Shown here: positions 1 to 64,000 of the stretch, piece after piece | Layout: the number at the start of each line of letters is the position of its first letter | Position numbering within the stretch: the stretch's first letter is position 1 | Notes under the pieces: generated by a model | Told to the model about the DNA's origin: nothing | Database searches by the model: none | The model's input: only the letters and a program-made list of their open reading frames with translations | Position numbers and translations under genes: made by a program | Source: Microbacterium paraoxydans | Lineage (GTDB): Bacteria; Actinomycetota; Actinomycetes; Actinomycetales; Microbacteriaceae | DNA length: 64,000 nt | Direction of reading: 5' to 3' | NCBI RefSeq assembly: GCF_019056515.1 | Contig: NZ_CP064873.1 | Location: 310,001 to 374,000, forward strand

Positions 1-399
1 CGTCTGCTCGGCGATCCGATGACCGACCGCTTCGGGCAGCGCGCGGTGGCGCGGGTCGGCGGCCTCATCGCCGCCGTCGGGATGACGCTCGCGCTGCTGT
101 TCCCGAGCGTGCCCGGCACGATCCTCGGGTTCGCGGCCGTGGGCTTCGGCATCGCCACCCTCATCCCCGCCGCGATGCACGCCGCCGACGAGCTCCCGGG
201 ACTGCGGCCCGGTGTCGGGCTCACCGTGGTGTCCTGGCTGCTGCGGCTCGGCTTCCTGCTGTCGCCGCCGTTCGTCGGGTGGCTGGCGGAGACGCAGAGC
301 CTGCGCGTGGGTCTCGTGGTGGCACCGGTCGCGGCGCTCGTGGCCGTGCTGCTCGCGGGATTCCTGGACGCCCGGCGCCCGCGGAACGCGTCGGACTAG
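1..399 (+). CDS. MFS transporter, C-terminal part (5' end outside window)
   Basis: The reading frame is open from the first base, so only the last 132 codons or so are present. The visible part has about four hydrophobic helices with a basic loop (DRFGQRAVARVGG) typical of the second half of a major facilitator superfamily permease. It ends in a short charged tail. The substrate cannot be read from this fragment. Its TAG stop shares the palindrome CTAG with the stop of the convergent MarR gene, so the two genes overlap by 4 bp. MFS exporters often sit beside MarR repressors, which makes drug or metabolite efflux possible, but this is inference. Confidence 0.8.
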   Translation, partial: RLLGDPMTDRFGQRAVARVGGLIAAVGMTLALLFPSVPGTILGFAAVGFGIATLIPAAMHAADELPGLRPGVGLTVVSWLLRLGFLLSPPFVGWLAETQSLRVGLVVAPVAALVAVLLAGFLDARRPRNASD

Positions 400-941
400 G
401 CCGGCTCCTCCACGAGGTCGGCGCCGCCGTGCACGGCGTCCGCCTCGGCGGCCTCCTGGATCGCGGCGGTCATCCCGACGAGGAACCGCATGACGACCAC
501 GCGCTCCTCATCGGTGAGGTCGTCCACGAGGGAGAGCATCCGGCGGTGCATGGCACCGAGTGTCGCGCGCACCTCGTCGTCGCTGCTCACGGTGGGCACG
601 ACGATGCCGGCGCGGCGGTCGGTCGGGTGCGGTTCGCGGCGCGCGTGCCCGCCCTTCTCCAGCCGGTCGATGAGCGTCGTCGTCGACGCGGTGGAGATGT
701 CGAGCATGCGCGCCAGATCGATCGGCCGCACGATGCGACCGGCCTTCTGCTCGCGCAGCAGGAACCGGAGGGCGACGAGGTCGGTCTCGTTCATGCCCAT
801 GGACGCGCGCGTGCGGGCGCGCATCGCCGTCTCGGCACTGCGGTAGCGCCGCAGCATGTTGAGCACGTCGACCGTGGTGGCGCGCTCGCTGTCGGGGTAC
901 CAGTATCCGGAGGCGTGGAACTCACCGGTGCTGTCGGTCAC
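396..941 (-). CDS. MarR family transcriptional regulator
   Basis: 181 aa. The core from about residue 50 to 140 is a MarR-type winged helix: DLVALRFLLREQKAGR, then the recognition helix region LDISTASTTTLIDRLEKGG, then the wing (HPTDRRAGIVVPT). The N-terminal 40 residues are an unusual extension (GYWYPDSER). The C-terminal helix is dimerisation-like. The stop is fused through CTAG to the convergent MFS gene. The start overlaps by 4 bp the end of the small upstream gene (938-1174), so the two are probably co-transcribed. The ligand is unknown. Confidence 0.85.
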   Translation of the reverse strand: MTDSTGEFHASGYWYPDSERATTVDVLNMLRRYRSAETAMRARTRASMGMNETDLVALRFLLREQKAGRIVRPIDLARMLDISTASTTTLIDRLEKGGHARREPHPTDRRAGIVVPTVSSDDEVRATLGAMHRRMLSLVDDLTDEERVVVMRFLVGMTAAIQEAAEADAVHGGADLVEEPA

Positions 942-1174
942 GCGACCTCTCCTTCGTCGCTGGAACCGGCCTCCCGCTCGAGCATCTCCATCGCGCCGGT
1001 CTCGACCTCGGCCGGGACGATGCGCAGAAGACCGCCCGTGATCGCATCGGTCTCGGCGGCGATGATCTGCTCGATCCGGCGTCGCGAGACGGAGGGGAAG
1101 AGTTCCTCCAGGCGTGCGAGCAGATCGGCGTAGCGGATGTACGACGCCTCCTCGAGGCTCAGTGGCTCGGGCAT
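938..1174 (-). CDS. Small three-helix-bundle-type protein
   Basis: 78 aa from the ATG at 1174, which has a good AAGGA ribosome site just upstream. A longer frame reaching 1231 has no such site. The sequence (LEEASYIRYADLLARLEELFPSVS and on) is predicted all-helical and resembles the small actinobacterial three-helix dimerisation domain proteins, sometimes seen beside regulators. It overlaps the downstream MarR start by 4 bp (translational coupling), so it may be a partner or co-regulator of that MarR protein. No enzymatic motif is visible. Confidence 0.65.
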   Translation of the reverse strand: MPEPLSLEEASYIRYADLLARLEELFPSVSRRRIEQIIAAETDAITGGLLRIVPAEVETGAMEMLEREAGSSDEGEVA

Positions 1175-1243
1175 GGCATCCTTTCGGGGGCAGGGTTCCA
1201 TCATCGCACCTCCGGAAGTCCCTGGTCGCACCCGATATCGCTA

Positions 1244-1258
1244 GACAGCCTTACTGTC
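1244..1258. promoter_or_regulatory. Candidate MarR operator (GACAG-N5-CTGTC)
   Basis: A 5-bp inverted repeat with a 5-bp spacer lies in the divergent space between the MarR operon starting at 1174 (minus) and the MarR gene starting at 1303 (plus). It contains TACTGT, which could be a -10 for the plus gene. Position and symmetry fit a MarR operator; the short arms make it tentative. Confidence 0.35.
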
Positions 1259-1302
1259 AGGTTGCCGAGGTACCATGGAGTTCGGGGAAGGAGGATCTCT
1301 GC

Positions 1303-1749
1303 ATGGGAAACACGAGTACCGACGTCACGACCTCAGCGCTCGCTCGCGATGTCGACGACTTCCGTCGCGCCGACGCGCAGTTGAACCGCCGTCTCGCCGC
1401 CCGGCGCGAACCCAACGATACCGACCGTGCGGCGATGCACTTCATCAGCACCGCGCCCGTCGAGAAGCCCGTCACTCCCCGCGACCTCGCCACCTACCTC
1501 GGCATCAGTACGGCCGCCGTCACGAGCGTCGTGCGACGGATGTCGGAGCGGGGGCAGATCGTCGTCGCGCCTCACCCCCTGGATGCGCGGTCCAAGGTCC
1601 TCCGGCCGTCGCTCCGCGATCTGCACGGACAGGGCGACGAGCTGGCGCAGCGCGTGGCCGCCATCGAAGGCGAGTTCACCGCGGAGGAGGCGGCCGTGAT
1701 CTCCCGCTTCTTGCGCCGTCTCACCGACGAACTCGGCGATCTCCCCTGA
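1303..1749 (+). CDS. MarR family transcriptional regulator
   Basis: 148 aa from the ATG at 1303, preceded by a strong AAGGAGGA site; in-frame starts further upstream lack one. The winged helix spans about residues 40-110 (DRAAMHFISTAP, then YLGISTAAVTSVVRRMSERG, then the wing HPLDARSK). The final helix pairs with the N-terminus for dimerisation. It is divergent from the other MarR operon and directly upstream of a palindrome-bearing promoter for the gene at 1819, so it may repress that gene as well as itself. The ligand is unknown. Confidence 0.85.
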   Translation: MGNTSTDVTTSALARDVDDFRRADAQLNRRLAARREPNDTDRAAMHFISTAPVEKPVTPRDLATYLGISTAAVTSVVRRMSERGQIVVAPHPLDARSKVLRPSLRDLHGQGDELAQRVAAIEGEFTAEEAAVISRFLRRLTDELGDLP

Positions 1750-1758
1750 TCGACTTGA

Positions 1759-1772
1759 TTTAACTAGTTAAA
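1759..1772. promoter_or_regulatory. Perfect 14-bp AT-rich palindrome (TTTAACTAGTTAAA), likely MarR operator
   Basis: A perfect palindrome immediately followed by a second partial copy (AACTAGTAAA) lies between the MarR stop (1749) and the ATG at 1819. It sits between TTGATT (1755-1760) and TAAACT (1777-1782), a possible promoter spaced by 16 bp. MarR proteins commonly bind AT-rich palindromes of this size, so repression of the 1819 gene by the neighbouring MarR is plausible. Confidence 0.5.
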
Positions 1773-1818
1773 CTAGTAAACTATCCTCGTCCAGCTTTTC
1801 TGCCACGAGGAGAAGAAC

Positions 1819-2145
1819 ATGGGAACCCTCACCTACGCGAACCTCGCCGAGCCGATCGAGATCGACGACGAGCTGCTCGCCCACCTTCGCGCCGCCACCG
1901 TCACCAAGCTGCGGCGCAACGAGCCGTTCGCGCTCACGGTGGAGACCGGCGCCGACCGCACCGAGACGCTGTGGATCCACGCGTCCATCCCGATCCGCTT
2001 CGTCGTCGAGACGTCGGTCACCCTGCAGCGACCGCTGCTGGCCCGTCTCATGCAGGCCGCGGGTTCGACCGGCGGACTCGACCTCACCGACCCCGAGCTC
2101 GCGCTCGATGCGGTATCGCGCGAATTGCACGCGATGTCCGCCTGA
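1819..2145 (+). CDS. Conserved Microbacteriaceae-type small protein (DUF7882-like)
   Basis: 108 aa; ATG with a GAGGAGAA ribosome site. The opening MGTLTYANLAEPIEIDDELLAHL and the pattern TKLRRNEPFAL resemble a small family common in Microbacteriaceae. From memory, members are sometimes mislabelled as ATP-dependent DNA ligase because they occur next to such genes; no ligase motif is present here. There is no signal peptide or membrane segment. The function is unknown. The promoter carries a MarR-type palindrome, and the gene ends in front of a strong terminator. Confidence 0.6.
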   Translation: MGTLTYANLAEPIEIDDELLAHLRAATVTKLRRNEPFALTVETGADRTETLWIHASIPIRFVVETSVTLQRPLLARLMQAAGSTGGLDLTDPELALDAVSRELHAMSA

Positions 2146-2259
2146 TAACGGAGGGGTGCAGACCTGCCTCATCGCCTCGGGATCCTCTTCAAGGGCTCTC
2201 GGATCCCGGGCGGTGACGGCTACGGCGAGAACGGAGCGGGGGCTCTCGATCGCCGACCG

Positions 2260-2310
2260 CGGCATCCGGCCGCCGGGATTCGGGTTCCCGGCAGTCGGAT
2301 GCCGTTTCTT
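2260..2310 (+). terminator. Strong hairpin terminator
   Basis: Arms CGGCATCCG (2260-2268) and CGGATGCCG (2296-2304) enclose a second stem (CCGGGA/TCCCGG), followed by TTTCTT. It lies between the convergent genes ending at 2145 (plus) and 2313 (minus) and best fits termination of the plus gene. The rest of 2146-2312 shows nothing else. Confidence 0.7.
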
Positions 2311-2312
2311 CG

Positions 2313-3065
2313 TCAGAGGGCGGTGTAGCCGCCGTCGACCAGGTGGTAGCTACCGGTGATAAAGCTCGCGGCGTCGCTCGCGAGGAACACCACGAGGTTC
2401 GCGACCTCCTCGGCCTGGCCCAGGCGCCCGATCGGGTGCTTGGACACGAGGAAGTCCTTCGCCTCGTCGCCCATGTTCGCCAGGAGCGGGGTGTCGATGA
2501 AGCCGGGGCCGACCGAGTTCACGCGGACGCCCTGCGCGGAGTACTCGAGGGCGGCGGTCTTCGTCATGCCGACGACGCCATGCTTGGCGGTGACGTAGGC
2601 GGGGGAGCCCGCGAAGCCGACGCTGCCGAGGATCGAGGCGATGTTCACGACCGAGCCGCCGCCGTTGGCGAGGATCGACGGGATCTGCGCCTTCATGTTG
2701 CGGAACACGGCGTTGAGGTTGATGGCGATCACCTTGTCCCACGCGTCTTCCTCGTAGTCCGCGGTGGGCGCGGTGGCGCCGCCGATGCCGGCGTTGTTGA
2801 CGCCGATGCGGAGCGGGGCGAGCGAGTTGGCGAGCTCGACCGACGAGGCGATCCAGACCGGGTCCGTCGCGTCGCCGACCGACGCCTCCGCGGTGCCGCC
2901 AGCGGCGCGGATCTCCTCGACGACCGCGTTCGCGTGCTCCGCGTTCAGGTCGTTGACCACCACCGCCGCGCCGTTCTGCGCCAGCAGCAGGGCGACCGCG
3001 CGGCCGATGCCGCTGCCCGCTCCTGTCACGATCGCCGAGCGGTTCGAGACGTCGTACTGAGCCAC
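2313..3065 (-). CDS. SDR family NAD(P)-dependent oxidoreductase
   Basis: 250 aa, the usual length of a classical short-chain dehydrogenase. It has the cofactor motif TGAGSGIG (residues 14-21), NNAG (90-93) and the catalytic triad Ser144, Tyr157 and Lys161 (YVTAK). The Asp39 in VVNDL at the end of the second strand favours NAD(H) over NADP(H). The C-terminus ends in the typical ITGSYHLVDGG. The fold and chemistry (alcohol/ketone interconversion) are secure; the substrate is not. It stands alone, with a 13-bp palindrome upstream that may be a TetR-type operator. Confidence 0.9.
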   Translation of the reverse strand: MAQYDVSNRSAIVTGAGSGIGRAVALLLAQNGAAVVVNDLNAEHANAVVEEIRAAGGTAEASVGDATDPVWIASSVELANSLAPLRIGVNNAGIGGATAPTADYEEDAWDKVIAINLNAVFRNMKAQIPSILANGGGSVVNIASILGSVGFAGSPAYVTAKHGVVGMTKTAALEYSAQGVRVNSVGPGFIDTPLLANMGDEAKDFLVSKHPIGRLGQAEEVANLVVFLASDAASFITGSYHLVDGGYTAL

Positions 3066-3110
3066 TTTCGGGCTCCTTCCCGGGCGGGCGCGGTGCCGGG
3101 AGATCTTCTC

Positions 3111-3123
3111 GGACGGTCCGTCC
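3111..3123. promoter_or_regulatory. Candidate operator palindrome GGACGGTCCGTCC
   Basis: A perfect 13-bp palindrome (6-bp arms, one central base) lies 46 bp upstream of the SDR start at 3065. GGAC/GTCC palindromes are common TetR-family sites in actinobacteria, but no TetR gene is adjacent, so the regulator would be elsewhere. Confidence 0.35.
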
Positions 3124-3189
3124 TTCCCTCCAGCCTACGCCCGGAATACCGGTGTGGATTCATGTGAATGGAAATGCTCGGCGGGCTGG

Positions 3190-4503
3190 CTACGCTGTGG
3201 GGACCGTCTGCTCCGGTGTCGTCTCATCCGACTCATCGGCCTCGTCGCGGGGCTGAAGGCCGCGTATGAGCGTGGCGCCCAGGCACAGCAGGACGAGAGC
3301 GACCACCCCGGCGCCGACGAGGGCGAGCCGGGGGCCGGCCACCGTCACGATGATGCCGGCGGAGAGGAAGACGAGGATCTGGATGACGTTCTCGGCCATC
3401 TCGTCGAGCCCGCCGATGCGCCCCAGGTGTTCGTCCTCGACGCTCGTCTGGAAGAGCGAGGTGACGGCGACGTTGTAGGGCGCGTTGACGAGCGCGCTGA
3501 TACCCACGCCGACGAGGAGGACTCCGATGTTGGGTGCCATGCCCATCACGAACTGCGCGACCACGAAGAAGGCGAGGCAGACAAGGAATAACGGTTTGAC
3601 CTTCACCCACTTCACGAAGATCCCCACGAGCAAAGCAGCGACGACCGCGATCAGTCCGTTCCACGACAGCACGATTCCGAGGGTCTCGACCGGGAGGCCG
3701 AGTTCATCGTCGAGCAGGAAGAGGAGACCGAAGGAGTTGACGCCCGCAGTGAACGTCACGCCGTAGGAAGCGACCAGCACGCCGAGCGCGAGTCGATTGC
3801 GCGCCAAGAGGCCGACAGCTTCGGGAATGCCGCGGATCGAGTCGGCGGCCTCCACCAGGCCGGTGCGGATGCTGACGCGGAGTGGCGTCTTCTCTCCACT
3901 CGTGGGCTCCGGGCGGATCAGGACCCGCAGGAGCGCGGCAGAGATGAGGAAAGACACCGCGTCCAGGAGGAAGGCGACCGACGGGCCGTAGGCGGCGAAG
4001 GCAAGTGCCGCCAACGCCGGACCGACGGAGGCGAGGGCCCAGCTCACCGCCTGGATGATGCTGTTCGCGCGGGGGATCATCCCGCGCCGAACCAGGCGGG
4101 GCACGAAGACGAACGCCGACGAGGCGAAGAAGACGCTCGCCGTCGCTGCGCTGAAGACGAGCACATAGGCGAGCGCGCCGGGAGCAACCACCCATGCGAC
4201 GACAGCGAGCGCCACGCTGAGAGCGCCGCGGATGAGCATGGTGGCGATGAACGTCTTCCGAAGGTCGAAGCGATCGGCGATCGCTCCGGCGATCGGAGCG
4301 AAGAGCATTCCGGGGACGACTCCTGCCAACAGGAGAAGAACGCGAGTGAGCTCCTTGTCCGGCGTCTCCTCGTAGAACCAGAGATTCAACGACATGACCC
4401 GGAAGGCGTCGCCGAGGTTCGACACGGCGATCGTGCTCAGGAACACGAAGAAGGTCCCGGGGAGGCCGAGGAACGACCTTCCGGCGTGCCGCACTCTGTT
4501 CAT
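3190..4503 (-). CDS. MFS transporter (drug-export type)
   Basis: 437 aa from the ATG at 4503, with a GAAGG site upstream. The longer open frame to 4668 would run into the divergent ArsR gene and is unlikely. About 12 membrane helices are visible, with the signature loop GAIADRFDLRKT after helix 2 and a long helix-6 to helix-7 loop (RPEPTSGEKTPLRVS). The pattern resembles the macrolide-efflux-like branch of the superfamily. The acidic C-terminal tail (DEADESDETTPEQ) is cytoplasmic. Its substrate is unknown. It is divergent from the ArsR-SRPBCC pair and shares a 110-bp control region with it. Confidence 0.85.
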   Translation of the reverse strand: MNRVRHAGRSFLGLPGTFFVFLSTIAVSNLGDAFRVMSLNLWFYEETPDKELTRVLLLLAGVVPGMLFAPIAGAIADRFDLRKTFIATMLIRGALSVALAVVAWVVAPGALAYVLVFSAATASVFFASSAFVFVPRLVRRGMIPRANSIIQAVSWALASVGPALAALAFAAYGPSVAFLLDAVSFLISAALLRVLIRPEPTSGEKTPLRVSIRTGLVEAADSIRGIPEAVGLLARNRLALGVLVASYGVTFTAGVNSFGLLFLLDDELGLPVETLGIVLSWNGLIAVVAALLVGIFVKWVKVKPLFLVCLAFFVVAQFVMGMAPNIGVLLVGVGISALVNAPYNVAVTSLFQTSVEDEHLGRIGGLDEMAENVIQILVFLSAGIIVTVAGPRLALVGAGVVALVLLCLGATLIRGLQPRDEADESDETTPEQTVPTA

Positions 4504-4576
4504 GCTCTGCCTTCTCGAGTCGGTGCAAGAGGATCCGCCCACCGTAGCCGAGCGGGAATCGTCCACAGGAAAGTTC

Positions 4577-4605
4577 TTGACACGCTCGCGACGCGGGTCT
4601 AACGT
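4577..4605 (+). promoter_or_regulatory. Promoter TTGACA-17-TAACGT for the ArsR operon
   Basis: A perfect -35 TTGACA (4577-4582) is followed after 17 bp by TAACGT (4600-4605). Only 8 nt separate the -10 from the ATG at 4614, so transcription probably begins at or very near the start codon (leaderless mRNA). There is no Shine-Dalgarno before this ATG, which agrees. Confidence 0.75.
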
Positions 4606-4607
4606 AC

Positions 4608-4621
4608 AACCAAATGGTTGC
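4608..4621. promoter_or_regulatory. Operator palindrome CAACCA-AA-TGGTTG over the ArsR start codon
   Basis: A perfect 6+2+6 bp inverted repeat covers the predicted transcription start and the ATG at 4614. This is the position expected for autorepression by the encoded ArsR protein, which would block initiation directly. Confidence 0.6.
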
Positions 4622-5021
4622 ACAAACGGAGTTGAGCGAAGCGGAGGTCGACCGTGTGTTCCACGCACTGGCGACGTCGACCCGGCGGGACATCCTGCGC
4701 CGGACGATCGAGCGGGAGCAGTCCGTCTCGACCCTCGCCTCGGAGTACGAGATGTCGTTCGCCGCGGTCCAGAAGCACGTGGCCGTGCTCGAGGCGGCGA
4801 ACCTCATCGTCAAGCGCGCCGAGGGACGCGAGCGGCTCGTCCGCGCGAACCCCGAGATGATCGCCCGCGCCAGGGCGCTCCTCGCCCGATACGAAGAGTT
4901 GTGGCGGTCGCGCATCGCCCGGCTCGACGATCTCCTGGCCGAGCCCTCCCCGCCCGCGGGAAAGAGACCGGCCTCCACCGACCCCACCAGCAGTCAACGC
5001 AACGAATCGCAAGGAGACTGA
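4614..5021 (+). CDS. ArsR family transcriptional regulator
   Basis: 135 aa. The winged helix spans about residues 10-90: VFHALATSTRRDILRR, TLASEYEMSFAAVQKHVAVLEAANLI (recognition helix) and the wing RAEGRERLVRAN. No paired cysteines are present for metal sensing, as expected for the ArsR subgroup paired with SRPBCC proteins. The start is leaderless behind a consensus promoter, and a palindrome over the start suggests autoregulation. The SRPBCC gene follows after one base, so they form an operon. It may also control the divergent MFS gene. Confidence 0.9.
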   Translation: MVAQTELSEAEVDRVFHALATSTRRDILRRTIEREQSVSTLASEYEMSFAAVQKHVAVLEAANLIVKRAEGRERLVRANPEMIARARALLARYEELWRSRIARLDDLLAEPSPPAGKRPASTDPTSSQRNESQGD

Positions 5022-5022
5022 C

Positions 5023-6000
5023 ATGCCTGTCACGGACATCATCACGGATGCCGAGAACCTCACCATGACCGTCGTCGCCGACCTCGCCGCGCCCGTCGAG
5101 CGCGTCTGGGCCGCCTACACCGACCCGCAGCAGCTCGAGCGGTTCTGGGGTCCTCCCGGCTGGCCGGCCACCTTCACCCGATGGGACCACACCGTCGGCG
5201 GGCGAGCCGTCTACACGATGAACGGTCCCCGCGGGGAGAAGGCCTCCGGCACGTGGGAGTTCCTGGAGATCGACGCGCCGCGCAGCTTCACGGTGCTCGA
5301 CTCGTTCGCCGACGAGGAGGGCACGCCGGATGCGAACCTCCCCTCCATGCGCATGACCTTCACGTTCGAGCCGACGGCCGAGGGCACACGCATGGTCAAC
5401 ACGAGCCACTTCACGTCTGCCGAGGCGCTCGAGCAGGTCGTCGCGATGGGTGCCGTTGAGGGCACCCGGATGGCCATGGCCCAGCTCGACGCCGTGTTGC
5501 AGGACCTCCGCGACTACGCGCAGGGCAAGGGCACGCGGGTGGAGCTGCTCGACGACACGCACGTGCGCATCACCCGCCTCGTCGAGGGTCCGCGCGAGCT
5601 GGTGTGGCGCGCCCACTTCGAGCCCGAACTCATCCGGCAGTGGATGCTCGGGCCGGACGGGTGGGAGATGACCGAGTGCGTGTCGGCGACCGAGGTCGGC
5701 CAGTCGTACCGGAACTCCTGGGCGCCCGTGGGCGACACGGAGGGTGAGCCGTTCGGATTCGAGGGGGAGGCACTGCTGATCGACGCCCCGAAGCGCGCCG
5801 TCACCACCGAGCGGATGCAGGGCATGTCGACCGAGACGCTCAACGACCTCAACCTCTACGAGGAGGACGGCGCGACCCTCGTCACGGTGCTCATCGAGTA
5901 TCCGGACAAGGAGACGCGCGACATGATCCTCGCCACCGGCATGGCCGACGGCATGGAGGCCTCGTTCGCGCGACTGGAGCGGGAGCTGCTGTCCGTCTGA
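5023..6000 (+). CDS. Tandem SRPBCC (AHSA1-like) domain protein
   Basis: 325 aa with two START/Bet v1-like domains: about residues 8-160 (VVADLAAPVERVWAAYTDPQQLERFWGP, ending in FARLE-type helix AMAQLDAVLQDL) and 170-325 (ITRLVEGPRELVWRAHFEPELIRQW to the end). Each domain has the W-G/P motif after the first strand typical of activator-of-Hsp90-like proteins. Such proteins bind hydrophobic ligands, and their coupling to ArsR regulators is a recurrent bacterial arrangement. A duplicated version in one chain is less usual. No catalytic residues can be named. The gene is followed by a strong terminator. Confidence 0.85.
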   Translation: MPVTDIITDAENLTMTVVADLAAPVERVWAAYTDPQQLERFWGPPGWPATFTRWDHTVGGRAVYTMNGPRGEKASGTWEFLEIDAPRSFTVLDSFADEEGTPDANLPSMRMTFTFEPTAEGTRMVNTSHFTSAEALEQVVAMGAVEGTRMAMAQLDAVLQDLRDYAQGKGTRVELLDDTHVRITRLVEGPRELVWRAHFEPELIRQWMLGPDGWEMTECVSATEVGQSYRNSWAPVGDTEGEPFGFEGEALLIDAPKRAVTTERMQGMSTETLNDLNLYEEDGATLVTVLIEYPDKETRDMILATGMADGMEASFARLERELLSV

Positions 6001-6013
6001 CACCCAGGCACTC

Positions 6014-6062
6014 GCGCCGGAACAGGCGGTTCTCGTGGAGAGCCGCCTGTTCCGGCGCTTCT
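6014..6062 (+). terminator. Terminator with a 21-bp stem
   Basis: Arms 6014-6034 and 6038-6058 pair at 20 of 21 positions with a 3-nt GTG loop, followed by TTCT. It lies 14 bp after the SRPBCC stop and ends the ArsR-SRPBCC transcript. Confidence 0.8.
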
Positions 6063-6095
6063 GCCTGTGCGAAAGCGGGATAAAGTGGCGGCACG

Positions 6096-7448
6096 ATGAG
6101 GATCACGCGCCGTACCCTGCTCCTCGGCGCCGGAGCCGGTGCCGTCTCGGTGCTTCTCGCCTCCTGCACCCCGGAGCCGGAACCGACGCCGACCCCCACC
6201 CGCACGCGCGAACCGGAGCCGCCGCCCGGTGTCCCCGCCCCGAGCGGGAGCGTCCGCAGCACCTGGACCACCGACCCCTTCGCCCGGGGCGCCGCGAGCT
6301 TCACTCCCGTGGGGGTGCTCGCCGCGACCCGTGCGGCGCTCGCGCAGCCCGTCGACGACCGGCTCTTCTTCGCGGGCGAGGCGACCGACGACGAGGCGCC
6401 GGGTACCGTCCGGGGAGCCCTGCGGTCGGGCCGCCGCGCCGCGCGGGAACTCACCGTCGCCGCCGAGGACGGCGAGCGGGTGGCCGTGATCGGCGCCGGG
6501 ATCGCCGGAGCGACCGCCGCTGCGCAGCTCGCGGAGGACGGCCTGCAGGTGACGGTGTTCGAAGCGCGCGACCGCGTCGGCGGCCGGATCCTCTCCCGCG
6601 CGGACGAGGAGTGGCCGGTTCCGGTGCAGCTCGGCGCGTGGCTGTTCGGCGAGGCGGACGCGGAGCTTCTCGAGACGATCGACGAGGGGGACATGGACCT
6701 CGTCGACCTTGACGGGGCGCGGTGGCGCTCGGCCGAGGGCGATGTCGACCCCGTGGATCCGCAGCCGGTGGAGGCCGCGGTGACCACGGCGCAGTCCGCC
6801 CCGCAGGACTCCTCGGTGGCGGACGCCCTGGTGGCAGCCGGCATCGACCCGGAGGATCCCGCGACCGCCGCGCTCCTCGCGCTCCTCGCCGCACGGACCG
6901 GCGCGGACGCCGTCGACCTGTCGAGCTGGTTCGCCCCGCCACTCCCGGACGCGGCGCTGCAGGGGGTCGGCGACGACCTGACCCCGTTCATCGAGAGCAC
7001 CCTGGACGGGGTGAAAGTGGGGCTCAGCTCGCCGGTCACGCGCCTCGCGTGGGACGACACCGGGGTGAGTGTGCGCCTCGGCACCGGGGAGGCCCTCTCC
7101 TTCGACCGGGTGCTGCTGACGGTGCCGCTCGGGGTGCTGCAGGAGCAGGCCATCGAGTTCGATCCGCCGCTGCCGTTCGACAACCGCGGCGCCGTCTCCG
7201 CGCTCGGGATGGGCGCCATCGAGACGGTGTGGCTGCGATGGGACGAGCCGTTCTGGGACGGTGACGAGGCGATCTGGCACGCGGTCGGCGACGACATCGC
7301 GATCCCTACGTGGATCAACCTCCGCCCCTCGACCGGCGAGAACGTGCTCGTCGGGATCGTGGGCGGTGCGGCGGCCCGGGACTTCGCGGAGCTCGGGGAC
7401 GCGGAGGCCGTCGAGGCGGCACTCGCTTCGCTGGCGCTCTACGCCTGA
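6096..7448 (+). CDS. Exported lipoprotein flavin amine oxidase-like protein with circularly permuted domain order
   Basis: 450 aa. The N-terminus has RR at 5-6, a hydrophobic stretch and lipobox LASC (Cys24), so it looks like a Tat-exported lipoprotein, followed by a Pro/Glu/Thr-rich linker (25-52). Unusually, the segment that normally ends flavin amine oxidases comes first: WTTDPFARG (57-65), FFAGEAT (91-97) and GTVRGALRSGRRAA (103-116). The FAD-binding GAGIAG (133-138), the acidic Glu156 and RVGGR follow, then the substrate domain with VPLGVLQ. The protein stops right after the helix EAALASLALYA, exactly where the DPFARG part would normally begin. An FAD-dependent oxidase on the outer face of the membrane is the likely role; the substrate is unknown. 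TAAAGT (6081-6086) is a possible -10. Confidence 0.8.
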   Translation: MRITRRTLLLGAGAGAVSVLLASCTPEPEPTPTPTRTREPEPPPGVPAPSGSVRSTWTTDPFARGAASFTPVGVLAATRAALAQPVDDRLFFAGEATDDEAPGTVRGALRSGRRAARELTVAAEDGERVAVIGAGIAGATAAAQLAEDGLQVTVFEARDRVGGRILSRADEEWPVPVQLGAWLFGEADAELLETIDEGDMDLVDLDGARWRSAEGDVDPVDPQPVEAAVTTAQSAPQDSSVADALVAAGIDPEDPATAALLALLAARTGADAVDLSSWFAPPLPDAALQGVGDDLTPFIESTLDGVKVGLSSPVTRLAWDDTGVSVRLGTGEALSFDRVLLTVPLGVLQEQAIEFDPPLPFDNRGAVSALGMGAIETVWLRWDEPFWDGDEAIWHAVGDDIAIPTWINLRPSTGENVLVGIVGGAAARDFAELGDAEAVEAALASLALYA

Positions 7449-8137
7449 ACCGGCTCGCGCGCGGCCTCGGCCGGGGCGCGGTCCTCGGGAGGAGGCTCGG
7501 CAGGAGCGCGGTCCCACGGGTCCGGCAGGCGGCTGATGAGCACGAGCGCGGTCGCCACGGCGGCGAACACGGCCAGCGCGATCGCGCAGGAGACGGTGAA
7601 CTCGACGGGACCGCTCACCTGCCGCGGGTCGAGGAAGTAGTACGGGTACCAGCCGATCAACGGTCCGCGGATGAGCGTCGCGACGCCCCACAGCACCGGG
7701 TAGGCGAGGGTCACCGGGATCACGCGCCACGGCACCGCCCGATGCCCCGGGGCCAGGGCCCAGGCCGCGACGGTCACCGCGGGCAGCCAGAAGTGCAGCA
7801 CCTGATCCGACCACGGCACGTCGATGCGGATCCCCCGGACTCCGGCCTGCCAGACGAGGATCGCGAACACGAGTCCCGCCGTGATCGTCCAGGTGAGCAC
7901 GAGGGCGAGCGCCACCGTGAGCCACCGCGGGTCGCGGGCTCTCCTCAGCGCGAGGACTCCGGCGACGGTGAGGAGGACGACGAAGGCGATGTTCGACTGG
8001 TTCGTCAGGTACGCGAAGAAGTTCTGGCTCGCGATGGTGTTCGACGCGAGTCCCCACGCGAGGCGGTGGATCAGCGCGACGAGGCAGACGGCGGCGGCGG
8101 TGAGCCGGAGCAGGCCGAAGACGGTGCGCCTGCTCAC
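7439..8137 (-). CDS. Pr6Pr-like membrane protein
   Basis: 232 aa from a GTG at 8137 with a GAGG site; another GTG at 8212 would add 25 charged residues. Six membrane helices are visible. The pattern LTNQSNIAF after helix 1, VLHFWLPA in the middle, and YPYYFLDP before the last helix is typical of the Pr6Pr family (related to FAR-17a/AIG1 proteins). The function is unknown. The C-terminus is a soluble Pro/Ala/Glu-rich tail. The 3' end overlaps the convergent oxidase gene by 10 bp. Confidence 0.75.
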   Translation of the reverse strand: MSRRTVFGLLRLTAAAVCLVALIHRLAWGLASNTIASQNFFAYLTNQSNIAFVVLLTVAGVLALRRARDPRWLTVALALVLTWTITAGLVFAILVWQAGVRGIRIDVPWSDQVLHFWLPAVTVAAWALAPGHRAVPWRVIPVTLAYPVLWGVATLIRGPLIGWYPYYFLDPRQVSGPVEFTVSCAIALAVFAAVATALVLISRLPDPWDRAPAEPPPEDRAPAEAAREPVQA

Positions 8138-8276
8138 CGTCGCCTCGTCCTTTCCGCCATCCGCCGAGTCTACGGAGCCGACCCGGGGTGACGCCGCATC
8201 AGGCCGCCGCACGGGTTCAGGCGTGGCTGGGGGTGGGGGCCTGTTCTCGCGCGAAGGCCTGCTCTCGCGGGGTGGG

Positions 8277-8663
8277 TCAGCGGCGCGGAGCGCGCGTCGA
8301 CCACAGGGCCAGCGCGATGAGCGCCGGCTGGAAGAACAGACGCACGAAGCGCTTCATGTCGGTGTCGAGGCCGAAGCCGTCGCGATGATGCATCCACTGC
8401 GCCACGTTGCCCGGGAAGACCGCGGCGAAGAAGAGCGCGGCGACGGTGCCGACCGTGCGACGGCGGCGTCGGGCGAAGAGGAGAGCGGAGCCGAGCGCGA
8501 CCTCGGCGACGCCGGACGCGAGCACCGTGGTGTCGGGATCGAGCGGCAGCGATTCCGGCACCTGAGCCTGGAATTCCTCGCGGGCGAACGTGAGGTGGGA
8601 GACGCCGGCGAACACGAGCGAGGCGCCGAGGAAGATCCGGCCGATGGTGCGGGGAGTCGACAT
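8277..8663 (-). CDS. DoxX-like small membrane protein
   Basis: 128 aa with four predicted helices. The opening RIFLGASLVFAGVSHLTFAREEFQ and the central SGVAEVALGSALLFARRRR match the DoxX/DoxD-like family. The motif NVAQWMHHRDGFG also occurs in this family. Members are associated with redox or thiosulfate-related functions, but no specific role can be assigned. TACACT 6 nt before the ATG suggests a leaderless transcript. The gene follows the RNase H gene after 28 bp on the same strand. Confidence 0.75.
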   Translation of the reverse strand: MSTPRTIGRIFLGASLVFAGVSHLTFAREEFQAQVPESLPLDPDTTVLASGVAEVALGSALLFARRRRRTVGTVAALFFAAVFPGNVAQWMHHRDGFGLDTDMKRFVRLFFQPALIALALWSTRAPRR

Positions 8664-8691
8664 GGTGCGAGTGTACGCCTCGCCGTCGCCG

Positions 8692-9450
8692 TCAGATCAG
8701 GCGGCGGAGCGCTTCTTCGAGGGTGATGCCCTGCGCTTCGGCGCGGTCCCGGAGACGCGCGTGCTCGTCGGGCGACAGCGGCAGCTGGATCACGATGGGG
8801 TCGTCCTGCGCGAGGTCGAGTCCGTCGAGGAGGTCCGAGGTCTCGGCCCACAGCGGCACGGCGAACTCCGCCTCCGCGACGGGGGTCGAGGTGCGGGAGG
8901 AGGCTGTCGTCGAGGCGGATGCCGGGGCTTCGGCGGCGGCAGCGGCGACCGGGGCGGAGGCGGCGACGGCGGCTCCGGCATCGGTCGCGCGGGTGAACCC
9001 GGGGCCTCGACGCGGCTCCTGCTTCTGCTGATAGGCCTTGGCGGCGGCGTTCGCGCGCTCGTCGGCGGCTTCGTTCAGCGGGTGTCCGGCGTGGCCTTTG
9101 ACCCAGGAGAACTCGACGTCCCGACCGCGCATGGCTTCGTCGATCCCCTCGAGGAGGTCGCGGTTCAGCACGGGCCCGCCGTCGGACTTCCGCCACCCGC
9201 GGCGCTTCCAGCCGGGCATCCACTTCGTCACGGAGTCGATCACGTAGCGGCTGTCGCACTCGATCAGGAGCTTCTCGTCGGTGCCGGCCGTCGCCCGGAG
9301 CAGCTCGAGGACGGCGCGGAGCTCGCCCTGGTTGTTCGTGCCGTGCGGGGAGCCGCCGGCCGCCCAGTTCGCGTCGTCGATGTACCAGGCCCAGCCGTTC
9401 GGGCCGGGGTTGCCCAGGGCGGAGCCGTCTGCGGCGGCGGTGATGGTCAT
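8692..9450 (-). CDS. rnhA: Ribonuclease HI with C-terminal extension
   Basis: 252 aa. Residues 1-145 are a complete RNase HI domain that cleaves RNA in RNA-DNA hybrids: Asp8 (ADGSALGNPGP), Glu43 (NNQGELRAV), Asp66 (CDSRYVIDS) and Asp130 (NEAADERAN) form the metal-binding site, with the VKGHAGH loop before the last Asp. Residues 145-200 are an Ala/Ser/Pro-rich linker. The last 50 or so residues end in LPLSPDEHARLRDRAEAQGI and a short helix, reminiscent of a ribbon-helix-helix-type binding element. Typical RNase HI is about 150-160 aa, so the extension is notable. Confidence 0.9.
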   Translation of the reverse strand: MTITAAADGSALGNPGPNGWAWYIDDANWAAGGSPHGTNNQGELRAVLELLRATAGTDEKLLIECDSRYVIDSVTKWMPGWKRRGWRKSDGGPVLNRDLLEGIDEAMRGRDVEFSWVKGHAGHPLNEAADERANAAAKAYQQKQEPRRGPGFTRATDAGAAVAASAPVAAAAAEAPASASTTASSRTSTPVAEAEFAVPLWAETSDLLDGLDLAQDDPIVIQLPLSPDEHARLRDRAEAQGITLEEALRRLI

Positions 9451-9481
9451 CCGTCCACCGTATCGCTGGCCGCGGACGCAC

Positions 9482-9534
9482 TTTCGCGCCGCGGTCGCAC
9501 GGAGTGGTCCGGAAGCTGCGACGGGGGTGCGAAA
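9482..9534. repeat. 53-bp palindromic element, copy 1
   Basis: Arms TTTCGCGCCGCGGTCGCA (9482-9499) and TGCGACGGGGGTGCGAAA (9517-9534) pair at 15 of 18 positions. It shares exact length and arm sequence with the element at 9809-9861. It fills the gap between the RNase H gene start and the stop of the gene at 9550. Confidence 0.6.
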
Positions 9535-9549
9535 CAGCGACGCGCGGTG

Positions 9550-9771
9550 TCAGTCCTCGGGGTCGGCGTTCTCGGTGCTCGCGGCCTCGGGGGCGGGCGG
9601 GGCGACGGGGAACACGATGGAGCTCACCGAGGACGGGGTGTCGAGGCCGAGGGTCAGCGGGTCGAGCGCCGGCGCGGCGTCGAGCGTGTCTGCGGCCGAG
9701 GTCTCGAGAGGTTCCGAGGGGAGTCCCCACTGCTTCTCTTCTTCCTCCGGTCGCTGCTGGAAGAGTCCCAT
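9550..9771 (-). CDS. Small acidic hypothetical protein
   Basis: 73 aa from the ATG at 9771, with GGAG 4 nt upstream. The sequence begins MGLFQQRPEEEEKQWGLPSE and continues with acidic and Pro/Ala-rich low-complexity sequence; it is probably unstructured. There is no signal peptide and no recognisable domain. It is flanked on both sides by 53-bp palindromes. I do not recognise a function; the codon use and ribosome site support it being real. Confidence 0.55.
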   Translation of the reverse strand: MGLFQQRPEEEEKQWGLPSEPLETSAADTLDAAPALDPLTLGLDTPSSVSSIVFPVAPPAPEAASTENADPED

Positions 9772-9808
9772 GTCTCCATTGTCACCCCCGGGCGGCGCGG
9801 GGTCGCGG

Positions 9809-9861
9809 TTTCCCACCGAGGTCGCAGGGATCGGGCGGCATCCTGCGACGGGAGTGCGAAT
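9809..9861. repeat. 53-bp palindromic element, copy 2
   Basis: It starts TTTCCCACCG and ends GGGAGTGCGAAT, with an inner stem GTCGCAGG/CCTGCGAC. Its length of 53 bp and its arms (GGTCGCA and TGCGACGGG) match the element at 9482-9534. It lies upstream of the gene at 9771 and downstream of the emfourin gene. Confidence 0.55.
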
Positions 9862-9874
9862 CTGCGACCGCGGG

Positions 9875-10186
9875 TCACTCCGAGCGCGCGGCCTCCCGCA
9901 CGGCGTCGACGAGGGTGCGCCACGGACCGTCCACGGCGGAGTCGGGCAGCTCCCGCTCCCGACGCTCGGACGGGGTGCGGGCGCGGATGCTCCAGACGAA
10001 CCGGTCGGCCCCGGGCTCCGTGTCGACGTCGTCGTCCCAGGGGCAGCTGTCGATGAGGCCGATCCATTCCTCGGCGTCCGGCGGCTCGGCCTCCACCCGC
10101 CACTGGCGACGGATGCCGGCGAGACCTCCCGAGCGCACGACGGCGATGACGACAGGGGCGTCAGGCGGCGTCGGGTCCTCGGTCAT
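9875..10186 (-). CDS. Emfourin-type protease inhibitor
   Basis: 103 aa. The second of two nearby ATGs (10186) is chosen because GGGAG lies 9 nt before it and only 3 nt before the first (10192). The core VVIAVVRSGGLAGIRRQWRVE and the later SCPWDDD match emfourin, the inhibitor of protealysin-like M4 proteases. The gene overlaps the 3' end of the upstream M4 peptidase by 26 bp. A protease-inhibitor pair in one operon is the known arrangement, which supports the call. The protein is cytoplasmic. Confidence 0.8.
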   Translation of the reverse strand: MTEDPTPPDAPVVIAVVRSGGLAGIRRQWRVEAEPPDAEEWIGLIDSCPWDDDVDTEPGADRFVWSIRARTPSERRERELPDSAVDGPWRTLVDAVREAARSE

Positions 10187-11231
10187 CCTCATAGACTCCC
10201 ACGGTCGTCCACGCGCGTCGAGCGGCGGCGACCGCCTCCTCATCGACGGAGGCTGCGGCGGCGACCGTGGCATCGGCGAACTCGGTGAAGGTCGCGGTGC
10301 TCGCCAGTCCGCCGGTGAGTGCCCGGTACCAGACCGTGCCGGCGCGCTCCCAGGCGTTGCCGCCGAGGTCGAGGGCGAAGAGGGCGAAGGCGCGGTTCGG
10401 GATGCCGGAGTTGATGTGCACGCCCCCGTTGTCCTCGGTGGTGCGCACGAATCCGCTCATGTGGTCCGGCTGCGGGTCTTTCCCGAGTTCATCGTCGTCG
10501 TAGGCCGTGCCCGGCGCGATCATGGAGCGCAGGGCTGAGCCCTCCACCGCATCCGTGAAGATCTCCGCCCCGATGAGCCAGCTCGCCTGGTCGGCGGACT
10601 GCCCCAGGGCGTACTGCTCGGTGAGGGCGCCGAACACGTCGGCCACGGACTCGTTCAGTGCGCCCGGCTGGCCCTGATACTCCAGGTTCGCCGTGTGCTG
10701 CACGACACCGTGGGCGAGCTCATGCCCGATCACGGTGAGCGAGCCGGTGAAGTGCTGGAACACCTCGCCGTCGCCGTCGCCGAACACCATGCGCTCGCCG
10801 TCCCAGAACGCGTTGTCGTAGTCGACGCCGTAGTGGACGGTCGCGTCGAGAGGAGCGCCGGCGTCGTCGAGCGAGTTGCGGCCGAACGCGGAGAGCAGCA
10901 TCTCGAATGTCGCGCCCAGGCCGTCGAACGCCTCGTTGACGGCGGTGTCGGCGACGGGCTCATCGTCTTCCGTGCGGACCACGGCCCCCGGGAGCTGCTG
11001 GGTGTTGCCGGCGTCGCTGATCGTGCGGTTCGGCGCATCCGAGAGCTGCGCGACGAGGTCGCCGTTCTCGTCGATGGAGAGGTCGATGCGGGCGCGGAAC
11101 GGCGGGCGCCCCGCGGTGAGCGTCTGCCGGGCGGCGGCGGCGGCCTTCGGGAACCGACCCGACTCCGCCAGTCGGGCGAGCAGGTAGGAGGGGACGACGC
11201 CGGGGTGCGGGAAGGATTCTGCGCTGCTCAT
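10161..11231 (-). CDS. M4 family metallopeptidase (protealysin-like)
   Basis: 356 aa, thermolysin family. The zinc motif HELAH is at 170-174, with the third ligand Glu194 in GALNESVADVFG and the catalytic-site His272 in GGVHINSG. A short N-terminal propeptide precedes the catalytic domain and includes PSYLLARLAESG, as in protealysin. No signal peptide is present, so it probably stays in the cytoplasm or leaves by another route. The 3' end overlaps its inhibitor gene. TAGGGT 6 nt before the ATG suggests a leaderless transcript. Confidence 0.88.
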   Translation of the reverse strand: MSSAESFPHPGVVPSYLLARLAESGRFPKAAAAARQTLTAGRPPFRARIDLSIDENGDLVAQLSDAPNRTISDAGNTQQLPGAVVRTEDDEPVADTAVNEAFDGLGATFEMLLSAFGRNSLDDAGAPLDATVHYGVDYDNAFWDGERMVFGDGDGEVFQHFTGSLTVIGHELAHGVVQHTANLEYQGQPGALNESVADVFGALTEQYALGQSADQASWLIGAEIFTDAVEGSALRSMIAPGTAYDDDELGKDPQPDHMSGFVRTTEDNGGVHINSGIPNRAFALFALDLGGNAWERAGTVWYRALTGGLASTATFTEFADATVAAAASVDEEAVAAARRAWTTVGVYEDDRGPDAA

Positions 11232-11394
11232 GCGTCGACCCTACGCCGGGGTGCGGACACGGCAGGAGACCCGCCGCCGTTCTGCGACGAGGGTGGGAGC
11301 GATGTCGGTGGTGGCCGAGCGCGTACTAGTCGGCGGATTCGCCGCGGGAGGCGCCCGGCACCCAACCCAGCAGGAGACCCCCAGGACGGTCGCG

Positions 11395-11400
11395 TAAAAT
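11395..11400 (+). promoter_or_regulatory. -10 element TAAAAT of a leaderless promoter
   Basis: TAAAAT ends 7 nt before the ATG at 11408, with no ribosome site between, so transcription likely starts at the ATG. The rest of the 176-bp gap upstream (11232-11394) shows nothing recognisable. Confidence 0.6.
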
Positions 11401-11407
11401 CGGCCTA

Positions 11408-12925
11408 ATGACCGACGCGCCCGACGCCACCCCCGACCTGGGCCCCGGCATCGACCCCGACGACCTCGCCACGACGCTGCGCGTCCTCGCCGAGCTGCAC
11501 ACCATCGACAACGAGCACCCCGACTTCGTGGCCGTGCGCCACGCGACCGCGGCCATGTTCAAGGCGGTCAAGCGCGTGCGGCGCAAGGAGATCCGGGATG
11601 CGATCGCCGAGGCGGACAAGGCCGTCGTCGCCCGCACCGCCACCGGCGCCCCCGACCGCATCGACGACGAGACGCGCGGGCACGACCTCGCGTCCCGTGT
11701 GATCGACGCCCCCATCGCCGGCGAGCTCCTCAAGCCGCGCAACTGCTACATCTGCAAGCAGCCGTACACGCTCGTCGACGCGTTCTACCACCAGCTCTGC
11801 CCGGACTGCGCCCGCTTCAGCCACGGCAAGCGCACCGCCCGCACCGACCTCACCGGAAAGCGCGCGCTGCTCACCGGCGGCCGCGCGAAGATCGGCATGC
11901 ACATCGCGCTGCGCCTCCTCCGCGACGGTGCGCACACCACGATCACCACCCGGTTCCCGCGTGACGCCGTGCGGCGGTTCTCGGCTCTCCCGGACGCGGG
12001 CGACTGGCTGCACCGGCTGCGCGTGGTCGGCATCGACCTCCGCGACCCCGCCCAGGTGATCGGGCTCGCCGACTCGGTCGCCGCGCAGGGCCCGCTCGAC
12101 ATCCTCATCAACAACGCCGCCCAGACGGTCCGCCGCTCACCGGGGGCGTACTCACTGCTCGCCGACGCGGAGCTCCAGCCGCTGCCGGACGGCCCGCTGC
12201 CGGAGATGGAGACCTTCGGGCACACCGTCGACCCGCACCCGCAGGCGCTGCAGGCCTCGGTCGACGCGCATCCGCTGCTGTCGGTCGCGGCGCTCGGCGG
12301 CACGGTCGCGGAGCAGGGGGGACAGGCGCTCACGGCCGAAGACCTCGCGCGGCTCGCGATGGCCCCCGGCTCCTCCTCGCTCGAGAAGCACGCGGACGGC
12401 ACGGCGATCGATGCGGGCGGCCTCGTGCCGGACGTGAACCGCGTCAACACCTGGGTGCAGTCCGTGGATCAGGTCGATCCGCTGGAGATGCTCGAGGTGC
12501 AGCTCGCCAACACGACCGCTCCGTTCCTGCTCATCAGCCGGCTGCGGGCGTCGATGGCCGCGTCGTCGTCGCGCCGGAAGTACGTCGTGAACGTCTCCGC
12601 CATGGAGGGACAGTTCTCTCGCCGTTACAAGGGCCCGGGCCACCCGCACACCAACATGGCGAAGGCCGCGCTGAACATGCTGACCCGCACGAGCGCGGGG
12701 GAGATGTTGGAGAAGGACGGCATCCTCATGACCGCCGTCGACACCGGCTGGATCACCGACGAGCGCCCGCACTACACGAAGGTGCGCCTCGCGGAGGAGG
12801 GCTTCCACGCCCCGCTCGACCTGGTCGACGGCGCCGCCCGGGTGTACGACCCCATCGTGCGCGGCGAGGCCGGCGAGGACATCCACGGCGTCTTCCTCAA
12901 GGACTACGAGCCCAGCCCCTGGTGA
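11408..12925 (+). CDS. SDR-like oxidoreductase with Cys4 site and no catalytic Tyr
   Basis: 505 aa, twice the usual SDR length. Residues 1-110 are helical (RHATAAMFKAVKRVRRKE). A Cys4 site follows: CYIC (113-116) and CPDC (131-134), probably binding zinc. The Rossmann part starts with RALLTGGRAKIG (152-163) and has NNAAQ (235-239). About 115 extra residues are inserted after this point. Ser397 (NVSAME) and Lys419 are in place, but the catalytic Tyr position is Thr415 (HTNMAK). It may therefore bind NAD(P) without standard SDR catalysis. The substrate and role are unknown. Confidence 0.75.
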   Translation: MTDAPDATPDLGPGIDPDDLATTLRVLAELHTIDNEHPDFVAVRHATAAMFKAVKRVRRKEIRDAIAEADKAVVARTATGAPDRIDDETRGHDLASRVIDAPIAGELLKPRNCYICKQPYTLVDAFYHQLCPDCARFSHGKRTARTDLTGKRALLTGGRAKIGMHIALRLLRDGAHTTITTRFPRDAVRRFSALPDAGDWLHRLRVVGIDLRDPAQVIGLADSVAAQGPLDILINNAAQTVRRSPGAYSLLADAELQPLPDGPLPEMETFGHTVDPHPQALQASVDAHPLLSVAALGGTVAEQGGQALTAEDLARLAMAPGSSSLEKHADGTAIDAGGLVPDVNRVNTWVQSVDQVDPLEMLEVQLANTTAPFLLISRLRASMAASSSRRKYVVNVSAMEGQFSRRYKGPGHPHTNMAKAALNMLTRTSAGEMLEKDGILMTAVDTGWITDERPHYTKVRLAEEGFHAPLDLVDGAARVYDPIVRGEAGEDIHGVFLKDYEPSPW

Positions 12926-12931
12926 CGGCCG

Positions 12932-12990
12932 TTCGAATCGCCTGAATGGTTCCATCCGGAGCCGAAACAGGGCCAAACGGGCGATTCGAA
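12932..12990. repeat. 59-bp palindromic element, copy A
   Basis: Ends TTCGAATCGC and GCGATTCGAA enclose a 39-bp core that pairs weakly in this copy. Flanking GACGG and CCGTC extend the symmetry. It fills the space between the convergent genes ending at 12925 and 12996, so it may act as a two-way terminator. Confidence 0.7.
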
Positions 12991-12995
12991 AACCG

Positions 12996-14087
12996 TCAGC
13001 CGGGGTAGGGGTGCGGGAACCAGACCGTCACGATGAGGCCTCCGCCGGTGCGGGGCGTCAGCACGAGGGTGCCGCCGTGGGTCTGCGTGATGCGCTGCAC
13101 GATCGCGAGGCCGAGGCCCACCCCGGCGTGCTCCGGCCCGCGCGTGCGCTCGGTGCCGCGCTGGAAGGGCTCGACGAGCGTCGCGACCTGGGAGGCGTGC
13201 AGCTCCGCACCGGTGTTCTCCACGACGAGGGCCACCGCATGCGGCAGGGAATGCGTGCGCACCGCGACGGAACCCCCGCCGTCGCTGCGGTTGTGGACGA
13301 TCGCGTTGGCGACGAGGTTCATGACGAGCTGCGGCAGCAGGGCGGAGGAGCCGAGCACGGTCGCCGGCACGCCGGACACCTCCACCTCGACCCCGCGGCG
13401 GTCGGCGAGCGGCAGGAGGGCCTCGACGGATTCCTCTGCCAGGAGCGACAGGTCGACGAGCGTCCGCGGGAAGGTGCGCTGATCCGCTCTGCTCAGCAGC
13501 AGCAGCGCCTCGGTGAGGTCGATCGCGCGCGTGTTCACCTCGTGGAGCCGGTCGATCAGGGCGTCGACGTCGCGGTCGGGATCGGTGCGGGCCACGTCGA
13601 GGAGGGTCTGCGAGATGGCCAAGGGGGTCCGCAGCTCGTGCGAGGCGTTCGCGGCGAAGCGCTGCTGCTCGGCGACGTGCGCCTCGAGCTGCTCGAGCAT
13701 CGTGTCGAAGACGTCGGCGAGGTCGCGGAACTCGTCGCTCGGGCCCTCCATGCGGATCCGGTGCGACAGGGAGCCCTGCGCCGCGAGCCGTGCGGCGTCG
13801 CCGATGCGGTCGAGAGGCGCCAGCATCCGTCCGGCGAGCAGCCAGCCGCCGCCGAGACCGATCGCGAGCAGGGCGACCATCACCATCGCGGCGACGGGTA
13901 CGAACGCCCGGATCAGATCCGAGCGGTTGGGGACGAAGAACTCGACGACGGGGATCTGCACATCCGGCACGTAGCGCAGGAGATAGAGCGCCACGGCCCC
14001 GAGCAGCAGGAGGCCGGAGACGACGACGATGCCCGCGTAGCTCAGGGTCAGCTTGAGGCGGACGCTGAGGCCGCGCCGCCTAGGCAT
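12996..14087 (-). CDS. vanS-like: Sensor histidine kinase (VanS-like)
   Basis: 363 aa. Two membrane helices (about 12-37 and 61-85) flank a short extracellular loop of about 23 residues, then a HAMP domain (GRMLAPLDRIGDAARLAAQG), the phospho-acceptor His150 in NASHELRTPLA, and the ATPase domain (NLVANAIVHN, then GVGLGLAIVQRI). The small sensor loop and its location next to VanY, racemase and ligase genes suggest that it senses cell-wall stress or glycopeptides. The 5' end overlaps the response regulator by 8 bp. Its signal is inferred from context only. Confidence 0.85.
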   Translation of the reverse strand: MPRRRGLSVRLKLTLSYAGIVVVSGLLLLGAVALYLLRYVPDVQIPVVEFFVPNRSDLIRAFVPVAAMVMVALLAIGLGGGWLLAGRMLAPLDRIGDAARLAAQGSLSHRIRMEGPSDEFRDLADVFDTMLEQLEAHVAEQQRFAANASHELRTPLAISQTLLDVARTDPDRDVDALIDRLHEVNTRAIDLTEALLLLSRADQRTFPRTLVDLSLLAEESVEALLPLADRRGVEVEVSGVPATVLGSSALLPQLVMNLVANAIVHNRSDGGGSVAVRTHSLPHAVALVVENTGAELHASQVATLVEPFQRGTERTRGPEHAGVGLGLAIVQRITQTHGGTLVLTPRTGGGLIVTVWFPHPYPG

Positions 14088-14751
14088 CCGCGTCGGCCCC
14101 GATGCGGTAGCCGACGCCGGGCACCGTGAGGATCAGCCACGGCTCGCCGAGGCGCTTGCGCAGCGAGGACACGGTGATGCGGACGGCGTTCGTGAACGGG
14201 TCGGCGTTCTCGTCCCACGCCCGCTCCAGCAGCTCCTCGGCGCTGACCACGCCGCCCTCGGCGTCGACGAGCACCTCCAGCACGGCGAACTGCTTGCGGG
14301 TGAGGGCGACGTAGCGGCCGTCGCGGTAGACCTCGCGGCGGAACGGGTCGAGGCGCAGCCCGGCGATCTCCAGCACCGGTGGCCGCGCGCGCTGTCGGCG
14401 GCGGTCGAGGGCGCGCAGCCGCAGCACCAGCTCCCGCAGCTCGAACGGCTTGGTGAGGTAGTCGTCGGCGCCGAGCTCGAACCCGGAGGCCTTGTCGTCG
14501 AGGCGGTCGGCGGCCGTGAGCATGAGGATGGGGATGCCGCTGCCCGAGGCGACGATCCATCGCGCGATGTCGTCACCGGACGGACCGGGCACGTCGCGGT
14601 CGAGGATCGCGATGTCGTACGCGTTGATGCTCAGCAGCTCGAGCGCGGTGTCGCCGTCGCCGGCGATGTCGGCCGCGATCGCCTCCAGTCGCAGCCCGTC
14701 GCGGACCGCCTCGGCGAGGTAGGGCTCGTCCTCGACGATCAGCACACGCAT
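14080..14751 (-). CDS. vanR-like: OmpR-family response regulator (VanR-like)
   Basis: 223 aa from the ATG at 14751 (MRVLIVEDEP); a longer open frame to 15561 runs through the divergent genes and is spurious. The receiver domain covers 1-120 with Asp7, phospho-acceptor Asp51 (ILDRDVPG) and the Thr/Lys switch in LTAADR and YLTKPF. The winged-helix DNA-binding domain covers about 130-220 (VALTRKQFAVLEVLV, then VRITVSSLRKRLG). It is cotranscribed with the kinase and divergent from the VanY-like operon, its likely target. Confidence 0.9.
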   Translation of the reverse strand: MRVLIVEDEPYLAEAVRDGLRLEAIAADIAGDGDTALELLSINAYDIAILDRDVPGPSGDDIARWIVASGSGIPILMLTAADRLDDKASGFELGADDYLTKPFELRELVLRLRALDRRRQRARPPVLEIAGLRLDPFRREVYRDGRYVALTRKQFAVLEVLVDAEGGVVSAEELLERAWDENADPFTNAVRITVSSLRKRLGEPWLILTVPGVGYRIGADADA

Positions 14752-14786
14752 GGCAGTGATCCTACGCAGTGCGGCATATCGCCGGT

Positions 14787-14804
14787 GTATGGAAAAGGCC
14801 ATAC
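14787..14804. promoter_or_regulatory. Inverted repeat GTATGG-N6-CCATAC between the VanR- and VanY-like genes
   Basis: A perfect 6-bp inverted repeat with a 6-bp spacer lies 35 bp upstream of the VanY-like start (14839) and 36 bp from the regulator start (14751). It is well placed to control both divergent transcripts. Confidence 0.45.
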
Positions 14805-14838
14805 GTCGTGGCAACCGCGGGCTCTCTTCACTGGAAGC

Positions 14839-15510
14839 ATGAACGACCTCCGCACCCCCCGAGCCGTCCGTGCCCGGCGCCGTCGGCGGATCGCCACCAC
14901 GGCGTCCGTGCTGGCGCTCGCCGTGGTCGCCGCCGTCGCCGTGCAGCAGTCGCTGTCGGCCGCGTTCGCCGAGACCGCCCCGATCGTCACACCCGCCACC
15001 ACCGGTTCCGATTCCGAGCCGCACACGCCGACCGGATCGGTGCTCGCCCCGAGCGAGGCCGACGGCGTGATCCGCGACGGCGATCAGCCCACGGTGTTCG
15101 ATGTCGACAGGGTCGCCGTCGGCAACCTCGACCCCGCCCTGCTCGACGCCCTCCAGCGCGCCGCCTCCGATGCGGAGGCCGACGGGGTGACGTTCCTCGT
15201 GAACAGCGGATGGCGTTCGGCAGCGCTGCAGGAGCAGCTGCTCCGCGACGCGATCGACGACTACGGCTCGGAAGAGGAGGCGCGCCGCTGGGTGGCGACC
15301 GCGGACACCTCGGCGCACGTCTCCGGCGACGCGGTCGACCTCGGTCCGCTCCCGACTCTCGACTGGCTCACGCAGCGCGGATGGCGCTACGGCCTCTGCC
15401 AGACCTACGGCAACGAGTCCTGGCACTACGAGCTGCGACCGGAGGCCGTCGATGACGGGTGCCCCGCACCGTACGCCGACCCCACCGAAGATCCGAGGAT
15501 GCAGCGATGA
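14839..15510 (+). CDS. vanY-like: M15-type D-Ala-D-Ala carboxypeptidase (VanY-like), membrane-anchored
   Basis: 223 aa. A basic start (RARRRRR) and one hydrophobic segment (about 19-43) anchor it with the enzyme outside. A Ser/Thr/Pro linker leads to the M15 peptidase domain: NSGWRS (122-127), SAHVSGDAVD (158-167, zinc ligands His160 and Asp167) and ESWHYEL (193-199, Glu193 catalytic, His196 ligand). It should remove the terminal D-residue from peptidoglycan stems. The ATG of the racemase overlaps its stop (ATGA). Peptidase, racemase and ligase together resemble D-Ala/D-Ser remodelling clusters. Confidence 0.85.
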   Translation: MNDLRTPRAVRARRRRRIATTASVLALAVVAAVAVQQSLSAAFAETAPIVTPATTGSDSEPHTPTGSVLAPSEADGVIRDGDQPTVFDVDRVAVGNLDPALLDALQRAASDAEADGVTFLVNSGWRSAALQEQLLRDAIDDYGSEEEARRWVATADTSAHVSGDAVDLGPLPTLDWLTQRGWRYGLCQTYGNESWHYELRPEAVDDGCPAPYADPTEDPRMQR

Positions 15511-16568
15511 CGGCCCTGCTCGCGGAGGGGATGACCCTGTCCCGCCTCCACGCACCGACACTCTCCACCCTTCCGGCCGCCGTGACCGAGAACCTCCGCC
15601 GCGTGCGGGAGGCCGCCGCGGTACCCGTCATGGCCGTGGTCAAGGCCGACGCGTACGGTCATGGCATGGTGGCCGTGGCGACCGCCGCCGTGGCCGCGGG
15701 GGCCGAGTGGCTCGGGGTCACCGACGTCGCCGAGGGGGTCGCGCTGCGCGAGGCCGGACTGCGCGTGCCGATCCTCGCCTGGCTGCACCCCGCGGGCATC
15801 GACGCGCCGCGCGCGGCCGCCGCCGGGGTCGACGTGGCCGTGGGTTCCGTCGAGGAGCTGCGTCAGCTCGCGGCCGATGCCGCCGCTCCGGTGCGTGTGC
15901 ATCTGCATCTCGACACGGGGATGGCGCGGGGAGGGTGCCCCGTGGAGGACTGGGCTGAGCTGCTGCGCACGGCGCGGGCGGCCCGCGGCCGGATCGAGGT
16001 CGTCGGGGTGATGGGGCACCTCCCCCGCGCCGACGCCGCGGATCCGCGGGCGAACGCGCTGCTCGTGCATCTCGCGGCGACCTCGGGCGCCCTGACCGAT
16101 CCCGCGACGCACTTCGACATGGTGCGCGTGGGGGCCGCCCTCGTGGGGATCGACCCGTCCGAGACGGTGTCGCTGATCGGGGCCTCGCGTTTCACCGCTC
16201 CCGTGGTGCACAGCGCCGCGGTGCCGGCCGGCACCGTCGTGGGCTACGGCGGGACGCACACGACGGCGGTGGCCACGCACCTGAGCGTGGTGGGCGTCGG
16301 ATACGCCGACGGCATCCCGCGGGAGATCGCACCGGGAGCGGGGGTGGAGATCGGAGGGGAACGGCATCCGATCGTCGGCCGGGTGTCGATGGATCAGATC
16401 GTCGTCGACACCGGGGGGAGGGCGTTCCCCCGAGGAGCGGTCGCGACGGTGTTCGGGCCGGACGGCGGCGCGGTGCCGTCGGTGCAGGAGTGGGCGCGGT
16501 GGGCGGGCACCATCCCGCACACCATCGTCACGGGCATCGGCCCGCGGGTGAAGAGGAGCGTGGCATGA
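15507..16568 (+). CDS. alr: Alanine racemase family protein
   Basis: 353 aa, a fold-type III PLP enzyme. Lys46 in VVKADAYGHG binds PLP. Tyr266 in VGVGYADG is the second catalytic base. GRVSMDQ (291-297) lines the active site. It has no membrane domain, unlike VanT of glycopeptide-resistant enterococci. It would supply D-Ala, or D-Ser if specificity differs. The start at 15507 overlaps the VanY-like stop (ATGA), and the stop overlaps the ligase start in the same way, so the three proteins are translationally coupled. Confidence 0.88.
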   Translation: MTALLAEGMTLSRLHAPTLSTLPAAVTENLRRVREAAAVPVMAVVKADAYGHGMVAVATAAVAAGAEWLGVTDVAEGVALREAGLRVPILAWLHPAGIDAPRAAAAGVDVAVGSVEELRQLAADAAAPVRVHLHLDTGMARGGCPVEDWAELLRTARAARGRIEVVGVMGHLPRADAADPRANALLVHLAATSGALTDPATHFDMVRVGAALVGIDPSETVSLIGASRFTAPVVHSAAVPAGTVVGYGGTHTTAVATHLSVVGVGYADGIPREIAPGAGVEIGGERHPIVGRVSMDQIVVDTGGRAFPRGAVATVFGPDGGAVPSVQEWARWAGTIPHTIVTGIGPRVKRSVA

Positions 16569-17515
16569 CGATGAAGGTCCTGGTCATCGGAGGGGGACAG
16601 AATCCCGAGCACGAGGTGTCGCTCGCCTCGGCGGCCGCGGTCGCCGCGGCGCTGCGGTTGGGGGGACACGCCGTCACGACCGTGACGATCGACCGCGACG
16701 GCGTGTGGCGGGCCGACGGCATCCCGCCCGGCGTGAGTCCGGCGTCGTCGTTGCAGCAGGCCCTGCCGCTGCTCGCGGCGAGCGACGTCGTGTTCCCCGT
16801 GGTGCACGGTGCGCTGGGGGAGGACGGCGCCCTCGCAGCGCTGTGTGCGCTCGCCGGGGTGCCGGTCGTCGGCTCCGCGCTGGGGGCGGGCGCGATCGGC
16901 ATGGACAAGTGGGCCACGAAGCTCGTGGCCCAGGCGGTCGGGCTGCGCACCGCCCGAGGGCGGCTCGTCGCGGCCGAGGACATCGGCGACGTGGAGTTCG
17001 AGGGCGCCGTCGTGGTCAAGCCGGTCACGGCCGGCTCGAGCCACGGCGTGAGCCTGGTGACGGAGGAGGGCGATCTGCTCACGGCGCTGCGGGGGGCGGC
17101 GCGCTTCGACCGGCGGATCCTGGTCGAGGAGGTCGTGCACGCACGGGAGATCGACGTCGCCGTGCTGCGGGAGAAGGGCGGGGTGCGGTGGGCCGCCCCG
17201 CCCCTGGAGATCCACGCGCCCGGGCTCTTCGACACCGCGACGAAGTATGACGGCACGGCCCGGTTCACGGTTCCCGCGCAGCTCGATGCGGCCGCCACGA
17301 CGGCGCTCAAACGCGCCGCGATCGCGATGTTCGACGCCCTGGGGTGCGACGGGGTCGCCCGCATGGACTTCTTCCTCACGGACGAGGGTCCGGTGCTCAA
17401 CGAGGTCAACACGATGCCGGGGCTGACCGCCGCTTCCCAGGTGCCGCGGATGTTCGCGGCGGCCGGGGTGGACTACGTCGACCTCGTGGGCCGGCTCGTG
17501 CGCGCGGCCGTGTGA
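16565..17515 (+). CDS. ddl: D-alanine--D-alanine (or D-serine) ligase family protein
   Basis: 316 aa, ATP-grasp enzyme joining D-Ala to a second D-residue. It has the N-terminal substrate loop PEHEVSLAS, VVHGALGEDG, the ATP-grasp lysines in VVVKPVTAGSSHGVS, and the metal site MDFFLTDEGPVLNEVNTMPG. The omega loop reads LFDTATKYDG: the Lys-Tyr pair used by D-Ala-D-Ala and D-Ala-D-Ser ligases is kept, so it is not of the VanA/VanB D-lactate type. Whether the second substrate is D-Ala or D-Ser cannot be settled by eye. It is the last gene of the VanY-racemase-ligase operon. Confidence 0.85.
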   Translation: MTMKVLVIGGGQNPEHEVSLASAAAVAAALRLGGHAVTTVTIDRDGVWRADGIPPGVSPASSLQQALPLLAASDVVFPVVHGALGEDGALAALCALAGVPVVGSALGAGAIGMDKWATKLVAQAVGLRTARGRLVAAEDIGDVEFEGAVVVKPVTAGSSHGVSLVTEEGDLLTALRGAARFDRRILVEEVVHAREIDVAVLREKGGVRWAAPPLEIHAPGLFDTATKYDGTARFTVPAQLDAAATTALKRAAIAMFDALGCDGVARMDFFLTDEGPVLNEVNTMPGLTAASQVPRMFAAAGVDYVDLVGRLVRAAV

Positions 17516-17557
17516 GAGGGGGTCGACAGGGCGCCTGCGGAGGCGGATGCTGGGGAC

Positions 17558-17947
17558 ATGGCAGCCTTCACAGCGGAGAACGCGTTCAGCGGCTTCAGCG
17601 TCGACGACATCGACGCGGCGAGAGAGTTCTACGGCACGACCCTCGGGCTCGACGTCGAGGTCAACGCGATGGGGTTCCTCGACCTGCGTCTGCCTCGCGG
17701 CGGGTCGGTCCTCGTCTACGCGAAGCCGAACCACACCCCGGCGAGCTTCACGATCCTGAACTTCCCGGTGGCGGACGTCGACGCCGCCGTCGAGGAGCTC
17801 AACGAGCGCGGGGTGCAGACCAAGATCTACGGCGACGACGAGTTCCCGTCGGACTCCCGCGGCATCGTCAGGGGGAACGGGCAGGGACCCGACATCGCGT
17901 GGTTCCGCGACCCGGCGGGCAACGTGCTCGCCGTCATGCAGGCCTGA
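17558..17947 (+). CDS. VOC family protein (glyoxalase-like)
   Basis: 129 aa, a single vicinal-oxygen-chelate domain. It opens with [19 protein letters not shown], continues with [22 protein letters not shown], and has the second half [18 protein letters not shown] and [14 protein letters not shown]. This matches the common small VOC proteins that may be dioxygenase-like, glyoxalase-like or resistance proteins. The metal ligands are not clear, so no reaction is proposed. It is only 15 bp from the convergent helicase gene. Confidence 0.8.
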
Positions 17948-17962
17948 CGGGGCCCGCCTCGC

Positions 17963-20548
17963 TCACAGCCGGTCGACCGCCGTCACGGTGACGACCGCCT
18001 CGCCGGCCTCGTCCGACGCGGCGAGATCGACGGTGGCGCTGATGCCCCAGTCATGGTCGCCGGCCGGGTCGTCGATGATCTGCCGCGCCGTCCACGCGGT
18101 CGGACCCTCGGTGAGCAGCAGCATGCGGGAGCTCCGGGCGTCCGGTCCGGTGCCGATGTCGTCGTGCTCGGCGAAGTACGCGTCCAGCGCGTCGGACCAG
18201 GCGGCGGCACCGAACGTCGGGTCGAGCTCGGCCAGCGCGTCCACGTCCTCCCGGGCGGCGAGCTGCACCCGCCGGAAGAGCTCGTTGCGGACGAGCGTGC
18301 GGAAGGCGCGGGTGTTGCTCGTGAGGCGCTTGGGTGCGGGCGGGACGATCGGCTCATCGGTCTCGCCGCGGGCGGCGGTCCCGGCGGTCAGCTCGCTCCA
18401 CTCGTCGAGCAGGCTGGAGTCGATCTGGCGCACGAGCTCGCCGAGCCAGGCGATGAGGTCGTGGAGGTCCTCGTCCTTCCGCTCCTCGGGGATCGTCTGG
18501 GAGGCGGCGCGATACGCGTCCGACAGGTACCGCAGCACGACGCCCTCGGAGCGGGCGATCTTGTAGAACGCGACGTACTCGCCGAACGACATGGCCCGCT
18601 CGTACATGTCGCGGACGACGGACTTCGGGTGGAGCGCGAAGTCCCGGATCCAGGGCTGCGCGGCGCTGAAGGTCTCGAAGGCCGCGTCGAGGAGCTCCTC
18701 CAGGGGCTTCGGGTAGGTGATCTCCTCGAGGAGCTCCATGCGCTCGTCGTACTCGATGCCCTCGCGCTTCATCGCGGCGACCGCCTCGCCCCGCGCGAGG
18801 AACTCCTGCTGGCTGAGCACGGCGCGCGGATCGTCGAGCGTCGCCTCGACGATCGAGATCATGTCCAGCGCGTACGACCCCGTCCCGACCCCCTGGTCCC
18901 CCGAGCCCGCCTGGTCTCCCGAACGCGCCTCGGTCCCTGAGCTTGTCGAAGGGTCCAGCAGGTCGAACGCCGCGAGGGCGAACGGCGAGAGCGGCTGGTT
19001 GAGCGCGAAGTTCGGCTGCAGGTCGACCGTGAGCCGGACGCCCTTCGGTGCTCCGGGCACTCCCGTGTCGAAGGTCTCCACGACGCCCGATTCCCGGAGC
19101 GTGCGGAAGATCGCGAGGGCGCGGAGGGCGAGCGCGCGCTGCCGGGTGCGCGGCTCGTGGTTGTCGAAGACGAGCCGGCGGACGTTCCCGAACCCATCCC
19201 CGCCCCGGGCGATGACGTTGAGCAGCATCGCGCTGGTGATCTGCATGTGCGAGGTCAGCGTCTCCGGCGTCGCGTCGATGAGCTTCCGGAACGACGGCTC
19301 GCCCCACGACACGAAGCCGTCGGGGGCCTTCTTGCGGATGATCTTCCGCTTCTTCTTCGGGTCGTCGCCGGCCTTGCGGATCGCGGCGAGGTTCTCGGTC
19401 TCGTGCTCCGGGGCCTGGGCGACGACGGTGCCCGCGGTGTCGTAGCCCGCGCGTCCGGCCCGGCCCGCGATCTGATGGAACTCCCGCGCGTTGAGCTGCC
19501 GCATCCGCGCGCCGTCGAACTTCGTCAGCGCGGTCAGCAGCACGGTCCGGATGGGGACGTTGATGCCCACGCCGAGCGTGTCGGTGCCGCAGATGACCCG
19601 GAGGAGACCGCGCTGGGCGAGCTGCTCCACGAGTCGGCGGTACTTCGGCAGCATGCCCGCGTGGTGCACGCCGATGCCGGCCCGGAGGAAGCGCGAGAGC
19701 GTCTTGCCGAACGCCGTCGTGAAGCGGAAGCCGCCGATGAGGGCGGCGATCTCGTCGCGCTGCTCGCGCGTGGCGACCTTCGTGCTCGACAGGGCCTGCG
19801 CCCGATCCATGGCCGCCGCCTGAGAGAAGTGCACGATGTAGATCGGTGCCTGCCCGGTGTTGAGCAGGTCGTCGATGGTCTCGTGGATGGGCGTCGTCTC
19901 GTAGAAGAAGTGCAGGGGGACCGGGCGCTCGACCCCCGTGACCGAGGCGGTCTCGCGTCCGGTGCGGCGCGTGAGGTCGGCGGCGAGGGTGGTGACGTCG
20001 CCGAGGGTGGCCGACATCAGCACGAACTGCGCCTGCGGGAGTTCGAGGAGCGGCACCTGCCAGGCCCACCCGCGGTCCGGGTCGCCGTAGAAGTGGAACT
20101 CGTCCATGACGACGAGGCCGACGTCGGCGGCATCGCCCTGGCGCAGGGCCAGGTTGGCGAGGATCTCCGCGGTGCAGCAGATGATGGGGGCATCGGCGTT
20201 CACGGCGGAGTCTCCCGTGACCATCCCCACGTTCTCGGCGCCGAACACCTCCGCCAGCGCGAAGAACTTCTCGCTCACGAGGGCCTTGATCGGTGCCGTG
20301 TAGTAGCTCCGGTGCCCGCGGACCATCGCCGCGAAGTGGGCGCCGACCGCGACGAGCGACTTCCCGGTGCCGGTCGGCGTGGACAGGATGACGTTCGCTC
20401 CGGAGACGAGTTCGATGAGCGCCTCGTCCTGCGCGGGGTACAGGCGGATGCCGGTCGACTCCGCCCACTCCACGAACGCCAGGTAGACCGCATCGGGGTC
20501 CGCCGCGTCGGGAACGAGAGAGGGTTCGAGCCGCGGCGTGGGATTCAT
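17963..20548 (-). CDS. DEAD/DEAH-box helicase with DUF3516 C-terminus (Ski2/Mtr4-like)
   Basis: 861 aa. Motif I STPTGTGKS is at 56-64, motif II reads DEFHFYGDPDRGWAW, motif III LMSATLGD, and motif VI HQIAGRAGRAG. The C-terminal 450 residues match the actinobacterial DUF3516 region found with these helicases, thought to act on RNA. Around residues 531-556 a low-complexity insert (PSTSSGTEARSGDQ) is encoded by a copy of the CCCTGAGCYTGTCGAAGG repeat, apparently tolerated in a surface loop. It is a single gene, convergent with the VOC gene. Confidence 0.88.
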   Translation of the reverse strand: MNPTPRLEPSLVPDAADPDAVYLAFVEWAESTGIRLYPAQDEALIELVSGANVILSTPTGTGKSLVAVGAHFAAMVRGHRSYYTAPIKALVSEKFFALAEVFGAENVGMVTGDSAVNADAPIICCTAEILANLALRQGDAADVGLVVMDEFHFYGDPDRGWAWQVPLLELPQAQFVLMSATLGDVTTLAADLTRRTGRETASVTGVERPVPLHFFYETTPIHETIDDLLNTGQAPIYIVHFSQAAAMDRAQALSSTKVATREQRDEIAALIGGFRFTTAFGKTLSRFLRAGIGVHHAGMLPKYRRLVEQLAQRGLLRVICGTDTLGVGINVPIRTVLLTALTKFDGARMRQLNAREFHQIAGRAGRAGYDTAGTVVAQAPEHETENLAAIRKAGDDPKKKRKIIRKKAPDGFVSWGEPSFRKLIDATPETLTSHMQITSAMLLNVIARGGDGFGNVRRLVFDNHEPRTRQRALALRALAIFRTLRESGVVETFDTGVPGAPKGVRLTVDLQPNFALNQPLSPFALAAFDLLDPSTSSGTEARSGDQAGSGDQGVGTGSYALDMISIVEATLDDPRAVLSQQEFLARGEAVAAMKREGIEYDERMELLEEITYPKPLEELLDAAFETFSAAQPWIRDFALHPKSVVRDMYERAMSFGEYVAFYKIARSEGVVLRYLSDAYRAASQTIPEERKDEDLHDLIAWLGELVRQIDSSLLDEWSELTAGTAARGETDEPIVPPAPKRLTSNTRAFRTLVRNELFRRVQLAAREDVDALAELDPTFGAAAWSDALDAYFAEHDDIGTGPDARSSRMLLLTEGPTAWTARQIIDDPAGDHDWGISATVDLAASDEAGEAVVTVTAVDRL
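18932..18956. repeat. CCCTGAGCYTGTCGAAGG-type repeat inside the helicase gene
   Basis: One copy lies in frame within the DUF3516 helicase gene and encodes PSTSSGT. The same repeat occurs at 46201-46226, 47173-47193, 47209-47234, 61640-61660, 61670-61690 and 61695-61720. Confidence 0.7.
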
Positions 20549-20572
20549 GGTGCTTCGATCATCCCATCTGCG

Positions 20573-21073
20573 TCATGTCGCCGATCCCGTGACCCCGAGC
20601 GCGGTGAGCAGCTCGTACGCCGTGGAGCGCGCGTGCACGATCACGGTGCCGAGCTGCGAAGAGGAGGCCGACACCGAGAGCAGGAGCTGGCCGTACGGCG
20701 CGAGGATGAAGCTCAGCAGTGCCATCTGGTTCTCGCCGATGGACAGCGACACGATGGCCGACAGCGTCGGCTCCGTTCCTCCCGCGATGATCTCGGCCTC
20801 GGCCCGCGCGACCCCGAACAGGGAGCCGTTCATCGCCGCGAGCTGCTCGCCGCCGTCGGGGTCGACGCCGAGCGAGGCGATGTGGAGGCCGTCCGCGGTC
20901 CCGAGGACCGCGGTCGTCAGCTCCGGGAAGCGCTCCTCCAACTGCTGCAGACGGGTCTGGGCCGACGGGCCGACGATCCGCGACCACAGCGCCCAGTTGC
21001 CGGCGACGTCGGGGTGCATGCGGGACGGATCGGGCGTCGTGGCGGCGTCGTGCCGCCCGGCGGGTCCGGTCAT
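20573..21073 (-). CDS. Roadblock/LC7 domain protein
   Basis: 166 aa from the ATG at 21073, which overlaps the GTPase stop (ATGA). The roadblock fold covers about 40-160: LQQLEERFPELTTAVLGTADGLHIASLGV, then IVSLSIGENQMALLSFILAPYGQLLLSVSASSSQLGTVIVHARSTAYELL (read as separate strands and helices). Roadblock proteins regulate small GTPases, as MglB does for MglA. It is the third gene of a roadblock-GTPase-roadblock operon. No membrane segment is present. Confidence 0.75.
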   Translation of the reverse strand: MTGPAGRHDAATTPDPSRMHPDVAGNWALWSRIVGPSAQTRLQQLEERFPELTTAVLGTADGLHIASLGVDPDGGEQLAAMNGSLFGVARAEAEIIAGGTEPTLSAIVSLSIGENQMALLSFILAPYGQLLLSVSASSSQLGTVIVHARSTAYELLTALGVTGSAT

Positions 21074-21705
21074 GGCTTCTCCTCCGGAAGATCGAGAGCG
21101 GCACCGGCGACGCGCATCACGCTGTCGCGGTCGCGCGCGTCGGCCGCGAGGACGCGGGAGACGGGGATGCCGTGCCGCGCGAGCACGGGGGCGAGATCGC
21201 CGCGGATGTCGCCGATCGCGTGCCCCGCCGCGTGGCTGACGGCGATCACGATCCGATGCTCGTCTCCGGAGAACACGTCCAGCCACTCCTCGGCGTCGGC
21301 GGCGAGGGTGTCGTGGTCCGCGCGCAGCCAGAGCAGCACCCGAGTGCCCGGCATCGAGACCCGCTGCCGGGCGGACGCGAAGCGCTCTTGCCCCGGGATG
21401 CCGACGAGCGCGATGGAGACCTCGGGCGTGGGCCGCCAGGTCCCGTAATCGAGGCCGACGGTCGTCGTCGTCTTCCCGTCGCCGCTCGCGAGCGACATCG
21501 GCACGTCGGTGTCCACCGGTGGGACATCGCTCAGGGCGCGGACCGCGGTCGTCTTGCCCGCGCCCACCGGACCGGCGAAGATCACGCGGTACCGCTGAGG
21601 CAGGTCGGTCCGTCGCCGACGCGGGCGCCTCATCGTCCGCTCCGCGGGACCGCTCTTCCGCTGTCGTCCTCTCCCGAGGCCGCTCCCCACGGCCCCATGG
21701 ATCAC
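21070..21705 (-). CDS. Conservon-type small GTPase (CvnD/MglA-like)
   Basis: 211 aa from a GTG at 21705 that overlaps the preceding stop (GTGA); an ATG at 21633 would give 187 aa without the basic N-terminus. The P-loop reads AGPVGAGKTT, the switch I region TTTTVGLDYG, and the Walker-B-like region LVGIPGQERF, as in Streptomyces CvnD proteins. The usual NKxD base-recognition motif is not recognisable; IAVSHAAGHA occupies that region. It should act as a membrane-proximal signalling switch with the flanking roadblock proteins. Confidence 0.78.
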   Translation of the reverse strand: MIHGAVGSGLGRGRQRKSGPAERTMRRPRRRRTDLPQRYRVIFAGPVGAGKTTAVRALSDVPPVDTDVPMSLASGDGKTTTTVGLDYGTWRPTPEVSIALVGIPGQERFASARQRVSMPGTRVLLWLRADHDTLAADAEEWLDVFSGDEHRIVIAVSHAAGHAIGDIRGDLAPVLARHGIPVSRVLAADARDRDSVMRVAGAALDLPEEKP

Positions 21706-22073
21706 GCGCCGAGGGCGGCGACCCGGCGGTTCACCGAGGAGCGCAGCAGGGCGAGGTTCGTGGCCTGGCGATCGGCGGCCAGGTAGATGAACAGGTCGTC
21801 GTCGAGCATCTTGAGCAGGTGCAGCTGCGTGTTCAGCGTCAGCAGCATGTCCTCGAGCTCGCCCTCGATGCCGAGGGCGTCGATCGTGCGCTTCTTGTTC
21901 TTCACGATCTCGCTGTTGAACGCGCTCGCGACCTCGAGGTCGAAGTCCGGGCGGACGGAGCTCGAGGCGAGCGGCAGTCCCGATTCGAGGTCGACGATCG
22001 ACGCCCCGATGAATCCGTTGATGTCGCGTTCGATGTCCGCCAGCAGCGCGTTGAGCTGATCTTGCGTGGCCAT
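21702..22073 (-). CDS. Roadblock/LC7 domain protein (CvnB-like)
   Basis: 123 aa from the ATG at 22073; a longer frame runs into the nucleoside phosphorylase gene and is spurious. The sequence NALLADIERDINGFIGASIVDLESGLPLASSS is a typical roadblock start, followed by a helix (EIVKNKKRTIDAL) and strands LNTQLHLLKMLDDDLFIYLAADR. It is the first gene of the operon with the GTPase and second roadblock gene. Unlike Streptomyces conservons there is no adjacent histidine kinase or DUF742 gene. Confidence 0.78.
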   Translation of the reverse strand: MATQDQLNALLADIERDINGFIGASIVDLESGLPLASSSVRPDFDLEVASAFNSEIVKNKKRTIDALGIEGELEDMLLTLNTQLHLLKMLDDDLFIYLAADRQATNLALLRSSVNRRVAALGA

Positions 22074-22183
22074 GGTTCTCCCCAGTCGTCTTCGTCGCGC
22101 GCAGCAGCGACCGCCCTGTGCGGTCGTCCCCGGCGCCGCGCGACCTGTGAAGTGTATAACGTTACTCGACGAGGAGGCCAGTC

Positions 22184-22897
22184 TCAGACCGAGGTCGCCG
22201 CGCGGAGGGCGATGCGCACCATGTCCCCGAACGTCTGCTCGCGCTCCTGGGCCGTGGTCTCCTCGCCGGTGACGATGTGGTCGCTGACCGTGCAGATCGC
22301 GAGCGCGCGGCGTCCGTGGAACGCGGCGAGCGTGTAGAGGCCCGCCGCCTCCATCTCGACGCCGAGGATGCCGTGCTGCACGAAGGGCGCGGTGAGCTCC
22401 GGCCGCGTGCTGTAGAACTGATCGCTCGAGAACAGCGGCCCCACGTGCACCGTGGACGACAGGGGCTCCGTCTCGCTCGCCTCCACCGCGGCGCGCAGCA
22501 GGGCGAAGTCGGCGAGGGGAGCGTAGTCGAGGCCGTGGAAGCGCACGCGGTTGATCCCGGAGTCGGTGCTCGCGCCGTTGGCGATGATGATGTCGCGCAC
22601 CGCGAGCTTCTCCGTCAGCGCGCCGCACGACCCCACCCGGACGATCGTCTGCACGTCGTACTGGGTGAACAGCTCCGTCGCGTAGATCGCCATCGACGGC
22701 TGCCCCATGCCCGAGCCCTGGACGGAGACCCGATGCCCCTCCCAGGTGCCGGTGAAGCCCAGCATCCCTCGCGTCTCGGAGTACAGCTCGGCGTCGTCGA
22801 GGAAGGTCTCGGCGATCCACCTCGCCCGCAGCGGGTCGCCGGGGAACAGCACGATGGGGGCGATCTGACCGGGATCCGCGGCGATGTGGGTGCTCAT
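22184..22897 (-). CDS. deoD: Purine nucleoside phosphorylase, DeoD type
   Basis: 237 aa, the usual length of hexameric DeoD enzymes, which split purine (deoxy)nucleosides with phosphate. Key parts are VLFPGDPLRARWIAE, the phosphate-binding GSGMGQPS and RVGSCGAL, GVEMEAAGLY (Glu and Met contacts to ribose) and SDH (base recognition). TACGCT 6 nt before the ATG suggests leaderless transcription. It is cytoplasmic and monocistronic, between the AlkD-like gene and the roadblock operon. Confidence 0.92.
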   Translation of the reverse strand: MSTHIAADPGQIAPIVLFPGDPLRARWIAETFLDDAELYSETRGMLGFTGTWEGHRVSVQGSGMGQPSMAIYATELFTQYDVQTIVRVGSCGALTEKLAVRDIIIANGASTDSGINRVRFHGLDYAPLADFALLRAAVEASETEPLSSTVHVGPLFSSDQFYSTRPELTAPFVQHGILGVEMEAAGLYTLAAFHGRRALAICTVSDHIVTGEETTAQEREQTFGDMVRIALRAATSV

Positions 22898-22910
22898 CCG
22901 CTCAGCGTAC

Positions 22911-23570
22911 TCAGCCCTCGCGACGGCGGACGATCTCCCCGATCCAGAGGGGTGCGAAGGGCGAGGTGCAGCCGGGAGCCGTGGGGTAGTCGGCCAGGAC
23001 CTGGAGCCGCTCGCCGATGTCGACGGCCCGTGCCCGCAGGTCCGGATGGAAGATGCCGATGTTCGCGAGGGTCTCGTTCATCGCCCACTGCAGGCGCGGT
23101 GGGGCCTGCTGCAGGTCGCGTTCGATGAGGTCGAGCAGGTGCGGCAGGTCGAGGCCGGCGGCGTCCTTCGTCACCCGGACCGTCGTGAGCGACCACGCGG
23201 CGGCGGCGACGGTGGGATCGGCGTCGTCGAACCAGCGCCGGCTCAGCTCCTCGGCGAGGGGCGACTTCTTGAGGACGTAGTTGACGAACCAGTCGTTGAC
23301 CTTGGGCGGACGGGTCTCGCGCAGCATCGTGTCGAGCTCGTCGGCGGTGAAGTCGGCCGGGCGGCACACGAGCAGGGCCAGCAGCCGGGCGGACGTCTCG
23401 CCCGTCGCCCAGAGCTCCCGCGCGAGGGTCTGGTCGGTCTTGATGCGCTTCGCGAGAGCGCGCATCCGGCTCAGGTTGATGCCGTGGTCGTCGCCGCGCT
23501 TCTCGTTCGCCGCGCGCTGCTTGGGGTCTTCCAGCGCCGCGAGCTCCGCCAGCGCCTCCTCCACTGTCAT
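22911..23570 (-). CDS. DNA alkylation repair protein (AlkD-like)
   Basis: 219 aa from the ATG at 23570; TACCCT 6 nt upstream suggests a leaderless start, and the extra 21 codons upstream (to 23633) lie inside a palindromic element. The protein is helical-repeat throughout: RMRALAKRIKTDQTLARELW, EARLLALLVCRP-like helices, VNDWFVNYVLKKSPLAEELSRRW, AAAAWSLTTVRVTKD. This matches the HEAT-like AlkD/AlkC fold of alkylpurine DNA glycosylases. Catalytic activity cannot be confirmed by eye. Confidence 0.78.
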   Translation of the reverse strand: MTVEEALAELAALEDPKQRAANEKRGDDHGINLSRMRALAKRIKTDQTLARELWATGETSARLLALLVCRPADFTADELDTMLRETRPPKVNDWFVNYVLKKSPLAEELSRRWFDDADPTVAAAAWSLTTVRVTKDAAGLDLPHLLDLIERDLQQAPPRLQWAMNETLANIGIFHPDLRARAVDIGERLQVLADYPTAPGCTSPFAPLWIGEIVRRREG

Positions 23571-23590
23571 CCCGCCAGGGTAACCCCCGT

Positions 23591-23668
23591 CGACCCACCC
23601 CTTTCGGTGCGTCCCGGCCCCCTGCGGACGCACGCACGGGGCCGGGAGGCGCGAAAGGGGGTGGGTCG
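23591..23668. repeat. 78-bp palindromic element
   Basis: Outer arms CGACCCACCCC-TTTCG and CGAAAGGGGGTGGGTCG enclose inner arms CCCGGCCCC and GGGGCCGGG. It lies just upstream of the AlkD-like gene (start 23570) and downstream of the FUSC stop, and fills that gap. Confidence 0.6.
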
Positions 23669-23676
23669 TCGGGAAG

Positions 23677-24714
23677 TCAGTCCTCGTCGAGGAGTTCGCC
23701 GCGGATGCGACGGAGGTCTTCCATGAGGGAGCCGATGAGGATCCAGTGCTGCGAGGACGGCGGACGGATCACGAGCGGAGCCGTCAGAGCGGGGATCGCG
23801 GAGGTCAGCGGCTCGGGCTCCGCGGAGGGCGCCGTGGTCTGCACGGCGAGGCGCACGTCGTGTCCGGCGCGGCGGAGCTGCTCGGCGATCGCGGTCACCG
23901 CGGGCTCCTCGCCGAGCCGGTCGTCGTAGTGGTCGAAGTAGGCGCGGGTCATGCCGATGGTCTGCGTGACGATGGGCGAGAGCCGGTCGAGCAGCGCCTT
24001 CAGCTCCTGCAGGTCGGCACGATGGGTCGAACGCCGCGGGTTCAGCGTGAGCGACTCCTCCCCGGCGGCGATCGCGGCGGCGGCGGCATCCTTCATGGGC
24101 CGCAGCAGCCGCACCTCGACCATGAGCTCCTGGAGCCGCGCCGGCGTCTGCGGGGCGGGCAGGGCGTCCGCCAGGCGGTCGAGGCTCGCGGCGAGCTCCC
24201 GCCCGAGCAGCCCCACGTTCCGTCGCGCCGGCTCGACGAGCACCGGGGGCACGATCAGCGCGTTCACGACGATGCCGATCACCACCCCGATCAGGGTCTC
24301 CACGATCCGGGCCACCGCGTACTCCGGACTCGACGACCCCAGCGCCAGCACGAGCATCGCCGAGATCGCGACCTGGTTGCCGGTGCCGGGGGACGCCCGG
24401 AAGATCCACGCCACGAGCATCGCGACGACGATCGCCAGCAGCACGATCCAGCTCGGCGAGCCGAGGAGCAGGCCGAGCCCGACCGCGATGACGACCCCGA
24501 CGATCACGCCGATGCTGCGCTCGAGCGCCTTCGACAGCGACTGGTTGACGCTGGGCTGCACGACCAGGAGCGCGGCGATCGCGGCGAACACCGGCAGCTG
24601 CCCGGGGAAGACCCAGCCCGCGATCAGCCACGCGGCGATGGTCGCCGCGGCCGACTTCACCACCTGCAGCAGGGGGGAGCGCTGGGAGGCGCGGATCGCG
24701 GCGGGGATGCGCAT
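23677..24714 (-). CDS. FUSC-family inner-membrane protein
   Basis: 345 aa from the ATG at 24714, preceded by GGAGG; a GTG at 24723 is part of that ribosome site. About six membrane helices lie in residues 20-165 (AAATIAAWLIAGWVF, FAAIAALLVVQPSV, then SKALERSIGVIVGVVIA), followed by a soluble helical domain. The pattern PSVNQSLSKALERSIGV is characteristic of fusaric-acid-resistance-type/aromatic-acid exporter proteins. The transported compound is unknown. Confidence 0.8.
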   Translation of the reverse strand: MRIPAAIRASQRSPLLQVVKSAAATIAAWLIAGWVFPGQLPVFAAIAALLVVQPSVNQSLSKALERSIGVIVGVVIAVGLGLLLGSPSWIVLLAIVVAMLVAWIFRASPGTGNQVAISAMLVLALGSSSPEYAVARIVETLIGVVIGIVVNALIVPPVLVEPARRNVGLLGRELAASLDRLADALPAPQTPARLQELMVEVRLLRPMKDAAAAAIAAGEESLTLNPRRSTHRADLQELKALLDRLSPIVTQTIGMTRAYFDHYDDRLGEEPAVTAIAEQLRRAGHDVRLAVQTTAPSAEPEPLTSAIPALTAPLVIRPPSSQHWILIGSLMEDLRRIRGELLDED

Positions 24715-24815
24715 GACCTCCACGGTAGTCGCGCCGATGTCAACCCCATCGCCCTTCTCGCGCCCAGCAGGCTGAATGGAGGCACACGAACGACGAACAA
24801 GTGAGGAGCATCCCC

Positions 24816-25271
24816 ATGGTGCAGATCATCGAGACCATCGACGTCGACGTTCCCGTCCGCACGGCGTACAACCAGTGGACGCAGTTCGAGAGCTTCCCGA
24901 AGTTCCTCGACGAGGTCGTCTCCATCACGCAGATCGACGAGACCCACACGCACTGGAAGGTGAACGTGGGGGGCGCGGAGCGTGAGTTCGACGCCGAAAT
25001 CACCGAGCAGCACCCGGATGAGCGCGTCGCGTGGAACAGCGTCGGCGGCGAGACCGAGCACGCGGGCGTCGTGACGTTCCACAAGCTCGACGACAACACC
25101 ACGCGGGTGACCGTCCAGCTCGACTGGGCGCCGGAGGGGCTGCTGGAGAAGGTCGGTGCGCTGGTCGGCGCGGGATCCCACGCGGTGAAGAAGGATCTGA
25201 AGAACTTCAAGGAGTTCATCGAGGGCCGCGGCGTCGAGACCGGCGCCTGGCGCGGTGACGTGGACGCCTGA
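24816..25271 (+). CDS. SRPBCC family protein (polyketide cyclase/dehydrase-like)
   Basis: 151 aa from the ATG at 24816 with GAGGAG upstream; a GTG at 24801 overlaps that site. It opens with IIETIDVDVPVRTAYNQWTQFESFPKFLDEV, the usual first strand and two helices of the START-like fold, and ends with a long helix (VKKDLKNFKEFIEGRG). Such proteins occur with membrane stress functions in actinobacteria, and a ligand-binding role is likely. It is followed by a GC-rich hairpin. Confidence 0.82.
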   Translation: MVQIIETIDVDVPVRTAYNQWTQFESFPKFLDEVVSITQIDETHTHWKVNVGGAEREFDAEITEQHPDERVAWNSVGGETEHAGVVTFHKLDDNTTRVTVQLDWAPEGLLEKVGALVGAGSHAVKKDLKNFKEFIEGRGVETGAWRGDVDA

Positions 25272-25283
25272 CGCCTCTGCGTC

Positions 25284-25318
25284 GAGGCCCGGGACCGCTG
25301 TCTGCGGCCCCGGGCCTC
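25284..25318 (+). terminator. Hairpin after the SRPBCC gene
   Basis: Arms GAGGCCCGGG (25284-25293) and CCCGGGCCTC (25309-25318) form a perfect 10-bp stem 12 bp after the stop at 25271. There is no T-tract, so termination would be of the actinobacterial type without U-run. Confidence 0.55.
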
Positions 25319-25366
25319 GTCGCGTGCGGGGCTGCGGACGTCGGACGGGCGTGCTTGCATGGGCGC

Positions 25367-26455
25367 ATGGACACCAGGGAGCGTCTGCGCGGCGAGGCGC
25401 GGGCCGTCGTCGCGACCGTGGTCTGCTTCGTCGGGGGAGCCCTCGCCGGGGCCCTGCTCCTCACCGGTCCGCCGCGGCCGCTGACCGGTGAGGGAGGTCT
25501 GGCGGTGCCCGCCGCGGGAGTCGCCGGGGGCATCGCGGCTCTGGCCTTCGTCCTCAGCACGCACCTGCACCGTCGGGGGGAGGCTGCGGGGATGCCGCGC
25601 TGGCAGCGGGCGGTGTCACGGCTCTCCGCCGCCGCGCTCACCGTGGCCTTCGGGGCCGTGACGGCGATGGGCGTGCTGCTCACCGCGGAGGTGCTCGCGG
25701 CGGGCCTGCGGGGTCTCGCGCTCGGAGCGATCGGCGGCGGGCTGCTCACGGGGGTTGCGGCCGCGGTCGGCGGACGGCTCGCGTTCGGCGCCGGAATCGG
25801 TCTCCGAACGGCCGACCTCGCCGGACTCCTGTTCGGGTTCCTCGTGATCGGCACGCTGTTCGCGATGGTGACCGCCGTCGACCCGCGGTGGTGGGAGGAG
25901 AACTTCTCGCAGCTCGGGGTGGGCTGGGCGTTCAACGGCACCCTGGTCGTGGCCGGGCTGCTGGTCGCCACCGTCGGCGCGTACATCGGGCGCGACCTGC
26001 ACCGGCTGCGCGGCGACGACGCGCTGTCCCGGATCGCGACCGTGGTCGTGCTGTGGGCCGCGGCCGGACTCGCGCTCGCCGCCGTCGGGCTCCTGCCGCT
26101 GTACCGGGCCCCCGTTCCGCACGACATCGCTGCCGTCGCGGCGCTGCTCCTCTTCCTCGGGGCTGCCGCCGCGACGACGCTGACCGTCCCCGGCCGACCC
26201 CTGGCCCTCGTGGTGACCTCCGTCGCGGTGGGGGTGCTCGTGGTCGCGGCCGTGCTGCTGTGGTGGCCGCTCGGCTTCTTCCCGGTGACCGCGGTGGAGG
26301 CGGTCGTCGTCGGGCTCGGGCTGCTGTGGATGACGACGCTCGTGCGGGTGCTCGCGATCCTTGTACCGGAGGGGACCCGTCCGTCCGCGCGGCCCTCGCT
26401 CTGGCAGGGCAGGCAGTCGCGCGAGCTCAGGCGGGTTCGCGCGCCAGGAGCCTGA
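25367..26455 (+). CDS. Polytopic membrane protein of unknown function
   Basis: 362 aa from the ATG at 25367; a TTG at 25355 is a less likely start. About nine hydrophobic helices are visible. The middle part (LLFGFLVIGTLFAMVTAVDPRWWEENFSQLGVGWAFNGTLVVAGLL) recalls DUF998-like proteins, with a short loop carrying WW and a positively charged loop (GRDLHRLRGDD). The last 30 residues are basic and soluble. No transport or enzyme motif is recognisable. It stands alone between the SRPBCC gene and a small gene. Confidence 0.7.
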   Translation: MDTRERLRGEARAVVATVVCFVGGALAGALLLTGPPRPLTGEGGLAVPAAGVAGGIAALAFVLSTHLHRRGEAAGMPRWQRAVSRLSAAALTVAFGAVTAMGVLLTAEVLAAGLRGLALGAIGGGLLTGVAAAVGGRLAFGAGIGLRTADLAGLLFGFLVIGTLFAMVTAVDPRWWEENFSQLGVGWAFNGTLVVAGLLVATVGAYIGRDLHRLRGDDALSRIATVVVLWAAAGLALAAVGLLPLYRAPVPHDIAAVAALLLFLGAAAATTLTVPGRPLALVVTSVAVGVLVVAAVLLWWPLGFFPVTAVEAVVVGLGLLWMTTLVRVLAILVPEGTRPSARPSLWQGRQSRELRRVRAPGA

Positions 26456-26586
26456 TGCGGCGTGAGGGCCTGCGTCAGCATAAGGAAGGGAGGCGGAGGG
26501 GGCGCGGAAGATAGGGCATCCGTCCGATGTGGAGGGGGCACCTCAGAGCGGAGTGTAGGGATACACCGAACCGTCGAGGAGACATC

Positions 26587-26808
26587 ATGTTCGACCACCC
26601 GTATCTCAGCCATCAGGTCACCGTCTTCGAGCAGGAGCAGATCGAACGCGCGGTCGCCCGGCGCCGGATGCTCCTGGAGCACGCGGATCAGATCGTGCCG
26701 CGTCCGGCGGGTCCGCTGCGTCGGCTCCTGCGCCGCCTCGCACGCCGGGGAACGCCGGTGCCGCGGGCGTCCCACGCGGGAGCGTGCGATCCGATCGTCG
26801 CCCGATGA
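26587..26808 (+). CDS. Small basic hypothetical protein
   Basis: 73 aa from the ATG at 26587 with GAGGAGA upstream. It begins MFDHPYLSHQVTVFEQEQIE, continues as a charged helix (ERAVARRRMLLEHADQ) and ends in an Arg-rich segment (GPLRRLLRRLARRG). Its stop is in the leader of the large LuxR-family gene. I do not recognise a function; similar short proteins starting with DHPYL occur in Microbacterium as I recall, so it is probably real. Confidence 0.55.
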   Translation: MFDHPYLSHQVTVFEQEQIERAVARRRMLLEHADQIVPRPAGPLRRLLRRLARRGTPVPRASHAGACDPIVAR

Positions 26809-26873
26809 CGGACGGCGTCGTGCTGTCGTTCCCCGGCTCTCCGGATGTCCGGGGGGAGTGGCACGATGGGTCC

Positions 26874-29741
26874 ATGGCCCCAGCCCCCTCCGCCGCGATG
26901 GTCGGGCGTGACGCCGAGATCGCCGGGATGCGCCGCCTGTTCGACGGCGTACGCCAGGGCGTGCCCGCCGCGCTGCTCGTCGAGGGCGAGGCCGGGATCG
27001 GCAAGACCCGGCTGGTGCGGGAGTTCGGCACCGAGATCGCGAGCGCGGCAGACGTGCACGTCGGCTGGTGCCTCGACCTCGGCGCCTCGCGTGCGCCGTT
27101 CGGGCCCCTCGCGGGCATCCTCCGCTCGCTCGTGGAGCGGCTGGGAGCCGAGCGCGTGCGTGAGGCGGTCGGCGTGGGCGTCGAGGCGCTCGGCATGCTG
27201 CTGCCCGAGCTCGTCGACGCCCCCGCCGCCCGCGACCGCACCAGTCCCGAACGCCTGCGCGACGCGATCGCCTCCCTCATCGAGGCCGCCACGGAGCTGG
27301 CGCCGCAGGTCATCGTCGTCGAAGACCTGCACTGGGCCGACGACTCGACCCTCGCGATCCTCTCCTTCCTCCTGCGCACGCTCGACCGCGGCCGCCTGCT
27401 GCTGCTCATCACCTGCCGCACCGACGACGTGCGCCGAGGCGACGCGGTGAGCCGGTTCATCGGCGAGGCCACGCGGGCGCGACTGCTCGAACGGATGACG
27501 GTACCGCGTCTCGACGACCATGCCGTCGGCGAGCTCGTCGCGCAGATCACGGGACGCGCGCCGACCGCGACGGCGCTGGAGCGGCTGCAGGTCAGGGCGG
27601 AGGGCGTCCCCTTCTTCGTGGAGGAGATCGCCGGGTGCGCCCAGGGGCCCCTGCCGGAGAGCCTGCGCGACCTCCTGCTCGCCCGGTTCGACCGCCTCGG
27701 AGACGATGCGCGCCGCGTGGTGCAGGTCCTGTCCGGCGCCGAGCGGCCGCTCACGGATCCGCTGCTGCTGCGTCTCGTCGAGCTTCCGGAGGATCGGGTC
27801 GACGACGCCGTCCGCGAGGCCGTGCGCAGCGGCATCATCGTCGTCGGCGAAGACGACTACCGGTTCCGGCACGCCCTGCTGCGCGAAGCCGTGCACGACG
27901 ATCTGCTGCCCGGAGAGCGCGCGCGTCTGCACCGCGCCTACGCCGAGGTGCTGGACGAGGACGGCGGCGGCGACGCGGCGGCCCTGGCCCACCACTGGCA
28001 GCTCGCGCAGGACGATCGTCGCGCCATCGCGTCCGCCGCCGACGCCATGCGGCAGGCCAAGGCCCAGTACGCCTTCGCCAGTGCGGCGCGGTTCGGGGAG
28101 CTCGTCCTCGAACTCTGGCCACTCGTGCCGGACGCGGAGCAGGCGACGGGATTCGCACGTCTCGACCTCCTCCACGTGCTCGGGTCGGTCCTCCGCAACG
28201 CCGGTGACGGCGAGCGGGCGCTGGCGGTCGCCAATGTCGCGCTGAGCGAGGTCGACCCGGCGACGGTCGACCCGCGGCTGCACGCGCGCCTGCTCCGCAA
28301 CAAGGCGCTGTATCTCGTCAATCTCGGACGCCTCGGGGCCATCCCGCTCCTCCAGGAGGCGCTCGCGCTCGCGGAGCGCGTCGACGACGAGGCGTTCCGC
28401 GCGGAGCTGCTGAACCAGCTGGCGAGCCGTCGCATGATCGCGGGCGATCGGGAGGAGGCGATCCGGCTCGCCGACGAGGCCGAGCGTCGCGCGGCGGGCG
28501 CATCCACGACGGATCAGCTCTCGATCGCCGCGAACGTCCGCGGCGGGTCGCTGGCCCATCTCGGCCGGGTCGCGGAGGGGGTGCGCGAGTACGAGCGCGC
28601 GCGCGACCTCGTCGCCGGATCGACGGCCGAGATGCGCTACCGCGTCAACTACTCCGACCTGCTGACGCTGCTGGGCCGCTACCGGGAGGCCGTCGCCGTC
28701 GCCGAGGAGGGTCTGCGCCGGGCTCGTGAGCTCCGTGTCGAGCGCACCTCGGGTTCGATCATGGCGCAGAACATGATCGTGCCGTTGCTCGAGCTCGGCG
28801 AGATCGACCAGGTCGAGGACATGCTGGCCCGGGACTTCCTGCAGGGCACGCTGCGGGTGTTCCGGATGTACGTGAGCATGACCAGGGTGCGGGTGCTCGC
28901 CTGGCGGGGCCGGGCCGCGGAGGCTGCGGAGACCCTGCAGGAGTGGCTGCCGGCGTTCGAGGAGACCGGAGTCTCGGAGCGGCAGATCTGGTACGACCGG
29001 ATCACGATGCAGGTCGCCGTCGCCGAGAGTCAGGGCGACCTCCGCGGGGCGCTCGACGTGATCGGGGAGATGCTCGAGGACGACCGGCCGGCGTTGCTGC
29101 ATCAGCGGCGGCTGCTCCTGGAGGCGGGGGCCCTCGTGACGGCGCTGCGTGCGGGCGGGGCCGACGTCGATGCGGCGGTCGCGGCTGTGCGGACGGCCTG
29201 GGAGGCGCAGCCGCCGGAGCTGCAGGACGACGCGTGGTCGACGGTGCTGCACGCCCTGCTCGACCCGAGTCCGGCCGCGGTCGACGAGGCGCTGCGGTGC
29301 GCGGACGGCGACGACGTGCCGGTCACCTTCCGTGTGGTGCTGCGGCTCGAGCGGGCCCGGCTGCACGTCGCCGACGGAGAGCGCGCCGAGGCCGCAGCCC
29401 TGCTCGCCGCGGCGACGACCGCCGCGGAGGAGCTCGGTCACGTGCCGCTGCAGAAGGCTCTGGCGGGGTTCGGCGAGGCGGCAGGGCTGCGTCCGACCGG
29501 GCCCCGCGAGGCCGCCGACGCGGAGCAGCTGACGGCCAGGGAGCGGCAGGTGCTCGCCCTGATCGCGGAGGGACTGAGCAACCGCCAGATCGGGGAGCGC
29601 CTGTTCATCAGCGTGAAGACCGTCAGCGTCCACGTCTCGGCGGTGCTGCGGAAGCTCGGCGTGAGCACGCGCACCGAGGCGGCGCTCGCCCATCGCACGG
29701 CCGAAGAGGGGGAGTCCCGTCAGTCCGCCGTGGTAGCGTGA
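26874..29741 (+). CDS. Large LuxR-family ATP-binding regulator (LAL-type)
   Basis: 955 aa from the ATG at 26874, with CACGAT as a possible -10 7 nt upstream; another ATG at 26805 overlaps the preceding stop and cannot be excluded. An N-terminal AAA domain has Walker [12 protein letters not shown] and Walker [17 protein letters not shown]-like helical middle region covers about 350-870. The C-terminal LuxR helix-turn-helix reads [26 protein letters not shown], then [14 protein letters not shown]. It is an MalT-like activator; the inducer and targets are unknown. Confidence 0.87.
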
Positions 29742-29775
29742 CCGAGCATGCATGTCGGATCATCGGCATGATGCA

Positions 29776-29791
29776 GGCCGCGTGAGCGGCC
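29776..29791 (+). other. Small hairpin in the cold shock gene leader
   Basis: GGCCGC-GTGA-GCGGCC forms a 6-bp stem with a GTGA loop 24 bp before the ATG at 29815. Cold shock genes often have structured leaders; whether this one acts in control is unknown. Confidence 0.3.
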
Positions 29792-29814
29792 GGTCAACAG
29801 AAAGTAGAAAACAC

Positions 29815-30018
29815 ATGGCCACTGGCACTGTGAAATGGTTCAACGCAGAGAAGGGCTTCGGCTTCATCGCTCCCGATGACGGCACCGAAGACCTCTTCGC
29901 CCACTACTCGGCTATCGCCGGCTCCGGTTTCAAGGAGCTCCGCGAGAACCAGAAGGTCGAATTCGACGCTGAGCGTGGCCCCAAGGGCATGCAGGCGGCG
30001 AACATCCGCGCTCTCTGA
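29815..30018 (+). CDS. cspA-like: Cold shock protein
   Basis: 67 aa, the standard single CSD domain that binds single-stranded RNA/DNA and melts RNA structure. RNP1 is GFGFIAPDD and RNP2 is DLFAHYSAI; the first strand is [12 protein letters not shown]. The ATG at 29815 is the conserved start; an upstream in-frame extension to 29752 is not part of the family. A short GGCCGC hairpin lies in its leader and a textbook terminator follows. Confidence 0.95.
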
Positions 30019-30037
30019 GCGTGCGCTGACTTCCTGA

Positions 30038-30073
30038 AGCCGGCCGGATCCGTACGGGTCCGGCCGGCTTTTC
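30038..30073 (+). terminator. Rho-independent terminator of the cold shock gene
   Basis: An 11-bp perfect stem (AGCCGGCCGGA and TCCGGCCGGCT) with a 10-nt loop is followed by TTTT. It is 20 bp after the csp stop. Confidence 0.9.
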
Positions 30074-30087
30074 GCTGCCCCGGCACT

Positions 30088-30146
30088 TTCGAATCGCCCA
30101 CTTTGCGGCATCCGGGCGCCGGATGCGACAAGGTGAGCGATTCGAA
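30088..30146. repeat. 59-bp palindromic element, copy B
   Basis: Ends TTCGAATCGC and GCGATTCGAA. The arms pair at 24 of 28 positions around a GCG loop, with GCATCCGG/CCGGATGC at the tip. It lies between the csp terminator and the iron operon, here between two plus-strand genes. Confidence 0.75.
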
Positions 30147-30175
30147 ACGGGAGTGAGGGCGCCCTAACCTCCGTG

Positions 30176-30196
30176 TTAGATTAGGCGAGGCTTACC
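30176..30196 (+). promoter_or_regulatory. IdeR/DtxR-type iron box before the siderophore operon
   Basis: The sequence TTAGATTAGGCGAG-GCTTACC closely follows the IdeR/DtxR consensus (TTAGGTTAGGCTAACCTAA), with TTAG half-sites. It lies 56 bp before the GTG at 30252. Repression of the importer operon when iron is sufficient is the expected effect. Confidence 0.8.
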
Positions 30197-30251
30197 AAAG
30201 GCCGGACGCTCTCGCGTCGACACCCCATCTCCCATCCCGAAGGGAACGCCT

Positions 30252-31277
30252 GTGCGCACCTCTCGACTCCTCGCCCTCGGCGCGGCCGCCGCGCTCGCCG
30301 TGACGCTGTCCGCCTGCTCGTCCTCCGCGCCGGAGTCGACCGCGACCACCGGCGGCAACCCGGCCTCCGACGACGCGTTCCCCGTCACCATCGAGCACGT
30401 CTACGGCGAGACGACCATCGACGAGAAGCCCGAGCGCGTGGCGACGATCGCGTGGGCGAACCACGAGGTGCCGCTGGCCCTCGGCATCGTCCCGGTCGGC
30501 ATGAGCAAGGCCACCTGGGGCGATGACGACGACAACGGCATCCTCCCCTGGGTCGAGGAGAAGCTCGATGAGCTCGGCGGCGAGACCCCGGTGCTCTTCG
30601 ACGAGACCGACGGCATCGACTACGAGGCCGTGGCCGACACCGCTCCCGACGTGATCCTCGCCGCCTACTCCGGCCTCACGCAGGAGGAGTACGACACGCT
30701 TTCCAAGATCGCGCCGGTCGTCGCCTACCCCGACGTCGCGTGGGGCACCTCCGTCGACGACATGGTCGAGATGAACGCCAAGGCCCTGGGGCTCGAGGCC
30801 GAGGGCGAGGCCCTGATCGAGGACCTGCACGCCGACGCCGACGCCGCCCTCGCGGCCAACAGTGCACTCGAGGGCAAGAAGGTGCTCTTCGCCTACTTCG
30901 ACCCGAGCGACCTCAGCCAGATCGGCTACTACACCGCGGCCGATACGCGCCCCGGGTACCTGCACGACCTCGGCCTGCCGCTCCCCGCGATCGGGGAGGA
31001 GAACGCGGACAGCGACCAGTTCTACCTGCAGGTGAGCGCCGAGGAGGCGCAGAAGTTCGACGACGTGGACGTGCTGGTGACCTACGGCGACGACTCCACC
31101 CTGGCCACGCTGCAGGCCGACCCGCTGCTGTCGAAGATCCCCGCCATCGCGGAGGGCCGCGTCGCGATCCTCCCGGACGCCACCCCCATCGCCGCATCGG
31201 CGAACCCGTCGGCGCTGTCGATCCCGTGGGGTCTCGAGGACTACCTGGCCATCCTCGCCGTGCCGCTCGCGAAGTAA
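30252..31277 (+). CDS. Siderophore ABC transporter substrate-binding lipoprotein
   Basis: 341 aa. The signal peptide ends in lipobox LSAC (Cys22), so the mature protein is anchored on the outer face. The FepB/FhuD-like fold shows TIDEKPERVATIAWANHEVPLALGIVPVG, a long central helix region and a second domain from about 160. It binds a ferric siderophore and passes it to the permeases that follow. The GTG start has AAGGGA upstream, and an IdeR-type box lies before the gene. It is the first gene of a 9-kb iron operon. Confidence 0.9.
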   Translation: MRTSRLLALGAAAALAVTLSACSSSAPESTATTGGNPASDDAFPVTIEHVYGETTIDEKPERVATIAWANHEVPLALGIVPVGMSKATWGDDDDNGILPWVEEKLDELGGETPVLFDETDGIDYEAVADTAPDVILAAYSGLTQEEYDTLSKIAPVVAYPDVAWGTSVDDMVEMNAKALGLEAEGEALIEDLHADADAALAANSALEGKKVLFAYFDPSDLSQIGYYTAADTRPGYLHDLGLPLPAIGEENADSDQFYLQVSAEEAQKFDDVDVLVTYGDDSTLATLQADPLLSKIPAIAEGRVAILPDATPIAASANPSALSIPWGLEDYLAILAVPLAK

Positions 31278-31309
31278 GCTCCGCGTCCGCCCCCCAGCGG
31301 AGAGTCGTC

Positions 31310-32353
31310 GTGATCTCAGCACCCGTCCTCGCGTCGGACGCCGCCACCCTGCGGCGTCCGACGGTGGTGCGCACCCTCTGGCTGCTCGCCGGGGTCGGAG
31401 TGATCCTCGTGCTCGTCGTGCTCTCGGTGTCGTTCGGGGTGCGGGCGGTCACGCTCGACGACATCCTCGCGGCGCTCTCCGGCCAGACCGACACGATCGC
31501 CCAGGCCGCGGTCGTCAAGCGCATCCCGCGCACGGTGCTCGCGCTCCTCGTGGGGGCGGCCCTCGCTCTCGCCGGGGCGACCATGCAGGCCGTCACCCGC
31601 AACCCCGTCGCCGACCCCGGCATCCTGGGGGTCTCGAACGGCGCCTCCTTCGCGGTCGTCCTCGGCATCGCGTTCTTCGGACTCAGCAACCCCTACGGGC
31701 AGATGGCCTTCGCGATCGTCGGCGCCGCGGCCGCCGCCGTCTTCGTGTACGCCGTCGGCTCCCTCGGTCGCGGCGGAGCCACCCCGCTCAAGCTGGTTCT
31801 CGCGGGGGCGGCGACCTCCGCCGCGTTCGCCTCGCTCATCAGCGCGGTCATGCTGCCGCGGGTCGACCTGCTGCAGACGTTCCAGTCGTGGCAGATCGGC
31901 GGCGTCGGCGGGGCGGAGTGGCCGCGGATCGCGATCACCGCCCCGGTCCTCGTGGGCGGCGCCCTCATCTGCTTCCTGTGCGCCCGGGGCATGAACTCCC
32001 TCGCGCTCGGCGACGACATGGCCAAGGGCCTCGGCGAGCACGTGCTGCGCACCCGGATGCTGTCGGCCCTCGGCGCGGTCATCCTCGCCGGCGCGGCGAC
32101 GGCCATCGCGGGACCGATCGGGTTCGTCGGGCTCATCGTCCCGCACATGTGCCGGATGCTCGTGGGCACAGACCACCGCTGGCTGCTGCCCTTCTCGGCC
32201 CTCGCCGGTGCCGCGCTGCTCACCGCGAGCGACATCGTCGGCCGCGTGATCTCGCCGTCGTCCGAGGAGATCCAGGTCGGCATCATCACCGCGATCATCG
32301 GGGCGCCGTTCTTCATCTGGATCGTCCGCCGACAGAAGGTGCGGGAGCTGTGA
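31310..32353 (+). CDS. FecCD-family iron-siderophore permease
   Basis: 347 aa from the GTG at 31310 with GGAGAG upstream; a longer open frame back to 30740 is a shadow of the upstream gene. About nine or ten membrane helices are visible. Family motifs are RIPRTVLALLVGAALALAGATMQAVTRNPVADPGILGVSNGA-like (helices 2-3), GDDMAKGLGEHV (ATPase-coupling loop) and GPIGFVGLIVPHMCR. The stop overlaps the next start (GTGA). It pairs with the following permease. Confidence 0.9.
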   Translation: MISAPVLASDAATLRRPTVVRTLWLLAGVGVILVLVVLSVSFGVRAVTLDDILAALSGQTDTIAQAAVVKRIPRTVLALLVGAALALAGATMQAVTRNPVADPGILGVSNGASFAVVLGIAFFGLSNPYGQMAFAIVGAAAAAVFVYAVGSLGRGGATPLKLVLAGAATSAAFASLISAVMLPRVDLLQTFQSWQIGGVGGAEWPRIAITAPVLVGGALICFLCARGMNSLALGDDMAKGLGEHVLRTRMLSALGAVILAGAATAIAGPIGFVGLIVPHMCRMLVGTDHRWLLPFSALAGAALLTASDIVGRVISPSSEEIQVGIITAIIGAPFFIWIVRRQKVREL

Positions 32354-33423
32354 GCACGACCGAGCACACCCTCGTCCGCGGCGACGAGTCCGCCGCCGCC
32401 CGCACCGCGCGCATCATCGCCGGCCGCCGGGCACGCCACCGCCGTCATGCCGTGGTCACGCTCGCCCTCGGGGTCGTCGTGATCGTGCTGTTCGTCGTGG
32501 CGCTCATGGTCGGCAACACGTTCTACCCGCTCGACGAGGTCATCCGCGTGATCCTCGGCGAGACGGTGCCCGGTGCGTCGTTCACCGTCGGCGACCTGCG
32601 CCTGCCGCGCGCCGTCCTCGCGATCCTCACGGGCCTCGCGTTCGGCATGGCGGGCGTCACCTTCCAGACCATGCTGCGCAACCCGCTCGCCTCGCCGGAC
32701 ATCATCGGCATCTCGAACGGCGCCGGCGCCGCCGCGGTGTTCGGCATCGTCGTGCTCTCGCTCAACGGCCCTGCCGTCTCGCTCCTCGCGCTCGTCGGCG
32801 CCCTCGTGACGGCGCTGGCGATCTACCTCCTCGCCATCAAGGGCGGCTTCGCGGGCACCCGCCTCATCCTCATCGGGATCGGCGTCGCGGCGATGCTGCA
32901 GAGCGTCATCTCCTACCTGCTGTCCCGGGCCGCGAACTGGGACATCCAGACCGCGATGCAGTGGCTCACCGGCAGCCTCAACAACGCGTCCTGGGAGCGG
33001 GTGCTGCCGATGGCGATCGCCGCCGCGATCCTCGTGCCGCTGCTGCTCTCGCAGGGGCGGGCGCTGGGCACGCTCCAGCTCGGCGACGACTCCGCCGCGG
33101 GGCTCGGCGTGCGGGTCACCGCCACGCGCCTCGTCTTCATCCTCGGCGCCGTGGCCCTCCTCGCCTTCGCGACCGCCGCCACCGGGCCGATCGCGTTCGT
33201 CGCGTTCATGGCCGGACCCATCGCCGCGCGGCTCACCGGTCCCGGCGCCACGCTGCTGCTGCCCAGCGGCCTCGTCGGCGCGGTGCTCGTGCTCGGCGGC
33301 GACCTCATCGCCCAGTTCGCGCTCGGCGCGCGCTACCCGGTCGGCGTGGTCACCGGCGTGGTCGGCGCGCCGTACCTCATCTATCTGCTCATCCGCACCA
33401 ACCGCACCGGAGGCTCGCTGTGA
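32350..33423 (+). CDS. FecCD-family iron-siderophore permease, second subunit
   Basis: 357 aa from a GTG at 32350 that overlaps the previous stop (GTGA). It has the same family motifs: LRLPRAVLAILTGLAFGMAGVTFQTMLRNPLASPDIIGISNGA region, LGDDSAAGLGVRVT and GPIAFVAFMAGPIAARL. A basic N-terminus precedes the first helix. It forms the heterodimeric channel with the first permease. The GTG of the ATPase overlaps its stop. Confidence 0.9.
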   Translation: MSTTEHTLVRGDESAAARTARIIAGRRARHRRHAVVTLALGVVVIVLFVVALMVGNTFYPLDEVIRVILGETVPGASFTVGDLRLPRAVLAILTGLAFGMAGVTFQTMLRNPLASPDIIGISNGAGAAAVFGIVVLSLNGPAVSLLALVGALVTALAIYLLAIKGGFAGTRLILIGIGVAAMLQSVISYLLSRAANWDIQTAMQWLTGSLNNASWERVLPMAIAAAILVPLLLSQGRALGTLQLGDDSAAGLGVRVTATRLVFILGAVALLAFATAATGPIAFVAFMAGPIAARLTGPGATLLLPSGLVGAVLVLGGDLIAQFALGARYPVGVVTGVVGAPYLIYLLIRTNRTGGSL

Positions 33424-34220
33424 CCGCCGCCCACCGCCTGTCCGCCGAGGGGGTCACCCTCTCGTACGGCGACCGCACCGTCGTCGAGGGCCTCGACCTG
33501 CAGATCGCGCCGGGGAAGATCACCACGATCGTCGGCGCGAACGGCTGCGGCAAGTCGACGCTGCTGCGTGCCCTCGCCCGGCTGCTGTCCCCGGGGGACG
33601 GAGAGGTCGTGCTCGACGGGAAGTCGATCCACGCCCGGCCCACGAAGGAGGTCGCGCGCATCCTCGGCCTCCTGCCCCAGTCGCCCGTGGCCCCCGAGGG
33701 CATCGCCGTCGCCGACCTCGTCGGTCGCGGGCGTCACCCCCACCAGCGGGCCCTGTCGCGGTGGAGTGCGCACGACTACGAGGTCGTCGCCGACGCCCTG
33801 GACGCGACCGGCATCAGCGACCTCGCCGACCGCAGCGTGGACGAGCTCTCCGGCGGTCAGCGGCAGCGCGTCTGGATCGCGATGGCCCTCGCGCAGGAGA
33901 CCGACATCCTGCTGCTGGACGAGCCGACGACGTTCCTCGACGTCGCCCACCAGGTCGAGGTGCTCGACCTGCTCACCGACCTCAGCGTGGCCCGCGGCAC
34001 CACGATCGTCATGGTGCTGCACGACCTCAACCTCGCCGCGCGCTACGCCGACGAGCTGGTCGCCATGAAGGACGGCCGCGTGCACGCGATCGGCGCCCCC
34101 CAGGACGTCGTCACCGCCGAGCTCGTGCAGGAGGTCTTCGGCCTCCCCAACCAGATCACCATCGACCCGGTCTCCGGCAAGCCGATGGTCACCCCCATCG
34201 GAAGGCATCATGTCCGCTGA
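33420..34220 (+). CDS. Siderophore ABC transporter ATP-binding protein
   Basis: 266 aa, FecE/FepC-like. Walker A GANGCGKSTLLRAL, Q-loop LLPQSPVAPEGI, signature LSGGQRQRVWIAMALAQ, Walker B DILLLDEPTTFLD and switch His in MVLHDLN. The GTG at 33420 overlaps the previous stop (GTGA). It powers import by the two permeases. The 3' end overlaps the SIP gene by 11 bp. Confidence 0.92.
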   Translation: MTAAHRLSAEGVTLSYGDRTVVEGLDLQIAPGKITTIVGANGCGKSTLLRALARLLSPGDGEVVLDGKSIHARPTKEVARILGLLPQSPVAPEGIAVADLVGRGRHPHQRALSRWSAHDYEVVADALDATGISDLADRSVDELSGGQRQRVWIAMALAQETDILLLDEPTTFLDVAHQVEVLDLLTDLSVARGTTIVMVLHDLNLAARYADELVAMKDGRVHAIGAPQDVVTAELVQEVFGLPNQITIDPVSGKPMVTPIGRHHVR

Positions 34221-35163
34221 ATCCACCACGACCGAGCGCCCGACCTACATCCTCACCCGCGCGGAGGTGCGCGCCGTCTCCCGCGTCTCCCCGTCGTTCG
34301 TGCGGGTGACCCTCGGCGGCGAGGAGCTCAGCGAGCTGGGGACGCCGGGGGAGGTGTACGACAGCCGGGTGAAGCTCGTCTTCCCGCCCGCGTCCGGCGT
34401 GCTCGCGGAGATCGACCGGTCGACGTACGACTGGTGGGGTTCGTACCTGGCCGTCCCGGAGGAGGAGCGCGGCTCGATGCGCACCTACTCCGTCCGTGAC
34501 CTGCGGGTCGACGACGACGGCCGCACCGAGGTCGACATCGACTTCGTGCTGCACCTGGAGCCGGGGCTTACCGGTCCGGCCTCTCGGTGGGCGAGCACGG
34601 CCGCGGTGGGCCAGGAGCTGTGGCTGGTCGGCCCGCGTCGGGGCGTCGTCGCGCACGGCGGCGCGGAGTACGCCCCGGGGGCGGCGACCTCGGTGGTCCT
34701 CGTCGGGGATGAGACCGCGGCCCCCGCCATCGCCCGCATCCTGGAGGACGCCCCGCGCGACCTCCGCGGCACGGCGTTCATCGAGGTGCCGTCGCCCGCG
34801 GACGTCCTCGCGATCGACGTTCCGGCGGGGGTGGACGTGCACTGGCTGCCGCGCGACGCCGGAGAGCCGCACGGGTTCCGCCTCATCCCCGCGGTGCTCG
34901 AGCACCTGGGCGACGACGATGCCGGGGACGAGATCCGCGTCACCGACATCGAGGGGGAGGACCTCCTCTGGGAGACCCCGGAGTACTCGAGCCTGGGAGA
35001 GGAGATCGCGCCCGACGACGCGGCCGGCCGCTACTTCTGGATCGCGGGCGAGAGCGGTGTCGTGACGACGCTGCGTCGGCACCTCGTGAAGGACCTCGGG
35101 ATCGACCGCGCGCAGGTCGCGTTCATGGGCTACTGGCGCCGCGGCGTCGCGATGCGGGGCTGA
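34210..35163 (+). CDS. Siderophore-interacting protein (ferric-siderophore reductase)
   Basis: 317 aa. The FAD-binding beta barrel covers about 15-140, with RTYSVRDL as the flavin motif. The NAD(P)H-binding half follows (VVLVGDETAAPAIARIL and FWIAGESGVVTTLRRHL), with the family ending FMGYWRRG. It reduces the imported ferric siderophore to release Fe(II) in the cytoplasm. It lies between the two importer sets, so it may serve both. It overlaps the preceding ATPase gene by 11 bp. Confidence 0.92.
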   Translation: MSAESTTTERPTYILTRAEVRAVSRVSPSFVRVTLGGEELSELGTPGEVYDSRVKLVFPPASGVLAEIDRSTYDWWGSYLAVPEEERGSMRTYSVRDLRVDDDGRTEVDIDFVLHLEPGLTGPASRWASTAAVGQELWLVGPRRGVVAHGGAEYAPGAATSVVLVGDETAAPAIARILEDAPRDLRGTAFIEVPSPADVLAIDVPAGVDVHWLPRDAGEPHGFRLIPAVLEHLGDDDAGDEIRVTDIEGEDLLWETPEYSSLGEEIAPDDAAGRYFWIAGESGVVTTLRRHLVKDLGIDRAQVAFMGYWRRGVAMRG

Positions 35164-35164
35164 G

Positions 35165-36004
<840 letters not shown>

Positions 36005-36028
36005 TCCCGACCCCTGAAGGAACCACCG

Positions 36029-37060
36029 ATGAAGAAGACCCCCCTCGCCGTGCTCGCCCTCGGCGGCGCCCTCACCCTCGCGCTCGCCGGCTGCGGCACC
36101 ACGCAGACGCCGTCCGCCGAGGGGTCCGACGCCCCGACCTCGACGAGCGCGGGCTGCACGGACGACACCACGAGCACCTCGACCGGGGCGGTCTCCGTCA
36201 CCGACGATCTCGGCCGCACGGTGGAGCTCGACAAGCCGGCCGAGCGGATCGCGGTGCTCGAGTGGCAGCAGATTGAGGACGCCCTGTCGCTGTGCGTGAC
36301 GCCGGTCGCGGTGGCCGACGCCGAGGGGTACAGCACCTGGGTCACGGCGGAGGAGCTGCCGGAAGGCGTCGTGGACGTGGGCACCCGTCAGGAGCCGAAC
36401 CTGGAGACGCTGTTCGGCACCGATCCCGACCTCGTGATCGTCGAGGTCAACGCCGCGGACGACCCCATCGTCGCGCAGCTCGAGGCCTACGACGTGCCCG
36501 TGCTCGCGACGATCGGCGCCGATGCGAAGGACCCGATCGCGAAGATGCTGAACACCTTCGACCTCATCGCGCAGGTCACCGGCCGCGAGGAGCGGGCCGA
36601 CGTCGTCACCGAGGAGTTCCAGGACCACCTCGACACCGCGAAGGCCGAGCTCGCCGACCGCGACCTCGCCACGACCGACTTCGTGTTCTTCGACGGCTGG
36701 GTCGACGGCGGCAACGTGGCGCTGCGTCCGTTCGGCCAGGGCTCGCTCGTCGGCGAGGTGGGCGAGGAGCTCGGGCTGACGAACGCCTGGACCGGCGAGG
36801 TCGACCCCGTGTACGGCCTCGGACAGACCGATGTCGAGGGCATGACGACGGTCGGCGACGCGAACCTGTTCTACACCGGCACCGCGGACCCGGATTCCGA
36901 GAGCTTCGTCGACGCCCTCGCGGACAACCCCGCCTGGACCTCGCTCCCCGCGGTGGCGGAGGACCGCCTGACTGCGTTCCCGGCCGGCATCTGGACCTTC
37001 GGCGGCCCGCGCTCGACCGCGCAGATCATCGACGGCTACCTCGAGGTGCTCTCGAAGTGA
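36029..37060 (+). CDS. Siderophore ABC transporter substrate-binding lipoprotein (second system)
   Basis: 343 aa. Lipobox LAGC (Cys22) after a short signal peptide. The mature protein starts with a Ser/Thr-rich linker that includes two cysteines, then SVTDDLGRTVELDKPAERIAVLEWQ, the typical first strand of FepB/FhuD-like proteins. AAGGAA lies before the ATG. Its GTGA overlap with the permease gene (37057) shows the pair belongs together. The ligand is a ferric siderophore of unknown type. Confidence 0.9.
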   Translation: MKKTPLAVLALGGALTLALAGCGTTQTPSAEGSDAPTSTSAGCTDDTTSTSTGAVSVTDDLGRTVELDKPAERIAVLEWQQIEDALSLCVTPVAVADAEGYSTWVTAEELPEGVVDVGTRQEPNLETLFGTDPDLVIVEVNAADDPIVAQLEAYDVPVLATIGADAKDPIAKMLNTFDLIAQVTGREERADVVTEEFQDHLDTAKAELADRDLATTDFVFFDGWVDGGNVALRPFGQGSLVGEVGEELGLTNAWTGEVDPVYGLGQTDVEGMTTVGDANLFYTGTADPDSESFVDALADNPAWTSLPAVAEDRLTAFPAGIWTFGGPRSTAQIIDGYLEVLSK

Positions 37061-39135
37061 CGGAGACCCTCCGCCTCGACGACACGACGGCGACCGCGGA
37101 GCCCGACGCCCCGGCGTCCGCCGTCCCCGTGGAGGCGGAGGGTCGGAAGCCCGCGGTGTGGACGGGCGTCGGCGTGCTCGTCGCTCTCGCCGTCGTGCTG
37201 GTCGCGGTCGCCTGCTGGCACCTCACCCAGGGCACGAGCGGCGTGGTGTTCGCCGACACCGACATCCTCTGGGGCTCGCGGGTGCCGCGGCTCGCCGCCG
37301 GTGTCGCGGTGGGCGTGGCCCTCGGGGTCGCCGGCATCCTGCTGCAGTCCCTCGCCCGCAATGCCCTCGCGTCGCCGGACACGCTGGGCGTGACCGCCGG
37401 GGCCTACCTCGCCGTCACGGCGCTCGCCGCGTTCGGGATCGCCGTGCCGGTGTGGGCCTCCGGCGCGGTGGCGTTCGCGGGCGGCATCGTCGCCGCGGGC
37501 ATCGTGCTCGGACTCGCCGGCGGGGCGGGGTCGTCCACGACCCGCCTCATCCTCGCGGGCTCCGCGCTGGCGCTCGCCTTCCAGGCCGCGACCTCGACGC
37601 TGCTCATCCTGTTCGACGAGGAGACCAAGGGACTGCTCGCCTGGGGGAGCGGGAGCCTGTCGCAGCTCGGACTCACCGCGTTCCTCCAGGCGGCGCCGGT
37701 CGTCGTGGTCGTCACGGTGCTGGCCCTCGTGCTCGCGCGGCGCCTGGACATCCTCACGCTGGGGGACGACACCGCCTCGTCGCTCGGCGTGCCGATCCGG
37801 TCGACCAGGACCATCGGGATCCTGCTCGCGGTCACCCTCACGGCGGTCGCGGTGACGCTCGCCGGGCCGATGGGATTCGTGGGGCTGTGCGCGCCGGTGC
37901 TCGCGCGGCTGCTGACGCGGGTGGTGCCGAGCCTGAACCGCCACGTGCTGCTGATCCCCGCGGCGGGGCTCCTCGGCGCCCTCGTCGTCATCCTCTCCGA
38001 CGCCCTCCTGCGCGCGCTCATCGGCGCGGAGGCTGCGATCCTCATCCCGACCGGCGTCGCGACGACGCTGCTCGGCGCGATCGTGCTCGTGCTCATGGCC
38101 CGGCGCCTCCGCGACGCCGGTCCCACGCGCGAGCCTCCGCGGGTGCGCTTCGGCGTCCGCAGCCGCCTGCGCTTCCGGATCACCCTCGCCCTCGTCGCCC
38201 TCGGCCTGGTCGGGGTGCTCCTGCTCGGACTGCTCGCCGGGCACACCTGGCTGCTCACCGGCGACATCGCGCTGTGGCTGCAGAGCCAGGCTCCCGCGCC
38301 CATCGCCTTCGCCCTCGACGAGCGCGCGCCGCGGATCGTGGCCGCCGTGGTCGCCGGCGCCGCGCTCGCCCTCTCCGGCGCCGTGATCCAGGGGGTGAGC
38401 CGCAACCCGCTCGCCGACCCGGGCATCCTCGGCGTCACCGGCGGCGGCGGGCTCGGCGCGGTGCTGGTGATCACGAGCATCACGTCGTCGACGGGCGGGA
38501 TGATCGCGGGAGCCGTCACGGGCTCGCTGCTCGCCTTCGCCCTCGTCTACCTGCTGTCGTGGCGGGGAGGCCTGAACGCGGACCGGTTCCTGCTGATCGG
38601 CATCGGGGTCTCGTACTTCACGGTCTCCCTCACGACCTTCCTCCTGCTGCGGTCGAACCCGTGGGACACCCCGAAGATCTACACCTGGCTCTCCGGCACG
38701 ACCTACGGGCGTGTGTGGGAGCAGGTCGTCCCGCTGGCGATCGTCCTCGTGATCGCGGTGCCGTTCGTGGTGATGAGTCGCCGAGAGCTCGACGTGCTGT
38801 CGCTCGATGAGGACACCCCGCGACTGGTCGGCATCCGGCTGGAGCCCGTCCGGTTGACGCTGCTGCTGGTGGTGGCCGTCCTGGCGGCGCTGAGCGTGAC
38901 GGCGATCGGGGTCATCGGCTTCGTGGGGCTGGTGGCGCCGCATGCCGCGCGGGCACTGGTGGGCGCACGGCACTCGCGGGTGATCCCGACGGCGGTGCTC
39001 CTCGGCGGGCTGCTCGTCGGCATCGCGGACACCATCGGCCGGACGGTGATCGCCCCCGCGCAGCTTCCGGCGGGCCTCGTGGTCGCGCTGATCGGCGCCC
39101 CGTACTTCGTCTGGCTGCTCTGGCGCTCCCGCTGA
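37057..39135 (+). CDS. Fused double FecCD permease (FhuB-like)
   Basis: 692 aa from a GTG at 37057 that overlaps the previous stop (GTGA); the longer open frame back to 36292 is a shadow. Two complete FecCD domains are joined: about 30-345 (SRVPRLAAGVAVGVALGVAGILLQ, GDDTASSLGVPI, GPMGFVGLCAPVLARLL) and 365-690 (ERAPRIVAAVVAGAALALSG, LDEDTPRLVGIRLE, GVIGFVGLVAPHAARAL). E. coli FhuB has the same layout. It ends the iron operon in front of a 59-bp palindrome. Confidence 0.92.
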   Translation: MTETLRLDDTTATAEPDAPASAVPVEAEGRKPAVWTGVGVLVALAVVLVAVACWHLTQGTSGVVFADTDILWGSRVPRLAAGVAVGVALGVAGILLQSLARNALASPDTLGVTAGAYLAVTALAAFGIAVPVWASGAVAFAGGIVAAGIVLGLAGGAGSSTTRLILAGSALALAFQAATSTLLILFDEETKGLLAWGSGSLSQLGLTAFLQAAPVVVVVTVLALVLARRLDILTLGDDTASSLGVPIRSTRTIGILLAVTLTAVAVTLAGPMGFVGLCAPVLARLLTRVVPSLNRHVLLIPAAGLLGALVVILSDALLRALIGAEAAILIPTGVATTLLGAIVLVLMARRLRDAGPTREPPRVRFGVRSRLRFRITLALVALGLVGVLLLGLLAGHTWLLTGDIALWLQSQAPAPIAFALDERAPRIVAAVVAGAALALSGAVIQGVSRNPLADPGILGVTGGGGLGAVLVITSITSSTGGMIAGAVTGSLLAFALVYLLSWRGGLNADRFLLIGIGVSYFTVSLTTFLLLRSNPWDTPKIYTWLSGTTYGRVWEQVVPLAIVLVIAVPFVVMSRRELDVLSLDEDTPRLVGIRLEPVRLTLLLVVAVLAALSVTAIGVIGFVGLVAPHAARALVGARHSRVIPTAVLLGGLLVGIADTIGRTVIAPAQLPAGLVVALIGAPYFVWLLWRSR

Positions 39136-39140
39136 CCCGC

Positions 39141-39199
39141 TTCGAATCGCGCAAATGGCCCCATTCCCGGAGGAAATGGGGCCATTTGGGCGATTCGAA
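39141..39199. repeat. 59-bp palindromic element, copy C
   Basis: Ends TTCGAATCGC and GCGATTCGAA. The arms pair at 24 of 25 positions with a 9-nt loop, including CAAATGGCCCCATT/AATGGGGCCATTTG. It sits between the convergent permease (39135) and hydrolase (39205) genes. Confidence 0.8.
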
Positions 39200-39204
39200 C
39201 GGGG

Positions 39205-40709
<1,505 letters not shown>

Positions 40710-40719
40710 CGCCCCCACT

Positions 40720-40736
40720 CGCTAACTTGGTTAGCG
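40720..40736. promoter_or_regulatory. 17-bp palindrome CGCTAAC-TTG-GTTAGCG
   Basis: Perfect 7-bp arms around TTG lie 11 bp after the TetR stop and 60 bp before the TspO-like start. No T-tract follows, so an operator for the TspO-like gene is at least as likely as a terminator. Confidence 0.4.
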
Positions 40737-40796
40737 AAATGGGGAGGTCCTGTCAAGGCCACTGCTTTCCGCGCCCGCCCCGCGTAGGGTGCGGGC

Positions 40797-41612
40797 ATGG
40801 AGACCTCGACGAAGGGCATCGCCCGCCAGAGCCTCGTGATCGCCGCCGCCGTGTTCATGCTGATCGCCGCGGCCATCGGCGCCGGAGCATTCGGCGGGGA
40901 CTCCGTCGACGAGCTCCAGAACGGGGCGCTCTCGGCGCAGGGCTCGTACCTCGCCCCGGCCGGGCCGGCGTTCTCGATCTGGTCGCTCATCTACCTCGGA
41001 CTCCTCGCCTACACCGTGTGGCAGGCCCTCCCCGCGCAGCGCCAGGACGAGCGTCAGCAGGCGGTCGGCGGCTGGATCGCCCTCTCCCTGGTCCTCAACG
41101 GCCTCTGGCTGGTGACCGCGCGGTACCTGACGCTGTGGCTCACCGTGCTCGTGATCGCGCTGCTGCTCGCGACGCTCGCGCGCATCATCGTGCTCCTCGG
41201 CCGGTACCCCGCCCGCTCCCTCGCCGACCGCCTCCTCACCGACGGCGCGAACGGCCTGCACTTCGGCTGGGTCACGATCGCGACGGTCGCCAACACCGCT
41301 GCCTGGCTCACGCAGACCGTCCCGGAGATCGGGGCGGATGCCCCCGACGCCTGGGCCGTCGCCGTGCTCGTCGTCGTGCTGGTGATCGGCGCCGCATCGG
41401 CCTGGTTCACCGGCCGCCTCGCCCCGGCGCTGGCGACGGCCTGGGGGCTGAGCTGGCTCGCGATCGGGCGTCTCACGGGCGAGCCGGAGAGCACGCCGAC
41501 CGCCGTCACCGCGATCATCGTCGCCGTCCTGCTCGTCGTCGTCGGCGTCGTGGCCGTCCTCCGCCGGCGGCGCCGCGCCGGCACGCACGACCGCGCGCCG
41601 CTCGGTCGCTAG
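40797..41612 (+). CDS. TspO-like tryptophan-rich sensory protein
   Basis: 271 aa with about seven or eight membrane helices. The motif LAPAGPAFSIWSLIYLGLLAYTVWQ is typical of the TspO/MBR-related family in actinobacteria, here longer than the 160-aa TspO. A basic C-terminal tail (RRRRRAGTHDR) is cytoplasmic. TAGGGT 6 nt before the ATG suggests a leaderless start. It ends in the palindrome CTAG that is also the stop of the convergent kdpE gene. Confidence 0.8.
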   Translation: METSTKGIARQSLVIAAAVFMLIAAAIGAGAFGGDSVDELQNGALSAQGSYLAPAGPAFSIWSLIYLGLLAYTVWQALPAQRQDERQQAVGGWIALSLVLNGLWLVTARYLTLWLTVLVIALLLATLARIIVLLGRYPARSLADRLLTDGANGLHFGWVTIATVANTAAWLTQTVPEIGADAPDAWAVAVLVVVLVIGAASAWFTGRLAPALATAWGLSWLAIGRLTGEPESTPTAVTAIIVAVLLVVVGVVAVLRRRRRAGTHDRAPLGR

Positions 41613-42280
41613 AGCACCAGTCGGTAGCCCATCCCCGACTCGGTGAGGAGGTGGACGGGCGCCGAGGGTTCCCGCTCCAGCTTCTTGCGGAGCTGCGACA
41701 TGTACAGCCGGAGATAGCCGGAGTCGGACACCTGCGCGCTGCCCCAGATCTCCTTGAGGAGATCCTGCCGGGTCACCAGCGCGCCCGGGTGCCGTGCGAG
41801 GTGCTCGAGCATCCGCCACTCGGTCGGCGTGAGGTGCACACGGGTGCCGGCGCGGGTCACGGTCTTCGTCGCGAGGTCGACGACGACATCCCCGAACGCG
41901 ACCACGGACTCCCCGTTCGCGGCGACCGCGCGGCGGGAGAGCGCCCGGAGCCGGGCCAGCAGTTCATCCACCTGGAAGGGCTTCGTGACGAAGTCGTCCG
42001 CCCCCGCGTCCAGCGCCTCGACCTTGTCGGCCGAGCCCGTCCGCCCCGACACGACGATGATGGGCACGCTCGTCCAGCCGCGGAGGGCCTGGATCACCTC
42101 GATGCCGTCGAGCCGGGGCATGCCGAGGTCGAGCATGATGAGGTCGGGGTGAGTCTGCGCCGCGGCGGCGATCGCGGCGGCGCCATCGGCGGCCACGACG
42201 ACCTCGTACCCGTGGGCCGCGAGGGTGATCCGCAGCGCCCGCACCATTTGGGGGTCGTCGTCGGCGATGAGGAGCTTCAC
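41609..42280 (-). CDS. kdpE: KdpE response regulator
   Basis: 223 aa, OmpR family. The receiver domain has DDD at 7-9, phospho-acceptor Asp51 (IMLDLGMP) and Lys in TKPFQVDELLARL. The winged helix covers about 130-220 (VHLTPTEWRMLEHLARH, then LRLYMSQLRKKLERE). It is the last gene of the kdp operon, and its start overlaps the kdpD stop by 4 bp. It should activate kdp transcription under potassium limitation; a candidate box is at 49514-49535. Confidence 0.92.
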   Translation of the reverse strand: MKLLIADDDPQMVRALRITLAAHGYEVVVAADGAAAIAAAAQTHPDLIMLDLGMPRLDGIEVIQALRGWTSVPIIVVSGRTGSADKVEALDAGADDFVTKPFQVDELLARLRALSRRAVAANGESVVAFGDVVVDLATKTVTRAGTRVHLTPTEWRMLEHLARHPGALVTRQDLLKEIWGSAQVSDSGYLRLYMSQLRKKLEREPSAPVHLLTESGMGYRLVL

Positions 42281-44838
42281 TCCGTGCCCTCCGTGTCGGC
42301 GGTCCCTGCGGCGAGCGGCAGGGAGATGACCATGGTGAGTCCGCCCCCGGGGGTGTCCTCCGGTGTCAGGCTACCGCCCATGCCCTCGGTGAATCCGCGG
42401 GAGAGGGCGAGCCCGAGCCCCAGCCCGGTCGTGTTGTCGGTGTCGCCGAAGCGCTGGAACGGCTGGAAGATCGCATCCCGTCGTTCGGGGGCGATCCCCT
42501 CGCCGCGGTCGACGATCCGGATCTCCGCCCGATCGCCCAGCCGGCTGCTCGACACGAGCACACGGCTGCCCGCCGGCGCGTGCCGGTGGGCGTTGGCGAG
42601 CACGTTCACGAGCACGCGCTGGAGCAGCACCGGGTCGGCGTGCAGCGGCGGGAGGTCGGGATCGAGCGCGAGCTCGACGTCGGCGGGGCCGAGGCCGAGC
42701 TCGTCCACCGCGGCGAGCACGGGGCCGGCTGCGTCGATCCGCTGCGCCGAGACCGCGAGCACCCCCGCCTCCACCCGGCTCACGTCGAGGAGGTCGGTGA
42801 CGAGGGTGGAGAGGGTCGCGAGACTCTCGTCCGCGGTCTCCAGCAGCTCCGCGCGGTCTTCGGCGGACAGGCCGTGCGCGCCGCGGAGGCCGCCGATCGC
42901 CGCGACGGCCGAGGCGAGCGGCCGCCGCAGATCGTGACTGACGGCGGAGAGGAGGGCGCTGCGCACCTGATCGGTCTCGGCGAGAGCCTCCGCCTCCCGT
43001 GCCGTGGCTCGCAGGTCGGTGTGCTCGATGGCGGCGGCGAGCTGGGCGACGATCGCGTCGAGCAGGCGGCGCTCCGGACCGGCGATCGGCTCGCCGTTGA
43101 GCTCCAGCACGGCGCGCGGGCCCCCACCGGACGCGACCCCGACCGGGATGGTCATGGCGCGGCCGTCCGGCACGGGCTCGCCGTCGCTCGCCAGCACCTC
43201 TCCGGACGGGGTGAGCAGCCGCACGCCGCTCAGACCGAACGCCTCCCGGGTGCGGCTGACGAGGGCGAGCACGGCGTTGTCGCCGCGGAGCACGTTCCCG
43301 GCGACGGCCGCGAGGAGCTCCGCCTCGGCGGTCGCCCGCTGCGCGGTCCTGGCCCGGCGGGCGGCCTGGTCGACGATGAGGCTCACGAGGATCGCGATGA
43401 TGACGTAGAGGGTGAGGGCGAGCACGTGCAGCGGGTGCGCGATCGTGATCGTGAACAGCGGGGCGACGAAGAGGAAGTCGAGGGTGATGCCGGAGAGCAC
43501 GGCCGCGAACACGGCGGGGCGGATCCCGCCGATGAGGGCGACGACCACGACGAGCAGCTGGTAGGCGAGCACCTCGGCCGTGATCGACTCCGGGCTGCGG
43601 ACCGTGAACATCAGCCAGGAGAGCAGCGGACCGAACACCAGGGCCACGCCGAAGCCCAGCGCCTGACGCCGCCAGCCGAGCGCGCCGCCGGTGATGCGGG
43701 GGAGGGCGAGACGGCTGCCCGCCGCGGCGTGGGTCACGATGTGCACGTCGATGTCGCCCGAGCGGCGGATGACCTCGGCGCCGATCCCCGGTCCGGTGAG
43801 CGCGGCGGCGAGGCGGCCGCGGCGGCTCACCCCGATCACGAGCTGCGTCGCGTCGGCGCCCTGGGCGAACTCGACGAGCGTCGCGGGGATGTCGTCGCCG
43901 ACCACCTGATGGTAGGTCCCGCCGAGCGACTCGACGAGGGAGCGCTGCGCGGCGAGGGCGCCGGGGGTCTCGTCGCGCAGCCCGTCCTGGGCGGTCACGT
44001 GCACGGCGAGCAGCTCCCCGCCGGCGGACCGGGCGGCGATGCGGGCCCCGCGGCGCAGCAGCGTCTCGCCCTCCGGGCCGCCGGTGAGGGCGACGACCAC
44101 GCGTTCGCGTGCCTGCCACGCTCCGGCGATGCCCTGTTCGGCGCGGTAGCTGCGGAGCGCGCTGTCGACCTCGTCGGCGAGCCACAGCAGGGCGAGCTCC
44201 CGCAGGGCGGTGAGGTTGCCGAGGCGGAAGTAGTGCGAGAGCGCGGCATCGATGCGCTCCGCGGGGTAGACGAGGCCCGCGGCGAGGCGGTCGCGGAGCG
44301 TCTGCGGCGCCAAGTCGACGACCTCGATCTCGTCGGCGGCGCGGACGACCGCGTCCGGGATGGTCTCGCGCTGGGCGATGCCGGTGATCTTCTCCACGAC
44401 CGCGTTCAGCGACTCGATGTGCTGCACGTTCACGGTGGTGACGACGTCGATCCCCGCGTCCAGCAGCTCCTCGACGTCCTGCCAGCGCTTGGGGTTGCGC
44501 GAGCCGGGGGTGTTCGTGTGCGCGAACTCGTCCACGAGCGCGATCTCGGGGCCGAGGGCGAGCACCGCGTCGAGGTCGAGCTCGGAGAGGACGACCCCGC
44601 GGTGGGCGTCTTCCCGGCGCGGCACTTCGGGCAGTCCGGAGGTCAGGGCGGCCGTGGCCGCACGGCCATGGGTCTCGACGATCGCGATGACCACGTCGCG
44701 GCCCTCGTCGCGGAGCCTCCGGCCCTCGGCGAGCATCTCGAAGGTCTTCCCGACCCCCGGCGCGGCGCCGAGGAGGACGCGCAGTCGTCCGCGGCGGTTC
44801 CGGTCCGTCGCGGGGCGCGGCGGCCGCTCTGCGCTCAT
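42277..44838 (-). CDS. kdpD: KdpD sensor histidine kinase
   Basis: 853 aa. The N-terminal KdpD domain carries a Walker A motif GAAPGVGKTFEML and DEFAHTNTPGSRNPKRWQDVEELL. A USP-like domain follows (about 230-370), then four membrane helices (385-495), a GAF domain, the histidine box SAVSHDLRRPLA and the ATPase domain (NVLANAHRHAP, GLGLGLALSRGF). It senses potassium limitation and phosphorylates KdpE. USP domains of KdpD bind c-di-AMP in some bacteria; that is not shown here. Overlaps kdpE and kdpC by 4 bp. Confidence 0.93.
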   Translation of the reverse strand: MSAERPPRPATDRNRRGRLRVLLGAAPGVGKTFEMLAEGRRLRDEGRDVVIAIVETHGRAATAALTSGLPEVPRREDAHRGVVLSELDLDAVLALGPEIALVDEFAHTNTPGSRNPKRWQDVEELLDAGIDVVTTVNVQHIESLNAVVEKITGIAQRETIPDAVVRAADEIEVVDLAPQTLRDRLAAGLVYPAERIDAALSHYFRLGNLTALRELALLWLADEVDSALRSYRAEQGIAGAWQARERVVVALTGGPEGETLLRRGARIAARSAGGELLAVHVTAQDGLRDETPGALAAQRSLVESLGGTYHQVVGDDIPATLVEFAQGADATQLVIGVSRRGRLAAALTGPGIGAEVIRRSGDIDVHIVTHAAAGSRLALPRITGGALGWRRQALGFGVALVFGPLLSWLMFTVRSPESITAEVLAYQLLVVVVALIGGIRPAVFAAVLSGITLDFLFVAPLFTITIAHPLHVLALTLYVIIAILVSLIVDQAARRARTAQRATAEAELLAAVAGNVLRGDNAVLALVSRTREAFGLSGVRLLTPSGEVLASDGEPVPDGRAMTIPVGVASGGGPRAVLELNGEPIAGPERRLLDAIVAQLAAAIEHTDLRATAREAEALAETDQVRSALLSAVSHDLRRPLASAVAAIGGLRGAHGLSAEDRAELLETADESLATLSTLVTDLLDVSRVEAGVLAVSAQRIDAAGPVLAAVDELGLGPADVELALDPDLPPLHADPVLLQRVLVNVLANAHRHAPAGSRVLVSSSRLGDRAEIRIVDRGEGIAPERRDAIFQPFQRFGDTDNTTGLGLGLALSRGFTEGMGGSLTPEDTPGGGLTMVISLPLAAGTADTEGTE

Positions 44839-45440
44839 GCACCCTCCCGGTCGTCGAGTGCGAGATTCAGCTCCGCGACGTTGATGCGCTCCTCGCCGAG
44901 GAACCCCAGGTCCCGCCCTTGAATCCTAGACTCCACCAGTGCCCGGACCTCGTCCTCCGGCAGGTCGCGGGCGGCCGCCACCCGCGGCACCTGCAGCAGG
45001 GCGTACGCGACGCTGATGTGCGGGTCGAGACCGGAGCCGGACGCGGTCACGGCATCCGCGGGCACCGCGGACGGATCGACCCCCTCCCTCGCGGCGATCT
45101 CGGCCTTCCGTTCGGCGATGGCGGCGACGAGGTCGGGATTCTCCGGCCCGAGGTTGCTGCCGCTCGACGCTGCTCCGTCGAATCCGTCGCCCGCAGCCGA
45201 GGGGCGGGACTGGAAGTACTCGGGCAGGGCCTCGCCGTCGGCATCCGTGAAGGACTGGCCGATGAGCGCGCTGCCCCGGTCGCCGGGGAGCATCGAGCCG
45301 TTCGCCTGCGCGGGGAGGAGGAGCTGGCCGATGCCGGTGACGAGCAGCATGTACCCGACGCCGAGGACGAGGGTGAGGACGAGCATCGCGCGGACGGCGA
45401 CACCGGCGGTGCGCACCGTGGTGCGGGTGGTGGACGACAT
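44835..45440 (-). CDS. kdpC: KdpC, potassium-transporting ATPase subunit C
   Basis: 201 aa, the normal length. One N-terminal membrane helix (VRAMLVLTLVLGVGYMLLVTGIGQLLLP) leads to an external domain with GSALIGQSFTDADGEALPEYFQSRPSAAGDGFDGAASSGSNLGP-type motif, and the end has SRIQGRDLGFLGEERINV. It stabilises the KdpAB complex. The ribosome site GAAAGGAA precedes the ATG. It overlaps the kdpD start by 4 bp. Confidence 0.93.
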   Translation of the reverse strand: MSSTTRTTVRTAGVAVRAMLVLTLVLGVGYMLLVTGIGQLLLPAQANGSMLPGDRGSALIGQSFTDADGEALPEYFQSRPSAAGDGFDGAASSGSNLGPENPDLVAAIAERKAEIAAREGVDPSAVPADAVTASGSGLDPHISVAYALLQVPRVAAARDLPEDEVRALVESRIQGRDLGFLGEERINVAELNLALDDREGA

Positions 45441-45460
45441 GGCGTTCCTTTCGAGCCCGG

Positions 45461-47629
45461 TCAGAAGCCGGGGAGGAGGCTGACGAGGAGGTCGATGAGC
45501 TTGATGCCCACGAACGGGGCGATGACGCCGCCGAGGCCGTAGACCAGCAGGTTCCGCAGCAGGATCTGCGAGGCGCTCGCCGGCCGGTAGGTCACGCCGC
45601 GCAGCGCGAGCGGGATGAGGAACACGATCACGATGGCGTTGAAGATGATCGCGCTCGTGACCGCCGAGGCCGGCGAGTGCAGCTGCATGATGTTCAGCGC
45701 CGCGAGTCCGGGGAACACGCCCATGAACATCGCCGGGATGATGGCGAAGTACTTCGCGATGTCGTTCGCGAGCGAGAACGTCGTCAGCGCGCCGCGGGTG
45801 ATGAGCAGCTGCTTCCCGATGCGGACGATGTCGATGAGCTTGGTCGGGTCGGAGTCGAGGTCGACCATGTTGCCGGCCTCCTTGGCGGCGGAGGTGCCCG
45901 TGTTCATCGCGACGCCGACGTCGGCCTGGGCGAGCGCGGGGGCGTCGTTCGTGCCGTCCCCGGTCATCGCGACGAGGCGCCCGCCCTCCTGCTCGCGGCG
46001 GATGAGGTCGAGCTTGTCCTCCGGGGTGGCCTCGGCGAGGTAGTCGTCGACGCCGGCCTCGGCCGCGATGGCCTTCGCGGTGAGGGGGTTGTCTCCGGTG
46101 ATCATGACCGTGCGGATGCCCATGCTGCGCAGCTCGTCGAACCGCTCTCGGAGGCCGTCCTTGACGATGTCCTTGAGATGCACGACCCCGAGGATCCGAT
46201 GGGTCCCTGAGCTTGTCGAAGGGCCCTGCACCGCGACGACGAGGGGCGTGCCGCCGCCCGAGGCGACGTCGTCGGTGAGGGTCGTGAGCTCGTCATCGGG
46301 GGTCTGCCCCAGCCAGGCCGCCACGGCCGAGGCGGCGCCCTTGCGGATCTGCGTGCCGTCGGCGAGGTCGAGACCGCTCATGCGCGTCTGCGCCGTGAAC
46401 GGGACGACGACGGCGTCCGCCGGGGCCTCGACCCGGATCCCGCGGGCGGCGGCGAGTTCGACGATCGATGCGCCCTCCGGCGTCGGATCGGCGAGGGAGG
46501 ACAGGGCGGCGGTATGCAGCAGCTCCGCGGCGTCCACTCCGGTGAGCGGCAGCACGGCGTGGGCGCGGCGGTTGCCGTGGGTGATGGTGCCGGTCTTGTC
46601 GAGGAGCAGCGTGGTGACGTCGCCCGCGGCCTCCACCGCCCGCCCCGACATCGCCAGGACGTTGCGCTGCACGAGTCGGTCCATGCCCGCGATGCCGATG
46701 GCGGAGAGGAGGGCGCCGATCGTGGTCGGGATGAGGCAGACGAGCAGAGCGATGAGGACCGGGATGCTCACCGGCGACGCCGCGTACGAGGCGATCGGAT
46801 TCAGTGCGAGGACGACGACGACGAACACGATCGACAGGCTCGCGAGGAGGATGTTCAGGGCGATCTCGTTCGGGGTGCGCTGCCGGCTCGCCCCCTCGAC
46901 GAGCGCGATCATGCGGTCGACGAACGTCTCGCCGGGCTTTGACGTGATACGCACGACGATCTGATCCGACAGCACCCGGGTGCCGCCGGTGACGGCACTG
47001 CGGTCGCCGCCGGACTCGCGGACCACGGGGGCGCTCTCGCCGGTGATGGCCGACTCGTCCACGGTGGCGATGCCCGCGACGATGTCGCCGTCGCCCGGGA
47101 TCAGCTCGCCCGCGGAGACGATCACGAGGTCGTCGCGCTGCAGCTCCGCCGACGACACCGTCTCCGTCGGCGCTTCGACAAGCTCAGCGACCCACTCCGC
47201 GCCCCCCTGGGTCCCTGAGCCCGTCGAAGGGCCCACCACCCGTCGCGCCATCGTCTGGGTGCGGGTGTTCCGCAGGCTCGCGGCCTGGGCCTTGCCCCGT
47301 CCCTCGGCGACCGACTCCGCGACGTTCGCGAAGAACACGGTCAGCCAGAGCCAGATCGCGATGCCCCACGTGAACGCCGCCGGGACGGGGGTGCCGCCGG
47401 AGGAGGCGGGTCCGCCGAGGAAGGGCTCCGCGATCGCGAGGACGGTCGTGAACGCGGCGCCGACCCAGACGAGGAGCATCACGGGGTTGCGCACGAGCGT
47501 CGCGGGGTTGAGCTTCCGGAGCGCGCCGGGGAGCGCCTGAGCGAGCTGGGCTCCGCCGAACGAGCGTGGGGGACGGGCGGGGGCCGCGGGGGCGTCCTGC
47601 TGTTCGGGAGGGGTGGTCAGGAGGGTCAT
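45461..47629 (-). CDS. kdpB: KdpB, P-type ATPase subunit with repeat-derived inserts
   Basis: 722 aa from the ATG at 47629; a longer open frame beyond is a shadow of kdpA. The phosphorylation motif is DKTGTITHG, the actuator motif ITGES, and the hinge [16 protein letters not shown]. It couples ATP hydrolysis to potassium uptake through KdpA. Two segments look like inserts made by the CCCTGAGCYTGTCGAAGG repeat: residues about 132-153 ([20 protein letters not shown]) and 468-476 (GPSTSSGTH). They lie in surface loops of the actuator and catalytic parts. E. coli KdpB is about 40 aa shorter. Confidence 0.93.
46201..46226. repeat. CCCTGAGCYTGTCGAAGG-type repeat inside kdpB (1)
   Basis: One copy in the nucleotide-binding part of kdpB, encoding GPSTSSGT in frame. 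Confidence 0.7.
47173..47234. repeat. Inverted pair of CCCTGAGCYTGTCGAAGG-type repeats inside kdpB (2)
   Basis: Copies at 47173-47193 (reverse orientation) and 47209-47234 face each other over a 15-bp spacer and could form a hairpin in the kdpB mRNA. Together they encode the insert near residues 132-153. Confidence 0.7.
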
Positions 47630-47631
47630 GG

Positions 47632-49308
47632 TCAGAGTCCTTCGGCGAGCGGTCCCAGTGCGAGCACGGGGAAGTAGGTGAGGGCCGTCACGACGACGGT
47701 CACGGTGAGGAGCAGGCCGACGAACTGCGGCCGGTGGGTGGGGAGCGTGCCGGTCGTGGCCGGCACCCGCTCCTGCGCGGCGAACGATCCCGCGAGGGCC
47801 AGCACGAGCACGATCGGGAGGAAGCGCCCGAGCAGCATCGCGACGCCCAGGGCGGTGTTGAACCACGGGGTGTTCGCGGTGAGGCCGGCGAACGCGGAGC
47901 CGTTGTTGTTCGCGGCGGAGGTGAACGCGTAGAGCACCTCGCTCATGCCGTGCATGCCGGGGTTGAGGATGCTCGTGGACTCCACGTCCTCGCGGATGCC
48001 GGGGATCGCGAAGCTCAGGGCCGTGCCGCCGAGGACGAGCACCGGGACCACCAGGATGTAGAGGCTCGCGAGAGTCATCTCCCGCGGGCCGATGCGCTTC
48101 CCGAGCCACTCCGGGGTCCGTCCGACGAGCAGCCCGCCGACGAAGACCGCGACGATCGCGAGCACGAGCATCCCGTAGAGACCGGAGCCGACGCCGCCCG
48201 GAGCGACCTCGCCGAGCATCATGTTCAGCATCGGCATCATGCCGCCGAGCGCGGTGTACGAGTCGTGCATCGAGTTCACGGCCCCGGTCGAGGTGAGGGT
48301 GCTCGCGCTGCCGAAGAGGGTCGAGCCGAGGATGCCGAAGCGCTGCTCCTTGCCCTCCATCGCAGCCCCGGCGAGTTCGGGCGCGGCGCCACGTTCCGCC
48401 AGCTCCAGGGCCGAGAGTGCGGCGAGCGAGGCGAGGAACAGGGTGCCCATGACCGCGACGATCGCGTACCCCTGCCGGTGGTCGCCGACCAGTCGGCCGA
48501 ACGTGCGGGGGAGGGCGAACGGGATCACCAGGATCAGCAGCACCTCGAGAAGGTTCGTCCACCCGGTCGGATTCTCGAAGGGGTGGGCGGAGTTGGCGTT
48601 GAAGAAGCCGCCGCCGTTGGTGCCGAGCAGCTTGATGGCCTCTTGCGACGCGACCGGACCGCCGGGGATCATCTGCGTGCCGCCGGAGACCGTGGCGACC
48701 TCGGTGAAGCCGTTCACGTTCTGGATCACGCCGCCCGCGAGCAGGGCCACCGCGCCGATCAGGGCGAGCGGGAGCAGCAGCCGCCCCAGGCCACGGGTGA
48801 GGTCGACCCAGAAGTTGCCGATCGTCGCGGAGCCACGGCGCGCGAGACCGCGGATCAGGGCGATGGCGATGGTGAGGCCGACGGCGGCGGAGACGAAGTT
48901 CTGCACCGTGAGGCCAGCGAGCTGCACCGTGTAGCCCATGGTCTGCTCGGGCGAGTACGACTGCCAGTTGGTGTTCGCGACGAAGGACGCGGCGGTGTTG
49001 AACGCGAGTCCCTCGGGCACGGCGGGCAGGCCGAGCGACGCGGGGAGGAAGGCCTGGAGCCGCTGCAGCCCGTAGACGAGCAGGAGGCCGACGAGCGAGA
49101 ACAGCAGGACGCTGCGGGCGTAGGCGCGCCAGGTCTGCTCGGAGCGGGGGTCGACGCCGATCACCCGGTAGAGCCCGCGCTCGATGCGCAGGTCGCGTCC
49201 GGAGGTGTAGACGTGCGCGATGTAGTCGCCGAGGGGGCGGTAGAGGAGCACGAGCACGACCACGACAGCCGTGATCTGGAGGACGCCGTACAGGACCGTC
49301 GCGTCCAT
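47632..49308 (-). CDS. kdpA: KdpA, potassium-transporting ATPase potassium-binding subunit
   Basis: 558 aa, the normal length. About ten membrane helices with the four selectivity-filter-like loops, such as [49 protein letters not shown] and [15 protein letters not shown]. It forms the potassium pathway. The ATG overlaps the kdpF stop (ATGA), and kdpB follows after 2 bp. Confidence 0.95.
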
Positions 49309-49397
49309 CAGAAGCGCTCCGGGGCGACGAGCGCCACGACCAGGTAGACGACCGCGGCGACGGCGAGGACCGCGGCGAGGATCTCGAAGACGATCAT
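49308..49397 (-). CDS. kdpF: KdpF small membrane subunit
   Basis: 29 aa: one membrane helix ([20 protein letters not shown]) and the family ending ALVAPERF. It stabilises the Kdp complex. Its ATG overlaps the stop of a further small ORF (ATGA), and its stop overlaps the kdpA start in the same way. Confidence 0.88.
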
Positions 49398-49477
49398 GCG
49401 CGGTCCACCGCCTTGGCGATGAGGGACACGAGGGCGAACAGCGCCAGGGTCAGCGCGAGGTAGATGATGTCGAGCAC
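49394..49477 (-). CDS. 27-residue membrane peptide in front of kdpF
   Basis: GTG at 49477, stop TGA sharing ATGA with kdpF. The product is almost one transmembrane helix: [20 protein letters not shown], then AVDRA. GAGGA lies before the start, and TTGGAT (49485-49490) is a weak -10-like hexamer 7 nt upstream. I recall similar short ORFs before kdpF in other actinobacteria. A role as an extra small subunit or leader of the Kdp complex is inference. It is too short for usual gene finders. Confidence 0.65.
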
Positions 49478-49513
49478 GTCCTCGATCCAACTGCGCCGCC
49501 CCGCCGCATCCGC

Positions 49514-49535
49514 CGATCCTCACGTTTCCCCTACG
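49514..49535 (-). promoter_or_regulatory. Candidate KdpE box upstream of the kdp operon
   Basis: CGATCCTCACG-N4-CCCTACG on the plus strand, with half-sites CTCACG and CCTACG 11 bp apart. It matches 18 of 22 positions of the box at 55962-55983 before the KimA-like gene. It lies 37 bp before the first kdp-operon start. Tandem half-sites at 11 bp are typical of OmpR-family regulators such as KdpE. Confidence 0.6.
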
Positions 49536-49576
49536 CCCACCCCCCGGATGCATGCGGGTTGCTCACGGAGACGGCC

Positions 49577-49635
49577 TTCGAATCGCGCACCTGGTCCCCA
49601 ACCCGCCGCCGATGCAGCCAGGTGCGCGATTCGAA
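49577..49635. repeat. 59-bp palindromic element, copy D
   Basis: Ends TTCGAATCGC and GCGATTCGAA; the outer 18 bp of the arms pair perfectly (with GCACCTGG/CCAGGTGC) around a 23-nt loop. Unlike the other copies it lies between divergent genes (kdp operon and SLC13 permease). Confidence 0.8.
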
Positions 49636-49661
49636 AAGGGCGCCGGCCCTATGCTCACGAG

Positions 49662-50825
49662 GTGGGAATCAGAAGGATGCGGATCGGCGTCGGGACGGGG
49701 ATCGTCGCCGGGCTCGTGGTGGTCGCGCTCGTGTGCGTGCTCACCGGGTTCCTTCCGCCCACGGACGCCGGTGCGCTCGGGGAGCGGATCGCGCCCGTGC
49801 TGGGGTTCGTCGTCGCGATCACGATCGTCGCCGAGCTCGCCCGTGATGCGGCGGTGTTCGACGTCGTCTCGCAGCGCCTCGCGCGGTGGGGTCGTGGCCG
49901 CGTGGTCGTGCTGTGGGCGCTGGTGGTCGTGCTCGCCGTGGTGAGCACCGTGTTCCTCTCGCTCGACACGACCGCCGTGATCGTCACCCCGGTCGTCGTC
50001 GTGCTGGCGCAGAGCATCGGCGTCTCCCCGCTGCCGTTCGCCCTGGCCACCGTCTGGCTCGCCAACACCGCGTCGCTCGCGCTGCCGGTCTCGAACCTCA
50101 CCAACCTGCTCGCCGCGCCCGCGATGGGGGAAGGCCCCGGGGCGTTCATCGCCCTGAGCTGGGCGCCCACGCTCGTGGGGATCCTGGTGCCCGTCGCGAT
50201 CCTCACGGTCCTGCATCGGCGCACGGTCTTCGGCACGTACGAGACGCCCGAGCCTCGTCGACCCGCCGATCCGACGCTGTTCTGGAGCGCCACCGGCATC
50301 CTCGTCGTGCTGATGCCGCTGCTCGCGCTGACCCCCGACGTGTGGATCCCCGCCACGGTCGCGGCTCTCGCGTTGATCGCGCTGTTCGCCGTCCGTCGTC
50401 GCCACGCCCTGCGACTGTCGCTCGTCCCGTGGCAGGCGCTCGCGCTCGCCGCGTCGTTGTTCGTCCTGGTCGAGACCGCGCACGCGCAGGGACTGCTCGA
50501 CTTCCTGACGTCACCGACCGCGGACGGCGACTCTCTCGGCGACCTGTTCCGGCTCGCGGCGCTCGGGGCTGTGAGCGCGAACGCGATCAACAACCTCCCG
50601 GCCTACCTCGTGCTCGAACCCGCCGCAGGGGACCCGGTCGCCCTGATGGCGTTGCTGATCGGCGTGAACCTGGGTCCGCTCATCACGCCGTGGGCCTCGC
50701 TCGCGACACTCCTCTGGCACCATCGCGTGACGGCGCTCGGGGTCGAGATCCGCTGGGGTCGCTTCGCGCTCTGGGGGGCCGTCGCCGCGGTGCCCACCGT
50801 CGCCCTCGCCACCCTCGTCCTCTGA
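49662..50825 (+). CDS. SLC13/ArsB-like permease
   Basis: 387 aa from a GTG at 49662; TATGCT ends 6 nt before it, so a leaderless start is likely, while the ATG at 49677 has AGAAGG directly against it. About ten membrane helices are visible. The pairs SLDTTAVIVTPVVVVLAQ and VSANAINNLPAYLVLEP mark the two inverted halves of the ion transporter superfamily. The substrate may be an anion such as arsenite, dicarboxylate or sulfate, but cannot be chosen. It is convergent with the PaiB-like gene. Confidence 0.8.
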   Translation: MGIRRMRIGVGTGIVAGLVVVALVCVLTGFLPPTDAGALGERIAPVLGFVVAITIVAELARDAAVFDVVSQRLARWGRGRVVVLWALVVVLAVVSTVFLSLDTTAVIVTPVVVVLAQSIGVSPLPFALATVWLANTASLALPVSNLTNLLAAPAMGEGPGAFIALSWAPTLVGILVPVAILTVLHRRTVFGTYETPEPRRPADPTLFWSATGILVVLMPLLALTPDVWIPATVAALALIALFAVRRRHALRLSLVPWQALALAASLFVLVETAHAQGLLDFLTSPTADGDSLGDLFRLAALGAVSANAINNLPAYLVLEPAAGDPVALMALLIGVNLGPLITPWASLATLLWHHRVTALGVEIRWGRFALWGAVAAVPTVALATLVL

Positions 50826-50831
50826 CCCCGT

Positions 50832-50890
50832 TTCGAATCGCTCGCTTTGCTGCACATCCGGCCGAGATGGAGCACAGTGCGCGATTCGAA
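50832..50890. repeat. 59-bp palindromic element, copy E
   Basis: Ends TTCGAATCGC and GCGATTCGAA; the core shares TTTGC and CATCCGG with copy B. Flanks TGACCCCG and CGGGGGTCA continue the symmetry and contain the stop codons of both convergent genes. Confidence 0.75.
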
Positions 50891-50896
50891 CGGGGG

Positions 50897-51496
50897 TCAG
50901 ACGCGACGCATCTCGGCGGCCAGGGCGGGGTGGACCGCGTCGAACCGGGCGGCGATGCGCTCCCGCACCTCGGGGGCCTTGTTCTGGCTGAGCTTGGCGC
51001 GCGCGTCGAACCGGGTCACCCGGAGCCGCAGGCCCACCGTGCCCTTCGCGGCTCGTCGGGTGCCGGGCTCGTCCTCCGCGAGGCTCCGCCCGTGCGGCTG
51101 CCCACCCTCGAAGTGGTCGGTGAGCCGCGTGAGCATGGCGTAGTTCTCCTCCGCGGTGAGGATCTCCGGGGTGCCGGACAGGTGCGCGGTGACATGGTTC
51201 CAGGTCGGCACGAGGTCCCCGGGTGCGTAGAGGCTCGAGGACACGTAGTCGTGCGGCCCCTGGATGATCACCAGGATCTCGTGGCGACCGAGCTCGTGCA
51301 GCTCGTCGTCCGGACGCCCGAAGTGGCTCACGAGCACGATGTCGTCCTGGTCCTCGTCCTCGTCGAGCAGTACCGGGTAGTGCGAGGCGACGAGGCCGGC
51401 GGAGGTCGGCGAGACGAACGTCGCCCACGGGTGGGCGCGGATGAGGCGCTTCACCTCGTCGGGGTCGGTCATGAGGTAGCGGGGGGTGTGACGCAT
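50897..51496 (-). CDS. PaiB-like FMN-binding protein
   Basis: 199 aa from the ATG at 51496. The family pattern is clear: MRHTPRYLMTDPDEVKRLIRAHPWATFVS, SHYPVLLDEDE, DYVSSSLYAPGDLVPTWNHVTAHLSG and the C-terminal FDARAKLSQNKAPEVRERIAA (read as separate blocks). PaiB-type proteins are FMN-binding split-barrel proteins, often called negative regulators. The 5' end overlaps the EamA stop by 28 bp, so they are co-transcribed. A role related to the exported compound is possible. Confidence 0.88.
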   Translation of the reverse strand: MRHTPRYLMTDPDEVKRLIRAHPWATFVSPTSAGLVASHYPVLLDEDEDQDDIVLVSHFGRPDDELHELGRHEILVIIQGPHDYVSSSLYAPGDLVPTWNHVTAHLSGTPEILTAEENYAMLTRLTDHFEGGQPHGRSLAEDEPGTRRAAKGTVGLRLRVTRFDARAKLSQNKAPEVRERIAARFDAVHPALAAEMRRV

Positions 51497-52449
51497 GGCG
51501 CCTCCTGTCGAGTGGGGGTGGGGGTGGGGGTGGGAGAAGAGCTGCGGGTGCGGACGGCGAGCCCGGCGCACACGACGACGGCGAGCCCGCCGAGCACCGT
51601 GGCCCCACCGACGTCCTCGTGGAAGAGGAAGGCGGCCCAGGTGATGCCCATGACGGGCTGGACGAGCTGGATCTGACTCACCTGCGCCATCGGGCCGATG
51701 GCGAGGCCGCGGTACCAGGCGAAGAATCCGAGGAACATGCTGACCGCGGCCAGGTAGGCGAATGCGAGCCACGCGGTCGGGCTGGCGATGGGCGGGGCGG
51801 CGACCCCGGCGGCCACGGCCACCGCGAGCATGATGGGAGCTGCGAGCACCAGGGCCCAGGAGATCGTCTGCCAGGCGCCGAGCTCGCGCGCGAGCAGGCC
51901 GCCCTCCGCGTAACCGACGGCCGCCGCGATGACGGCGCCGAACAGCTGGAGGTCGGCGGGGCGGAGGGCGCCGGGCGTGCCGTTCTGCACCGTCGCGAAG
52001 ACGAGGGCCGCCGCGGACCCGAGAAGTGCGAACACCCAGAACGAGGCGGACGGGCGCTCGCGGGTGCGCAGCACGACGGCCACGGCGGTCGCGGCGGGGA
52101 GGAGGCCGATCACGACCGCCCCGTGACTCGCCGGCGTCGTGGTCATCGCGAACGACGTCAGCAACGGGAAGCCCGCGACCACACCGAGCGCGACGACCGC
52201 CAGGCGGGCCCACTGGACTGGGCTCGGCGCCTGCTGCCGCGTGACGAGGAGGACGACCGCGGCGAGCACGGCGGCGACGACCGCGCGCGCGGAGCCGATG
52301 AACAGCGGCGAGAGTCCGCCGCCGAGCGCGATCCGCGTGAACGGGAGCGTGAACGAGAAGGCGACGACGCCCAGGAGCCCCCAACCGGGACCGGCGGCGC
52401 GGGATAGCAGTGTTCCGTTCGGACGGATAACGCTACTGTGTTCTTTCAT
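51469..52449 (-). CDS. EamA-family (DMT) exporter
   Basis: 326 aa, ten membrane helices in two EamA halves (about 23-150 and 165-300); FTLPFTRIALGGGLSPLFIGSARAVVAA starts the first. The C-terminal SSSPTPTPTPT is encoded by a run of GGGGGT repeats. It probably exports an amino acid or related metabolite. TATCCT 5 nt before the ATG may be its -10. Its ATG overlaps that of the divergent MocR regulator by 2 bp, and the PaiB-like gene follows. Confidence 0.85.
   Translation of the reverse strand: MKEHSSVIRPNGTLLSRAAGPGWGLLGVVAFSFTLPFTRIALGGGLSPLFIGSARAVVAAVLAAVVLLVTRQQAPSPVQWARLAVVALGVVAGFPLLTSFAMTTTPASHGAVVIGLLPAATAVAVVLRTRERPSASFWVFALLGSAAALVFATVQNGTPGALRPADLQLFGAVIAAAVGYAEGGLLARELGAWQTISWALVLAAPIMLAVAVAAGVAAPPIASPTAWLAFAYLAAVSMFLGFFAWYRGLAIGPMAQVSQIQLVQPVMGITWAAFLFHEDVGGATVLGGLAVVVCAGLAVRTRSSSPTPTPTPTRQEAPCVTPPATS
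51515..51536 (+). other. G-tract run (TGGGGG repeats)
   Basis: Three GGGGG tracts and one GGG separated by single T residues on the plus strand inside the EamA 3' end (51515-51535). The motif could form a G-quadruplex in DNA; the mRNA would be the C-rich strand. Confidence 0.4.
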
Positions 52450-52460
52450 GAGTCAGGATA
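52434..52460. promoter_or_regulatory. Nested divergent leaderless promoters for MocR and EamA genes
   Basis: TACTGT (52434-52439) ends 8 nt before the plus ATG (52448), and TATCCT on the minus strand (52455-52460) ends 5 nt before the minus ATG (52449). The two start codons share CATG. Neither gene has a Shine-Dalgarno sequence. Confidence 0.5.
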
Positions 52461-53854
52461 GCACCGCGCGGATCGTGGCCGGCCTGCGGGCGTGGATCGC
52501 TACGGCCGCCCCCGGCGCCCGCCTCCCCTCCAACCGCGCGCTGACGGCCGAGTACGCCGCGAGCCCCGTGACCGTGCAGAAGGCCGTGCAGCAGCTCGTC
52601 CGCCTCGGGCTCGTGGACGCGCGACCCGGCGTCGGCACGTTCGTCCGCGCCGCGCGCACCGTCCTGCCGGCGGACTACGGCTGGCAGTCCGGAGCGCTGG
52701 GGGCCGCCGCCGTGCGCCTCGACGGTCTCTCCTCGGCGCAGCGCCCGACCTCGCCGGACGCGATCGGGCTGCACTCCGGGTATCCGGCTCCGGACCTCCT
52801 CCCCGAGCGGCTCGTCCGGCAGGCCCTCGTCCGCGCCTCCCGGACCGCGTCCGCCCTCACCCGCTCGCCCGCGGCCGGCGAGCCCGGGCTGCAGGAGTGG
52901 TTCGCAGCGGAGCTGGCCGCCGCGGCCCCGGCGGGGGTCACGGTGCCGACCGCCCGCGACGCCGTCGTCATCTCCGGGAGCCAGAGCGGACTGAGCTCGA
53001 TCTTCCGGGCGGTCGTCGGCGTCGGCCGGCCGCTGCTCATCGAGTCGCCGACCTACTGGGGCGCCCTGCTCGCGGCGGAGCAGGCGGGGGTCGTGCTCGT
53101 TCCCGTCCCCTCCGGGCCGCAGGGTCCGGATCCGGACGCCGTCGACAGGGCGCTCGCCGAGACCGGAGCCCGGGCGTTCTACGCGCAGCCCAACTTCGCG
53201 AACCCCACCGGCGCGCAGTGGCCGGCGGCGACGGGGGAGGCCGTGCTCGACGCGGTCCGTCGCCACGGCGCCTTCCTCATCGAGGACGACTGGGCGCACG
53301 ACCTCGGCATCGACGCCGACCCGCGCCCCGTGGCCGCCTCCGACCACGACGGCCATGTGGTGTACCTGCGCTCGCTGACGAAGAGCGTGTCGCCGTCCCT
53401 GCGGGTGGCGGCGGTGATCGCGCGCGGTCCCGCCCGGGATCGCATCCTCGCCGATCGCGCGGCGGAGTCGATGTACGTCAGCGGGCTCCTGCAGGCCGCG
53501 GCCCTCGACGTGGTGACGCAGCCCGCCTGGCGCACACACCTCCGCGGCTTCCGGGAGCAGCTGCGCTCGCGGCGCGACCTGCTGCTGTCGTGCCTGACCG
53601 CCCAGGCGCCGACCGCGCTGGTGGAGGCCGTGCCGGTCGGCGGGCTGAACCTCTGGCTGCGGCTGCCGGACGGCACGGACGCCGCCGCGGTCGTCCGGGA
53701 GTGCGCGGCGCGCGGCCTCGTCATCGCGCCGGGGAGCGAGTGGTTCCCCGCGGAACCCTCCGGTTCCTACGTGCGGCTCAACTACGCGAGCGCCGACCCG
53801 TCCCGCTTCCCCGAGGCGGCGGCGATCCTCGGGGCCGTCCTCGCCGGCTCCTGA
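52448..53854 (+). CDS. MocR-type regulator (GntR helix-turn-helix fused to aminotransferase)
   Basis: 468 aa from the ATG at 52448. The GntR-type winged helix covers about 5-75 (ARLPSNRALTAEYAASPVTVQKAVQQLVRLGLVDARPGVGTFV). The aminotransferase-like part covers 95-468, with Asn in PNFANPTG, Asp in LIEDDWAHDL, and the PLP Lys in LRSLTKSVSPSLRVAA. Such proteins sense PLP or an amino compound and regulate a neighbouring gene. Its shared start region implies control of the EamA exporter and of itself. Confidence 0.9.
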   Translation: MSQDSTARIVAGLRAWIATAAPGARLPSNRALTAEYAASPVTVQKAVQQLVRLGLVDARPGVGTFVRAARTVLPADYGWQSGALGAAAVRLDGLSSAQRPTSPDAIGLHSGYPAPDLLPERLVRQALVRASRTASALTRSPAAGEPGLQEWFAAELAAAAPAGVTVPTARDAVVISGSQSGLSSIFRAVVGVGRPLLIESPTYWGALLAAEQAGVVLVPVPSGPQGPDPDAVDRALAETGARAFYAQPNFANPTGAQWPAATGEAVLDAVRRHGAFLIEDDWAHDLGIDADPRPVAASDHDGHVVYLRSLTKSVSPSLRVAAVIARGPARDRILADRAAESMYVSGLLQAAALDVVTQPAWRTHLRGFREQLRSRRDLLLSCLTAQAPTALVEAVPVGGLNLWLRLPDGTDAAAVVRECAARGLVIAPGSEWFPAEPSGSYVRLNYASADPSRFPEAAAILGAVLAGS

Positions 53855-53863
53855 CCGCCGCCG

Positions 53864-55924
53864 TCAGGACTCGGACGGCGGCCCGGCGGGGCGGTGCGCC
53901 CGGCGCCCGGCCACCACGACCGGCCGCCCCGCCCGCTCCTGCCCGGGCAGCGGACGCGAGCGCCGGCCGTAGATGAGCTCGGACGAGTCGAGCAGCCACG
54001 GCACCAGGGTGATCGACACCCCGTGCACGAGCATGAGCTGGTTCGCGAGGCGGCGGGCGCGCCGGTTGTGCAGGAAGTTCTCCCACCAGTGCCCCACGAT
54101 GTACTGCGGCAGGTAGACCGTGACGACAGAGGAGCCGTGCTTCTCGCGGTACTGCCGGATGAACTGGGTCACGGGCTGTGCGAACGAGCGGTACGGCGAC
54201 TCGACGATCACGAGCGGCACCGGCACGAGGTGGTCGGTCCACTCCTGCTGCAGGCGCGCGGCGTCGTCCTGCGACACGGCCACGTGCACGGCGAGGGTCT
54301 TGTCGTGCTTGGCGGCGATCGCGTAGTCGATGGCCTTCATCACCGGCTTCTGCAGATGGTTCACGAGGACGATCGCGACGTCGCCGGAGGCGCCGAAGCG
54401 GGTGGTGTCGTCGATGGCGATCTCGTGCTCGACGTCCCGGTAGTACCGCTTGACGCCGATCATGAGGAACGCGAGCACCGGGATGGCGAAGAACACGAGG
54501 TAGGCGCCGTGCGTGAACTTCGTGATCGTCACGATGACCAGTACGAGCACCGTGAGCGTCGCCCCGGCGGAGTTGATGAGCAGCCCCACGCGTGCGGAAC
54601 GCCGGTCCGCGGCGCCGTCTCCGTTCGGCGGGACGGGTGCCCGGAGCAGCCGTCGCCAGTGCCGCACCATGCCGATCTGGCCCAGGGAGAACGAGACGAA
54701 GACGCCGATGATGTAGAGCTGGATCAGCGTCGTCAACCGGGCCTGGAACACCACGAGCACGGCGATCGCGGCGATCCCGAGGAGGATCATGCCGTTGGAG
54801 AACACGAGCCGGTCGCCGCGGGTGTTCAGCGACTTCGGGGCGTAGCCGTCGCGGGCGAGCACGGCCCCGAGCAGGGGGAAGCCGTTGAAGGCGGTGTTCG
54901 CCGCGAGGAGCAGCACGCAGGCCGTGGCCGCCTGCACGATGAAGAACGGGATGCTGCCGCCGCCGAACGTCGCCGCGGCGATCTGCGCCATGAGGCTCGG
55001 CTGCGGGGTCGTGCAGTCGAACCCGATGAGGTCGCAGGGGTTCTCGGCGTAGTGCACGCCGGCGATGAGGGCGAGGGCGGTGAGTCCGGAGAACAGGCAG
55101 ATCGCGATGGTCCCCATGAGCACGAGGGTCGACTGGGCGTTGCGCACCTTCGGGGCCCGGAACGCGGGCACGCCGTTCGACACGGCCTCGACCCCGGTCA
55201 GCGCGGAGCAGCCGCTGGAGAACGCCCGGAGGATGAGCAGCAGCACGGCCGCCTGGCTGAGGCTCTCGGCCTGCACGGCGAACTCCGCGCTGGACGCGAT
55301 CGGGGCGTCGCCGAGTGCCGTCCGGACGAGCCCGGTGACGATCATGATGCCGACCGAGCCGATGAACACGTACGTGGGGATCGCGAACACCAGGGACGCC
55401 TCCCGCACCCCGCGGAGGTTCACGATGATGATGAGCACGACGAAGCCGACCGCGAGCTCCACGCGGAGCGGGTCGAGCGCCGGCACCGCCGAGATGATGT
55501 TGTCCACCCCGGACGCGACCGACACGGCCACCGTGAGCACGTAGTCGACGAGGAGGGCCGCGGCCACGATCACCCCGGGGATCTCGCCGAGGTTCTTCGA
55601 CGCGACCTCGTAGTCGCCGCCGCCGGAGGGGTACGCCTTGATGAGCTGCCGGTAGCTGAGCACCACCACGAGCAGCAGCACGACGACGGCCGCGGCGACG
55701 AGCGGGGTGAACGACAGGAACGTGAGGCCGCCGATGAGTAGGATCATCACGAGCTCCTGCGGGGCGTAGGCCACCGAGCTCAGCGCGTCCGAGGCGAAGA
55801 TCGGCAGCGCCATGCGCTTGGGGAGGAGCTGCTCGTCGACCTGGGCGCTCGTCAGCGGGTCGCCGAGCAAGATGCGCTTGGCGCGCGGCGGCGCGTCCGG
55901 GGTCGGCCTCGTTTGTTCTGACAC
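53864..55924 (-). CDS. kimA-like: APC-family transporter, KimA-like potassium importer
   Basis: 686 aa from a GTG at 55924; TAGTGT (55933-55938) 8 nt before it suggests a leaderless start. Twelve membrane helices of the APC fold lie in about 45-480 (ASDALSSVAYAPQELVMILLI, YPSGGGDYEVASKNLG, FNGFPLLGAVLARDGYAPKSL). The C-terminal 180 residues form a USP-like domain (VAIVLVNHLQKPVMKAIDYAIAAKHDKTLAVHVAVS). Bacillus KimA has this layout. Potassium uptake is supported by its shared box with the kdp operon, but not proven. Confidence 0.82.
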   Translation of the reverse strand: MSEQTRPTPDAPPRAKRILLGDPLTSAQVDEQLLPKRMALPIFASDALSSVAYAPQELVMILLIGGLTFLSFTPLVAAAVVVLLLVVVLSYRQLIKAYPSGGGDYEVASKNLGEIPGVIVAAALLVDYVLTVAVSVASGVDNIISAVPALDPLRVELAVGFVVLIIIVNLRGVREASLVFAIPTYVFIGSVGIMIVTGLVRTALGDAPIASSAEFAVQAESLSQAAVLLLILRAFSSGCSALTGVEAVSNGVPAFRAPKVRNAQSTLVLMGTIAICLFSGLTALALIAGVHYAENPCDLIGFDCTTPQPSLMAQIAAATFGGGSIPFFIVQAATACVLLLAANTAFNGFPLLGAVLARDGYAPKSLNTRGDRLVFSNGMILLGIAAIAVLVVFQARLTTLIQLYIIGVFVSFSLGQIGMVRHWRRLLRAPVPPNGDGAADRRSARVGLLINSAGATLTVLVLVIVTITKFTHGAYLVFFAIPVLAFLMIGVKRYYRDVEHEIAIDDTTRFGASGDVAIVLVNHLQKPVMKAIDYAIAAKHDKTLAVHVAVSQDDAARLQQEWTDHLVPVPLVIVESPYRSFAQPVTQFIRQYREKHGSSVVTVYLPQYIVGHWWENFLHNRRARRLANQLMLVHGVSITLVPWLLDSSELIYGRRSRPLPGQERAGRPVVVAGRRAHRPAGPPSES

Positions 55925-55955
55925 GTCCGGCGACACTACGCCGACCGGGGACGCC

Positions 55956-55983
55956 CTCACGCGATCCTCACGGAATCCCTACG
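55956..55983 (-). promoter_or_regulatory. Candidate KdpE box upstream of the KimA-like gene
   Basis: CTCACG half-sites at 55956 and 55967 and CCTACG at 55978 are spaced exactly 11 bp. The part 55962-55983 (CGATCCTCACG-N4-CCCTACG) matches 18 of 22 positions of the kdp box. It lies 38 bp before the GTG/transcription start at 55924. Confidence 0.6.
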
Positions 55984-55998
55984 GCCCGGTGGCGCTCC

Positions 55999-56015
55999 CT
56001 CACGGAATCCTCACG
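55999..56015 (+). promoter_or_regulatory. Further CTCACG pair near the VanZ-RDD gene
   Basis: CTCACG at 55999-56004 and 56010-56015, again 11 bp apart and in register (21 bp) with the KimA-side array. It lies 23-39 bp before the VanZ-RDD start (56038), whose -10 is TATCCT (56025-56030), so this gene may share the regulator. Confidence 0.5.
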
Positions 56016-56037
56016 GCCTGCCGGTATCCTTGCGTCA

Positions 56038-57126
56038 GTGGGGGATCAGGTCGTTCTGGGGGTCATCGCCGTGGCGATCGGCCTGGCCGCGGGCGTCGTC
56101 CTCTTCGTGCCCTTCGTCGCGATCAGCTACCGCCGCCGCGGACGCCTCTCGCTCGGCCGCACGCTGCTCTGGCTCGCGGCGCTCGTCTACTTCTGGGCCA
56201 TCTGGACGTACACGCTGCTGCCGCTGCCCGATCCGGACGCCATCCGCTGCGTGGGGGCGATCACCGACCCGATGTCCGTCGTGCGCGACGTGCAGAAGGC
56301 GTTCGCTGCGCCGGGCAACCCGCTGCGCCAGCCCGCCCTGCTCCAGCTCGTGTTCAACGTGCTGCTGTTCGTCCCGCTCGGGGCGTTCCTCCGCGTGCTG
56401 GGCGGCCGCGGCCTCCCGACCGCGCTCCTCGCCGGCTTCGGGCTCTCGCTGCTCGTGGAGACCACGCAGCTCACCGGCGTCTGGGGTCTGTACCCGTGCG
56501 CCTACCGCTTCTTCGACGCCGGCGACCTGATGACGAACACGACCGGAGCCGTGCTCGGCTCGGTGCTCGCTCTCGTGGTGCCCCGGTCGCTGCGCGGCCT
56601 GCAGGCGCGGGCGGATGCCGACGAGCCGCGCCCGGTCACCCGGGGTCGCCGCGCGCTGGCGATGCTGTGCGACGGACTCGCGAACGGGTTCGTCGTGCTC
56701 GCCGGGGGCGTCGCGGTGCAGCTCTGGCTCGAGTACGTCGTGCAGGACCGTCAGGCCGTTCTCGACGGCACCCTCGCCGGCACGGTGAGCACGGCGGTCG
56801 CCTGTGCGCTGTGGCTCGTGGTCATCCTCGTCACCGGCCGCTCGGTGGGAGACCTCGCCGTGCAGCTGCGCTACACCGGGTCGCCCCTGCCGGCCGCGCT
56901 CGCCCGGATGCTGCGCTGGGCGGGCGGCATCGGCGGACTCACGGCTCTCGGGATGCTCGGCGGGGTGTTCGACGCGCTCTCCTCGGTGCTGATCCTCGTC
57001 GCGATCGTGCTGCTGTTCACCACCCGTCAGGGGCGCGGCCTCCCCGGTCTGCTCTCCGGCCAGCACCTCGAGGACGCCCGCGTCGCGCTCTCGAATCCAC
57101 AGGGGTTTCCGATCACGGATCGATAA
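56038..57126 (+). CDS. VanZ-RDD membrane protein
   Basis: 362 aa from a GTG at 56038, with TATCCT 7 nt upstream (leaderless). The VanZ domain covers about 40-185 (WAIWTYTLLPLPD, NVLLFVPLGAFLRVLGGRG, SLLVETTQLTGVWG, FDAGDLMTNTTGAVLGSVLA). The RDD domain covers about 205-345 (RRALAMLCDGLANGFVVL). VanZ proteins have been linked to teicoplanin/lipoglycopeptide tolerance; the role of VanZ-RDD fusions is unknown. Its control region is shared with the KimA-like gene. Confidence 0.85.
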   Translation: MGDQVVLGVIAVAIGLAAGVVLFVPFVAISYRRRGRLSLGRTLLWLAALVYFWAIWTYTLLPLPDPDAIRCVGAITDPMSVVRDVQKAFAAPGNPLRQPALLQLVFNVLLFVPLGAFLRVLGGRGLPTALLAGFGLSLLVETTQLTGVWGLYPCAYRFFDAGDLMTNTTGAVLGSVLALVVPRSLRGLQARADADEPRPVTRGRRALAMLCDGLANGFVVLAGGVAVQLWLEYVVQDRQAVLDGTLAGTVSTAVACALWLVVILVTGRSVGDLAVQLRYTGSPLPAALARMLRWAGGIGGLTALGMLGGVFDALSSVLILVAIVLLFTTRQGRGLPGLLSGQHLEDARVALSNPQGFPITDR

Positions 57127-57136
57127 CGTCGTCCTC

Positions 57137-57841
57137 ATGAGCGTGATCCCCGTCGACGAGCACCTGATCTCCGAGGCGAAGGAGCTCCGCGACCAGCTGC
57201 AGCGCTTCCTCCGCGAGTACGAGTTCGGGATGCGCGAGGTGGAGACGAAGATCTCGATCCTCCGCGACGAGTTCACCCACGACCACGCGTACAACCCCAT
57301 CGAGCACGTGAAGAGCCGGCTGAAGTCGCCGGACAGCATCGTCGAGAAGATCGCCAGGAAGGGCATCGACGACCCCGACTTCGACCGCATCCGTGCCGAG
57401 ATCACCGACATCGCCGGAGTGCGGGTGACGTGCAGCTTCGTCGCGGACGTCTACCGGCTGTTCGATCTGCTGACCGCGCAGGACGACGTGACCGTCCGCA
57501 CGGTGAAGGACTACATCGCGAACCCGAAGCCGAACGGGTACAAGAGCCTGCACGCCATCATCGAGGTCCCCGTCTTCCTCTCGACGGGCGCGCTGTCCGT
57601 GCCGGTCGAGGTGCAGTTCCGCACCATCGCGATGGACTTCTGGGCGAGCCTGGAGCACAAGATCTACTACAAGTTCTCCAACCAGGTGCCCGCGCACCTC
57701 GTCGACAGTCTCAGCGACGCCGCCGACGCCGCCGCCGAACTCGACACCCGCATGGAGCGGCTGCACCGCGAGGCCCATGGCGTGCCGCAGCGGCAGCTCG
57801 CGCCGCCCCCTCCGCCCGCGCCGGGGATCGTCGAGGTCTGA
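57137..57841 (+). CDS. Small alarmone synthetase (RelA/SpoT domain, RelQ-like)
   Basis: 234 aa with a single synthetase domain that transfers pyrophosphate from ATP to GDP/GTP to make (p)ppGpp. Key parts: VKSRLKSPDSIVEKIARKG, DIAGVRVTCSFVADVYRLFDLL, KDYIANPKPNGYKSLHAIIEV and VEVQFRTIAMDFWASLEHKIYYK (read as separate blocks). No hydrolase, TGS or ACT domains are present. TAACGT 7 nt before the ATG suggests a leaderless start. The C-terminus has a Pro-rich tail (APPPPPAPG). It is 16 bp from the convergent amidohydrolase. Confidence 0.92.
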   Translation: MSVIPVDEHLISEAKELRDQLQRFLREYEFGMREVETKISILRDEFTHDHAYNPIEHVKSRLKSPDSIVEKIARKGIDDPDFDRIRAEITDIAGVRVTCSFVADVYRLFDLLTAQDDVTVRTVKDYIANPKPNGYKSLHAIIEVPVFLSTGALSVPVEVQFRTIAMDFWASLEHKIYYKFSNQVPAHLVDSLSDAADAAAELDTRMERLHREAHGVPQRQLAPPPPPAPGIVEV

Positions 57842-57856
57842 GCGGCCCGACCCGCG

Positions 57857-59071
57857 TCAGGCCAGGAACTCGCGGGCGGCGGCGGACATCGCCGTGACCC
57901 CGACCTCGATCGTCGGATGGATCTCCGGCGCGAAGAACGGCGAGTGGTTCGTGGGGATGTCCTTCTCCACGGTGCCCGCGGCGACGGCCTCGGCGAACCG
58001 GGCGGGGTCGACGCCGCCCCAGAACCAGAACACGAGCGGCACCTCGGCGTCGCGGGCGAACCAGGAGACGTCCTCGCTGCCGGTGAACATGCCGGGGTCG
58101 ACGACGGCCGACTCCCCGAGTGCCCGACGCAGCGCCGCCGAGACCCGCGCCGTGGCCTCCTCGTCGTTGATCGTGGCGGGGAGCGTGTGCTGCGTGTGGA
58201 TCTCGGGTTCGCGCTCCGCGCCGGAGGCCATCGCCTCGGCGCGCACGATCCGCTCGACACTCGTCAGCACCTTCTCCCGCACGTTCTCGTTCGGGTAGCG
58301 GAGGCTGAGTTCCAGCTTCGCCTCGGCCGGGATGATGTTGTTCTTGAGTCCGGCGTGGATCGAGCCGACCGTCACCACGGCCACGCCCTGCGGATCGATC
58401 TCGCGCGAGGCGATCGTCTGCAGGCGCATCACGGTCGCGGCCGCCATCACGACCGGATCGATCGTGGCGTGCGGGCGGGAGCCGTGGCCGCCGCGGCCGT
58501 GCAGGGTGACCGTGAGGCCGTCCGACGCGGCCATCTGGGTGCCGCTGCGCACGCCGATGATCCCGGCGGGGAGCGGGGTGACGTGCTGACCGAGCACCAC
58601 GTCGGGCTTCGGGTAGCGGGCGAGCAGGCCGTCGTCGAGCATCGCCCTGGCGCCGGCGCCGTACTCCTCGGCGGGCTGGATGAGCACGACGAGGGTGCCC
58701 GACCACTCCGCGCGCGTGGCCACGAGCTTCTCGACCGCGCCGATCATCGCGGTGACGTGCATGTCGTGGCCGCACGCGTGCATCACCGGCACGGTGGTGC
58801 CGGCCGGGTCGAGACCCTTCGCGGTGCTCGCGTACGCCAGTCCCGTCTGCTCCTCGACCGGCAGCGCGTCCATGTCGGCGCGCACCCACACGACCGGACC
58901 CTCGCCGTTGCGGAGCACTCCGACCACGCCGGTCACCCCGACGCCTTCTTCGACCTCGAGGCCCAGGTCGCGCAGATGCTGGGCGGCGATGCCGGCGGTG
59001 CGCGTCTCCTGGAACGAGAGCTCGGGGTGCTGATGCAGGTCGATGTAGAGCGCTTCGAGGTCGATCGTCAT
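57857..59071 (-). CDS. M20-family amidohydrolase
   Basis: 404 aa. The catalytic-site motif MHACGHDMH supplies metal ligands, with PAEEYGAGARAM, HGRGGHGSRP (the dimerisation-domain histidine) and a late FTGSEDVSWFA. This matches IAA-amino acid/hippurate hydrolase-type enzymes, which cleave N-acyl amino acids. The start at 59071 is the usual family start. It may process what the neighbouring ABC importer brings in, but that is inference. Confidence 0.9.
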   Translation of the reverse strand: MTIDLEALYIDLHQHPELSFQETRTAGIAAQHLRDLGLEVEEGVGVTGVVGVLRNGEGPVVWVRADMDALPVEEQTGLAYASTAKGLDPAGTTVPVMHACGHDMHVTAMIGAVEKLVATRAEWSGTLVVLIQPAEEYGAGARAMLDDGLLARYPKPDVVLGQHVTPLPAGIIGVRSGTQMAASDGLTVTLHGRGGHGSRPHATIDPVVMAAATVMRLQTIASREIDPQGVAVVTVGSIHAGLKNNIIPAEAKLELSLRYPNENVREKVLTSVERIVRAEAMASGAEREPEIHTQHTLPATINDEEATARVSAALRRALGESAVVDPGMFTGSEDVSWFARDAEVPLVFWFWGGVDPARFAEAVAAGTVEKDIPTNHSPFFAPEIHPTIEVGVTAMSAAAREFLA

Positions 59072-59094
59072 GGCCAGAGCCTAGCCGGGTGTGC

Positions 59095-59176
59095 GCCGAG
59101 ACCCCGGCGTTCCGTCGAGACCCCGGCTTCGCCGCGCCGAGAGCGCGGGGTCTCGACGGGAATGCGGGGTCTCGGC
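59095..59176. repeat. 82-bp palindromic element
   Basis: 31-bp arms (59095-59125 and 59146-59176) pair at about 28 positions; each arm carries two GAGACCCCG or CGGGGTCTC units. It fills the gap between the amidohydrolase start and the TetR stop. Confidence 0.65.
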
Positions 59177-59180
59177 AGGG

Positions 59181-59822
59181 TCAGTGCACGTAGGTCGGCA
59201 GTTCGGGTCCGGGACGCAGCACGGCGTTCACGATCGCCTGGATCGCGAACTCGCTCGTCTCGCCGAGTCCGATCACCTCGGGGTGCAGGAGCCACTGGAG
59301 CTGCAGGCCGTCCATCACGGCGAGGATGGCGGCCGACGCGGCGGCGATGGTCGCGGGTTCGGTCACACCCTCCTGCGCGCAGAGCTCGCCGAACGCCGCC
59401 GTCACCTCTCGGCGCAGGGTCGTGTAGCGCTCCTCGAAGTACTCGCGACCGGGGTGGTCGTCGGTCACCGACTCGGAGGACAGGACCGTGTAGGCCTGCA
59501 CGATGCCCGGCCGCTTCTCGTTGGCGAACGCCGTGCGGACGAGGTGGAGGAACAGCTCCGGTCCGTCGGGGATGTGCTTCTCGGCGAGGTCGGCCACGTC
59601 GGCCTGGTCGCGGTAGGCGAGCACCTCGAGGAGGAGCTTCTGCTTCGAGCCGAAGTGATGCAGCACGCCGGCATGCGTGATGCCGACCTGCTCGGCGACG
59701 TCGGCGAGCGTGCCGTTCGTGGAGCCCTTGTTGCCGAAGATCTCCACGGCCGCCTTGAGGATCTGCTCGCGCTTCTCCCGCGTGGCCGGGCGCACCCGGA
59801 CAGCGTGCACGTCGTCCGTCAT
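59181..59822 (-). CDS. TetR/AcrR family regulator
   Basis: 213 aa from the ATG at 59822, with GGGGAGGTGG upstream; an extension to 59885 would run through the operator region. The helix-turn-helix covers about 10-55 (TREKREQILKAAVEIFGNKGSTNGTLADVAEQVGITHAGVLHHFGSK in helices 1-4). It is divergent from the ABC importer operon and has two inverted repeats in the shared space, so it likely represses the importer and itself. The inducer is unknown. Confidence 0.9.
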   Translation of the reverse strand: MTDDVHAVRVRPATREKREQILKAAVEIFGNKGSTNGTLADVAEQVGITHAGVLHHFGSKQKLLLEVLAYRDQADVADLAEKHIPDGPELFLHLVRTAFANEKRPGIVQAYTVLSSESVTDDHPGREYFEERYTTLRREVTAAFGELCAQEGVTEPATIAAASAAILAVMDGLQLQWLLHPEVIGLGETSEFAIQAIVNAVLRPGPELPTYVH

Positions 59823-59861
59823 GAACCCACCTCCCCTCGTCCCGCTCTGCTTGCCAACCAA

Positions 59862-59877
59862 CTTACTCCTCGGTAAC
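59862..59877. promoter_or_regulatory. Weaker operator-like repeat (TTAC-N6-GTAA)
   Basis: Partial inverted repeat resembling the half-sites of 59887-59908, closer to the TetR start. It may be a second, weaker TetR site. Confidence 0.35.
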
Positions 59878-59886
59878 CTCTCCACA

Positions 59887-59908
59887 GCTTACTTTCTCGA
59901 CAGTAAGC
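59887..59908. promoter_or_regulatory. Operator-like inverted repeat GCTTACT-N8-AGTAAGC
   Basis: Perfect 7-bp arms with an 8-bp spacer in the space between the TetR gene (59822) and the substrate-binding protein gene (59976). Probable TetR site controlling both. Confidence 0.6.
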
Positions 59909-59975
59909 AAAGCGGCGGTCGGAGGCGATCCGTCGGCCGCCACGCCGCACAAGGACCCGTGCCCAAGGAGAAGCA

Positions 59976-61637
59976 ATGAAGCTCACGAAAACCCTGATCG
60001 CCGCCAGCGCGGTCGCCGTCCTGGGCGTCTCGGCGCTCGCCGGATGCTCGGCGGGCGGTGGTTCCGGCGATGACGCCGGTTCCGCCTCCCTCACGATCGC
60101 GAAGCCCGACGGCGCGATCACCACCGAGTCGAACAACCCGTTCGTCGGCGACTCCGCCGCGTCGAAGTACGGCTATGCCAAGGTCGTGTTCGAGACCCTC
60201 GCGCTGGTGAACCAGACCGGCGACCGCGGTGTCACGCCGTGGCTCGCCGAGAGCCTCGAGTGGAACGACGACTACACGCAGCTCACGGTCGTCCCGCGCG
60301 CGGACGTCACCTGGAGCGACGGCGAGCCGTTCACGGCCGAGGACATCGTCTTCTCCTTCGAGACCGCCTCGATCCCCGCCCTCGACACCGCCGGCCTCAA
60401 GTTCGAGGGCGCCGAGGTCGACGGTGACACGGTCGTGCTGAGCTTCGGCGACTCCAAGTACGTCAACCAGGCCCGCGTGCTGCACGTGCCCATCGTCCCC
60501 AAGCACATCTGGGAGAACTTCGACGACCCGGCCACCGACCCCGTCACGGGCGACGACCTCGTCGGCACCGGCCCCTACGCGATGGCGAACTGGTCGACCG
60601 AGTCGGTCACGCTCGACGCGCGCGACGACTACTGGGGCGGCGAGCTCGCCGTGCCGGAGCTGCACTACGTCTCGTACGGCGACAACACCGCCCTCACCAC
60701 GGCCCTCGCGAACGGCGACGCCGACTGGGCGCAGGCGTTCATCCCGCAGATCGAGGAGCAGTTCCTCTCGGCCGACCCCGAGCACAACAAGTTCCTCGCC
60801 TCCCCGACCACCGGCTCGGCCACGCTGTTCATGAACCTGCAGCAGAAGCCGTTCGACGACCCCGCCTTCCGTCAGGCGCTCGCCTGGGTGATCGACCGCG
60901 ACGCCTACGTCGACATCGCACGCGAGGGCGCCAGCGAGGCCGTCTGGTCGGTCACGGGCCTGTCGTCGATCCTCGAGGACGAGATCCAGCCCGAGTTCCA
61001 GGGCGTCGACTACAAGGTCGATGCTGAGAAGGCGCGTGACCTGCTGGAGACCGCCGGGTACACCTGGAAGGACGACGCCCTGATCGACCCCGACGGCACG
61101 CCCGTCTCGTTCACGCTCTCCGTCCCGTCCGGCTGGAGCGACTGGAACACGGCGCAGGAGCTCATCGCCGAGGACGTGAAGGACAGCATCGGCGCCGAGG
61201 TCAAGATCGACATGCCCGACTGGGGCGGCTGGGCCGACCCCCGCGACAACGGCACGTTCTCCGCGATCATCCACTGGCTGGAGGACAGCGGCACGGCGTA
61301 CGGCCTGTACACGTCGACCATGGACCCGCGCTGGATCTCGCCCGAGGGCAAGGCCGGCTTCAACTTCGGCCGCTTCGACGACCCGGAGGCGACCGCCGCA
61401 CTGAACACCTACGCCAACGCCTCGTCCGACGAGGAGCGCACCGCCGCGATCGACACGCTGCAGACGATCTTCTCGGAGCAGGTGCCGGCCATCCCGCTGG
61501 GCGCCCACCCGCTGCTCGGCGAGTTCAACACGCGCAACTACGTCGGCTGGCCGTCGGAGACCGACACGTACGCGTCCGCCGACCCGACGCAGCCGAACAT
61601 CGTGCAGATCCTCACGAAGCTGAAGCCCGCCGAGTAG
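59976..61637 (+). CDS. Peptide/oligosaccharide ABC transporter substrate-binding lipoprotein
   Basis: 553 aa, SBP family 5. Lipobox LAGC (Cys24) after a standard signal peptide. The mature domain has FETLALVNQTGDRGVTPWLAESLEWNDDYTQLTVVPRADVTWSDGEPFTAEDIVFSFE (the family signature, read in parts) and a C-terminal lobe with QTIFSEQVPAIPLGAHPLLGEF. AAGGAG lies before the ATG. It delivers a peptide or glycoside to the transporter encoded next; the ligand is unknown. Confidence 0.9.
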   Translation: MKLTKTLIAASAVAVLGVSALAGCSAGGGSGDDAGSASLTIAKPDGAITTESNNPFVGDSAASKYGYAKVVFETLALVNQTGDRGVTPWLAESLEWNDDYTQLTVVPRADVTWSDGEPFTAEDIVFSFETASIPALDTAGLKFEGAEVDGDTVVLSFGDSKYVNQARVLHVPIVPKHIWENFDDPATDPVTGDDLVGTGPYAMANWSTESVTLDARDDYWGGELAVPELHYVSYGDNTALTTALANGDADWAQAFIPQIEEQFLSADPEHNKFLASPTTGSATLFMNLQQKPFDDPAFRQALAWVIDRDAYVDIAREGASEAVWSVTGLSSILEDEIQPEFQGVDYKVDAEKARDLLETAGYTWKDDALIDPDGTPVSFTLSVPSGWSDWNTAQELIAEDVKDSIGAEVKIDMPDWGGWADPRDNGTFSAIIHWLEDSGTAYGLYTSTMDPRWISPEGKAGFNFGRFDDPEATAALNTYANASSDEERTAAIDTLQTIFSEQVPAIPLGAHPLLGEFNTRNYVGWPSETDTYASADPTQPNIVQILTKLKPAE

Positions 61638-61639
61638 GA

Positions 61640-61720
61640 CTTCGACAGGCTCAGCCACCCACGGCGGGGCTTCGACAGGCTCAGCCACCCATCTGGGTCC
61701 CTGAGCCTGTCGAAGGGCCC
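61640..61720. repeat. Three CCCTGAGCYTGTCGAAGG-type repeats between SBP and ATPase genes
   Basis: Copies at 61640-61660 and 61670-61690 (same orientation) and 61695-61720 (opposite). The last two can form a hairpin with a 4-bp loop. This could reduce transcription of the transporter genes relative to the substrate-binding protein. Confidence 0.7.
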
Positions 61721-61742
61721 GCCCCCCACGAAGGACACCCCC

Positions 61743-62567
61743 ATGCCAGACCCCCTGCTCACCGTGCGCGACTTCTCCGTCGTGTACGACGTCGATCCCC
61801 CTGTCGAGGCGGTGAAGAACGTGACCCTCGAACTGCAGCGCGGCGAGATCCTCGGCCTCGCCGGGGAGAGCGGATGCGGCAAGACCACGCTCGCCTACGG
61901 GGTGCAGCGCCTGCTGCGTGCTCCGGCCGTCATCACCGGCGGCAGCGTGACCTTCCACGACGCGACCGGCATCGACATCGACATCAACGCGCTGGACGTC
62001 GACGCGATGCAGCGATTCCGCTGGGACAAGGTGTCGATGGTGTTCCAGGGCGCGATGAACGCCCTCAACCCCGTGGCCACGATCGGCTCCCAGTTGGAGG
62101 ACGTGTTCGAGATCCACCGCCCCGACATGAACCGCAGGCAGCGGCGTGCCGAGGCCGAGGAGCTGCTCGAGATCGTCAAGGTCGGCCGTCAGCGCGTGCG
62201 CTCCTTCCCGCACGAGCTCTCCGGCGGCATGCGCCAGCGCGTCATGATCGCCATGGCCCTGGCGCTGCGTCCCCAGCTGATGGTCATGGACGAGCCGACG
62301 ACCGCGCTCGACGTGCTGGTGCAACGGGAGATCCTCAAGCAGATCTCGCAGCTGCGGCACGAGTTCGGCTTCTCGGTGATCTTCATCACCCACGACCTCC
62401 CGCTCCTGCTGGAGATCAGCGACCGGATCGCGATCATGCGCGAAGGAGAGATCATCGAGCTCGACACGGCGGAGCGCATCTGGACGCAGCCGGAGCACGA
62501 GTACACGAAGACGCTGCTGTCGTCGTTCCCCCGGCTCACCGGGGAGAGAGGGGTGCTGGTGCGATGA
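61743..62567 (+). CDS. Oligopeptide-type ABC transporter ATP-binding protein (first)
   Basis: 274 aa, DppD/OppD-like. Walker A GESGCGKTTLAYG, Q-loop MVFQGAMNALNPVATIG, signature LSGGMRQRVMIAMALAL, Walker B LMVMDEPTTALD and switch His in FITHDLPLLLEISD. The stop overlaps the next start (ATGA). It pairs with the following ATPase. Confidence 0.92.
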   Translation: MPDPLLTVRDFSVVYDVDPPVEAVKNVTLELQRGEILGLAGESGCGKTTLAYGVQRLLRAPAVITGGSVTFHDATGIDIDINALDVDAMQRFRWDKVSMVFQGAMNALNPVATIGSQLEDVFEIHRPDMNRRQRRAEAEELLEIVKVGRQRVRSFPHELSGGMRQRVMIAMALALRPQLMVMDEPTTALDVLVQREILKQISQLRHEFGFSVIFITHDLPLLLEISDRIAIMREGEIIELDTAERIWTQPEHEYTKTLLSSFPRLTGERGVLVR

Positions 62568-63370
62568 CCACCCTCGAATTCCGCCATGTCACGAAGGCGT
62601 ACAACGTCCGAGGCGCAGGGCAGATCAAAGCCCTCGACGACGTGAGCTTCACCCTGACGTCGGGCCAGACGATCGGCCTGGTCGGCCAGTCCGGCAGCGG
62701 CAAGTCCACGATCGCGAAGATCCTCACCCAGCTCGAGACCCCGAACAGCGGCGAGGTGCTGCTCGACGGCACGCCGATCCCGCGCCGCGGCAAGGGCCTG
62801 CGAAGGTATCGCCAGCAGCTGCGGATGGTGTTCCAGGACCCGTTCGCCTCGCTCAACCCGTACCACTCCATCCGCTACCACCTGGAGCGTCCGCTCCGCC
62901 TCGACGACGTGGTGCCGAAGAAGGAGACCGAGAACGAGGTGCGTCGGCTCCTCGACCGGGTGCGCCTCGATGCGGACGCGGTGATCGACCGCCGCCCCCA
63001 CGAGCTGTCGGGCGGCCAGCGGCAGCGCGTGGCCATCGCGCGCGCCCTGGCCTCGCGTCCCTCGCTCCTCGTCGCCGACGAGCCGGTGTCGATGCTCGAC
63101 GTCTCCATCCGGCTCGGCGTGCTGAACCTGCTCGCCGACCTGCAGCGCGAAGAGGGACTCGGTGTGCTCTACATCACGCACGACCTGGCGACCGCCCGGC
63201 ACTTCAGCGACGAGATCATGGTCCTCAACCAGGGGCGCGTGGTCGAGTACGGCACCGCCGACGACGTGATCCTCAACCCGCAGGATCCGTACACCCGCGA
63301 GCTGCGCGCGGCCTCTCCTGATCCGGAGAAGCACTTCGCTGCGGCGGCATCGAACGGAGGCGCGCTGTGA
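62564..63370 (+). CDS. Oligopeptide-type ABC transporter ATP-binding protein (second)
   Basis: 268 aa from the ATG at 62564 (ATGA overlap), DppF/OppF-like. Walker A GQSGSGKSTIAKIL, Q-loop MVFQDPFASLNPYHSI, signature LSGGQRQRVAIARALAS, Walker B LLVADEPVSMLD and switch His in YITHDLATARHF. It forms the ATPase pair of the importer. Its stop overlaps the permease start (GTGA). Confidence 0.92.
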   Translation: MTTLEFRHVTKAYNVRGAGQIKALDDVSFTLTSGQTIGLVGQSGSGKSTIAKILTQLETPNSGEVLLDGTPIPRRGKGLRRYRQQLRMVFQDPFASLNPYHSIRYHLERPLRLDDVVPKKETENEVRRLLDRVRLDADAVIDRRPHELSGGQRQRVAIARALASRPSLLVADEPVSMLDVSIRLGVLNLLADLQREEGLGVLYITHDLATARHFSDEIMVLNQGRVVEYGTADDVILNPQDPYTRELRAASPDPEKHFAAAASNGGAL

Positions 63371-64000
63371 GCTCCGCTCTCCCCCAGCTCGACGACAACG
63401 ACCTCGTCGCCCGCGATGCCCTGGAGGTCGGCACCACGGCGACCACGGCGGAGCGCACCAGGCGGCCGGTGCCGTGGCGCTTCTTCGCCGGTCGCGCGGC
63501 GTTCTATCTGTTCACGCTGTGGGCGGCGATCACGATCAACTTCTTCCTGCCCCGCCTCATGAAGGGCGACGCGGTCAGCTCGTACCTCGCGCGCAACCGC
63601 ACCGTGAGCCCCGAGGCGGCAGAGGCCCTGCGCGTGCTCCTCGGCATCGACACCGACAAGTCCATCTGGCAGCAGTACATCGAGTACTGGGGGATGCTGC
63701 TGCGCGGCGACCTCGGCATCTCGACCCTGCACGGTCTGCGGCCGGTCGCCGAGGTGCTCGCCGCCGCCCTGCCCTGGACGCTCGGGCTGGTCGGCATCGC
63801 GACCATCATCTCGTTCGCGATCGGCACGCTGCTCGGAGCCGTCGTCGGGTGGAAGCGCGGCAGCAAGCTCGACGCGATCATCCCGGTGACGACGTTCTTC
63901 AACACGATCCCGTACTTCTGGCTGGGACTCATCGCCATCGCGATCTTCTCCTCGACCCTGAAGTGGTTCCCCTCATCGCACGCCTACGACAAGGGGCAGT
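63367..64000 (+). CDS. Oligopeptide-type ABC transporter permease (3' end outside window)
   Basis: The first 211 codons from a GTG at 63367 that overlaps the previous stop (GTGA). After a soluble basic start comes a DppB-like permease: FYLFTLWAAITINFFLPRLMKGD, the loop QYIEYWGMLLRGDLGIS, then LPWTLGLVGIATIISFAIGTLLGAVVGWKRG. A second permease is expected beyond the window end. Confidence 0.88.
   Translation, partial: MSSALPQLDDNDLVARDALEVGTTATTAERTRRPVPWRFFAGRAAFYLFTLWAAITINFFLPRLMKGDAVSSYLARNRTVSPEAAEALRVLLGIDTDKSIWQQYIEYWGMLLRGDLGISTLHGLRPVAEVLAAALPWTLGLVGIATIISFAIGTLLGAVVGWKRGSKLDAIIPVTTFFNTIPYFWLGLIAIAIFSSTLKWFPSSHAYDKGQ

Follow-up and report, generated by a model that had tools for sequence, protein, structure and literature searches.

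The window analysed here is a 64,000-nucleotide stretch of Microbacterium paraoxydans DNA (C1:310001-374000 in genome coordinates), and at positions 6096..7448 of its forward strand it carries the gene for what is almost certainly a circularly permuted flavin amine oxidase-type lipoprotein of 450 amino acids plus stop, as supported by the open reading frame, Pfam matches, homologues and a structural model. The N-terminus consists of a twin-arginine (Tat) signal and lipobox (MRITRRTLLLGAGAGAVSVLLASC), followed by a Pro/Thr-rich stretch. The signal (MRITRRTLLLGAGAG..., 6096..6167) ends in LASC at Cys24, and the stalk behind it (residues 25-50, 6168..6245) is read from the sequence, residues 1-40 having low confidence in the model. 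Next comes the segment that is C-terminal in flavin amine oxidases, displaced here to residues 51-121 (6246..6458; RSTWTTDP...FFAGEAT...GTVRGAL helix), which matches PF01593 positions 368-442 and LSD2 residues 699-773 and was modelled at a pLDDT of 96-98. It is followed by the Rossmann FAD-binding start (residues 126-168, 6471..6599; GAGIAG and EARDRVGGR; PF01593 1-68, PF13450 and PF01266), a diverged substrate-domain region (residues 169-300, 6600..6995; mostly without Pfam match, block pLDDT 88-98) and the central FAD/substrate part (residues 301-447, 6996..7436; DRVLLTVPLGVL..., PF01593 positions 212-362). Sequence and alignments place the Thr377 codon (7224..7226) where the family has its conserved flavin-N5 lysine (LSD2 GIIEKIAL versus GAIETVWL). 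All of these features lie on the forward strand.

The first-pass annotation of this DNA had placed WTTDPFARG at residues 57-65, FFAGEAT at 91-97, GTVRGAL at 103-109 and GAGIAG at 133-138, and the sequence has all four motifs there. Its main claim, that the end segment lies ahead of the Rossmann start, was borne out by profile searches: PF01593 (Amino_oxidase) matched in three pieces (182.4 bits in total by hmmscan, cut-off 19.8) whose order along the protein is 368-442, 1-68 and 212-362, which is not the canonical segment order of the PF01593 superfamily. The genome search located these pieces at C1:316228-316452 (57.9 bits), C1:316501-316710 (47.4 bits) and C1:316996-317436 (81.5 bits), each far above the 19.8-bit cut-off and with no in-frame stop. 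By phmmer, query residues 126-167, 284-446 and 45-119 aligned with residues 336-377, 524-691 and 699-773 of the LSD2 chain. The additional claim that all blocks are present once was borne out where FAD binding is concerned. The middle, corresponding to profile positions 69-211 and most of the substrate-binding region, is present but diverged and lacks a Pfam match.

The end of the permuted gene overlaps by 10 bases with a convergent gene for a Pr6Pr family membrane protein (7439..8212, reverse strand; NF038065, E 5e-28). The next gene on that side (8277-8663, reverse strand) encodes a small membrane protein matching MauE at 27.2 bits (cut-off 27) and DoxX at 24.5 bits (cut-off 23.6), and upstream of the permuted gene lie an ArsR-type regulator and a double AHSA1 (SRPBCC) gene (4614-6000, forward strand). 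Pfam scans of six neighbours, five of which were also scanned with NCBIfam, returned MFS, ArsR-type, AHSA1, Pr6Pr, DoxX/MauE and RNase H families, with no cytochrome c gene of the NicA2/Pnao type among the six. Beyond these, a reading frame at 10161-11231 (reverse strand) contains HELAH, which we take to give it the look of a thermolysin-like metalloprotease.

Of the checks proposed with the first-pass annotation, the homologue search in Microbacterium and the structure prediction came out in its favour. The same order was found in 57 of 149 genomes of the genus, its own included (E <= 7.7e-98, with a match running from residue 1 or 2 to at least residue 346), and two further fragments lie at contig ends (G103 and G108). 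Alignments with 120 protein relatives among the matches listed cover 84-100% of the query, and by a motif rule the FAGE segment precedes the Rossmann motif in 116 of these proteins; for the other four, one or both regular expressions were unmatched. Against five homologues, dN/dS was 0.214-0.268, synonymous change exceeding amino-acid change about four-fold, and as judged from these comparisons selection on the permuted gene is purifying. A model built from 105 permuted relatives of both branches, described below, reached a pLDDT of 92.3 and a pTM of 0.87 (an earlier one from 44 close sequences was weak, at 65.1 and 0.61), and Foldseek and VIA-align comparisons of this predicted model showed a fold in agreement with LSD1/LSD2 and plant polyamine oxidase. 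Six rows of 30-35% identity (G011, G028, G047, G064, G106 and G107) were considered as distant permuted forms, and the profile classifier assigned all six to the canonical order; in five the Rossmann start comes first and the GE motif late, and in the sixth (L118, from G064) no end segment was recognised by the motif rule. A Demequina protein (L066), also considered as a permuted relative, has the canonical order.

For wider surveys, a join profile of 126 positions covering the end segment and Rossmann start only was used. It separated the two orders cleanly, permuted proteins matching from about position 2 to 103-126 at E < 1e-27 and canonical ones giving separate half matches. With this profile, a permuted gene was recognised in at least 62 of the 199 Microbacteriaceae genomes sampled, spread over at least 28 of 85 genera; these are minimum figures because no more than 21 candidates per genome were scored. 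Scanning of named genomes located permuted relatives in Herbiconiux, Cryobacterium, Rathayibacter, Leifsonia, Agromyces and Frigoribacterium and, unexpectedly, in Erythrobacter. Seven genomes in an Actinomycetota sample of 246 matched the join profile, six of them permuted and one (L145) canonical; two of the six are Microbacteriaceae and four (L140-L143) come from three other families. With L145 as query, the 120 matches listed comprised 114 canonical and six permuted proteins, three of the latter named Actinomycetota, Acidimicrobiales or Acidimicrobiia. By the motif rule, all 120 relatives of the Erythrobacter protein among the matches listed were permuted, and those with names belong to Alphaproteobacteria or plain Pseudomonadota. 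Plentiful in sequence collections, the form is nevertheless thin in alphaproteobacterial genome samples (2 of 240 for the class and 5 of 296 for the order, both including the Erythrobacter genome). No permuted form was detected in 185 Gammaproteobacteria, 119 Acidobacteriota or 181 Chloroflexota genomes, samples that hold no genome known to carry one; Chloroflexota gave three partial matches ending at profile positions 73-95, two of them across a stop. These proteins, mostly called 'flavin monoamine oxidase family protein' or 'FAD-dependent oxidoreductase' where named, make up a widespread natural branch of the flavin amine oxidase family that is circularly permuted and occurs in both Actinomycetota and Alphaproteobacteria.

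The join itself can be read by comparison with canonical relatives. Canonical P0311 is unbroken through it (...VLRTIYG-DDIPEPNDWQITRW...; wider stretch VLRTIYGDDIPEPNDWQITRW), and permuted P0298 ends in ...VLRTIYA and starts, past its signal, at GVPDPIGYVITRW. In the permuted proteins P0298, P0313, P0321 and P0349, the chain stops close to VLRTIYG or the equivalent residues, and what follows the signal at the other end is GVPDP or GIPDP, with TRW a few residues on. The window protein, with its end at ...LASLALYA and its start at GVPAPSGSVRSTW, has the same join, which was alike wherever it was read. Two end segments in one protein were not seen among 239 classified proteins (241 were given to the classifier). 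The new ends thus fall at one loop, the old ends are joined and no part is doubled, and we regard the permuted fold as virtually certain. Since the old chain ends lie near each other in the flavin amine oxidase fold, the FAD site would be expected to close as before; in the model, helix 105-122 is followed after a short gap by strand 128-132, which fits such proximity. No title describing such a permutation was found in the literature searched (subscription papers and preprints were outside its scope).

In this family the C-terminal FAD-closing segment sits between the export signal and the Rossmann start, and the new ends lie at the former connecting loop. We propose that this order arose probably in a single event, most likely when the mature domain was duplicated in tandem and then trimmed while the Tat signal ahead of it was retained. 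Permutations can arise by way of tandem copies, and two tandem permuted genes were observed in one alphaproteobacterial genome (G1592; L163 6328-8814). Because the breakpoint is shared, one origin is the better bet, and we consider it probable. The alternative, repeated permutation at one hot-spot loop, draws on a careful tree of 58 rows in which the order changes three times, with the permuted rows forming one group, and the order changing only once, in 0 of 200 bootstrap trees. In addition, permuted P0321, P0289, P0298 and L142 lie beside canonical rows in FastTree, and a quick tree contained two order changes. Holding the 27 permuted rows together, however, cost 6.0 log-likelihood units (p-AU 0.42), so that one origin is neither rejected nor shown by the trees, and those of the proteins that were read share a similar breakpoint and a PxPxG-like start. 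Repeated origin therefore appears unlikely to us.

The reading of the N-terminus as a Tat lipoprotein signal proved sound. Motif reading predicts export and lipidation from RR at 5-6, a hydrophobic stretch and LASC ending at Cys24; T4, R5, R6 and C24 were invariant in an alignment of 44 chosen sequences; and Tat signal and lipobox were recognised in 112 of 121 proteins of the window's group, the other nine having late or missing starts. These and all other Tat and lipobox counts come from a crude rule, of which a stricter version drops Tat matches inside the FAD motif. The protein would fold with FAD in the cytoplasm, exit by Tat and be lipid-anchored outside the membrane. The first-pass annotation had also suggested that the permutation exists so that the lipid anchor can attach without blocking the active site, and in Microbacteriaceae the new N-terminus does lie at the anchor and stalk. 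This suggestion fared poorly: canonical-order relatives are also Tat-like (86 of 114 by the first rule and 83 by the stricter, among them P0251, P0253 and P0311), 34 of the 114 are lipobox-like, and the permuted alphaproteobacterial-type proteins, 86 of 120 of which are Tat-like, mostly lack a lipobox (3 of 120 lipobox-like). Six further permuted actinobacterial-type proteins included four that were Tat-like and one that was lipobox-like, and permuted P0289 and P0314 start without an evident signal, their starts possibly being misannotated. An anchoring purpose is thus very improbable, and rotation of the mature part behind a pre-existing signal is the likelier story. A frameshift, chimera or assembly error can practically be dismissed, given the same join in many independent sequences, the frame without stops and the dN/dS of about 0.2, and the PF01593 order, shared join and open frame likewise speak for permutation, as had been proposed, over truncation or duplication. 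Separately, one Microbacterium genome (G083:C1:2255177-2256539) has the permuted gene split over two open frames, which match residues 1-346 and 343-450 and overlap; this points to a recent frameshift or sequencing error there.

The FAD-contact motifs (GxGxxG and the C-terminal GE; GAGIAG and FFAGEAT in the window) are invariant across 105 aligned permuted rows, so that FAD binding is expected throughout, and the window protein itself very probably binds FAD. In the family, a conserved lysine hydrogen-bonds through water to flavin N5 and is thought to govern the reaction with O2. This lysine is kept in 65 of 65 alphaproteobacterial-type rows and in the actinobacterial L140-L143, but among the 40 Microbacteriaceae-type rows it survives in just two, those of Cryobacterium L050 and the MAG L056 (the 40 include L047, a MAG named only Actinomycetota). 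Thr takes its place in 33 of the 40, including the window protein, which has Thr377 where a lysine would bridge to N5. At the one cage position read, which we take to be that of LSD1 Tyr761, alphaproteobacterial-type rows have Tyr (53 of 65) or His (8 of 65), and Tyr, Phe or Trp occurs in none of the 40 Microbacteriaceae-type rows (His in five); the window protein has Ala101 there, aligned with Phe in LSD2. Nearby in sequence, W379 is held in all 40 and W394 in 36 of these rows.

The term 'amine oxidase' in the first-pass annotation consequently stands as far as fold, FAD motifs and PF01593 membership are concerned, and is doubtful as a name given Thr377 and Ala101. From Thr377 we infer, with a slight leaning only, that the window protein reacts poorly with O2. 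After the permutation, the Microbacteriaceae lineage would have lost both the flavin-N5 lysine and the aromatic-cage residue, leaving most likely a flavin dehydrogenase that passes electrons to an acceptor other than O2 and acts on a non-classical, possibly non-amine substrate. For this branch, the residues make a dehydrogenase with changed substrate likeliest, an ordinary oxidase second and a pseudoenzyme third, and the name 'flavin monoamine oxidase family protein' is probably misleading.

Published work on MAO A bears on the second of these. According to PMC8009472, the K305M and K305S replacements lower kcat 200- and 100-fold and the lysine governs the reaction with oxygen, K305M still oxidises substrate, and K305Q is as active as the wild type; because of the last of these, loss of the lysine alone is no proof of dehydrogenase function. 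A working secreted amine oxidase would imply that the permutation is neutral, that another residue replaces the lysine, and that an amine is oxidised with H2O2 made outside the cell. The kept fold and FAD motifs, the lysine and cage Tyr or His of the alphaproteobacterial-type permuted relatives, the lysine of L140-L143 and the active K305Q all fit such an enzyme. Thr377, however, is short, as the 100-fold slower K305S makes pertinent, and the cage position is Ala101 in a group without Tyr, Phe or Trp there, which makes an ordinary oxidase unlikely. Total loss of activity fits the same residues as the dehydrogenase does: an FAD-binding pseudoenzyme, in which the active site has degenerated and the anchored protein serves a binding or structural role, would agree with the absence of the lysine in 38 of 40 rows and of a cage Tyr, Phe or Trp in 40 of 40. 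Against this, the firmly held W379 and W394 and the purifying selection suggest a changed rather than an idle site, and we judge decay improbable. On balance, by a modest preference based on sequence, we favour an anchored, permuted FAD protein that turned from oxidase towards dehydrogenase, with Pr6Pr as the best candidate partner.

The Pr6Pr gene lies directly downstream and convergent in 58 of the 62 Microbacteriaceae genomes with a permuted gene, and in 58 of 58 no other gene of the genome matches the window's Pr6Pr better than the adjacent copy. In the other four, the best match is on another contig (G192 and G322), there is none (G160), or there is one weaker match (4e-20) whose position is not listed (G186). 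Since Pr6Pr proteins are common in general (158 of 199 Microbacteriaceae genomes), presence alone means little; among the best 64 Pr6Pr rows, only four are from genomes without the permuted gene. G177, G238, G155 and G300 have a close Pr6Pr relative and no permuted gene by the join profile. Across 57 compared loci, 29 of which hold only about 1.5 kb of flank, Pr6Pr was kept in 52 and the next most persistent genuine neighbour in 14; the double AHSA1 gene (14 of 57) and the ArsR-type regulator (12 of 57) were kept in close relatives, and the small MauE/DoxX-type gene was present in 11. With a looser cut, Pr6Pr was present in 53 of 56 loci (L010-L065), in the same direction as the FAD gene in L044 and 5 kb away in L043; it was missing from L046, from L064 (contig end) and from the alphaproteobacterial L065. 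Outside Microbacteriaceae, a search of six loci of 13-14 kb that contain permuted genes turned up no Pr6Pr, and the Pr6Pr linkage and the lysine loss fall in the same branch. Alphaproteobacterial gene context was also considered as a guide to function and set aside, as six loci share almost no neighbours (two genes between L163 and L164 and one weak 31% match between L163 and L166).

Convergent genes share no transcript, and a functional tie between the two is for this reason a hypothesis, to which we would give somewhat less than an even chance; slow gene-order change is the dull alternative explanation of the linkage. The tail-to-tail Pr6Pr membrane protein would nevertheless be the best candidate partner. 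A lipid-anchored dehydrogenase and Pr6Pr might even form a two-gene membrane redox module, with Pr6Pr accepting electrons or handling a lipid-like substrate; this is a speculative and rather unlikely arrangement. If it is true, living species preserve a record in which permutation came first, the use of oxygen was lost next and a membrane partner was recruited last. Against Pfam, the best score for Pr6Pr was only 14.7 bits, to another family and below that family's cut-off; its profile matched no solved structure, and no mention of it was found in the literature searched, whose scope excluded subscription papers and preprints. Pr6Pr has an invariant Thr and His, which we take to be reminiscent of AIG1-like hydrolases. 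Assignment as a Far-17a/AIG1-like hydrolase was rejected on the basis that PF04750 gave no match to Pr6Pr, its only genome match being 12.2 bits at another place, below the 24.5 cut-off.

To our knowledge, natural circular permutation is uncommon in large cofactor enzymes. Here it is found in one of the best-studied flavoenzyme folds (that of MAO, LSD1 and polyamine oxidase), in two phyla, and with canonical near relatives that show the join. With permuted and canonical proteins as natural pairs, one can ask what chain order means for FAD loading, for the folding checks of Tat and for closure of the active site, and the permuted branch holds a natural Lys-to-Thr series at the residue thought to govern the oxygen reaction. 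The loss of the lysine in Microbacteriaceae-type rows and the tail-to-tail linkage to Pr6Pr are new here.

Amongst known systems, LSD1/LSD2 (KDM1A/KDM1B) and plant polyamine oxidase have the same fold and FAD motifs and are the closest solved sequences. The window protein differs from them in being permuted, in having Thr for Lys and Ala for the cage aromatic, in its diverged substrate domain and in being a Tat lipoprotein. NicA2 and Pnao, according to passages of PMC9396064 and PMC12272882, are dehydrogenases of the family that give electrons to cytochrome c and not to O2, and in this they resemble what is proposed for the window protein, for which they served as a working model. They differ by the operon partner cytochrome c and by the kept lysine (Lys340 in NicA2-type dehydrogenases, PMC12272882), and those passages contain nothing on permutation. 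The nearest canonical proteins in the trees are the canonical-order bacterial relatives (L145 and, among the matches listed, 114 of P0242-P0361), which where named are called 'FAD-dependent oxidoreductase', 'monoamine oxidase' or 'hypothetical protein'. They are often Tat-like, share with the permuted proteins the same loop at the join and retain the lysine in the four read for it (L145, P0280, P0311 and P0352), but their chains run in the other order, with the Rossmann start first and the FFAGE segment last.
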